Shown here in pieces: positions 1 through 22,739 of a stretch of 22,739 nucleotides of DNA; within the stretch, counting starts at the first letter, position 1, and each line of letters opens with the position of its first letter. Source of the stretch: a virus; the IMG/VR virus record IMGVR_UViG_3300045738_001042, positions 1 through 22,739 of that record; one strand, given 5' to 3'. Position numbers and translations under genes: made by a program. The notes beneath the pieces are model-generated. The model was not told the DNA's origin. It made no database searches and saw only the letters and a program-made list of their open reading frames with translations.

Positions 1-454
1 TTAACCACCGGAATGGTTTCGCCGGACGGGGGTCCACCCGCTGGCAATACGGTAGTCGCTCAACGTCCACACCGAGTGGGACTAAGTAAATCGGGCAGTC
101 CACATGGGGGCGGAAGACATCCACGCAAAAAGTGGACGGTACAATCAACGCATCCGCCTGCCGTACCCTGCGGAGGTCGGCCTCCACCAGGTCGCGACTT
201 TCCCACATAGTAAGCAAGAGATTCACCTTGCCAGCCGTTGGCTGAAACGAGCGGGGTTGGCAAGCGTGTAGTGCTACCTTGGCTCTCTGGTCGTGACGAA
301 TGTTGGCTTCGATGTTTCGCGTGAGGTTGGTGTATCCGTAGGATAATCCCTCGGCCCGTTCTCCGGGCTTTTGCCAGACAACTCGTACCGGCCTGACCTC
401 GTTTTCCACCGCATCATCCTGTCTCGAATGAATTTCAACACTGCGTCCCGCCAT
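1..454 (-). CDS. Glycosyltransferase (GT4-like), 5' part only, runs off the left edge
   Basis: An open frame runs leftward from an ATG at 454 to the window edge without a stop, giving about 151 residues. The key block is ADALIVPSTFCVDVF followed by CPIYLVPLGVD. This is the hinge-region signature of GT-B glycosyltransferases (VPS-x-F ... P-x-x-V-P-x-GVD). It is preceded by MWESRDLVEADLRRV, which resembles the usual 'W-E-x-x-x-x-P' acceptor-side loop. No ribosome site precedes ATG 454, while GTG 409 has AGGA seven bases upstream, so the true start may be 409. The gene lies directly after the capsid gene on the same strand, separated by a hairpin. It may modify virion proteins or host glycans. 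The donor and acceptor are not visible, and the catalytic C-terminal half is outside the window. Confidence 0.8.
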   Translation of the reverse strand, partial: MAGRSVEIHSRQDDAVENEVRPVRVVWQKPGERAEGLSYGYTNLTRNIEANIRHDQRAKVALHACQPRSFQPTAGKVNLLLTMWESRDLVEADLRRVRQADALIVPSTFCVDVFRPHVDCPIYLVPLGVDVERLPYCQRVDPRPAKPFRWL

Positions 455-489
455 AAAATAAGGGGGGGCAGCCCCGAAGGACTGCCCCC
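455..489 (-). terminator. Intrinsic-terminator-like hairpin after the capsid gene
   Basis: Arms GGGGGCAG (464-471) and CTGCCCCC (482-489) pair perfectly over 8 bp with a 10-nt loop. Read leftward they are followed by a T-rich run, TTATTTT. The hairpin lies 30 bases after the capsid stop, and its T-run touches the ATG at 454 of the glycosyltransferase. Confidence 0.65.
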
Positions 490-519
490 GTGGTTAGTTA
501 CCTGTCAGGTTAGACCCGA

Positions 520-1683
520 TCAGGAGGATTTGATGTAAGCGAATGCAGCGGCAGTCGGGACCGCAACAGCGATCCTCTCACTTACGCGCATCCAGCGGTT
601 GCTTTCCTTGAACCCTGCCTCGCTTGAGAACGCGACACTGAATCCATCCCGAATCCCGAGCACACAGTGGGAAAAGTCCCCATAGAGCACGGACTTGACG
701 CCAGTAGCGTCAACCGAGGGCATCTGCGTGGTCATGGCATACGGGCGGCCGAGTATCGTCGGCTCCATGCCGCCAGCAAACATCGACCAGATCGGGTTGC
801 CTTGGGTGTCCTTGATATTCCGCAGGTGCTCACCGATGGACGGATGGAACACGAATGTCCCACGGTCAATCAGGCTGGCATCGACGGAATGCTGGACTTT
901 CACTATGTCACCGTAATCGATGTCAGTGAAGCTCGCACCGCCATCGACCGCCGTGACACCAACAGTGTCCAAGACGCCCGTGAACGGGGAGGTGGAATTC
1001 AAGCACTGCTTGTCCTCTTCCTTTGCCAGGGCTTCTGCGAAGACCTCCAGGAGGTATGCGCCTACGTCGATAGCCGCATCGCCGCCCAATTCGTCGGAAA
1101 TGGCGGTTAAGCCAACCAACTTCTTGGCCGTCAGGTTCACGCTCGTGAACTCGTCCTTGTCCTCAAGGGGGGCTACGCCCTCACCCGGGAACAACACCTT
1201 GACGGTGTTAGCGCCATCGCGGCTCGTGAGCTTCACGGTGTCGCTGCCCATCGGCATTACACGGCACAGTGAACGGGCGATACCCGCTCTCTCCACAATG
1301 CGAATCACCTCCGGCGCGACCAGGTCGGGAACCAGGAAACCGCCATCAGTCGTTACCTCGCCGGTCTGCACGTCGTCAGCATCACGGCTCTCGTACCCAG
1401 GGGTGAACGCAATCTGGTAGATCTCGCTCGCCCACTCACCCAGCATCCGCTTGCGGTCTACTGAGTCGGGAACGTACTTGCTGGTGAACTCGCGGTGTGA
1501 ATTGCCCGAGTCTTCGAGCTTTTCCAAGCGAGCCTTATTTTCCGCGAACGCTTCCTCGTAAGTCGAGAGTTGTTCTTTCAACCCATCGACCTCAGAGAGG
1601 CGCTCCTCTACACGCTCAACGCTGTCCAAAAGGCGCGTGAGCTTATCGTCTGTCTTGATCTGAATATCCGGCGCATCGGCCAT
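520..1683 (-). CDS. HK97-family major capsid protein
   Basis: This 387-aa protein forms the phage head shell. An N-terminal coiled-coil segment (about residues 10-60, TRLLDSVERVEERLSEVDG and following) matches the delta/scaffold domain of HK97-type capsid proteins that is cut off during maturation. It is followed by the family hallmark TTDGGFLVPDLVAPEVI at the start of the mature subunit. A-domain and P-domain sequence continues to the C terminus, with GRPYAMTTQMP and LYGDFSHCVLGIRDG typical of the family. The start is ATG 1683, with GGAGG eight bases upstream. A TTG five codons upstream overlaps that site and is unlikely. The gene lies directly downstream of the prohead protease, the usual order. 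Length is normal for the family. Confidence 0.95.
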   Translation of the reverse strand: MADAPDIQIKTDDKLTRLLDSVERVEERLSEVDGLKEQLSTYEEAFAENKARLEKLEDSGNSHREFTSKYVPDSVDRKRMLGEWASEIYQIAFTPGYESRDADDVQTGEVTTDGGFLVPDLVAPEVIRIVERAGIARSLCRVMPMGSDTVKLTSRDGANTVKVLFPGEGVAPLEDKDEFTSVNLTAKKLVGLTAISDELGGDAAIDVGAYLLEVFAEALAKEEDKQCLNSTSPFTGVLDTVGVTAVDGGASFTDIDYGDIVKVQHSVDASLIDRGTFVFHPSIGEHLRNIKDTQGNPIWSMFAGGMEPTILGRPYAMTTQMPSVDATGVKSVLYGDFSHCVLGIRDGFSVAFSSEAGFKESNRWMRVSERIAVAVPTAAAFAYIKSS

Positions 1684-1700
1684 AATACTTTCCTCCAAAG

Positions 1701-1721
1701 AAAAAACCGCCCCGAGGCGGT
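1701..1721 (-). terminator. Hairpin with T-run upstream of the capsid gene
   Basis: Arms 1706-1711 and 1716-1721 form ACCGCC-TCGG-GGCGGT on the leftward strand, a stable tetraloop hairpin. It is followed by an unbroken run of T (1701-1706). The capsid ribosome site (GGAGG) begins a few bases later. It may be a partial terminator, an mRNA 5'-end stabiliser or a processing site separating protease and capsid messages. Confidence 0.65.
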
Positions 1722-1738
1722 CCTAGTGTTGTGAGTGC

Positions 1739-1783
1739 CCGCCCGTTATGGGCGGCATTGACTGGCTACGTTACCCAGTAGCC
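1739..1783 (-). repeat. Two small hairpins between protease and capsid genes
   Basis: CCGCCC (1739-1744) pairs with GGGCGG (1750-1755). GGCTAC (1764-1769) pairs with GTAGCC (1778-1783). With the terminator-like hairpin at 1701-1721 they make the 122-base gap between the protease stop and capsid start almost entirely structured. No reading frame is seen there. The function is unknown; differential mRNA stability is one option. Confidence 0.45.
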
Positions 1784-1805
1784 GTGGGTCGCTGGTACGA
1801 ACTAT

Positions 1806-3095
1806 TTAGCCGTTGCGCCGACCTAGTTTTTCCAGCTTAGTGAGTACGCCATCCAGGGCTATATCTGCCCCGGAACGGCGCGAAATCAGTGTTTGCGCGA
1901 CTGTGTTATGAGCCGCTGTATCGATCTTGTCCGACAGGCGGCCAATGGCGCGTTCGAGGTGCTCCATCCGACCGTCGATGAAATCCTCAACCGTAGGCTC
2001 ATCGGCCTGCTTCTGCTCTTCCTCGATCTCCCCGTTCGCAGCGGAGTCGAGTACGGAGCGGATGAGTTCACCGGCCTGCTCAAGGGCTGATTGGTTTTTG
2101 CGATTCAAAACCGCGCCAACGCGGCCCTGTACGGCTTGTACCAATTCGCTGTAGTTCCCCCTGGCGGCGGAAAATGTCACATCCACGCAGTCCGCGATGA
2201 GTGACAGGGCGCCCAAGGCCATACATTCGCCCACGTCCGGGTCTGCGGTCGGTGTATGGACCGGCTCTGGTGCTTCCAGGTCGGGGGTGCAGTCTTCAAT
2301 CGGCTCTTCAGTGGCATCCATGTCGGGCTCCTCGGCTACGATATCGCGAGTGACCTCCTCCAGCTTCTCATCCTGGAGTGGCTCCGGTGCGACCTCGTCC
2401 TCCGGTGCCGCGTCGGCCTCCGTGGACAACTCGATGGTCGGATTCACCAACTCGATGGTTGGGTCGAAATCAGGGTCCGGCTGGTCCTGTTCCACTATCC
2501 AGGCACGGACTTGCTCGCACAGATCCTCGACACTCGCCCCATCCAGGGTGTCCACACCCGACTCGACATTCGCCGTCAGTAAATCCTTGTGTTCTTCGGG
2601 CACCATTCCTCGCTGGAATGCGTTGACCAGCGCCTGCGGGTTCGCTGGCACCGGGACTTGGGATAGTTCCATGAGGTCGTTATCGCGAAGCTCGTGGATA
2701 TTCTCGTCCTCCTTGAACTCCACCTTGCCGGGCGAAAAGCCCACCGACACGGCGCTGAGATACCCCTCTTTCACCATGTCGTAGATAGTACCGGCGAACG
2801 GGTAGATTTCCCGCGGGGCGTATTGTACGCGGAACCTCAGTTCCCCGGTTTCCTTATCTTCCTTGACATCGACCGTCCTACCTACGGGCGGCATATCGTA
2901 GCGGTGCGCCCACAGAAAAACCGGGTTACGTTTATAGTCCTTGAGCTTCCACCCCATTAACCGCGTACTATAGCGGTCGATAGACTGGTTGGAGCCGACG
3001 TATTCAATAATACGGTTTTCGTCATCGATGTTGCGTGTCTCGAAGTTAATCGCTTGGCGGGTTAATCCACCTACACTAAATTCTTCGTTGCTCAT
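1806..3095 (-). CDS. HK97-type prohead protease with long acidic C-terminal (scaffold-like) extension
   Basis: The 429-aa product has a protease domain at about residues 20-160. It shows IIEYVGSNQSIDRY, then the catalytic-histidine block FLWAHRYDMPPVG (H64), the serine block YLSAVSVGF (S117 likely nucleophile) and the closing LMELSQVPVPANPQAL. These are the family's conserved blocks in order. The protease cleaves the capsid delta domain during head maturation. Residues after about 170 are acidic and low in complexity (many E, D, P) and end in a predicted helical region, as in protease-scaffold fusions. A short internal duplication (DPTIEL, NPTIEL) lies near residue 215. The start ATG has GGGGAG just upstream. 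The adjacent portal and capsid genes support the call. The scaffold role of the tail is inference. Confidence 0.92.
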   Translation of the reverse strand: MSNEEFSVGGLTRQAINFETRNIDDENRIIEYVGSNQSIDRYSTRLMGWKLKDYKRNPVFLWAHRYDMPPVGRTVDVKEDKETGELRFRVQYAPREIYPFAGTIYDMVKEGYLSAVSVGFSPGKVEFKEDENIHELRDNDLMELSQVPVPANPQALVNAFQRGMVPEEHKDLLTANVESGVDTLDGASVEDLCEQVRAWIVEQDQPDPDFDPTIELVNPTIELSTEADAAPEDEVAPEPLQDEKLEEVTRDIVAEEPDMDATEEPIEDCTPDLEAPEPVHTPTADPDVGECMALGALSLIADCVDVTFSAARGNYSELVQAVQGRVGAVLNRKNQSALEQAGELIRSVLDSAANGEIEEEQKQADEPTVEDFIDGRMEHLERAIGRLSDKIDTAAHNTVAQTLISRRSGADIALDGVLTKLEKLGRRNG

Positions 3096-3108
3096 AATTC
3101 TCCCCGGT

Positions 3109-3127
3109 CGGGCCGTCCTGCGGCCCG
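3109..3127 (-). promoter_or_regulatory. Hairpin in the ribosome-binding region of the protease gene
   Basis: CGGGCCG (3109-3115) and CGGCCCG (3121-3127) form a 7-bp perfect stem with a 5-nt loop. It lies between the portal stop and the protease GGGGAG site, with no T-run, so it is not a terminator. It may shape translation or mRNA processing. Confidence 0.45.
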
Positions 3128-3140
3128 AAACAATGTAAAT

Positions 3141-5198
3141 TCATACGACGGAAATTGTCGTGCAGCGACAGTTAATGACGTTACTCGCATCACCCTTATC
3201 GTCCAACGGCCATCGCAGCCCATTGGAAAAATCATCCCCAAGGGTGACGACCTCGCCGTCGATCAGGTGGTCATGCCGCTCAGTGCGAACGATAGCATCG
3301 CGGGAGGATAGCCATTCATGCTGCTCCACCCCTTCCTGCTTCATCGCCGCGCCACGGCCAGCCTGCACGGCAGTGCCGACCTCGGTACGCGCAATCGTTC
3401 GGCTACGCCCCTTCCCGGCCTGGTTGAAATACTCTTGGACCCGTTTAGCGAGAGAATCCAGGTTCTCCCCGAGCCGCAGTCCGTCACGCAACTGGTTGCT
3501 CACGTCATCGAACGTCGTGCTGATAATCGTACCACCGAGATTAAAATCAACGATTCGGTTCGTCCTGTCCTTGAATGCCTGCAACCCTAAGTCGCTCTCA
3601 ATGGTGAAGGAGCTTGATGACCCCAACTCACCCAACACCATGTTCCCGCCCTGCTCGATGCCTTGTTGAATGAAGGGCTCGACCCAGGTCAGCAGTTCCT
3701 TGGTTTCCGCATCCATGGAGAAGAGGACTAACTGGACCCATTCTTCATCGGTCAGACCACGCACCGAACGCTCCCCTTGGGCGAATATATTTTCCAACAC
3801 CGTAGACCGCATCGAGAACAGGTGCCTACGAACTCTGGACATGAAGCGGTTTTCTAAAGGCTTGAGCCGCTCGACAAACCCACGCCAGTATTGAGCCCTC
3901 AGTGGATCATCGATGAGGGCCTTGGCTATCGGTATGTTACCACCGGCCGCCGGGGCTGTCTCTTCGACCGTCGCAGCGGCCTGGGCTTTCTGGACATCTG
4001 TAGCTGGCACCAACCCAGGGTTCGTCCACCAAACATCACCCCAAGGTTTATGCTCAAGTGGGAGTTTGAGCATATCGATAATATCGTTGAGCGGAACGCC
4101 CATGCGCCATAGCTTCTCTGCACGCCCAAGCTGGTCACCGACATCCTCACGAACACCCGGCGCGTCCCGTATCTGGAACACGCCGTCGATGTCGGGGGCG
4201 AAGCGTGAAAAGAACTGCGCCCGTAGGACATCCTCGATGTAGTGGATTTTCGGCACCCAGTTAGTCTCCGCAAAAATGCGGAGTTCCACCTGTGCAGTGC
4301 TGTAATTGGAGCGATTCGGATCGGCGGTTAGTAACCCGGGAACGCCGAAGGCCGCGTTGATTTGCTCGCGGCTGAATCGTCGTTGTTCGAGGAACTCCAT
4401 CTCTCGTTGGCCCAAGCCAATCTGCTGGTAGGACCAGTCCCCGGCGAGAACCGCGGTCTTGTGGGCCTGGCCGATCCCCCCGTGCTCATCATTCATTTGT
4501 GCTCGGACTTGTTCCTGCTGGGCCTTGGACATCGTCCGCTTGTAGATCAGGATACCGCCTGGTTGCGCGGCATTTTCAAAAAACTGCTCATTGTACGCCG
4601 CAGCCTTCATGTCAGTCCGCACCGCGGTCATGGCCGCCGTCAGTGGCGCGAGCCCCCACCACTGGTCGCGTGGGTTGGGGTACATGAAGTGGACCACCTC
4701 GTCGGGCATCAACTGAATCTTTTTTCGGCCTTGTCGAGTCTCGTACCCGATTAGACTGCCATCCTCACGGTCCCTTACGACCTTCGTAGTGAATGGGTCC
4801 AGGACGCGAATGGACAACGGCATCTTGATGTTGCGTTGCGTGGGAAGTTCGAGCCACCACATCGCATTACCCGCCAATTCCATACTCGCAATGGTGTTGA
4901 ACCAGAGTTCATACCGCGACTTCCTGGGCGACGGGCGGCGAAATCGATCAAACGCCGTCCCCGAGGTGATGGGGGTGCCATTGCGTTGGAGTGAAAAATC
5001 CACGGTAGCGATGGTCCGCGCAATAGCTTGAACACACGCATAAACCCACGCTTGACGCTGATACGATGTCGCTTCGGAAACCCCAATGCGGACGGAGTCC
5101 GCGCCGGTCTTAAATGCCCGGGCCGCAGCGTCTATCGAATCGCGGCTTTCTATCGGTTGTCCGCTGGCCGTAACCAGTGGCGGTAAAATCTCTCTGAT
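3141..5198 (-). CDS. Fused portal and MuF-type head morphogenesis protein
   Basis: The frame gives about 685 residues if it starts at ATC 5198. The N-terminal two thirds is a phage portal protein: WVYACVQAIARTIATVDFSL near residue 55, then MELAGNAMWWLEL, the block VVHFMYPNPRDQWWGLAPL, and FSREQINAAFGVPGLL. Portals form the DNA-entry ring of the head. The last 80 or so residues match the Phage Mu F-like domain: ARTEVGTAVQAGRGAAMKQ, EWLSSRDAIVRTERHDHLI, WPLDDKGDASNVINCRC. These are normally two adjacent genes. No in-frame ATG, GTG or TTG exists between the upstream stop at 5229 and GTG 5003, yet conserved portal sequence is encoded upstream of 5003. Translation therefore probably begins at a rare start codon, ATC 5198 (AGGAG seven bases upstream) or ATT 5189, unless there is a frameshift from the parB-like gene or a sequence error. 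Confidence 0.9.
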   Translation of the reverse strand: MREILPPLVTASGQPIESRDSIDAAARAFKTGADSVRIGVSEATSYQRQAWVYACVQAIARTIATVDFSLQRNGTPITSGTAFDRFRRPSPRKSRYELWFNTIASMELAGNAMWWLELPTQRNIKMPLSIRVLDPFTTKVVRDREDGSLIGYETRQGRKKIQLMPDEVVHFMYPNPRDQWWGLAPLTAAMTAVRTDMKAAAYNEQFFENAAQPGGILIYKRTMSKAQQEQVRAQMNDEHGGIGQAHKTAVLAGDWSYQQIGLGQREMEFLEQRRFSREQINAAFGVPGLLTADPNRSNYSTAQVELRIFAETNWVPKIHYIEDVLRAQFFSRFAPDIDGVFQIRDAPGVREDVGDQLGRAEKLWRMGVPLNDIIDMLKLPLEHKPWGDVWWTNPGLVPATDVQKAQAAATVEETAPAAGGNIPIAKALIDDPLRAQYWRGFVERLKPLENRFMSRVRRHLFSMRSTVLENIFAQGERSVRGLTDEEWVQLVLFSMDAETKELLTWVEPFIQQGIEQGGNMVLGELGSSSSFTIESDLGLQAFKDRTNRIVDFNLGGTIISTTFDDVSNQLRDGLRLGENLDSLAKRVQEYFNQAGKGRSRTIARTEVGTAVQAGRGAAMKQEGVEQHEWLSSRDAIVRTERHDHLIDGEVVTLGDDFSNGLRWPLDDKGDASNVINCRCTTISVV

Positions 5199-5210
5199 TC
5201 GAGTTCTCCT
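5196..5210 (-). promoter_or_regulatory. Ribosome binding site and possible ATC start of the portal gene
   Basis: Read leftward, AGGAG (5210-5206) overlaps the stop codon of the ParB-like gene and is followed after seven bases by ATC (5198-5196), in frame with the portal. The ideal spacing is the main reason to propose this non-standard start. ATT 5189-5187 is the alternative. Confidence 0.45.
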
Positions 5211-5760
5211 ACTCCGACCTAGAGGCTTCTAACCACCGTTGAATGGCCTCATTTTTGTCGGGACCGTACTGTTTGAGATGCTGCCGGACGCGGTCCACCA
5301 CGCCACCCGGCAGTATGAAGGTGAGTCGTTGAGTATCGTCGGGGGGGCGGTCGGTGATGTCACTCACCGCTTCGTATTCCTCACCAACCAAGCACGCCGA
5401 TTCGCCCTGGTCGAAACCCAGGTCGTACCCAGTCAGGTCGCCCAAGAGGTCACCCAGGGTATCAATGTTCCATTCGGCAAGTTCGGCAGTGCGGTTCAGG
5501 GCGATATTGAGCGCCATCGCCGCCTGCTCGTCTATATCGAGCAGAACGACATCGGCCTCATCCCGACCTAGCCGCCGTAGCGCCTCAAGTCGGCCATGTC
5601 CAGCAATGAGCTTGTTTGTACCCTCCTGCACCAATAAGGGTTCAACCTGCCCGAACTGCCGAAAACTATCCATGATGGCCTCGATGTTCCGTTCACCGTG
5701 GATGCGGGGATTCCGATCATCCGGTAGTATCTCGTCAAGGGGTAACTGTACTACGTCCAT
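5209..5760 (-). CDS. ParB-like nuclease/N-terminal domain protein
   Basis: The 183-aa protein opens with the ParB N-terminal fold: PLDEILPDDRNPRIHGERN, then IMDSFRQFGQVEPLLVQ, then the signature NKLIAGHGRLEALRRLG (GHxR motif, near residues 53-61). It continues with LDIDEQAAMALNIALNRTAE. Such proteins occur in phage packaging regions, often next to terminase or fused to DNA methylases. Their role there is uncertain; nucleotide (CTP) binding is known for the ParB family. No methylase domain is attached. The start ATG 5760 overlaps the upstream stop as TGATG, indicating translational coupling; the TTG one codon earlier is unlikely. It ends by overlapping the portal ribosome site. Confidence 0.85.
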   Translation of the reverse strand: MDVVQLPLDEILPDDRNPRIHGERNIEAIMDSFRQFGQVEPLLVQEGTNKLIAGHGRLEALRRLGRDEADVVLLDIDEQAAMALNIALNRTAELAEWNIDTLGDLLGDLTGYDLGFDQGESACLVGEEYEAVSDITDRPPDDTQRLTFILPGGVVDRVRQHLKQYGPDKNEAIQRWLEASRSE

Positions 5761-5981
5761 CAATCACTCAGGCTGTGCATGAGTTGGTGCTTGATCATTT
5801 CGATCCAACTAAGCACCTCAAGCACTGTGGCCGACCCCGCCACCGAGAACCCCACGGAGTCCGTCGAGTCATCGTAGTAGACAAGCAGCGCGGATCGCCA
5901 GGTAGGGCCGTCGGCCTCCATGAGGGCGGCGAGCCGTTCGATACTCTCGGTACGATTCTTGGAAATCGGTACGACTTTCAT
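5760..5981 (-). CDS. Small protein of unknown function between large terminase and ParB-like gene
   Basis: The 73-aa product begins MKVVPISKNRTESIERLAAL. It has a helical N-terminal half, a central strand-rich patch (ALLVYYDDSTDSVGFSVAG) and a C-terminal helix (LEVLSWIEMIKHQLMHSLSD). No family is recognised. It is almost certainly expressed: its ATG overlaps the terminase stop as TAATG and its own stop overlaps the ParB-like start as TGATG, so three genes are translationally chained. No signal peptide or membrane segment is seen. Confidence 0.75.
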   Translation of the reverse strand: MKVVPISKNRTESIERLAALMEADGPTWRSALLVYYDDSTDSVGFSVAGSATVLEVLSWIEMIKHQLMHSLSD

Positions 5982-7393
5982 TAGCAGTACCCGATCAGCC
6001 CAGCAGACGTTTCGTAAAACGCCAGCATCATGGCGTCCGCCATGTCGGGACTCGCACCGATCTTCCGCCGCAACACATCCTTGGAATCGACTCGTCGTAA
6101 ACCGTTCGGTGTGAATGCATACTCGGTAGGTAAAAGTTCGGCTGTGAGGTGCTCGATATTCTCAGCCGTTACATCTTCAGTAAAGGCGATTTCCCCGGCA
6201 CCAAAGCGGCCAGCGAACTCGAACCACAACTGGTCACGGAGTTTTGGGTACTGGTCTATCTCGGCTGATTCAGACACGTTCACGCCGACGACCTCTGCGT
6301 TCAACATCCCGCTGTCCGACATCGCCATGAGGTTGTCAACCACACCAGCGCCGATACCTATCTCGTCAATCTTAACGGATTCCACCTCGTACATCTGGCA
6401 AATATCAGATACTCGATTTGTCGTTTCCACTAAATCACAGCCCAACCAACGGTTGATCGACACCACATTGCGGCCCTTCCTGACCACACAGACGGTATGA
6501 TCTCCACCGTACCGGGCCACGTCCACACCAGCCTCTAGGCGTTCTTCGCCCTCATTGAAGGTGTCGCGGTTGCGGGCATCTAGTAGCCAATCCAACCGGA
6601 ACATGGACGTGTCCGATTGCGTGGGGAATTCACCATCAACATCCATTGCTATAAATGGTGACTTTTCTCCGTACTTCGCTTCGAGTCGCTTGAGGTGTTC
6701 CGCGGCCACTAGGGGGCTGTCACGGGCCGAAAAGTGTAGACACTCCCACAGGTCGCGTGATGCATGATGGGAATCGTAAAACATCCCCGATAGGCGTGTT
6801 GGGTTGCTGACTAACAGAGCCAGGTTGTGCGCCTCAGACATCCCCCTGAGTAGCGCCTCTAGGATGTCGTCCTCGACGCCCGACGCCTCTTCTACCACCA
6901 CCAGCATATCCTGCCGGTGTTGGCCCTGGATGTTCTCAATGTCACGGGCTGTCTGCGCTATCGCCTGCCATTCGACGGCCTCGCCCTTCACCCTGATCGA
7001 AGTCGGCCGCCACTCTAGGACACGGGAGAGAAAGGGGCTGTTACGGATTTGCTTTTCGAGTTGCGTCCAGAGGACGTTAAATACCTGTTCGCGCTTGGGC
7101 GCCGTGGCGACCACGAGGGAGTTCCGGTGGCAAACTAGGAACCAGAGGATCGCGTAGGCAGCACCCACGCTCTTCCCGACGCCCTTACCACTGCGGACGG
7201 TCACCCCAAACTTGCCACGGTTGTGCCCCGCCACCGCTCGCAGCATTTGCTCTTGGTGCGGAACCGGAGTCTCGCCAATAACCTGCTTGACAAACAACAC
7301 CGGGTCTTTTCGCCATCCGGCGATTTTGGCGGAAACTTCTTCCACCTCCGCGGGTGAGAGTACCCAGTCAGTTGTAGACAGGGTTGTCGTCAT
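5981..7393 (-). CDS. terL: Terminase large subunit (ATPase and nuclease)
   Basis: The 470-aa motor protein cuts phage DNA and pumps it into the head. The ATPase domain has Walker A SGKGVGKS (68-75), Walker B MLVVVEEAS with the catalytic glutamate at 168-169, and the coupling motif LLVSNPTR (193-200). The RNase H-like nuclease domain has GVDVARYGGDHT (D291), KIDEIGIGAGV (D343) and SPDMADAMMLAF (D450, D453), the expected acidic triad. Length is typical. The ATG lies 26 bases inside the 3' end of the small-terminase gene. Its stop TAA overlaps the next ATG. A protein with both intact active sites and the standard neighbours makes the call firm. Confidence 0.96.
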   Translation of the reverse strand: MTTTLSTTDWVLSPAEVEEVSAKIAGWRKDPVLFVKQVIGETPVPHQEQMLRAVAGHNRGKFGVTVRSGKGVGKSVGAAYAILWFLVCHRNSLVVATAPKREQVFNVLWTQLEKQIRNSPFLSRVLEWRPTSIRVKGEAVEWQAIAQTARDIENIQGQHRQDMLVVVEEASGVEDDILEALLRGMSEAHNLALLVSNPTRLSGMFYDSHHASRDLWECLHFSARDSPLVAAEHLKRLEAKYGEKSPFIAMDVDGEFPTQSDTSMFRLDWLLDARNRDTFNEGEERLEAGVDVARYGGDHTVCVVRKGRNVVSINRWLGCDLVETTNRVSDICQMYEVESVKIDEIGIGAGVVDNLMAMSDSGMLNAEVVGVNVSESAEIDQYPKLRDQLWFEFAGRFGAGEIAFTEDVTAENIEHLTAELLPTEYAFTPNGLRRVDSKDVLRRKIGASPDMADAMMLAFYETSAGLIGYC

Positions 7394-7832
7394 CGTGCTC
7401 GATTAGCTGGGCGTCCTCTATCACCTCATCACCCTCATGGAATAACCCGAGCGTGGGTTTTACGGTGTGTTCGATCTGGTGGAGGGTGGGGATGCTGTCG
7501 TAAACGCCAAGTTGTTGGCCCGTGTCGATGATGCGTTGGTGGAGTTCACTGATTTGTCGGGTGACCCGCTCGACGGAATGTAGCTTACCATCGGCCGCGT
7601 ATTCCTGCCGAATCGCCATTAAGTCACTGATCAAACTACGGGTAGAGTGGTAGAACGACGGCCAGACGTTACGGACATCAGCAGCTTGTTCGATCAGCTT
7701 TTCCCAACGAGCGCGGTATTCCTTGCGGCTGAATCCCAATCGGTGGCGCACCTCACTAGGCGGCACACCCGCGGCGAGCATCCTGCGGACCTTCCGCAGG
7801 TCATCCGTCACGCGGTCTTGTTCATCCGGCAT
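7368..7832 (-). CDS. terS: Probable terminase small subunit
   Basis: The 154-aa protein directly precedes and overlaps the large terminase, the usual place for the DNA-recognition subunit. Residues about 8-45 (DDLRKVRRMLAAGVPPSEV, then LGFSRKEYRARWEKL) look like a helix-turn-helix. The middle is helical (RSLISDLMAIRQEYAADGK, VERVTRQISELHQRIIDTG), as expected for the oligomerisation core. The tail is acidic (EHDDDNPVYN). Start choice: ATG 7832 overlaps the upstream zinc-ribbon gene by only 11 bases. A GTG at 7853 would add seven residues but has no ribosome site. No specific family can be named from sequence alone, so the call rests on position plus architecture. Confidence 0.7.
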   Translation of the reverse strand: MPDEQDRVTDDLRKVRRMLAAGVPPSEVRHRLGFSRKEYRARWEKLIEQAADVRNVWPSFYHSTRSLISDLMAIRQEYAADGKLHSVERVTRQISELHQRIIDTGQQLGVYDSIPTLHQIEHTVKPTLGLFHEGDEVIEDAQLIEHDDDNPVYN

Positions 7833-7944
7833 GATACGCTCGCTGTTGGCCACATCGCGAACAGAGCCAGTAGGGTGATTTTGTTCGTCGGCGGTAGTTC
7901 ACTTGCACCATCTCGTTGCCGCAACAGGTGGGCTTCTCCGTCAC
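7822..7944 (-). CDS. 40-aa zinc-ribbon protein
   Basis: This short leftward frame starts with GTG 7944, which overlaps the upstream stop as GTGA, and ends at 7822. Its product contains PTCCGNEMVQVNY and YWLCSRCGQQRAYHAG. A CC pair is thus followed about 20 residues later by a CxxC knuckle with basic residues between (YRRRTKSPYW), a complete minimal zinc ribbon. The four-base overlap with the gene before it and the short overlap with the terminase gene after it, both in the same direction, support expression. It may be a nucleic-acid-binding accessory factor for packaging or late expression; this is inference. Confidence 0.6.
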   Translation of the reverse strand: MTEKPTCCGNEMVQVNYRRRTKSPYWLCSRCGQQRAYHAG

Positions 7945-8078
7945 TTACGCACTAAGCTCGTGATCGCATCCAGGGCGACCGTGATAGCCCCGCGAACCAC
8001 CGTGGTGGTTTTTTGGAAGCAATGCAGTGCGTGCTCATAAAGGGTTATCGCGATGTTGTTGAACAAATCAGTCTCCAT
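7941..8078 (-). CDS. 45-aa protein of unknown function
   Basis: The frame starts at ATG 8078 (METDLFNNIAITLYEHALHC) and ends at 7941, overlapping the GTG of the 40-aa zinc ribbon as GTGA. The product is one or two amphipathic helices (VVRGAITVALDAITSLVRK) with no recognisable family. The start codon is one base after the T-run of a terminator-like hairpin, whose 3' arm contains GGAGG and GGGG runs that could serve as ribosome site. A perfect palindrome inside it (7995-8010) also looks like a terminator for the opposite strand. Support comes mainly from the coupled gene order. Confidence 0.45.
   Translation of the reverse strand: METDLFNNIAITLYEHALHCFQKTTTVVRGAITVALDAITSLVRK
7995..8014 (+). 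terminator. Rightward intrinsic terminator inside a leftward gene
   Basis: The 16-bp perfect palindrome AACCACCGTGGTGGTT (7995-8010) is followed by more T, giving six in a row (8009-8014). It has the form of a strong terminator for rightward transcription, although only leftward genes are seen here. It may block antisense transcription or end an unseen antisense RNA. Confidence 0.5.
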
Positions 8079-8079
8079 T

Positions 8080-8122
8080 AAAAAAGCCCCGCCTCCCAGG
8101 CCCGGGACACCCCCGAGGCGGG
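8080..8122 (-). terminator. Intrinsic-terminator-like hairpin ahead of the packaging genes
   Basis: CCCGCCTC and GAGGCGGG (8115-8122 and 8088-8095) pair over 8 bp around a G+C-rich 19-nt loop that can itself fold. Leftward reading then gives GC and six T (8085-8080). ATG 8078 follows directly. A terminator here, between the zinc-ribbon gene and the terminase set, implies read-through or antitermination for late expression. Confidence 0.7.
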
Positions 8123-8255
8123 TTATAAACCGTGGTTGATAGGGGACGGGCCTGTCCACTTTGGGGGTGCGCCATCATCCACGGGATAGGGCGGCGGGCG
8201 AAGCCTCGCCACCCAAGAAGTGCGGACCCCCACCGGCCCGCGAAGTCGCTAACGG

Positions 8256-8492
8256 TTATCCACGCCTAGTCCACCTGGGGACGCGGCAAGTTCTGTAATG
8301 CTCCATCCTGACCTCCATGCTCGATGGGAGGTACTCACCGCACCAAACACAGACCGGGGATGGCTCGCCGTGAAGCGGCCACCCGCATTTGGAGCAGTTG
8401 GGTCGGTAATCAGGGCTCGCGTCGATCTGGAGTAAGGCCGATTCCGCCGCGTTCAACACATTTGTGCAGTGGGGGCATCGCTCGATTTCCAT
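8256..8492 (-). CDS. Zinc-ribbon protein with several CxxC knuckles
   Basis: The 78-aa product begins MEIERCPHCTNVL and continues with NCSKCGWPLHGEPSPVCVWC and HYRTCRVPRW. This gives three CxxC knuckles plus a late H/C pair, enough for two zinc sites. Rubredoxin-like knuckles (CPHC, CSKCG, CVWCG) are typical of small DNA- or RNA-binding zinc ribbons. It is the first gene of the leftward set, about 100 bases downstream of the predicted promoter. A terminator-like hairpin lies between promoter and gene. A role as a regulator of the late operon would fit but is not shown. The ATG has no clear ribosome site. Confidence 0.7.
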   Translation of the reverse strand: MEIERCPHCTNVLNAAESALLQIDASPDYRPNCSKCGWPLHGEPSPVCVWCGEYLPSSMEVRMEHYRTCRVPRWTRRG

Positions 8493-8498
8493 TTTCGT

Positions 8499-8540
8499 AA
8501 AAAGGGGAGGCCCCCGGTTGAGAGTTCAACCAGGGGCCTC
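8499..8540 (-). terminator. Long terminator/attenuator hairpin in the leader of the leftward operon
   Basis: GAGGCCCC (8507-8514) pairs with GGGGCCTC (8533-8540). After one mismatch, GGTTGA (8516-8521) pairs with TCAACC (8526-8531) around a 4-nt loop. Leftward reading ends in CCC and five T (8503-8499), followed by the zinc-ribbon ATG. It lies roughly 50 bases after the predicted start of transcription, so it is placed as an attenuator. Confidence 0.7.
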
Positions 8541-8560
8541 GTTGGCGCCGGGGAGGGCAA

Positions 8561-8590
8561 GGTCTAGACCTGAGCGGTTACAAAATAACC
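8561..8590. repeat. Two short palindromes, candidate operators
   Basis: GGTCTAGACC (8561-8570) is a perfect 10-bp palindrome. GGTTA-CAAAA-TAACC (8576-8590) is a perfect inverted repeat. Both lie at or just after the predicted transcription start of the leftward promoter, where a repressor would act. A related GGTT/TAACC element occurs near 20258. No repressor can be assigned. Confidence 0.4.
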
Positions 8591-8599
8591 ACTACTTAC

Positions 8600-8608
8600 A
8601 GTATAGCA
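8600..8608 (-). promoter_or_regulatory. Extended -10 promoter for the leftward operon
   Basis: Read leftward, TGC-TATACT (8608-8600) is a TGn extended -10 element with five of six matches to TATAAT. No good -35 element is seen, which is tolerated in extended -10 promoters. Transcription would start near 8592 and run into the hairpin at 8499-8540. Confidence 0.5.
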
Positions 8609-8728
8609 CGGTACTAGGGGGGTGAACCACGCAGGGTAATAGGGGGCTAAATGGGGGGTAGGTATGGAGTAGGCGGCACCCCCCGCCCGAATCCCTTAAA
8701 ACTGCACATCCCAACCCCTGAAGGGCTC

Positions 8729-8757
8729 TTGACATTCGGTGGTTCTTTAGGCACTCT
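8729..8757 (+). promoter_or_regulatory. Possible integrase promoter (-35 only)
   Basis: A perfect TTGACA lies at 8729-8734, 30 bases before the integrase ATG. At the normal 17-base spacing the -10 position reads CACTCT, a poor match. The promoter may need an activator, or the hexamer may be chance. Confidence 0.3.
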
Positions 8758-8763
8758 TTGCCA

Positions 8764-9624
8764 ATGAATATCGAAGAATATTTCAATACCTGGCGGGATC
8801 AGGACGTATCGAGATCGTGGCGAAAGACTAGGCGGTGCCTAGTCAGAAAATACTGCCTCCCTGTGTTGGGGAAAAGGGAGTTCTCGGAACTCACCCCAGC
8901 CGACCTGATGGCCGTACTCGATGGTGTGCAGGGATGCCGGGCGTCAACGGCAAATAAAGTCGTTTTTAATGCCTTTCGCGCCCTCTTGCGGGATGCCACC
9001 CGGGATGGATACGCCTCGTGGGATTTGATCCCGACACTCTACGCCCGATTGAAGCGGAAAACCGGGGAGAACGCCGAGGAGCGTAGACCCTTGACGGTCG
9101 AGGAGCGGGACGTGATTCTCGGCAAACTCAAATCGTCAATGAAGCCGGTGGAGGCACTGTTTGTTCGCTTCCTGTTGTTTACTGGCGTTCGCCCAAACGA
9201 GGCTTTAGGGCTGACCTGGGGGCGGGTTTGCGGTGAAACCCGCCGCGCCTACATCAACGAGGGCATCGTGGACGGGTGCGTGACGACACTGAAAACCCAG
9301 CGCTCCCGCAGGTGGGTCGAAATTCCCGACACGCTCTGGCACGCTATGCCGGAGCACGAAGACGTGGAGGAGAGGGTCTTTGCCGAAGTCAAAATAGCGA
9401 AACTCCGCGCTGCCTGGAACGAAATCGTTCAACGGATGGGCCTGACCAACAAACCCTTGTATATTTGCCGCCACACTTTCATCAGCCAAGCCCTTTCGAG
9501 CGGTGTGCCGCTGCCTGTGGTCGCGGCGCAGGTAGGCGACAACCCATCGGTAGTAGAAAAGGTCTACTACCGCTACCTCAAGAGCAGTAGGACCGATTGG
9601 GACCGAGCCCTTAGTAGCTCATAA
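8764..9624 (+). CDS. int: Tyrosine recombinase integrase
   Basis: The 286-aa protein has an N-terminal SAM-like core-binding domain (residues 3-95; TWRDQDVSRSWRKTRRCL, ELTPADLMAVLDGV) and a C-terminal catalytic domain. Catalytic residues: Arg in LFTGVRPNEALGLTW (about R143), Lys in TTLKTQRSRRW (about K177), Arg-His in LYICRHTFISQAL, and the nucleophile Tyr in VVEKVYYRYL near residue 270. The first His of the HxxR box is Tyr, and the usual G-H before the tyrosine is G-D (VGDNPS). Both changes occur in other phage integrases. It lacks the long arm-binding N-terminal domain of lambda Int. ATG 8764 is chosen over TTG 8758. It should integrate and excise the phage; no attachment site was recognised. 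Confidence 0.92.
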   Translation: MNIEEYFNTWRDQDVSRSWRKTRRCLVRKYCLPVLGKREFSELTPADLMAVLDGVQGCRASTANKVVFNAFRALLRDATRDGYASWDLIPTLYARLKRKTGENAEERRPLTVEERDVILGKLKSSMKPVEALFVRFLLFTGVRPNEALGLTWGRVCGETRRAYINEGIVDGCVTTLKTQRSRRWVEIPDTLWHAMPEHEDVEERVFAEVKIAKLRAAWNEIVQRMGLTNKPLYICRHTFISQALSSGVPLPVVAAQVGDNPSVVEKVYYRYLKSSRTDWDRALSSS

Positions 9625-9738
9625 ACCGAGCCACTGGGGTTTTTTCAGTGCCCCGGGTCTTGCGCTTTGATATCCCGAAGCGTAAAATACTTAGTAATGG
9701 AAGCTATGCAACAAAACAGGGCTCACCGGGGGCCATGC

Positions 9739-9766
9739 TTGGCCATTGCCGTGGTCCTAGTATTTT
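9739..9766 (+). promoter_or_regulatory. Possible promoter of the recombination/replication operon
   Basis: TTGGCC (9739-9744) and TATTTT (9761-9766) are separated by 16 bases. This is the best sigma70-like pair in the gap between integrase and exonuclease. Transcription would begin around 9772, at the edge of the structured leader. Confidence 0.35.
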
Positions 9767-9769
9767 CAC

Positions 9770-9841
9770 GGTGTGGGGCTCCTCTCCCCGTTCGGCTCAT
9801 CACACCGGGGCCGGGTAACCCCCGGCCCGAAGTCCCCACAC
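9770..9841 (+). ncRNA. Structured leader with two mutually exclusive pairings
   Basis: GTGTGGGG (9771-9778) can pair with CCCCACAC (9834-9841), enclosing a hairpin of GGGCCGGG (9808-9815) and CCCGGCCC (9821-9828). The same 5' segment can instead pair as GGTGTG (9770-9775) with CACACC (9801-9806). The alternatives cannot coexist. They sit upstream of a perfect hairpin at 9876-9904 and of the exonuclease gene. This is the layout of a switching leader, but no known riboswitch class is recognised. The gap from 9625 to 9945 holds no convincing gene. Confidence 0.35.
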
Positions 9842-9875
9842 AAGCGCAACCCGGTTCCCTTTCGCTGGGTGCGCC

Positions 9876-9909
9876 CGGCGACGGCCGTCAATCGGCCGTC
9901 GCCGGTTTT
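9876..9909 (+). terminator. 12-bp perfect hairpin followed by GTTTT
   Basis: CGGCGACGGCCG (9876-9887) and CGGCCGTCGCCG (9893-9904) pair perfectly around TCAAT, followed by GTTTT. It is a very stable stem with a short T-run, 36 bases before the exonuclease ATG. It may terminate the integrase message or attenuate the next operon. Confidence 0.55.
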
Positions 9910-9945
9910 GACCTGAAGGGGCCGGGATGCCCCGGGGAGGACTAG

Positions 9946-10848
9946 ATGGATTTAATAAACTTCAAGGATAAGGCAGAGTGGCTCGCCTACCGCAAAAAGC
10001 GGATCACGGGCACGGGTGCCGCCACAATTATGGGCGCGAACCCATATAGCTCCCCCCTGCAACTGTGGGGTGAAATGACCGGGCGACTCGAACCCGCAGA
10101 TCTGAGCGAGAACCAGGCCGTACAACTCGGCATCAAGTTAGAACCCATCGTGCGGGAGTGGTTTTACGAGGAAACCCATTATGAATCGGCGTGCGTCCTA
10201 GGCGAGTTCACAATCGTCAACCACCCTGATCTAGATTTCGTGGGCGGCACCCCCGACGATATCTACACCGACGATGAACACGAAGGCATCCTTGAAATCA
10301 AAACGACGGGCGCCCACTTGGGGCACCTGTGGGACAGCGCCCCACCGTTGGCAGCACAAGTCCAGGCGCAACTGTACGCGGCGTGTGCCGACGTGAAGTT
10401 TTGTGCCTACGCCGTTCTCATTGGGGGACAGACTCTGAAGAGTTTCGAGCAGGACCGGAACGACGATTTCATCTCAGTGATGCTGGAGTTGCTGTCTCGC
10501 TGGTGGACCGACCACATCGTGGGTGACAAGCCCCCTGACGCGGACGCCACGACATCGACCAAGAGCGCGTTGGAGGCGCTGTACCCACTCGATTCCGGTG
10601 AAGAGGTCCAACTGGGCGATGAGGCCCTGGAGTGGGCGGCTGTGCGGGAAGAGGCCAGTTCGGAAATTAAGAAATACGAAGCACAGCGGCTGGAAGCTGA
10701 AAACAACCTGAAGGCGCTAATCGGTGACGCCACCGTCGCGTGCCTGCCAGACGGCACCCGGTTTACCTGGAAACAGCAGACACGAAAGGCATACGCCGTA
10801 GACGAAAGGAGCTTCCGCGTGTTGCGGAGAAAGGGGAGAAATAAATGA
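9946..10848 (+). CDS. YqaJ-family (lambda-exonuclease-like) recombination nuclease
   Basis: The 300-aa protein belongs to the PD-(D/E)xK fold that chews the 5' strand of duplex DNA for phage recombination. It opens with EWLAYRKKRITGTGAATIMG and NPYSSPLQLW, typical of YqaJ proteins. Active-site residues: E66 in LGIKLEPIVREW, D104/D105 in VGGTPDDIY, E117 and K119 in ILEIKTT, and the glutamines of AAQVQAQLYAA. A C-terminal helical region (EEASSEIKKYEAQRLEAENN) is common in this family. GGGGAGGA precedes the ATG. The stop overlaps the annealing-protein start as ATGA, so the exonuclease-annealase pair is co-translated as in other phages. Confidence 0.93.
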   Translation: MDLINFKDKAEWLAYRKKRITGTGAATIMGANPYSSPLQLWGEMTGRLEPADLSENQAVQLGIKLEPIVREWFYEETHYESACVLGEFTIVNHPDLDFVGGTPDDIYTDDEHEGILEIKTTGAHLGHLWDSAPPLAAQVQAQLYAACADVKFCAYAVLIGGQTLKSFEQDRNDDFISVMLELLSRWWTDHIVGDKPPDADATTSTKSALEALYPLDSGEEVQLGDEALEWAAVREEASSEIKKYEAQRLEAENNLKALIGDATVACLPDGTRFTWKQQTRKAYAVDERSFRVLRRKGRNK

Positions 10849-11663
10849 ACGAGGATATGACAGACACGATGGTTCCTTACGCACCTATCCCGGTGCCCAC
10901 ACCTCACCACTCGGTCGAGGTCGATAAGATATTCGGGGCGCTTGCCAAGGCTCAGAGCCAGATGGGGGGGGCGGTGAAACAAAAAGAGAACCCATTTTTC
11001 AAGTCCAGTTACGCGGACCTCGCGTCCGTCGTAGAGGCCGTTCGGGAACCGCTAACCGCGAACGGATTGGCACATTACCAATATACACACGAGGGGGACG
11101 GGGCCACGGTTACCGTGGTTTGCGTACTCGCCCATTCGTCAGGCCAATGGATCCTCAGTTCGTTGACCTTGAAGCCCAACAAGGCGGACGCGCAAGGAAT
11201 CGGGGGCGCGATTACCTACGCCCGTCGATACACGCTATCGGGTTTGTGCGGTTTACCTCAAGTGGATGATGATGGGGAGGCCGCAGTCACGCACGACGAT
11301 GCGGCCGAGTCCACGCCCGTACTCGAAGACCTGATCGCCAAGGAACTCGGCGGTAAAAAGGTGGACTCGAAGACCCGTAAGGCGGCAAAAAAGGGGAAGC
11401 CGAAAACGGGCGACATCCCGGGCTATAAACCGGGCGGGAAGATCACCGAGAAGCAAAAGAACCAACTCTGGGACGCGGGGGGCAAGATGGCCGGTAACCG
11501 CGGTGATGACGCGGCAAAGCCGATCATGGCGGAGATGCTGAAGCGGTTGGGGGAAAGTTCCGATGGGGACAGCGGGCAACACAAGAAAGTAGGGGACATA
11601 CCCGCCGCCCTGTTCAAGGACGCACTGGCGATTATCGAGAACATCGACCAACCCAGTGGATGA
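10845..11663 (+). CDS. erf: ERF-family single-strand annealing protein
   Basis: The 272-aa partner of the exonuclease anneals complementary single strands. The ERF core spans residues 20-145: VDKIFGALAKAQSQMGG, then NPFFKSSYADLASVVEAVRE, LTANGLAHYQY, and the hallmark GGAITYARRYTLSGLCGL (120-137) followed by an acidic DDDGEA patch. Residues 160-205 are a lysine-rich linker (KKVDSKTRKAAKKGKPKTG), and the tail (EKQKNQLWDAGGKMAGNRG) is helical. GGGGAG lies seven bases before the ATG, inside the exonuclease 3' end. Confidence 0.93.
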   Translation: MNEDMTDTMVPYAPIPVPTPHHSVEVDKIFGALAKAQSQMGGAVKQKENPFFKSSYADLASVVEAVREPLTANGLAHYQYTHEGDGATVTVVCVLAHSSGQWILSSLTLKPNKADAQGIGGAITYARRYTLSGLCGLPQVDDDGEAAVTHDDAAESTPVLEDLIAKELGGKKVDSKTRKAAKKGKPKTGDIPGYKPGGKITEKQKNQLWDAGGKMAGNRGDDAAKPIMAEMLKRLGESSDGDSGQHKKVGDIPAALFKDALAIIENIDQPSG

Positions 11664-11910
11664 CGAGAGGCACGAGCTTGACTGCTGGTGCGATGGCTCG
11701 CCGGGGAACGGGTGCATCACCTGCGGTGGGTCGGGCACGATGCGTATCGAGTGCCTGGGTGGTTGCGCGACGTGTTCGGTGTGCCGCGAAGAGTGTGGCG
11801 GCTGCCCTGAATGCACGCTGTGCGTAACCTGTGAGGAATATTTGGCATCTTGTGAATGCCGCTGTAATGACTGCGACAAGGAGTACGACAAGTGTTCGTG
11901 CGAGGAGTGA
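11656..11910 (+). CDS. Extremely cysteine-rich protein (19 Cys in 84 aa)
   Basis: It starts at GTG 11656, overlapping the annealing-protein stop by 8 bases. The product holds 19 cysteines (23%), mostly in CxC and CxxC pairs: CWCDG, CITCGGSG (like the DnaJ CxxCxGxG repeat), CATCSVC, CGGCPECTLCVTCEE, CECRCNDC, CSCEE. It is also strongly acidic. The pairs could hold about four zinc ions. It lies between the annealing protein and SSB, so a DNA-recombination cofactor or metal-binding scaffold is possible. No family is recognised. It would be missed by methods that skip GTG starts or low-complexity proteins. Confidence 0.7.
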   Translation: MDDERHELDCWCDGSPGNGCITCGGSGTMRIECLGGCATCSVCREECGGCPECTLCVTCEEYLASCECRCNDCDKEYDKCSCEE

Positions 11911-11913
11911 ATA

Positions 11914-12336
11914 ATGGGATCGATGAATATGGTGGTTCTGGTCGGGCATCTCGGCCAAAACCCTGAGCTAAAAGAAACGAATTCGGGCCGTAGCGTCTGC
12001 ACGTTGCGTATTGCCACGAACGAGCGTTGGAAGGACAAGGAGGGGCAAGCCCAGGAGCGAACCGAGTGGCACAACGTGGTTGTGTGGGGCCATGACGCGG
12101 ACCACTGCGGACAGTATCTCCACCAAGGCAGCGCCGTTTGCATCCGCGGTCGCATCCAGACCCGCAAGTGGGAGGACAGGGACGGCAACGAACGCTCCTC
12201 CACCGAGATCGTAGCCGACATGGGTGGCGTGGAATTCCTGGGCAGTAAGGCGGAGGAAGGTGGTTATAAAAACGGGGCGTCGAAGAGCCCCCGTGACGAT
12301 GGGGCAGAGGAGGACGGTAGGGATGTACCGTTTTAA
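11914..12336 (+). CDS. ssb: Single-stranded DNA-binding protein
   Basis: The 140-aa protein has a complete OB-fold domain (residues 1-110): MVVLVGHLGQNPELKETNSG, TLRIATNERWKD, RTEWHNVVVWG, GSAVCIRGRIQTRKWEDRDG. A short linker and the acidic C-terminal tip DGRDVPF follow, the equivalent of the DDIPF tail that recruits repair and replication partners. GAGGAG precedes the ATG. It follows the exonuclease, annealing and cysteine-rich genes and precedes the initiator module, as expected for a phage SSB used in both recombination and replication. It is shorter than host SSB (about 170-180 aa), typical of phage forms. Confidence 0.95.
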   Translation: MGSMNMVVLVGHLGQNPELKETNSGRSVCTLRIATNERWKDKEGQAQERTEWHNVVVWGHDADHCGQYLHQGSAVCIRGRIQTRKWEDRDGNERSSTEIVADMGGVEFLGSKAEEGGYKNGASKSPRDDGAEEDGRDVPF

Positions 12337-12339
12337 GCT

Positions 12340-12669
12340 ATGGGGTTAATGCGGCGCCCCCCGGGGCCGTTGTTCGAGCCTACTGCTCGCAAGACGGACC
12401 CGGGGACCAGTCACCATGCAGCGGCCACGGTTAAGCCGACTGAGTTGCGTCGTAAGGTGCTGACAGCACTGACCAAAGGCCCGGCGATAGCGGAGGTGTT
12501 GTGCGAGCGCACGGGGATTGCGTGGAACACACTCACGCCACGTTTGCGGGAAATCGAGCGCCGGGGGTGGATCGCCAGGGATGGCAAAGCGGTGGCCTCG
12601 ACGGGTCGCAGGCAGACCCGCTGGCAACTAACCCAAGAGGGGTGGAACACCTTGGGGGAAGGCAGGTGA
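12340..12669 (+). CDS. Winged-helix DNA-binding protein
   Basis: The 109-aa product begins with a proline-rich tail (MRRPPGPLFEPT) and the phrase KTDPGTSHHAA, seen in a common but unnamed family of phage winged-helix proteins. Residues 35-105 form the domain: LRRKVLTALTKGPAIAEVL, CERTGIAWNTLTPRLREIERR (recognition helix) and the wing GWIARDGK...RRQTRWQLT. It lies between SSB and the replication initiator with almost no spacing. It is probably a regulator or replication accessory DNA binder. Which DNA it binds cannot be seen. Confidence 0.75.
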   Translation: MGLMRRPPGPLFEPTARKTDPGTSHHAAATVKPTELRRKVLTALTKGPAIAEVLCERTGIAWNTLTPRLREIERRGWIARDGKAVASTGRRQTRWQLTQEGWNTLGEGR

Positions 12670-12673
12670 TGGT

Positions 12674-13498
12674 GTGGTTCGGATACGAACGATAAAGCCT
12701 GAGATTTTCAGGCATGAAATCTTGTGGGAGCTTGAAAAGGAAACCGGGCTACCCTGTACACTTATCTTCATGGGGCTCTTTTGCTGCGCCGACCGGGAAG
12801 GTCGTTTTAAGTGGCGCCCTCGCGAGTTAAAGCTAGATATCCGACCTTATGATGATGGCTTAGATTTTGGCATCGCGATGGATATCCTGTTTGAGGCAGG
12901 GCTAATCACCAAGTATGAAGTTGATGGAGAACCTTACGGTTTGGTCACGAAGTTCTCATCACACCAGGTGGTAAACCACCGTGAAGCGGAGTCGCGCCTA
13001 CCGGCGCCCCCCGGCGTGCCCGGGCGTGCCCCGGGCGTGCCCGGGCGTGCCCGGGGGGAAGGGAAGGGAACTGGAAGGGAACTGGAAGGGAAAGGGAAGG
13101 GAACTGGAGAAGAGGGGGTTCGTAAAAAAAGGTCCATCCATCCTGACGTGCAGGAGGTCTTCGACCACTGGTGCAAGTGTTTAAACCACCCGGCCAGCAC
13201 CCTGACCAAGCAGCGACAAGACCGGATTCTCCAACGAATAAAGGAGGGTTTTTCCACGGAAGACTTGAAGAAAGCCATTACCGGCTGCTCCCTGACTCCG
13301 CACAACATGGGCATTAACGAGCGTGGCGAGGTTTACGACTCGGTCATGCTCATCCTGAAGGATGCCGACCAGGTGGAGCGGTTCATGCGAAACGCAGACG
13401 CGCCGCCACGGGCGCCCTCAAAATCAGAGATGAAAGAGGCTCGTCACGTTGAAACGGCGAGGGAATTTCTAGGGAGGGCGAAGGGTGGAGGATCGTGA
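12674..13498 (+). CDS. Phage replication initiator / replisome organiser
   Basis: It starts with GTG 12674; AGG lies seven bases upstream. The 274-aa product opens with VRIRTIKPEIFRHEIL, then LIFMGLFCCADREGRFKWRP and LKLDIRPYD, then EAGLITKYEVDG and FSSHQVVNHREAESRLP. This is the N-terminal winged-helix domain of a widespread phage replication-protein family. Residues 112-148 are a low-complexity linker rich in G, P, R, K, E, encoded by two sets of short tandem repeats. The C-terminal domain (about 155-240; HPDVQEVFDHWCKCL, TLTKQRQDRILQRIKEGF) is helical, like the DnaD/DnaT-type tail that contacts the helicase loader. The next gene, loader-like, overlaps by 14 bases. Confidence 0.82.
   Translation: MVRIRTIKPEIFRHEILWELEKETGLPCTLIFMGLFCCADREGRFKWRPRELKLDIRPYDDGLDFGIAMDILFEAGLITKYEVDGEPYGLVTKFSSHQVVNHREAESRLPAPPGVPGRAPGVPGRARGEGKGTGRELEGKGKGTGEEGVRKKRSIHPDVQEVFDHWCKCLNHPASTLTKQRQDRILQRIKEGFSTEDLKKAITGCSLTPHNMGINERGEVYDSVMLILKDADQVERFMRNADAPPRAPSKSEMKEARHVETAREFLGRAKGGGS
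13014..13109 (+). repeat. Two sets of helically phased tandem repeats inside the initiator gene; candidate replication origin
   Basis: GCGTGCC begins at 13014, 13024, 13035 and 13045 (steps 10, 11, 10), each followed by CGGG or CCGGG. Then an 11-bp purine-rich unit (GGGAACTGGAA and close variants) repeats five times from 13055 to 13109. The 11-bp period is not a multiple of three, so selection at DNA level or slippage is more likely than protein repetition. In lambda and several other phages the origin lies in the linker of the initiator gene, exactly as here. Confidence 0.5.
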
Positions 13499-13988
13499 CC
13501 GCGGCCGTTTCGTGCGGGAGTTCGCAGCGAGGTGTTCAGCGAATAACTGGGTGATGCCCACGGCATTGGGCCTTGAGGTCTGGTGGCGTGATTTGCTGGC
13601 CTATCGCTGTGATGATGTGATTGAGGCGCTTGGACGGGCGACCATCGACTTCCTCCCCACGGTGCGGCGTGTGCAGACATACATCGACGGGACCAAGGAA
13701 GACCAGGCGATGAATGAATGGCTGCTGGTGCTCGATAGGGTCCGTGGGGGTGATAGGACCACTAAAGCCCTATCGCCCGCGGCCGTGCGTGCTATCGCGT
13801 GCATCGGCGGGATGTCGCGGTTGGGGCAAGCGCGGGATCGGGATTTACCATTCATCGCGAGGGATTTCGTTGGATTCTACCGACCCGAACTACCCCCATC
13901 GCCACCAGCCATCCCGCATGACGGCGGCCCCCTGAAGGCACTGCTCCGTGGAATCGGGAGAATGGACCGTGAGGAAAAAGATGGGTAG
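13485..13988 (+). CDS. Helicase-loader-like protein (G39P-type N-terminal fold)
   Basis: It starts with GTG 13485, overlapping the initiator by 14 bases, and encodes 167 residues. The N-terminal region (about 5-70: FAARCSANNWVMPTALGLEV, WRDLLAYRCDDVIEALGRAT, FLPTVRRVQTYI) resembles the helical domain of phage helicase loader/inhibitor proteins such as G39P. That family shares a 'W-x-x-L ... A-L ... P-T-x-x-x-I' pattern. The rest is helical and ends in a flexible proline-rich segment (PELPPSPPAIPHDGG). Its place right after the initiator, with no DnaB-type helicase in the window, fits a loader of the host replicative helicase. The similarity is by pattern only. Confidence 0.55.
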   Translation: MEDRDRGRFVREFAARCSANNWVMPTALGLEVWWRDLLAYRCDDVIEALGRATIDFLPTVRRVQTYIDGTKEDQAMNEWLLVLDRVRGGDRTTKALSPAAVRAIACIGGMSRLGQARDRDLPFIARDFVGFYRPELPPSPPAIPHDGGPLKALLRGIGRMDREEKDG

Positions 13989-14409
13989 GGCGATGAAATA
14001 CCTACCCGAACCCCACCGGCCATTGCCACAACCGATTGTGAGGGGGACGGCTTTTACCGATCCCGGCTTCCAACACCGGGGTATCAAAAGCGGTGAGTCT
14101 GCGTTGGTGGTCGCTGTGTTGAATCAATCCATACAGGACTTTTGCCACGGCGTGGTGGATGTTAAATTTCGCCACAGAGAGGACTGGAGGTCCGCGTGGT
14201 GCTGGTTGACCGACAATCGCACTGAAACCTTCAGCTTTATTTGGTGTTGTGAGATGGTGGGCTCTCTACGAGAGGTACAACTCGACCCTCAACGAATCCG
14301 ACGACGCCTGGTACGTTATTTTTTTGAAAAAGGTATTAGAACACCAGTGATGATAAGTGCGCCAGTGCGCCACGGAGAAGAGTATGAACAGGAAGTTTCC
14401 GCTGCATAA
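13981..14409 (+). CDS. Phage protein of unknown function, first of two related copies
   Basis: The start is ATG 13981, with AGGA five bases upstream. It overlaps the previous gene by 8 bases and gives 142 residues. The segment SALVVAVLNQSIQDFCHG, then WCWLTDNRTETFSFIWCCEM, then LDPQRIRRRLVRYFF matches a very common unnamed phage pattern. In that pattern a helix is followed by W-x-(x)-S/T-D ... F-S-F-x-x-x-C-x-x-x-G-x-D-P-x-x-(I/L)-R-x-x-L, ending in a helix-turn-helix-like unit. A second, diverged copy is at 15218-15529. Possible DNA binding is inference from the helix pattern. Confidence 0.65.
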   Translation: MGRAMKYLPEPHRPLPQPIVRGTAFTDPGFQHRGIKSGESALVVAVLNQSIQDFCHGVVDVKFRHREDWRSAWCWLTDNRTETFSFIWCCEMVGSLREVQLDPQRIRRRLVRYFFEKGIRTPVMISAPVRHGEEYEQEVSAA

Positions 14410-14449
14410 GGACCGCTGGGGCACGACCATCAAGGCGCTACGACTGTGA
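14384..14449 (+). CDS. Possible 21-aa peptide ahead of the RuvC-like gene
   Basis: ATG 14384 has GGAG six bases upstream (inside the 3' end of the previous gene) and encodes the basic peptide MNRKFPLHKDRWGTTIKALR plus one residue. Its stop TGA overlaps the GTG start of the resolvase. It may be a real small protein or, more likely, a leader frame that delivers ribosomes to the resolvase GTG, which has only a weak site of its own. No homology can be judged at this length. Confidence 0.35.
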   Translation: MNRKFPLHKDRWGTTIKALRL

Positions 14450-14943
14450 TTGAAAGAATCATAGCCTTCGACCCGGGGTCCAGGGTAACCGGGTGGTGCC
14501 TCCTGTTGCACGGGGAATACTCCGAGTCGGGGGTTTTTGCTTGCCAGGAGGGTGATTTTCAGGAAAGGCGCCACCAGATCAGGCAGCAGGTTTCTGAAAC
14601 CCTCCTCCGGCTAACCACCGAGGAGGGCGATATCGATATCCTGGCGTGCGAGGAACCGATGTCGCGGTCCATTGACACCAAAGCCAAGCTAGTGACGATA
14701 GCGGCCGACATCGAGAACGCGGGCATGACGTTGGGTATCCCCTACATGGATGGTCGAGTCATGCCCTACGAGTGGCACCAAGAGGCTAAGGCTGCATCCC
14801 AGTGCGATGGTGTAGCGAATATAAAGGCCCACGCCCTCGCAACGGCGATAGCCGTGACGGGCCGGACGACCATGCAGCAGGACGAAGCCGACGCCTTTTG
14901 GATTGCCAAGTTCGTAGCGCATAACGCGAGGCGTGGGGCGTGA
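14446..14943 (+). CDS. RuvC-like Holliday-junction resolvase
   Basis: The 165-aa protein starts with GTG 14446. It shows the RuvC fold: first strand IIAFDPGSRVTGWCLL with catalytic D9, second acidic site ILACEEP (E69/E70), and the closing helix MQQDEADAFWIAKFV with D146 and D149. The spacing of the four acidic residues is close to that of E. coli RuvC (7, 66, 138, 141), so the enzyme is probably active. It would resolve branched DNA made by the exonuclease/annealing pair or during replication, and trim DNA before packaging. The next gene overlaps as GTGA. Confidence 0.87.
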   Translation: MIERIIAFDPGSRVTGWCLLLHGEYSESGVFACQEGDFQERRHQIRQQVSETLLRLTTEEGDIDILACEEPMSRSIDTKAKLVTIAADIENAGMTLGIPYMDGRVMPYEWHQEAKAASQCDGVANIKAHALATAIAVTGRTTMQQDEADAFWIAKFVAHNARRGA

Positions 14944-15221
14944 CCGCAGGCCAAGTCGAGGCCGCGGTCCTACAACTAGCCCGCGAGGTGATCGATAGTC
15001 TCATGGGTCCAGATGCCTCCAAGTATGCGACTGAGGATAACTTAACCCAATCCTTTGATGCCACCATTACCCGGTATGGTATCCCTTGGGTGTTGGGAGA
15101 TGTGGAGGAGAAGCTATTCAGGTTCGATACGAAGGGGGACCGTCGTGATCTCGTTAAGGCCGTAGCCCGGGTTGCCTTAATGATCGCGTGGCTTGATGGT
15201 GGGGACGGCCGGGATGTATGA
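14940..15221 (+). CDS. Protein of unknown function
   Basis: The 93-aa product starts with GTG 14940, overlapping the resolvase stop as GTGA. It is acidic and mostly helical (VEAAVLQLAREVIDSLMG, VEEKLFRFDTKGDRRDLVK, AVARVALMIAWLDGGDG). No family, metal site, signal peptide or membrane segment is recognised. Its own stop overlaps the following ATG as ATGA, so it is part of a co-translated chain from the resolvase onward. Confidence 0.65.
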   Translation: MTAGQVEAAVLQLAREVIDSLMGPDASKYATEDNLTQSFDATITRYGIPWVLGDVEEKLFRFDTKGDRRDLVKAVARVALMIAWLDGGDGRDV

Positions 15222-15529
15222 ATGGGTGGTACGCCATTGGGGGCAGGTGGAAGGCCCGTGTGGTCGGCCACACACCCAACCAACGCCTACATTACGGAAT
15301 CCTTCTGAGCGCGGTCCAGGAGTTGGTGGATGACTGGGACGGGCGGCGGCGTACAGGAGCGGACAGGGTGTTGTTATCCAAGCACACAGACGCCACATGG
15401 CAATGGGTGACAGGGGCGAGCGCCCTGGTTACATTCAGCGAGTGCTGTCGGGTCACTGGCTTCGATGAGGGTCTCATCCGACACGTCCTACTGAAGCGGT
15501 TGGGGGGTGGGGCTGTTGAGGTTTCGTGA
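15218..15529 (+). CDS. Phage protein of unknown function, second related copy
   Basis: The 103-aa product shares the pattern of the gene at 13981. A helix with ILLSAVQELVDDWDG is followed by WQWVTGASALVTFSECCRVT and GFDEGLIRHVLLKRL. Aligning W-x-W, F-S/T, the paired C-C and the final R-x-x-L places the two proteins in one family. In this copy the D-P of the turn has become D-E. The ATG overlaps the preceding stop (ATGA). The HNH gene starts 23 bases before its end. The function is unknown; a DNA-binding role is possible. Confidence 0.65.
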   Translation: MNGWYAIGGRWKARVVGHTPNQRLHYGILLSAVQELVDDWDGRRRTGADRVLLSKHTDATWQWVTGASALVTFSECCRVTGFDEGLIRHVLLKRLGGGAVEVS

Positions 15530-15800
15530 ATTCGTGAAGAAGCGCCCATGCACGGTGTGTGGGTGTGGTCCGAGTGACCCGGATCACCGCCCGACAAGGG
15601 GAAGCCGCGGGGGTGACCATGACCTGGTGTGGCCATTGTGCCGAGAGCACCATACGGAGGCCCACCAAGTAGGGATTAAGAGCTTTGAGCGCAAGTATAG
15701 TATCAGCGCGAGCTACGAGATCGACCGCCTATGGGTCGAATACACGCAACGTGTTAGGGAGGGGAGAAGTGAAAAAATGGGTTACCGACCGAGGATCTGA
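15507..15800 (+). CDS. HNH-type nuclease (DUF968/RecA-associated-like)
   Basis: The 97-aa protein starts with GTG 15507, within the previous gene's end. It reads RFREFVKKRPCTVCGCGPSD, then DPDHRPTRGSRGGDHDLVWP and LCREHHTEAHQVGIKSFERK. A CxxC plus C-x-x-H-H zinc frame surrounds the DH/H catalytic strand, as in short phage HNH nucleases. Such genes often sit in recombination modules or near packaging, where they nick DNA. All expected zinc and catalytic residues (C15, C18, D/H in DPDHR, C and HH near 50) are present. The tail after residue 65 is helical and basic. Confidence 0.82.
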   Translation: MGLLRFREFVKKRPCTVCGCGPSDPDHRPTRGSRGGDHDLVWPLCREHHTEAHQVGIKSFERKYSISASYEIDRLWVEYTQRVREGRSEKMGYRPRI

Positions 15801-16122
15801 CCGACAAACCACAACAATCATTCGCGACCTGGGTGGAGATTGGGTAGCGAGTACGACACGACGAAACGCACCGTTGTTATTAGCCGTACCGGGGATTATG
15901 AAGTTTCTATGCCAGACATACCTCGCCATGCTGAGTGATTTACTAGACCCGGACCTCACTGATGACGCCCGGCGAGTCAGGACGGAGTGGTTAGCTGGTT
16001 GCGAGCAGTGCCTGGAGGGGGTTCCCTTGCAGACCTACTCCCAAGCCAAGGGGGTGGGTAATGTGGTGCAGATGGACGAGTGGAGGAGGAGGAATAGGTG
16101 TACTGATGAAATTGGTGTATAA
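15769..16122 (+). CDS. Protein of unknown function
   Basis: GTG 15769 is chosen because GGGAGG lies six bases upstream and it leaves only a 32-base overlap with the HNH gene. The open frame extends further upstream but would cover the HNH gene. The 117-aa product has an N-terminal strand region (KKWVTDRGSDRQTTTIIRDL), a middle that may be membrane-proximal (APLLLAVPGIMKFLCQTYLA) and a helical acidic-then-basic tail (LTDDARRVRTEWLAGCEQCL). No known family is recognised. Confidence 0.6.
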   Translation: MKKWVTDRGSDRQTTTIIRDLGGDWVASTTRRNAPLLLAVPGIMKFLCQTYLAMLSDLLDPDLTDDARRVRTEWLAGCEQCLEGVPLQTYSQAKGVGNVVQMDEWRRRNRCTDEIGV

Positions 16123-16231
16123 TGCCTTATGGTACGGAACAACGACCTGCGCTTGGGTGGGCTTCGCCTTCCTGACCATGGCCTGGGCACAAGCCAGTGT
16201 GTTAGAGGATTGGTGGAGTGATGTCGCGTGA
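16106..16231 (+). CDS. 41-aa single-span membrane protein
   Basis: ATG 16106 lies within the last codons of the previous gene, with AGG seven bases upstream. The product starts MKLVYNALWYGTTTCAWVGF and continues into AFLTMAWAQASVLEDWW. One hydrophobic span (about residues 5-30) is followed by a short acidic tail. It could equally be read as an uncleaved signal anchor. The next gene, also with a membrane span, begins at 16221. Small paired membrane proteins in phages include holin-like and exclusion proteins, but nothing here identifies a lysis cassette. Confidence 0.5.
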   Translation: MKLVYNALWYGTTTCAWVGFAFLTMAWAQASVLEDWWSDVA

Positions 16232-16544
16232 AACGCACGAAACCGACATGAATCACGAACAAGGGGTGTCTATGCCTCAGTGGTTCCTGTTCTCACTGCT
16301 GGGCTTCGCGGTGGTCGTCGTGCTGGGCCTGTTCGCGATAACCAACCGTATTGAAACATTAAGTGACTACGCGGTTCTTCGTGAGGTGGATGTTATCGCC
16401 AACTCTACCCTTCGTCAGCGAGCAGGCGTTGTCCTTGAGGCGTCCCGTGGGCAAGGGGCACGCCTTACTGTACTAGAGCGGCGGGTCGATGAACTAGAAG
16501 ACGCCTTGGAGTTCCATGTGGGAGATGGCGTAGTGGCGCAGTAG
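16221..16544 (+). CDS. Membrane-anchored coiled-coil protein
   Basis: The 107-aa product starts at ATG 16221. A GTG one codon upstream is part of a 22-nt sequence repeated at the next gene. After a short polar head (MSRETHETDMNHE) comes a strong membrane span (WFLFSLLGFAVVVVLGLFAI, about residues 21-41). A long helical region follows, ending in LTVLERRVDELEDALEF, a heptad-type coiled coil. The topology suggests an inner-membrane anchor with a cytoplasmic or periplasmic coiled coil. No family is assigned; Rz-like spanins or exclusion proteins share the layout, but no cognate partner is visible. Confidence 0.6.
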   Translation: MSRETHETDMNHEQGVSMPQWFLFSLLGFAVVVVLGLFAITNRIETLSDYAVLREVDVIANSTLRQRAGVVLEASRGQGARLTVLERRVDELEDALEFHVGDGVVAQ

Positions 16545-16546
16545 TG

Positions 16547-17059
16547 ATGTCGCGTGAAACGCACATCGACCATGAGGACTTAGCCCTCACCTGGCTCCTC
16601 GACCGTCATGGAATCACGGTCTACGACCTGGCCAGCAAGGCTGGTCTTCCACAACGGCGTATTCGGCAGGTTTACCGTGGGGCCACGCCATCGGGTGTGG
16701 CCGCGGCCTGGATTGTCTGGGGCCTTAACCAGATACTCCCATTCCACGTCGAAGTTTCTAACCTATGGAACGAGCATCACCTGTCTACACCCAGCCTACT
16801 GGACCTAAAGACTTTTTTACGGCGAAACCAAATCTCGACCACGGAGTTGGGTGAACAAATCGGCTGCCACCACACGACTGTTGTGCGAATCTTAAACGGT
16901 AATTATCGCCCCACCTCCGACTTGGGCCACGCATTCTGCGCGGAGGTCGGGGGCCACTTGGGTCTGGCTATACGGCCAGAGCGGTTGTGGGGTGGGAGGT
17001 TACGGACCAGGGGTGCGAAGTGGAGGGGGAGTGGAGAGGTGGCCGGTGGGTACAAGTAG
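16547..17059 (+). CDS. Tandem helix-turn-helix DNA-binding protein
   Basis: The 170-aa product has two HTH units. The first is HGITVYDLASKAGLPQRRIR with QVYRGATPSG (about residues 20-50). The second is NQISTTELGEQIGCHHTTVV with RILNGNYRPTSD (about 92-125). Both follow the XRE/Cro order of a turn, a recognition helix and a short loop before 'R-x-L-N-G'. Two such domains in one chain suggest binding to a repeated or asymmetric operator. It is a candidate phage repressor or regulator of the accessory genes. The start ATG 16547 follows the upstream TAG by two bases. The first 22 nt around the start are identical to those of the upstream gene. Confidence 0.65.
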   Translation: MSRETHIDHEDLALTWLLDRHGITVYDLASKAGLPQRRIRQVYRGATPSGVAAAWIVWGLNQILPFHVEVSNLWNEHHLSTPSLLDLKTFLRRNQISTTELGEQIGCHHTTVVRILNGNYRPTSDLGHAFCAEVGGHLGLAIRPERLWGGRLRTRGAKWRGSGEVAGGYK

Positions 17060-17080
17060 CCCCCTTGTGGGTAATAGTAG

Positions 17081-17647
17081 ATGAGCTTGCCCGATATTCA
17101 GAGTTGGGACGAAGCTGTGTCGGTTGGCATCGACTGCCTCCAGGCAGAGTCCGACAGCGCGTGGACGCTGGGTGATCTGGCGAACCTGATTGCTAAGATC
17201 CGCCCCAATGACAAGTACCTCCGGGGTAAGACCTCCACCCTGAAGAAATTCGCGGGCGAGTTGAACATATCTTACTCCAGCCTGCGGAAATATGCCCTCA
17301 CGTCCATGCACGTCGAATCCGGCTTGAGGACATCGTTACCCACGATGACCCACGGGCATTGGCGTGAGATTATCGGGCGGGGCCATCGGGGCTCCGAGGC
17401 AATCGAGTGGGCCATGAAGGCCGATGAGGAGCGGTGGGCGGTCACCCGGCTACGAAGGGAGTTACGCTCCGGCGTGGACGTGCCTCACGCGGTGAGGTGG
17501 TTGAAGAGCATGGCGGCAACGGCCAGACGGATTGGATACGAGGATGTGGACGCCTGTTTTAGGGCGGACCCGGAGGATGTGAGCGGTGAGGTGGAAGATA
17601 TTCAGCAGGTTTTGGGCTGGTTCTGTGAGCTTAACCCACCGGGTTAG
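17081..17647 (+). CDS. Helix-turn-helix protein resembling phage partition/regulatory proteins
   Basis: The 188-aa product has an HTH-like segment in TLKKFAGELNISYSSLRKYA (about residues 52-72). Next comes a region with MTHGHWREIIGRG (about 88-100) and EWAMKADEERWAVTRLRREL (about 108-128). The order 'HTH - SxxHxxE - AxxxxWSVxxLRxxL' is familiar from uncharacterised phage and actinobacterial DNA-binding proteins with ParB/KorB-like helical domains. The C-terminal 50 residues are acidic. The ATG is used, but its ribosome site is weak. Function is not established; regulator or partition-type DNA binder is inference. Confidence 0.55.
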   Translation: MSLPDIQSWDEAVSVGIDCLQAESDSAWTLGDLANLIAKIRPNDKYLRGKTSTLKKFAGELNISYSSLRKYALTSMHVESGLRTSLPTMTHGHWREIIGRGHRGSEAIEWAMKADEERWAVTRLRRELRSGVDVPHAVRWLKSMAATARRIGYEDVDACFRADPEDVSGEVEDIQQVLGWFCELNPPG

Positions 17648-17810
17648 GCTGCTCGAACTCGAACAGCAGACACAGTCCGCGCAGATCGGCCTTGTAGCGA
17701 CCGAGTGCGCGACCCTTGCTACCACCCTGGCGGCAATCCTGTCGGGATTAAATAAGCTCACCGATGTAATCCATGACCCTGGGCCGGGAGGGGACCGGGA
17801 ACTCCATTGA
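17625..17810 (+). CDS. 61-aa small protein, coiled coil plus hydrophobic helix
   Basis: GTG 17625 lies 23 bases before the end of the previous gene. The product begins with a charged helix (VSLTHRVRLLELEQQTQSAQ) and continues into a small-residue hydrophobic helix (IGLVATECATLATTLAAILS, about residues 21-40). That is a weak candidate membrane or amphipathic segment. It ends in a flexible acidic tail. The stop overlaps the next ATG as TGATG, which supports translation. No family is recognised. Confidence 0.5.
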   Translation: MSLTHRVRLLELEQQTQSAQIGLVATECATLATTLAAILSGLNKLTDVIHDPGPGGDRELH

Positions 17811-18241
17811 TGCGGGTCTATTCGCGCTTCAACGAGGGGGTGGTGTACACGCTGCAATCCCACCGTGGGTTCGAGTGCTGTCAGTGCTCGTTATCGCGCC
17901 CACGAAAAACGATCACCGTGAAGAGCGCAGAAGACTTAATCATCCACCTGCACCACCACTTGGCGGTGGGCCATGAGGTGCCCGAGAAGGCCCTACAACT
18001 CTTATCCCGGGAAATCGGGGAACCGGACACGGGGCAGCCACGCTCGGCGTCCGCCACCGAAGCAGCCGCCAATGTGATTACCGGCGCGGGGGTCGCCTGG
18101 GTGCTCACGATGTGGGTGTTGCCGCTGTGGGGGCACGCCTACGCTATGCACGAGACTTTCGAGATTACCGCGGTGTACGCCTCGGCTGCGTTTATCCGGT
18201 CCTACTGTTTACGCCGATGCTTCGACAGGAGGTCCAGATGA
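17810..18241 (+). CDS. Zinc-finger domain fused to a DUF7220-like membrane protein
   Basis: The 143-aa product has two parts. Residues 1-65 carry GFECCQCSLSRPRKTITV and EDLIIHLHHHLAVGHEVPEK, a cysteine knuckle (C23/C26) followed by a histidine helix (H47-H55). This is a C2H2-like finger as in small phage zinc proteins. Residues 82-140 read TEAAANVITGAGVAWVLTMW, VLPLWGHAYAMHETFEI and AFIRSYCLRRCFD. That is the pattern of a widespread two-span phage protein (DUF7220-like: E-x-x-x-N-x-x-x-G, FPL-(W/F)-G, F-x-(R)-S-Y-x-x-R-R-x-F). The two parts are normally separate proteins. ATG 17810 is preferred over TTG 17807 because of the TGATG coupling. Family assignment of the second half is by pattern memory. 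Confidence 0.65.
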   Translation: MRVYSRFNEGVVYTLQSHRGFECCQCSLSRPRKTITVKSAEDLIIHLHHHLAVGHEVPEKALQLLSREIGEPDTGQPRSASATEAAANVITGAGVAWVLTMWVLPLWGHAYAMHETFEITAVYASAAFIRSYCLRRCFDRRSR

Positions 18242-18822
18242 GAACGGTTATCAGCTTGGCGTTTATCCTCATGGCGACTCCCGCGTGGGCGGTGATTTGC
18301 GGCGATAGTGATCTCAATGGAGTCATCAACATCCGCGACCCGTTACGGATTCTCCGACACTCCGTAGAGCTACCCTCCCCGTGTAAAGACAACGCCATCG
18401 TCTGCGACGTAGACGGTGATGGGGACATCGACGTGAACGACGCCCTGGATGTCCTACGCCGTGTGGTTGGTTACTGGTTGCCCATGGACTGTAAGTTCCC
18501 TGTCGTGGTGCAAGTCACGGGGGCAACCCCACTGGCTGGCATGAGCCTGACGCTGACCTATCCACCATCGCAGGCCACGGTTATGGCGGGGTGTGATTTC
18601 AACACTGGCGGGTTCGACTTGGCGCAGGCTTTCGCACCTAGCGATACCGAAACCGGGGTGGCGATGATTACCTTAACTGATGTCCCCCTTCCTGCGGATA
18701 TTATTCGGTGTGACGGCTATGGCCACTATGCCAGCTTGGTGGTTGTGGTCACTGAGGCTTTTGATGCGGATCTAAACGAGGCGGCGGTGGGTGTGGATGT
18801 TGTCCCCAACATGGCGCCGTGA
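18238..18822 (+). CDS. Secreted dockerin-like protein with a cohesin-like beta domain
   Basis: ATG 18238 has a strong AGGAGG five bases upstream and overlaps the previous stop (ATGA). The 194-aa product begins with a signal peptide (MRTVISLAFILMATPAWA, cleavage after residue 18). Two calcium-loop-helix units follow: GDSDLNGVINIRDPLRIL (D23, D25, N27, G28, N31, D34) and CDVDGDGDIDVNDALDVLRR (D57, D59, D61, G62, D65, D68). These are the paired F-hand repeats of type I dockerins. Residues 87-190 are beta-rich with PLAGMSLTLTYPPSQATV and end in VGVDVVPNMAP, resembling a cohesin/carbohydrate-binding Ig-like fold. Six cysteines may form disulfides. The partner and role are unknown. The frame is open upstream, but the signal peptide and ribosome site fix this start. 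Confidence 0.75.
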   Translation: MRTVISLAFILMATPAWAVICGDSDLNGVINIRDPLRILRHSVELPSPCKDNAIVCDVDGDGDIDVNDALDVLRRVVGYWLPMDCKFPVVVQVTGATPLAGMSLTLTYPPSQATVMAGCDFNTGGFDLAQAFAPSDTETGVAMITLTDVPLPADIIRCDGYGHYASLVVVVTEAFDADLNEAAVGVDVVPNMAP

Positions 18823-19217
18823 GCGATTATTCTTATGGATCACCATCTGCCGCTATGTATCGTTACTTCGAGCTATACCACGCGCTGCAATCGCCAGGCT
18901 CGCAACCAATGGACCCGGATCGTGTCCGGGCGCCGAGTCGGACCAGTGGGGATAATGAAGCGGCCATTGAGTGGCACGACCTCCAGAAGATCGTCAAGGG
19001 GGTTGAGGAGGATGAGTGGAACGCACTATATCTCGAATACTCACAACAAACAGTGCCTATCGATGGGCCGAAGTACGGTCGAAACAAACTAGAGGGATTA
19101 AGACAAAGATGCGGAAGACAGTTGACAGTGAACGATTATATCCGGTTAGTGCAGCAGGGCTTGCGAAAGGTAACGCAGAACCTATTCGACCTGGGGTGGT
19201 GTCTACCGAAGCCCTGA
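18819..19217 (+). CDS. Protein of unknown function, possibly sigma/antiterminator-like
   Basis: The 132-aa product starts with GTG 18819 (GTGA overlap with the secreted protein). It reads MYRYFELYHALQSPGSQP, then AIEWHDLQKIVKGVEEDEW and NALYLEYSQQ, then TVNDYIRLVQQGLRKVTQNL ending FDLGWCLPKP. The order of an acidic helix with 'L-x-L-x-Y' and a C-terminal 'GL-x-x-v-x-x-L' helix loosely recalls RinA/ArpU-type late-gene activators and sigma70 region 4 proteins in phages. The middle helix-turn-helix is not clear. The presence of terminators within the late operon makes an antiterminator welcome, but this assignment is weak. Confidence 0.55.
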   Translation: MSDYSYGSPSAAMYRYFELYHALQSPGSQPMDPDRVRAPSRTSGDNEAAIEWHDLQKIVKGVEEDEWNALYLEYSQQTVPIDGPKYGRNKLEGLRQRCGRQLTVNDYIRLVQQGLRKVTQNLFDLGWCLPKP

Positions 19218-19396
19218 TGGGCGTTGATGAGATCACACGGTATGCACGAATCACTAAGAACGACATGATGCGCGAGGTGATACGGGGTGGATTCCCCGCC
19301 TATAAGGATGGGACTGGACGGTGGCGGTCTACCAGGTCGGCCGTTGATGAATGGCTGAGAAGAAAGTCGCATGGAGGGGGTGATGGAGTTAGTTAA
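19217..19396 (+). CDS. Excisionase/AlpA-like helix-turn-helix protein
   Basis: The short start at ATG 19217 overlaps the previous stop as TGATG and gives 59 residues: MGVDEITRYARITKNDMMRE, then VIRGGFPAYKDGTGRWRSTR and SAVDEWLRRKSHGGG. This is the HTH_17/MerR-like pattern of excisionases and AlpA regulators: a helix-turn-helix, 'G-x-F-P-A-x-K-x-G-x-x-R-(W)', then 'x-x-x-V-x-x-W-L'. The open frame extends upstream to 19016, but that would overlap the previous gene by 200 bases. A GTG at 19196 or 19199 is a modest alternative. It may direct integrase to excision or act as a repressor. It is 10 kb from the integrase. Confidence 0.75.
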   Translation: MGVDEITRYARITKNDMMREVIRGGFPAYKDGTGRWRSTRSAVDEWLRRKSHGGGDGVS

Positions 19397-19556
19397 GGTT
19401 GAGCGGATGAAGGACCAGCGCGTTAAGGTCGAAATGGTACTCACTTTAAAAGAGGCTGACCTGCTGATTGATAAGGTCATCGCATCGGGGCGCCACCGTG
19501 GGCAAACACACACGGGGCCAAACGCCGACCGCTGCCCGGCGTGCAACAAGCCATGA
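19383..19556 (+). CDS. 57-aa small protein with a C-terminal CPAC motif
   Basis: ATG 19383 has GGAGG five bases upstream, so it is preferred to the ATG at 19371. The product is MELVKVERMKDQRVKVEMVL, TLKEADLLIDKVIASG and a tail RHRGQTHTGPNADRCPACNK. It has a strand-helix body with a single CxxC knuckle plus histidines at the end, too few ligands for a complete ribbon unless it dimerises. Its stop overlaps the next ATG as ATGA. No family is recognised. Confidence 0.55.
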   Translation: MELVKVERMKDQRVKVEMVLTLKEADLLIDKVIASGRHRGQTHTGPNADRCPACNKP

Positions 19557-19747
19557 AGGTCACCTTGGAATTGGACCCCCGGGACCAGGAGCAGGTAAGC
19601 ACGGGGCGGGCTCTCCTGTCGTGCCGAGGTTTCCGAACGGCCCTCTTGAGGCTGTCGAATGCCTTCGGGGCCAATGGGAAACTCACCGTCGAGCAATTTA
19701 ACGAGATCCTGGAAGAAGCCGGTATTAGCTTGGAGGATCGCGGGTGA
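19553..19747 (+). CDS. 64-aa small protein of unknown function
   Basis: ATG 19553 overlaps the previous stop (ATGA). The product has a strand (MKVTLELDPRDQEQVSTG) and two helices (RALLSCRGFRTALLRLSNAF, LTVEQFNEILEEAGISLEDR). The beginning 'M-K-V-T-L-E-L-D-P-x-D' resembles small phage proteins of the ribbon-helix type, but no confident family can be given. It is coupled to the following gene as GTGA, placing it in the chain from 18238 to 20251. Confidence 0.6.
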   Translation: MKVTLELDPRDQEQVSTGRALLSCRGFRTALLRLSNAFGANGKLTVEQFNEILEEAGISLEDRG

Positions 19748-20037
19748 GCGATCTCGCAACGGAATTAGCGAAAGTAAACCCAAGCGCCCAGTTATTGGAG
19801 CCGCGGGAACATTTCGACCAGGCGTTGGTGGCGATCACGGACACCCCCGAGGACCACTGGTCCCGCCAGCAAGGCGCATTGCCCGTGGCTGTGTACGACA
19901 CGGGGAAGTGTGTTATCGCGATTATGGCGTGGTTGGAGTGTGATGAGGAAGGGGCTTGGGAGTGGTTTAGCTTCAATACCGCCGAGGCGTGGGTGGGAGA
20001 GGGCACGCCGACATTCTGTTCTGATGCCACGGCGTAA
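19744..20037 (+). CDS. Phage protein of unknown function
   Basis: The 97-aa product starts with GTG 19744 (GTGA overlap). Its C-terminal half carries AVYDTGKCVIAIMAWLECDE, EGAWEWFSFNTAEAWVGEGT and PTF. This is the pattern 'Y-D-x-x-K-x-I-x-x-L ... E-E-A-x-E-(W/Y)-x-x-(Y/F)-N-x-x-x-A-W-(V/I)-G-E-x-T-P-x-F' of a very widespread, uncharacterised phage protein. It is mostly helical with no catalytic motif visible. Confidence 0.7.
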   Translation: MSDLATELAKVNPSAQLLEPREHFDQALVAITDTPEDHWSRQQGALPVAVYDTGKCVIAIMAWLECDEEGAWEWFSFNTAEAWVGEGTPTFCSDATA

Positions 20038-20251
20038 GCGCGAAGGCCCGACCTATTACATCCCAAGGGGGATCAATCTTCGTATCCGTTTCCGGCACCG
20101 GGATGATGGGTGGTGGGCGACCTGCCCCCCGATTGGGTTGCGTGAGTGCCACGAGGATTTGTCCAAACTCCTCCACAGGCTGGCCTGGCTGATGCCAGAA
20201 AGAATCATCGAAAGGGGCACCTTCGGCACGTTGGAGGATGACATCGATTGA
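20024..20251 (+). CDS. 75-aa protein of unknown function
   Basis: ATG 20024 lies inside the last codons of the previous gene and gives MPRRKREGPTYYIPRGINLR, IRFRHRDDGWWATCPPIGLR, then a helix ECHEDLSKLLHRLAWLMPER. The beta-beta-beta-alpha layout with 'R-x-D-D-G-x-W-x-A-x-x-P' loosely recalls HicB/DUF1902-type partial RNase H folds. No toxin partner is present. The start could not be confirmed by a strong ribosome site. Confidence 0.55.
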   Translation: MPRRKREGPTYYIPRGINLRIRFRHRDDGWWATCPPIGLRECHEDLSKLLHRLAWLMPERIIERGTFGTLEDDID

Positions 20252-20255
20252 GTTA

Positions 20256-20285
20256 TTGGTTGCGTAACCGATCCGCCCGTATTAT
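20256..20285 (+). promoter_or_regulatory. Promoter with overlapping palindrome before the ribbon-helix-helix gene
   Basis: TTGGTT (20256-20261) and TATTAT (20280-20285) lie 18 bases apart in the only A+T-rich gap of this area. GGTTGCGTAACC (20258-20269) is a near-palindrome over the -35 side and resembles the GGTTA/TAACC repeat near 8576. Autoregulation by the following protein would fit. Confidence 0.45.
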
Positions 20286-20302
20286 AGTTAGGTGGATAAG
20301 AG

Positions 20303-20845
20303 GTGGGTAAGATTCCCCAGAGGGCGGTTAGTGTTCCGCGCATCCTGTTTGACCAAATCGAAGAGGCCGCGCACAAGGAATACCGCGATGTCTCCAATAT
20401 GGTGCGGATTTTACTCATGGAGGCGTTAGACCGTCGTGCGGAGAGGGGCGCCCTGTTTCACCCCCAATCGATACGAAAAATCGGTGAGATGGGGAGGTGC
20501 GAAAAGGCCCTGCCTGACGATTGTGAACTAAGAGAAATGTTGGTTGAAGGAAAAAAGATGTACGTTGCGGTATGTGGCCGGGACGCGCCCGCGCACCGAT
20601 TCACGTTGAAGGACGGGACTGCGTGTTTTGGCTACTGGCCGACATTGGCAAAAACCAGGTTGGACTTGGAGGGAGTGCGGAAGCACAGGTCGCCCAGGCT
20701 CAGGGAGAAAGATGTGGTCATCATCCGGCAGCGCCTAGACCAGGGTGAGGCGATGGCTGCGATTGCGGAAACTTTCGGGGTGTCTAGGGACGCGATCCGT
20801 GATATAAAGCGAGGGCGAACGTGGAAATCTGTTATGGAGGAGTAA
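20303..20845 (+). CDS. Ribbon-helix-helix protein with C-terminal helix-turn-helix
   Basis: The 180-aa product starts with GTG 20303. Residues 5-45 (RAVSVPRILFDQIEEAAHKE, RDVSNMVRILLMEALDRR) match an Arc/CopG-type ribbon-helix-helix: a strand, a helix, then 'S-N-M-V-R-x-L-L'. Residues 133-176 (REKDVVIIRQRLDQGEAMAA, IAETFGVSRDAIRDIKRG, RTWKSV) match the HTH often found at the end of phage HNH/AP2 proteins ('G-x-x-x-x-x-I-A-x-x-F-G-V-S-x-x-x-I-x-x-I-x-x-G-x-x-W'). No nuclease motif lies between, so it is probably a regulator with two DNA-binding ends. Confidence 0.7.
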   Translation: MGKIPQRAVSVPRILFDQIEEAAHKEYRDVSNMVRILLMEALDRRAERGALFHPQSIRKIGEMGRCEKALPDDCELREMLVEGKKMYVAVCGRDAPAHRFTLKDGTACFGYWPTLAKTRLDLEGVRKHRSPRLREKDVVIIRQRLDQGEAMAAIAETFGVSRDAIRDIKRGRTWKSVMEE

Positions 20846-20848
20846 AAA

Positions 20849-21148
20849 ATGCTAGAAGAATATGAAGAAATGGGGCCAAGATCCCCCACCCAAATTGCCC
20901 GATACCGAGCGATGGGGCTCAGAATAAGAATCGAGGAGGGAGTGGTTTGGATACATTCCCTGGACCGCCCTGATTTAGGCGGGCGCCCCCCGGTTTACCC
21001 TGAACCACGGCAGCGGTCTGTCCATACGCGGTTCACCGCGTCGGAGTGGGACGTTATCGGCCAAAGGGCTGTGAAGTCGGGCGTCCCAAAGACCATCTTT
21101 ATCCACGATACCGTCATGGCGGCGGTGGGAAAGAAGGGGCGTGCCTAG
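20849..21148 (+). CDS. Ribbon-helix-helix/MobC-like DNA-binding protein
   Basis: ATG 20849 has GGAGGAG upstream. The 99-aa product has an N-terminal helix (SPTQIARYRAMGLRIRIEEG) and a proline-rich linker (GGRPPVYPEPRQ). It ends with RSVHTRFTASEWDVIGQRAV and KSGVPKTIFIHDTVMAAV (residues 56-95). That last part is a strand followed by two helices as in MobC-like ribbon-helix-helix accessory proteins ('F-T-x-x-E-W-x-x-I ... A ... S/K ... F-I-x-x-x-x'). It follows the previous regulator by three bases. DNA binding is likely; mobilisation is not implied. Confidence 0.6.
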   Translation: MLEEYEEMGPRSPTQIARYRAMGLRIRIEEGVVWIHSLDRPDLGGRPPVYPEPRQRSVHTRFTASEWDVIGQRAVKSGVPKTIFIHDTVMAAVGKKGRA

Positions 21149-21570
21149 TGGAGGCTGGCTACTACATAGCTGAGGTCCGGGGGGTAGGGAATAAGGTGTT
21201 CAAGACAGCCATCGAGATTCATCTCCGGTATCTCGTGACTTCCGGGCCTTACGCCATGGACGGCCAGGTGCCCGTGGCGCTCTCCACCACGAAGAACTTA
21301 GCGACCGAGTTACTAGGCCGCTTCGTTATTAAGACGAAAAACCGCATCCTGGCGCCCTCCCCGTTCTGCCCGTACCACAAGGCGTGGGTCGAGGCCGTGG
21401 GGCGGGAGCCCCAGGAAGGCGAAGCCATGGCCCCGCAGGTACTCCTGAACCAGTCGTTCTGGGTCGAGGTTGGGCCACGATCTGACAGCAAGCCCGAATT
21501 GGTGGTGCGGCGCATCCTCTGGAAGACGGGCTGGCCCCAGCGGGGTGACAGCCCCCCGCCAGCCGAGTAG
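21148..21570 (+). CDS. Protein of unknown function
   Basis: GTG 21148 overlaps the preceding TAG as TAGTG, with AAGGGG eight bases upstream. It gives 140 residues: VEAGYYIAEVRGVGNKVFKT, HLRYLVTSGPYAMDGQVPVA, then STTKNLATELLGRFVIKTKN and a tail ending RRILWKTGWPQRGDSPPPAE. The first half is strand-rich and shows no known motif. The isolated CPYH triad does not make a zinc site. It is the last gene before a strong terminator. Confidence 0.55.
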   Translation: MEAGYYIAEVRGVGNKVFKTAIEIHLRYLVTSGPYAMDGQVPVALSTTKNLATELLGRFVIKTKNRILAPSPFCPYHKAWVEAVGREPQEGEAMAPQVLLNQSFWVEVGPRSDSKPELVVRRILWKTGWPQRGDSPPPAE

Positions 21571-21614
21571 TCACACACCCGACCGGGCACACAGCCCCGG
21601 CCGGACCTCCCCAA

Positions 21615-21644
21615 GGGGGCCTGCTCACCGCAGGCCCCCTTTTT
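21615..21644 (+). terminator. Strong intrinsic terminator closing the rightward gene run
   Basis: GGGGGCCTGC (21615-21624) pairs perfectly with GCAGGCCCCC (21630-21639) around TCACC, followed by five T. It lies 45 bases after the last stop and is the clearest terminator in the window. Confidence 0.9.
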
Positions 21645-21651
21645 CTTTGCC

Positions 21652-21665
21652 CCCGGTAAACCGGG
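21652..21665. repeat. Small palindrome CCCGGTAAACCGGG
   Basis: Six-base arms CCCGGT and ACCGGG flank AA. It directly follows the terminator and precedes the repeat array. No T-run is present, so it is more like a protein-binding site or boundary element than a terminator. Confidence 0.4.
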
Positions 21666-21698
21666 TAAAAACTAAGCCCGAAAGTTGCCGGAAAACCC

Positions 21699-21822
21699 CA
21701 CCGACCAATAATTGCCGAAAAAAAACTTGAATTAGTGGTCGGTGCCGCTAACCCCTGTTTCTAGGGGCTTTTCCCCCACCGACATCCAATCCCTCGGAAT
21801 TTCCTTGAATTAAAGGTCGGTG
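21699..21822. repeat. Array of four CACCGACC-type sites in alternating orientation
   Basis: CACCGACC (21699), GGTCGGTG (21737), CACCGACA (21777) and GGTCGGTG (21815) stand 38, 40 and 38 bases apart, alternately forward and reverse. Three share a longer motif, CACCGACCNNTAATT, and two of these continue as CAAG. Each pair of facing sites makes a 46-bp unit with 19-bp imperfect arms around an 8-bp core (A8 in the first unit). A CCCCT/AGGGG hairpin with a T-run (21752-21771) separates the units. It may be operators, a partition site, a second origin or a small structured RNA. The gap 21571-21934 holds no gene. Confidence 0.6.
21752..21772 (+). terminator. Weak hairpin with T-run between the two repeat units
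   Basis: CCCCT (21752-21756) pairs with AGGGG (21763-21767) around a 6-nt loop, then CTTTT. It is short, but its position exactly between the repeat units suggests that it limits transcription through them. Confidence 0.35.
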
Positions 21823-21934
21823 ACTCCCTGGGAATCGTGGTTAGGGGTGGTTTTGGCTTGATTAACCGATGTGGGGGGTGTAACTTGATTCAGTGAGTAA
21901 GGGCTGGGTGCCGCAAGAACCCGGAGGGAAACGA

Positions 21935-22165
21935 ATGAGCAAAATTAACGAAATCACCGAGTGTGCGCTGAAGTACACCCTTGAGGAGTTTACCGCTGAC
22001 CTCGGCCTTGACCTGGTCGAAGCGGTAAGGGGCGGTAATACCCTGGCTTTGGAGTATAACGCCAGTGACCATCCTGCCCCCCCTTGGCCCCAGGCGCGAT
22101 TACGCTCAGCAGTTCGGGGAAGGGAGCATCTGCCAGAATCCGTGTTGCGAGCCAAGAGGGCTTGA
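21935..22165 (+). CDS. 76-aa protein of unknown function
   Basis: ATG 21935 has GGAGGG upstream at good spacing; an upstream in-frame start at 21893 lacks one. The product opens with a helical part (SKINEITECALKYTLEEFTA, DLGLDLVEAVRGG) and ends in a basic tail (PPWPQARLRSAVRGREHLPE). The helical part could be a small DNA-binding module, but no helix-turn-helix is clear. It is the first gene after the repeat array, so it may be controlled by it. Confidence 0.55.
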   Translation: MSKINEITECALKYTLEEFTADLGLDLVEAVRGGNTLALEYNASDHPAPPWPQARLRSAVRGREHLPESVLRAKRA

Positions 22166-22175
22166 TTATGCCCCG

Positions 22176-22206
22176 GCAGGTACGCCCAGCAGGTGGGTGT
22201 GCCTGC
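22176..22206 (+). promoter_or_regulatory. 12-bp stem-loop upstream of the ribbon-helix-helix-like gene
   Basis: GCAGGTACGCCC (22176-22187) pairs with GGGTGTGCCTGC (22195-22206) over 12 bp with two G-U pairs and a 7-nt loop. No T-run follows. The G-U pairs, stable only in RNA, suggest an RNA structure rather than an operator. Confidence 0.35.
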
Positions 22207-22208
22207 TC

Positions 22209-22236
22209 TTGCAATGGGCAGCGCGTGGTGTATCCT
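22209..22236 (+). promoter_or_regulatory. Possible promoter for the right-end gene pair
   Basis: TTGCAA (22209-22214) and TATCCT (22231-22236) are 16 bases apart. This fits a modest sigma70-like promoter about 20 bases before the GGAGGA ribosome site of the next gene. Confidence 0.35.
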
Positions 22237-22256
22237 TCTGACTTGGAGGAATCAAT

Positions 22257-22658
22257 ATGAAACTAAATGTACAACTTGAAGATAGCGTTCTGGCCCATTT
22301 GGCCGCTAAGTCACTCAGAACCGGAAAGGGCATAAACCAACTCCTGGAGGAAGCGTTGGTGATACAGCCAGCGAAGGCGCCGACCCCGCGTAAACGGAAG
22401 AAGCTAAACCAGCGGCTCTCCGGCTCCATGGTGAAGGAGATTCGGACCACGGTCCTGGAAAACCCCGGTATAGCCATCCCGAAGTTCATGTATGTGCAGG
22501 GCACGAAGGTGCCGTACCAGACCGCATGGTCTATCGCTAACTGCACGACCTACGTCTCCGACAAAAAGGCTGAGATCGCGGGCAACGGGTTCATTACCAA
22601 AACGCAGGCTAATGAGTACCTCGTAAAACGAGGCAAGGTAGCGAGATACCATGGGTAG
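22257..22658 (+). CDS. Protein with ribbon-helix-helix-like N terminus
   Basis: ATG 22257 has GGAGGA upstream. The 133-aa product begins MKLNVQLEDSVLAHLAAKSL with GKGINQLLEEALVI, i.e. a strand, helix, turn and helix as in Arc/CopG regulators. It is followed by a basic linker (PRKRKKLNQRLSG). The rest (residues 60-133: VKEIRTTVLENPGIAIPKFM, PYQTAWSIANCTTYVSDKK, TKTQANEYLVKRGKVARYHG) is an unrecognised domain. It is a third ribbon-helix-helix-type protein within 2.4 kb and the nearest complete regulator downstream of the repeat array. Confidence 0.6.
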   Translation: MKLNVQLEDSVLAHLAAKSLRTGKGINQLLEEALVIQPAKAPTPRKRKKLNQRLSGSMVKEIRTTVLENPGIAIPKFMYVQGTKVPYQTAWSIANCTTYVSDKKAEIAGNGFITKTQANEYLVKRGKVARYHG

Positions 22659-22739
22659 ATACGACGAGGGACCATATAGCTCAGACGATATGTTCCCACC
22701 GGACTTCGACCAACAGGTTGAAACCCGGATCGCCGCTGC
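22651..22739 (+). CDS. Start of a gene cut by the right edge
   Basis: ATG 22651 overlaps the end of the previous gene by 8 bases. It is open to the window edge, giving MGRYDEGPYSSDDMFPPDFD and nine further residues. It is acidic and disordered-looking, and too short to assign. The overlap matches the style of the other coupled genes. Confidence 0.5.
   Translation, partial: MGRYDEGPYSSDDMFPPDFDQQVETRIAA

Follow-up and report, generated by a model that had tools for sequence, protein, structure and literature searches.

The linker of a phage initiator gene, in which helically phased iterons are followed by a coding-strand polypurine array, is very probably a lambda-type in-gene replication origin, judging from sequence comparison. 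The reading of the repeats as an origin that acts at the DNA level follows from two observations: the same linker layout recurs in 130 of 141 non-redundant relatives, which carry tandem repeats at this place, and the repeat signal is sensitive to codon shuffling. Taken alone, the window is an ordinary member of a widespread group with this probable origin architecture, a variant of the lambda/SPP1/RepA_N type that apparently has no earlier description; the results of interest are the family-wide layout rule and a second iteron array within the gene.

The initiator gene and its linker repeats

The window, the whole stretch of DNA that was analysed, comprises an entire virus record of 22,739 bases, has no direct terminal repeats and is probably part of a temperate phage genome. 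At the left, the minus strand carries the capsid, portal and terminase genes; between the terminase and portal genes, 5209-5763 (-) encodes a ParB N-terminal-like protein (E 2.6e-5, just under the Pfam cut-off). The plus strand carries, in order, genes for an integrase, a YqaJ/RecE-type exonuclease, an ERF annealing protein and an SSB, followed by a winged-helix gene and the initiator gene. The small winged-helix protein (12340-12669 (+), phrog_1123), encoded directly 5' of the initiator gene, may regulate the replication operon. In the early region, the product of 18112-18822 (+) is a probable secreted protein that weakly matches dockerin type I (E 1.8e-4, just under the Pfam cut-off). The features of the initiator locus are as follows.

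12674..13498 (+): initiator gene, 274 aa, GTG start; PHROG 16167 'replication initiation protein' (E 3.5e-63), also PHROG 1408, 12556 and 2149
12674..13003 (+): coding sequence of the winged-helix domain, residues 1-110; AlphaFold2 model (mean pLDDT 92.6), weak Foldseek matches
12866..12895 (+): codons of helix alpha-3, residues 65-74; site of array I in relatives, array I not detected in the window
13012..13052 (+): array II, four iterons (CGGCGTGCCC, then three copies of GGGCGTGCCC) at steps of 10, 11 and 10 bp, from Tandem Repeats Finder and motif positions; the decamer also occurs in the linkers of L571 and L580
13053..13118 (+): coding-strand polypurine array of GGGAA / GGAAGGGAACT units at an 11-bp step, about 90% purine on the coding strand; proposed unwinding or strand-capture element
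13121..13393 (+): coding sequence of the C-terminal domain, approximately residues 150-240; PHROG O-like and phrog_21472 matches
13485..13988 (+): downstream gene; phrog_10105, unknown function, weak Pfam DUF6475 match

The initiator is composed of an N-terminal winged-helix domain, a linker encoded by the repeats, and a C-terminal domain. Its N-terminal domain places it among the phage winged-helix replication initiators (PHROG 16167/1408/2149), and the family-invariant residues R3, R5, K8, P9, D40, G43 and Q98 are present. The AlphaFold2 model of the winged-helix domain, built from a 61-row alignment of IMG/VR rows only, contains helices at residues 28-38, 49-56 and 65-74 and beta strands at residues 44-46 and 78-83/86-91. 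A PDB sequence search gave no real match. Foldseek gave weak matches of the N-terminal domain to winged-helix proteins including 4pt7 'Structure of initiator', which we take to be a RepA_N-type plasmid initiator. The likeness to RepA_N is confined to this weak similarity of fold, with no Pfam RepA_N match at E<=1. The C-terminal part matches PHROG 18020 'replication initiation O-like' and PHROG 428, and some relatives match the initiator by tblastn in this part alone. The protein does not fall in the lambda O family, in that no Pfam match passes the threshold (Phg_2220_C reaches only E 0.15), the N-terminal domain belongs to other PHROGs and the C-terminal part alone is O-like. We propose that the C-terminal domain contacts the helicase or its loader; in relatives, a helicase loader or DnaB helicase is encoded at the position of the downstream gene (neighbours in L011 and L014-L016).

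The two domains are separated by further insertions in some relatives. L017, L031, L038 and L100 carry an in-frame HNH nuclease domain that separates the winged helix from the C-terminal part, with a short-unit array 3' of the insert in the first three, and the initiator of phage Mx8 (L021) has an in-frame T5orf172/MUG113 insert (GIY-YIG type) between the same parts.

The first-pass annotation had described four GCGTGCC repeats at 10-11-bp steps, followed by five 11-bp purine-rich repeats. The former are confirmed in the linker at 13014, 13024, 13035 and 13045 (steps 10, 11, 10), within the decamers CGGCGTGCCC at 13012 and GGGCGTGCCC at 13022, 13033 and 13043. The 11-bp purine array is also real, but 'five' is a slight overcount, since the array is better described as four 21-nt copies at 13055, 13066, 13077 and 13088, in exact 11-bp steps, or as GGAAGGGAA at five uneven sites (13057, 13062, 13073, 13084 and 13095). 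Tandem Repeats Finder reports 13001-13056 with period 10/21, and 13062-13108 with period 11, 4.3 copies and an inner unit GGGAA. None of the periods (10, 11 and 5) is divisible by 3, and they break the codon frame, as had been pointed out. Among 2000 protein-preserving codon shuffles or redraws, GCGTGCC never occurs four times (maximum 2), and at 11 bp the purine zone has an autocorrelation of 0.40, above the value in every codon shuffle (maximum 0.33). Cumulative GC skew, suggested as a check on the origin, was of no help: in the window it reaches its minimum at 7448, the point of a switch in gene orientation, and the extrema of five complete relatives lie 1-30 kb from the linker. GC skew was set aside as an origin marker, as it tracks gene orientation in the window and in these relatives.

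The linker layout across relatives

Relatives were gathered by protein similarity, nearly all of them via the N-terminal domain, so the linker repeats had little or no influence on sampling. A first set, drawn from 16 annotated phage regions and from virus contigs, comprises 96 genes below 70% amino-acid identity; a hold-out, analysed with frozen settings, comprises 45 non-redundant genes of prophages in bacterial genomes, each with less than 70% identity to the first set. The case named in the first-pass annotation as contrary to an origin, the same protein with no repeats, was checked on both sets: linker repeats are found in 88/96 and then in 42/45 genes, and the array is kept while its sequence and copy number vary. 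The other genes (8/96 and 3/45) have no array at the threshold used, which counts against the origin reading. Repeat coverage in the three 60-nt bins 3' of the winged helix is 16%, 47% (+60-119 nt) and 12% for the first 96 relatives, and about 0.5% elsewhere within 1.8 kb.

The layout is constant: three to five iterons with an exact 11-bp step come first, and a coding-strand polypurine array with a 5-7-bp unit follows. In the autocorrelation over 73 genes, the first zone has its only peaks at 11, 22 and 33 bp and the second peaks at 5-6 bp, while control zones are flat. The iterons of the window, spaced at 10/11/10 bp, depart from the exact 11 of its relatives, and this too counts against the origin reading. 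Synonymous-codon shuffles that keep protein and codon usage give z=18.9 at lag 11 for the iteron zone and z=24.7 at lag 5 for the purine zone, with z=-0.1 for the C-terminal control. The linker repeats are under DNA-level constraint. The earlier preference for a DNA-level role over protein repetition is well supported by the shuffles and the comparison with relatives, and that comparison likewise argues well for the in-gene origin that had been suggested.

The iteron type is lineage-specific, while order and position are stable: the types are ACGCGT, TTCCAAGAA, TCACTGA, TACGGTA, TCCGGA, TCGACGA, GAAGCAAC and GGGCGTGCCC, and ACGCGT iterons fall in all three reading frames (34/38/29). A sense purine tract of at least 25 nt is present in 117 of the 141 relatives (76/96 and 41/45) and an antisense tract in two (1/96 and 1/45). 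The median GC of the tract is 0.51, against 0.54 for the gene; it is not A+T-rich, unlike known unwinding elements, which counts against the origin reading.

Scans of DNA blind to genes recovered the same loci. Virus contigs were scanned for ACGCGT-N5-ACGCGT-N5-ACGCGT independently of genes, and 105 of the 120 loci with this 11-bp step are winged-helix initiator genes. The window repeat GCGTGCCCGGGCGTGCCC gave 17 stretches, many of them near-identical copies from few viruses, and two of the 17 fall within the linkers of divergent winged-helix initiators: L571, with 38% identity across the aligned portion, and L580, with 35%. Both carry the window decamer on the opposite strand at 10-bp spacing, followed in L571 by a sense purine tract. 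From this arrangement, the quasi-palindromic iteron may lie in either orientation while that of the purine tract is fixed, as would be expected of binding sites beside an opening region. A scan for three copies of GGGAACA gave 101 stretches, 56 of which are initiator linkers, all sense. This G-quadruplex heptamer was rejected as a specific signature, because 44 of the 101 contigs lack an initiator domain; outside initiators (for example in L314, L331, L386 and L398) it lies in frame (GTGNREQGTG) in unrelated phage genes and is apparently a spreading simple repeat.

Two loci combine another N-terminal domain with the common C-terminal domain: L023 (1066-1866) has CGATATCAACG at 11 bp, then GAGACAGAG units, and L024 (1012-1872) has ATGCGAACGCATCAACAGAGA at 21 bp, then TACCCAA x4.4. 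The iteron-then-array layout may extend past the winged-helix domain family.

A second iteron array over the alpha-3 codons

For each phage, a three-copy 11-bp profile of its own linker iteron was run 2.4 kb in both directions. Apart from the linker itself, a single further peak appears in 55 of 73 loci, 100-160 nt 5' of the point where the winged-helix coding sequence ends; with the hold-out (10/40), this second array, array I, is found in 65 of 113 testable relatives. Its iteron type is that of the same phage's linker, with a mean score of 18.7 bits against the phage's own linker versus 2.3 against the linkers of phages whose domain identity is below 45% (z 12.3 by permutation), and it occurs in the ACGCGT, TTCCAAGAA, TCACTGA, TACGGTA, TCCGGA and TCGACGA lineages. 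In the ACGCGT class array I is present in 36 of 57 genes, versus 1 of 84 other genes. Codon shuffles indicate DNA-level constraint at array I (z 16). The profile scan found no array I in the window's own winged-helix codons. The count in the hold-out rules it out as a universal feature, and together with its absence from the window indicates that array I is lineage-restricted and not essential to the family.

On the AlphaFold2 model of the window's domain, the array I codons map onto helix alpha-3. By winged-helix topology, alpha-3 is the usual recognition helix. Tentatively, and with considerable doubt, we suggest from these sequence matches that in many phages of the family the alpha-3 codons may themselves form a binding-site array for the initiator, of the same type as the linker iterons. 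If so, protein specificity and DNA target would lie in one stretch of DNA and change together between lineages, and two initiator-DNA complexes would form 150-200 bp apart, with looping, copy control or autoregulation as possible outcomes. Array I would then be an unusual DNA-level signal, one that shapes the DNA-binding domain of the protein encoded there. ACGCGT linker iterons are used by lineages whose alpha-3 sequences are unrelated, so alpha-3 is unlikely to be the sole determinant of specificity, and the iterons could be bound by a protein other than the initiator.

Mechanism, alternatives and related origins

The lambda origin sits in the middle of gene O (PMC7466680), and the purines of its ori tract lie nearly all on one strand (PMC5043065). 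The window resembles it in having iterons between the DNA-binding and C-terminal domains and a strand-asymmetric purine region on the C-terminal side. In the lambda O control, four iterons are followed by AAAAGAAAAAAGAAAAGA, the gene's longest purine run, which shares place and polarity with the (GGAAA)n or (GGGAA)n arrays of the family. Lambda differs in its 18-bp iterons at approximately 20-24 bp, compared with the 11-bp steps of the family, and in its A+T-rich tract, compared with about 51% GC in the family and a G-rich tract in the window. Many relatives also have the second array in the codons of the DNA-binding domain, whereas no iteron-like cluster was seen upstream in lambda O.

Three other systems share parts of the layout. 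SPP1 oriL, inside gene 38, is likewise a phage origin of direct repeats and an unwinding element within the initiator gene (PMC6316719); its unwinding elements are A+T-rich, and it has a second origin about 13 kb away and no second array in the same gene. In pSK41 Rep, a winged-helix N-terminal domain binds four Rep boxes located centrally in rep, the ori encodes the linker, the C-terminal domain contacts host primase, and proteins without the linker peptide still work in trans (PMC5703833). The family shares the winged-helix N-terminal domain and the ori-encoded linker with this RepA_N protein, in addition to the weak 4pt7 fold match, but has no detectable sequence relation to it, and no such polypurine array is reported for RepA_N. 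Gram-negative PICI origins also have two iteron sets (PMC6092414), which lie 3' of rep and flank an AT-rich region, whereas in the family both arrays are intragenic and do not enclose the putative opening tract. The openly accessible literature searched holds no published account of the family's origin or linker repeats, or of the second array.

The parallels with lambda, SPP1 and pSK41 suggest as the most likely mechanism an order of winged helix, iterons, tract opening and helicase. Through their N-terminal winged helices, copies of the initiator would engage the helically phased iterons (13012-13052), forming a nucleoprotein complex that resembles the lambda O-some. Torsional stress would open the adjoining strand-asymmetric purine tract at 13053-13118, and one strand would be kept single-stranded. 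The C-terminal domain and downstream proteins would load the replicative helicase, on the model of lambda, SPP1 and pSK41, and the linker peptide would be a spacer whose sequence is mostly dictated by the DNA. By analogy, we infer that protein binding, opening, helicase loading and the start of replication would all take place at the linker. Because the tract is not A+T-rich, its essential property may be strand asymmetry or a strand-specific repeat, not low melting energy.

It is also conceivable, though unlikely, that the purine tract acts through an R-loop, G-quadruplex or triplex in place of lambda-type unwinding; the linker would still be an origin, and this explanation overlaps the preferred one. 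An R-loop role is possible because a transcript of the tract would be purine-rich, and the prevalence of purines on the coding strand, the GGGAACA x5-6 arrays (a G3N4 motif) of some relatives and the need of lambda for transcription near ori (PMC5043065) are consistent with such a role. Pseudomonas and Bordetella phages instead have a heptamer of reverse orientation, CTGATTC, the G runs of the window tract are irregular, and a test of hairpin or single-strand folding of that tract gave nothing exceptional (z=-1.65). A triplex formed by the one-strand purine run, raised at first pass, found no support; a strand-asymmetric unwinding region like that of lambda ori is the better reading.

Far less probable is that the repeats do nothing at the DNA level, having arisen by slippage in a mutation-tolerant disordered linker and persisted for the flexible, hydrophilic peptide that they encode (such as GKEGKG). 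Bacteria commonly carry short G-rich repeats, among them heptamers (PMC4692102), many GGGAACA arrays lie in unrelated genes, as noted above, and a purine array gives G/K/E/R-rich peptides in any frame. However, synonymous shuffles destroy the signal, neighbouring genes are almost repeat-free, and exact 11-bp iterons recur with sequences that differ between lineages and are matched by the second array 150-200 bp away. The peptide chemistry is moreover not conserved, since Pseudomonas-type relatives encode PDSLIPDSLI.

We give very little credence to the iterons being, in place of an origin, regulatory operators at which the initiator represses its own gene or a phage repressor acts: ACGCGT is common to lineages with unrelated alpha-3, and a protein bound to the array type that lies early in the gene could block transcription, but the arrays lie within the gene and not in a promoter, the own-iteron scan of +-2.4 kb has no upstream peak, and the adjoining strand-asymmetric tract fits an origin, not an operator.

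An in-gene origin of this layout would provide a sequence rule by which replication origins could be located in temperate phages and prophages of a very large group that has received little study. Family matches span Proteobacteria, Acidobacteria, Bacteroidota, Planctomycetota and Streptomyces phages, and most members are annotated merely as hypothetical or 'replication initiation protein'. As the binding site of the initiator is predicted lineage by lineage, the protein-DNA code of the family becomes testable. With this layout, the lambda rule of a purine-asymmetric opening region would also cover tracts that lack A+T richness, which would separate strand asymmetry from low melting energy.

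Follow-up and report, generated by a model that had tools for sequence, protein, structure and literature searches.

Why would a phage encode a small, apparently exported protein that joins a dockerin to a cohesin-like domain? Dockerin-cohesin pairs are strong, specific extracellular contacts known from bacteria and archaea, and a virus that combined the two halves in a single small secreted protein would, if the reading developed below is true, have a new route to the surface of its host. The question arises from the window analyzed here, the whole IMG/VR virus record IMGVR_UViG_3300045738_001042 (22,739 bases), which is classed as linear and is therefore possibly incomplete.

Genomic context of the gene

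The gene occupies positions 18238–18822 of the plus strand and encodes 194 aa, as established by its translation, its homology and its overlaps with both neighbors; start and stop are where the earlier note had placed them. Its ATG at 18238 overlaps the TGA of the upstream gene (ATGA, 18238–18241), its own TGA overlaps the GTG start of the downstream ORF at 18819 (GTGA), and a Shine-Dalgarno-like AGGAGGT (18227–18233, plus strand) lies 4 bases upstream of the ATG. The earlier note had described translational coupling to phage genes: the overlaps on both sides and the ribosome site bear out the arrangement, from which coupled translation itself may be presumed. The upstream gene (17807–18241, plus strand) matches DUF7220 (Pfam, E 4.5e-18) and phrog_4276 (PHROG, E 4.3e-16), and its product appears by eye to form a hydrophobic hairpin; the downstream ORF (18819–19217, plus strand) has no family match in Pfam or PHROG.

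The rest of the record has a clear phage layout. Head genes (capsid, protease, portal with a Mu F domain, and large terminase) fill 520–7393 of the minus strand, identified by PHROG and Pfam, the terminase by PHROG only. Within this block, a single 620-aa ORF (3141–5003, minus strand) combines the portal and Mu F-like head protein domains. The integrase, YqaJ, ERF, SSB and small genes follow on the plus strand, beginning at 8758. The tyrosine integrase (8758–9624, plus strand; phrog_1, E 2.9e-38; Pfam Phage_integrase) makes a temperate lifestyle likely, and the SSB gene (11914–12336, plus strand; Pfam SSB, E 4.1e-37) serves below as a host indicator. The dockerin-cohesin gene sits on this early/replication side, with no identified repressor adjoining it, a position that counts against the adaptor role proposed below. 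Further along, the product of 20303–20845 (plus strand) has a sub-threshold ribbon-helix-helix match at its N-terminus and helix-turn-helix matches at its C-terminus.

The gene has a GC content of 0.574, against 0.577 for the window, and its GC and GC3 (0.662) lie between the extremes seen in 11 other plus-strand genes (GC 0.526–0.611, GC3 0.571–0.779); by composition, therefore, it does not resemble a recent foreign insertion. Misassembly or stray host DNA would fit the fact that the homologues described below are host proteins, but ORFs overlap the gene on both sides and the 22.7-kb record has phage genes from 520 as far as 18241 at least, so that we regard the chance that this is not a phage gene as next to negligible.

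Related phages give little to compare. Searches of the viral contigs through DUF7220, the protein encoded at 17081–17647 or the terminase found no phage relatives, and the closest terminase match among those listed is 36.5% identical, which is not a close phage relative. In three other phages with a DUF7220 match, the next gene is annotated as an opposite-strand hypothetical protein, an SNF2-related protein and a helicase, respectively.

Signal peptide and dockerin

Residues 1–18 (18238–18291, plus strand) form a predicted signal peptide, read by eye and by hydropathy as MRT / VISLAFILMATP / AWA-V, with a mean hydropathy of 2.8 over residues 4–13 and AWA preceding the likely cut. This agrees with the signal peptide proposed in the earlier note and suggests that the protein is exported. 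Export bears on whether the product could be a virion part, decorating the particle and helping it to adhere to proteins of the host surface. Such domains could conceivably bind host surfaces; however, a signal peptide would carry the protein away from cytoplasmic assembly, and the head genes are far away on the opposite strand. We consider this role highly improbable.

The signal peptide is followed by a type I dockerin (residues 19–85; 18292–18492, plus strand; cysteines 21, 49, 56 and 85), assigned from Pfam, the predicted model and the conserved cysteines. Its two calcium loops are D23-S-D25-L-N27-G28-V-I30-N31-I-R-D34 (18304–18339, plus strand) and D57-V-D59-G-D61-G62-D-I64-D65-V-N-D68 (18406–18441, plus strand). 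We take the dockerin calcium-loop motif to be D/N at positions 1, 3, 5 and 9, G at 6 and D at 12; every one of these positions is filled in both loops, and the dockerin would thus be expected to bind calcium. Pfam Dockerin_1 matches residues 22–75 with E 1.2e-4 and 22.6 bits, 0.3 bits short of the cut-off of 22.9. The bacterial relatives L024, L006 and L070 score 24.4, 29.7 and 28.4 bits, and 26 of the 28 members of the family alignment match (E <= 0.1). In the full-length predicted model (mean pLDDT 74.3), residues 21–80 reach about 90–97. Dockerins head its VIA comparison, with 4uyq_B at Z 11.6 over 68 residues (rmsd 2.6); the best Foldseek match of the full model has E 7.0e-3, with none below 0.001. 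The two dockerin calcium loops reported in the earlier note are thus complete in sequence, within a predicted dockerin fold.

The cohesin-like domain

A beta domain with cysteines 119 and 158 (residues 86–194; 18493–18819, plus strand) follows the dockerin directly, without a linker. It was delimited from the predicted model, Foldseek and VIA comparisons, and bacterial homologues. Pfam Cohesin matches neither residues 86–194 nor any of the 28 family-alignment members (E <= 0.1); hence, we call the domain cohesin-like and do not place it in PF00963. A profile search of solved structures gave one weak match over the beta part, to the Archaeoglobus cohesin 2xdh (E 0.49).

We modeled residues 84–194 alone, with six bacterial rows in the alignment. 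The best of five models has a pLDDT of 83.1 and a pTM of 0.72, while the other four range from 53.8 to 73.2 in pLDDT. The first 13 Foldseek rows for the best model are cohesin entries, headed by 2xdh (E 6.2e-3, TM 0.60 by query length), with no match at E < 0.001. VIA-align also places 2xdh on top (Z 8.3, 103 of 111 residues, rmsd 3.0), and all of rows 1–37 of 50 bear titles that name a cohesin, a cohesin-dockerin complex or a piece of a scaffoldin (Z 8.3 to 5.8); for 3kcp_A and 4fl4_I, we take the aligned part to be the cohesin. A Z near 8 is modest, and it is the uniform list of cohesins that persuades us that the second domain has a predicted cohesin beta-sandwich fold. As the rows of six relatives shape the model, this fold is a statement about the family.

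Cohesins resemble other beta sandwiches in fold, and the beta domain could instead be a ligand- or glycan-binding module that the dockerin merely fixes to the host surface. Pfam's silence on cohesin fits that view; the structural rows do not, since all of rows 1–37 are cohesin entries and the first other row has a Z of 5.7 against a best of 8.3. We judge this explanation very unlikely. With the dockerin just below the Pfam cut-off and the beta domain uncalled, the case for the two domains rests on homology and fold. On this footing, the earlier note's cohesin-like domain is supported by homology, conserved cysteines and predicted structure. Its reading was to fall if the calcium loops or an Ig-like fold were absent; the sequence and the predicted models contain both.

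Bacterial relatives of the module

A DNA pattern for a cysteine-flanked dockerin recovered 70 genome loci, many of them clostridial. In viral contigs, where scans rely on short exact peptide patterns and absence is weak evidence, the strict two-loop cysteine pattern recovered 0 stretches. With the phage protein alone as query, the best matches are two proteins of one genome titled Candidatus Binatia, L024 (51.3 bits) and L006 (49.2 bits), and the 51.3-bit match covers residues 19–146, that is, the dockerin and part of the beta domain. In the genomes of one bacterial order, described below, the single-protein search reaches 58 bits, with 34% identity over residues 16–184. With the protein alone, no near relative was found in viral contigs or the genome collection; tblastn of phage records and of plasmids (E <= 1) found none of the gene either, and the protein has no match in PHROGs (E <= 0.1) or NCBIfam (E <= 1).

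The genome search yielded 31 distinct dockerin-plus-beta modules besides the phage copy, 29 from the dockerin-rich order and two (L133, L134) from other genomes of the class. Our alignment holds 27 of them, leaving out two near-copies (L139, L134), a partial module (L094) and a divergent one (L165). The six phage cysteine columns are shared by 26, 27, 27, 27, 26 and 26 of the 27 relatives, and the cysteines probably form disulfide bonds within each domain. A profile of the 27 relatives, built without the phage protein, scores it at 80.7 bits, against at most 6.6 in 1000 whole-protein shuffles. With the dockerin kept and shuffling confined to the beta part, none of 2000 copies attains 80.7 (mean 64.5, best 76.6). 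Because the alignment used to find the 27 rows already included the phage protein, there is some circularity here; the single-protein searches (51.3 and 58 bits) are free of it. The beta part alone scores 7.9 bits against a beta-only profile, not above its shuffles (up to 9.9), so its sequence kinship rests on context, cysteines and fold.

In the bacteria, the module is C-terminal: 29 of the 31 end within 30 residues of the end of the frame. The host-order modules (e.g., L024, L006 and L070), which belong to no named family, share with the phage protein the domain order, the six cysteines and a beta domain directly after the dockerin. The proteins that carry them are larger, L024 adding two further beta domains and DUF4215, whereas the phage protein is the module alone with its own signal peptide. 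The shortest open frames with the module are 260 and 264 aa and start at a contig edge.

A likely host among dockerin-rich bacteria

Three of 198 genomes in a phylum sample match the module profile (E <= 1e-15), as do 17 of 145 in a class sample in which the best-ranked candidates per genome were scored. By itself, the phage protein matches all 13 genomes examined of one order near Binatia (G001, G002, G022, G178, G212, G220, G234, G241, G248, G254, G260, G266 and G272) at E <= 1e-5. Two genomes of the order have 45 and 63 dockerin/beta profile matches (E <= 1e-6, dockerin-only and beta-only matches included), so potential host partners would be abundant.

The phage SSB points the same way. 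It has matches in 137 of the 145 class genomes (E <= 1e-20), and the 13 best are exactly the 13 of the order. Identity rises to 58% within the order, compared with at most 51.7% in the best 12 of 1387 phage records and at most 48.5% in the best 12 of at least 5000 plasmids. In the SSB tree, the phage has a long branch, and a clade of phage plus order was neither found nor rejected (p-AU 0.29). The terminase gives no pointer to the order: it has matches at 28–33% identity in 10 of 145 genomes, of which a single one (G272) belongs to the dockerin-rich order. Tetranucleotides were compared across 20 genomes, 11 of which belong to the order; the closest, G301, does not belong to it, and the six ranked after it do. 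Altogether, this suggests that the host is likely in or near the dockerin-rich order close to Binatia.

The genomes of this order encode many Cys-dockerin proteins together with a cohesin-fold domain that Pfam does not recognize. These proteins perhaps form a non-cellulosomal network; a literature search for dockerin and Binatota found no paper.

Dockerins in other viral contigs

Dockerin genes recur in viral contigs. One of 39 pattern stretches, L072 (IMGVR_UViG_3300036806_000476, a 16.5-kb phage or prophage record with terminase genes and a methyltransferase), encodes a relative. The module profile finds three dockerin genes in it (13–1146, 1721–2227 and 6366–7202), with scores of 40.4, 29.9 and 28.4 bits, where Pfam gives matches below cut-off or none. 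A 278-aa dockerin gene on the opposite strand overlaps the small terminase gene and has the methyltransferase gene on its other side; the two further dockerin genes are at one end of the record and could be host flank. With a looser dockerin pattern, four among the 120 stretches listed match the dockerin profile, which is not a rate for viruses.

One of these four, the contig L289 (IMGVR_UViG_3300007533_000439), encodes a 229-aa protein (75–764) with a signal peptide (by eye), then Cohesin (E 8.6e-14) and then Dockerin_1 (E 1.1e-9), both above the Pfam cut-off. Its 253-aa neighbor (794–1555) has a lipobox (by eye), a Cohesin match (E 1.7e-8) and a Por secretion tail below cut-off. The 6.4-kb contig has a portal-like gene (PHROG E 1.1e-8, no Pfam match) downstream of the pair. 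The pair could be host flank; possibly, it is a virus-encoded anchor and chain. The 229-aa protein resembles the phage protein in its apparent signal peptide, its two domains and its place near a portal-like gene, but differs in its reverse domain order, the lack of the six-cysteine pattern, the neighbor with a Por tail and a GC of 0.45. Payload-free cohesin/dockerin pairs thus have two examples, the window gene and L289, with opposite domain orders.

The other three of the four encode endolysin-like proteins that end in a Pfam Dockerin_1 domain: L266 (515–1831, minus strand), L269 (12119–12865, minus strand) and L313 (5220–6590, minus strand). Their enzyme domains are GH25, Amidase_2, and Peptidase M15 plus GH25, respectively. 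Dockerin-bearing cell-wall hydrolases have been reported for a Ruminococcus cellulosome (PMC6403190). Two dockerin queries, bacterial or viral, matched only two and five unannotated fecal phage records, the five-record match being to the dockerin of one viral-contig endolysin-like protein.

Recurrence bears on whether the gene is passive cargo, a host exoprotein tail captured by the phage and produced without a selected role. Donor genes are plentiful in host-order genomes, and the exact gene has no near relative in phage records or in viral contigs, where the pattern scans are weak. On the other side, the calcium loops and the six cysteines are all intact, the ribosome site is good, the gene overlaps are tight, the composition fits the phage, and dockerin genes are found in other viral contigs. 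We therefore think passive carriage unlikely.

Proposed role at the host surface

Compared with its larger bacterial relatives, the phage protein retains just the connecting module, and the simplest role is thus that of a connector or cap. We propose that the protein is a calcium-dependent adaptor or cap for host dockerin-cohesin contacts, derived from a homologous host-lineage module, and we hold this whole reading with about as much confidence as doubt. Its starting point is the gene product itself: after a predicted signal peptide, a dockerin with calcium loops runs straight into a domain of predicted cohesin fold. The phage copy is probably the dockerin and cohesin-like module of the host lineage without its payload, transferred, we infer, from host to phage. 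Outside the cell, the phage dockerin could dock onto host cohesin-like domains while the phage cohesin-like domain takes host dockerins, and the extracellular protein network of an infected or lysogenic cell would be changed or blocked. A benefit through masking of receptors against other phages is a further and weaker suggestion. The earlier note had offered binding of a host cohesin or dockerin as one option beside self-assembling chains and exclusion of other phages; the abundance of the same modules in the likely host order strengthens this option.

The dockerin repeats add a nuance. We take repeat positions 10–11 to be specificity positions, as in clostridial dockerin work. The phage has IR there in repeat 1 and VN in repeat 2, and neither pair occurs at the same repeat in the 131 Cys-dockerins from the loci, a set that includes Clostridia; so the phage dockerin may not bind common host partners. 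Positions 17–18 of both phage repeats are LR, the commonest pair among these Cys-dockerins (47 and 41 of 131). Judging from these residues, the phage dockerin may favor one of the rarer host partners or its own kind.

Another reading is a self-assembling chain that coats the cell, each copy attaching through its dockerin to the cohesin-like domain of the following copy. Both halves are on one chain without a linker, and the L289 pair adjoins a second cohesin protein with an apparent lipobox, a possible chain anchor. Against this, nothing supports mutual recognition of the two halves, and a dockerin and a cohesin on the same chain normally have different partners. We see such a chain as distinctly unlikely.

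The adaptor or cap may have a more general counterpart. Phages of unrelated hosts may have repeatedly taken host dockerin/cohesin blocks and export them payload-free to rewire or cap the surface network, for example excluding competitors; we offer this tentatively and with more doubt than belief. If the adaptor reading is true, it makes the non-cellulosomal dockerin networks of little-known bacteria testable, both for what they hold together and for why a phage interferes with them. More speculatively, the six-cysteine version might serve protein engineering as a disulfide-held pair.

Comparison with known systems

Phage-borne dockerins are already in print, and non-cellulosomal cohesins and dockerins, as well as both in one protein, are known. 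Gene 40 of Vibrio phage VvAW1 was described in 2012 as having blastp homology to dockerin type I proteins, with a suggested bacterial origin (PMC3558961). The likeness to our protein is by description only, and that paper mentions no cohesin. A coliphage tail protein has also been reported as similar to a dockerin/carbohydrate-binding structure (PMC5967307). A full-text literature search, which was not exhaustive, met no phage-encoded cohesin and dockerin pair.

Among cellular systems, ANME archaea, which are not cellulose degraders, have been reported to combine a dockerin and several cohesins in one protein (PMC9012536); these proteins have up to five cohesins, compared with one cohesin-like domain in the phage protein. 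A strong, specific cohesin-dockerin pair outside cellulosomes has been reported from Archaeoglobus fulgidus (PMC9705933), and the non-cellulosomal cohesin 2xdh of this organism is the closest structural row for the phage beta domain. That pair is archaeal, not phage, and the likeness is one of beta-domain fold and profile. With the type I dockerins and cohesins of clostridial cellulosomes, the phage protein shares the two calcium loops, the dockerin fold (4uyq_B, Z 11.6) and the predicted cohesin fold. No enzyme or carbohydrate-active or carbohydrate-binding domain was found in it (Pfam, E <= 1), and we do not class it as a cellulosome component; it also differs from the clostridial systems in its six conserved cysteines.
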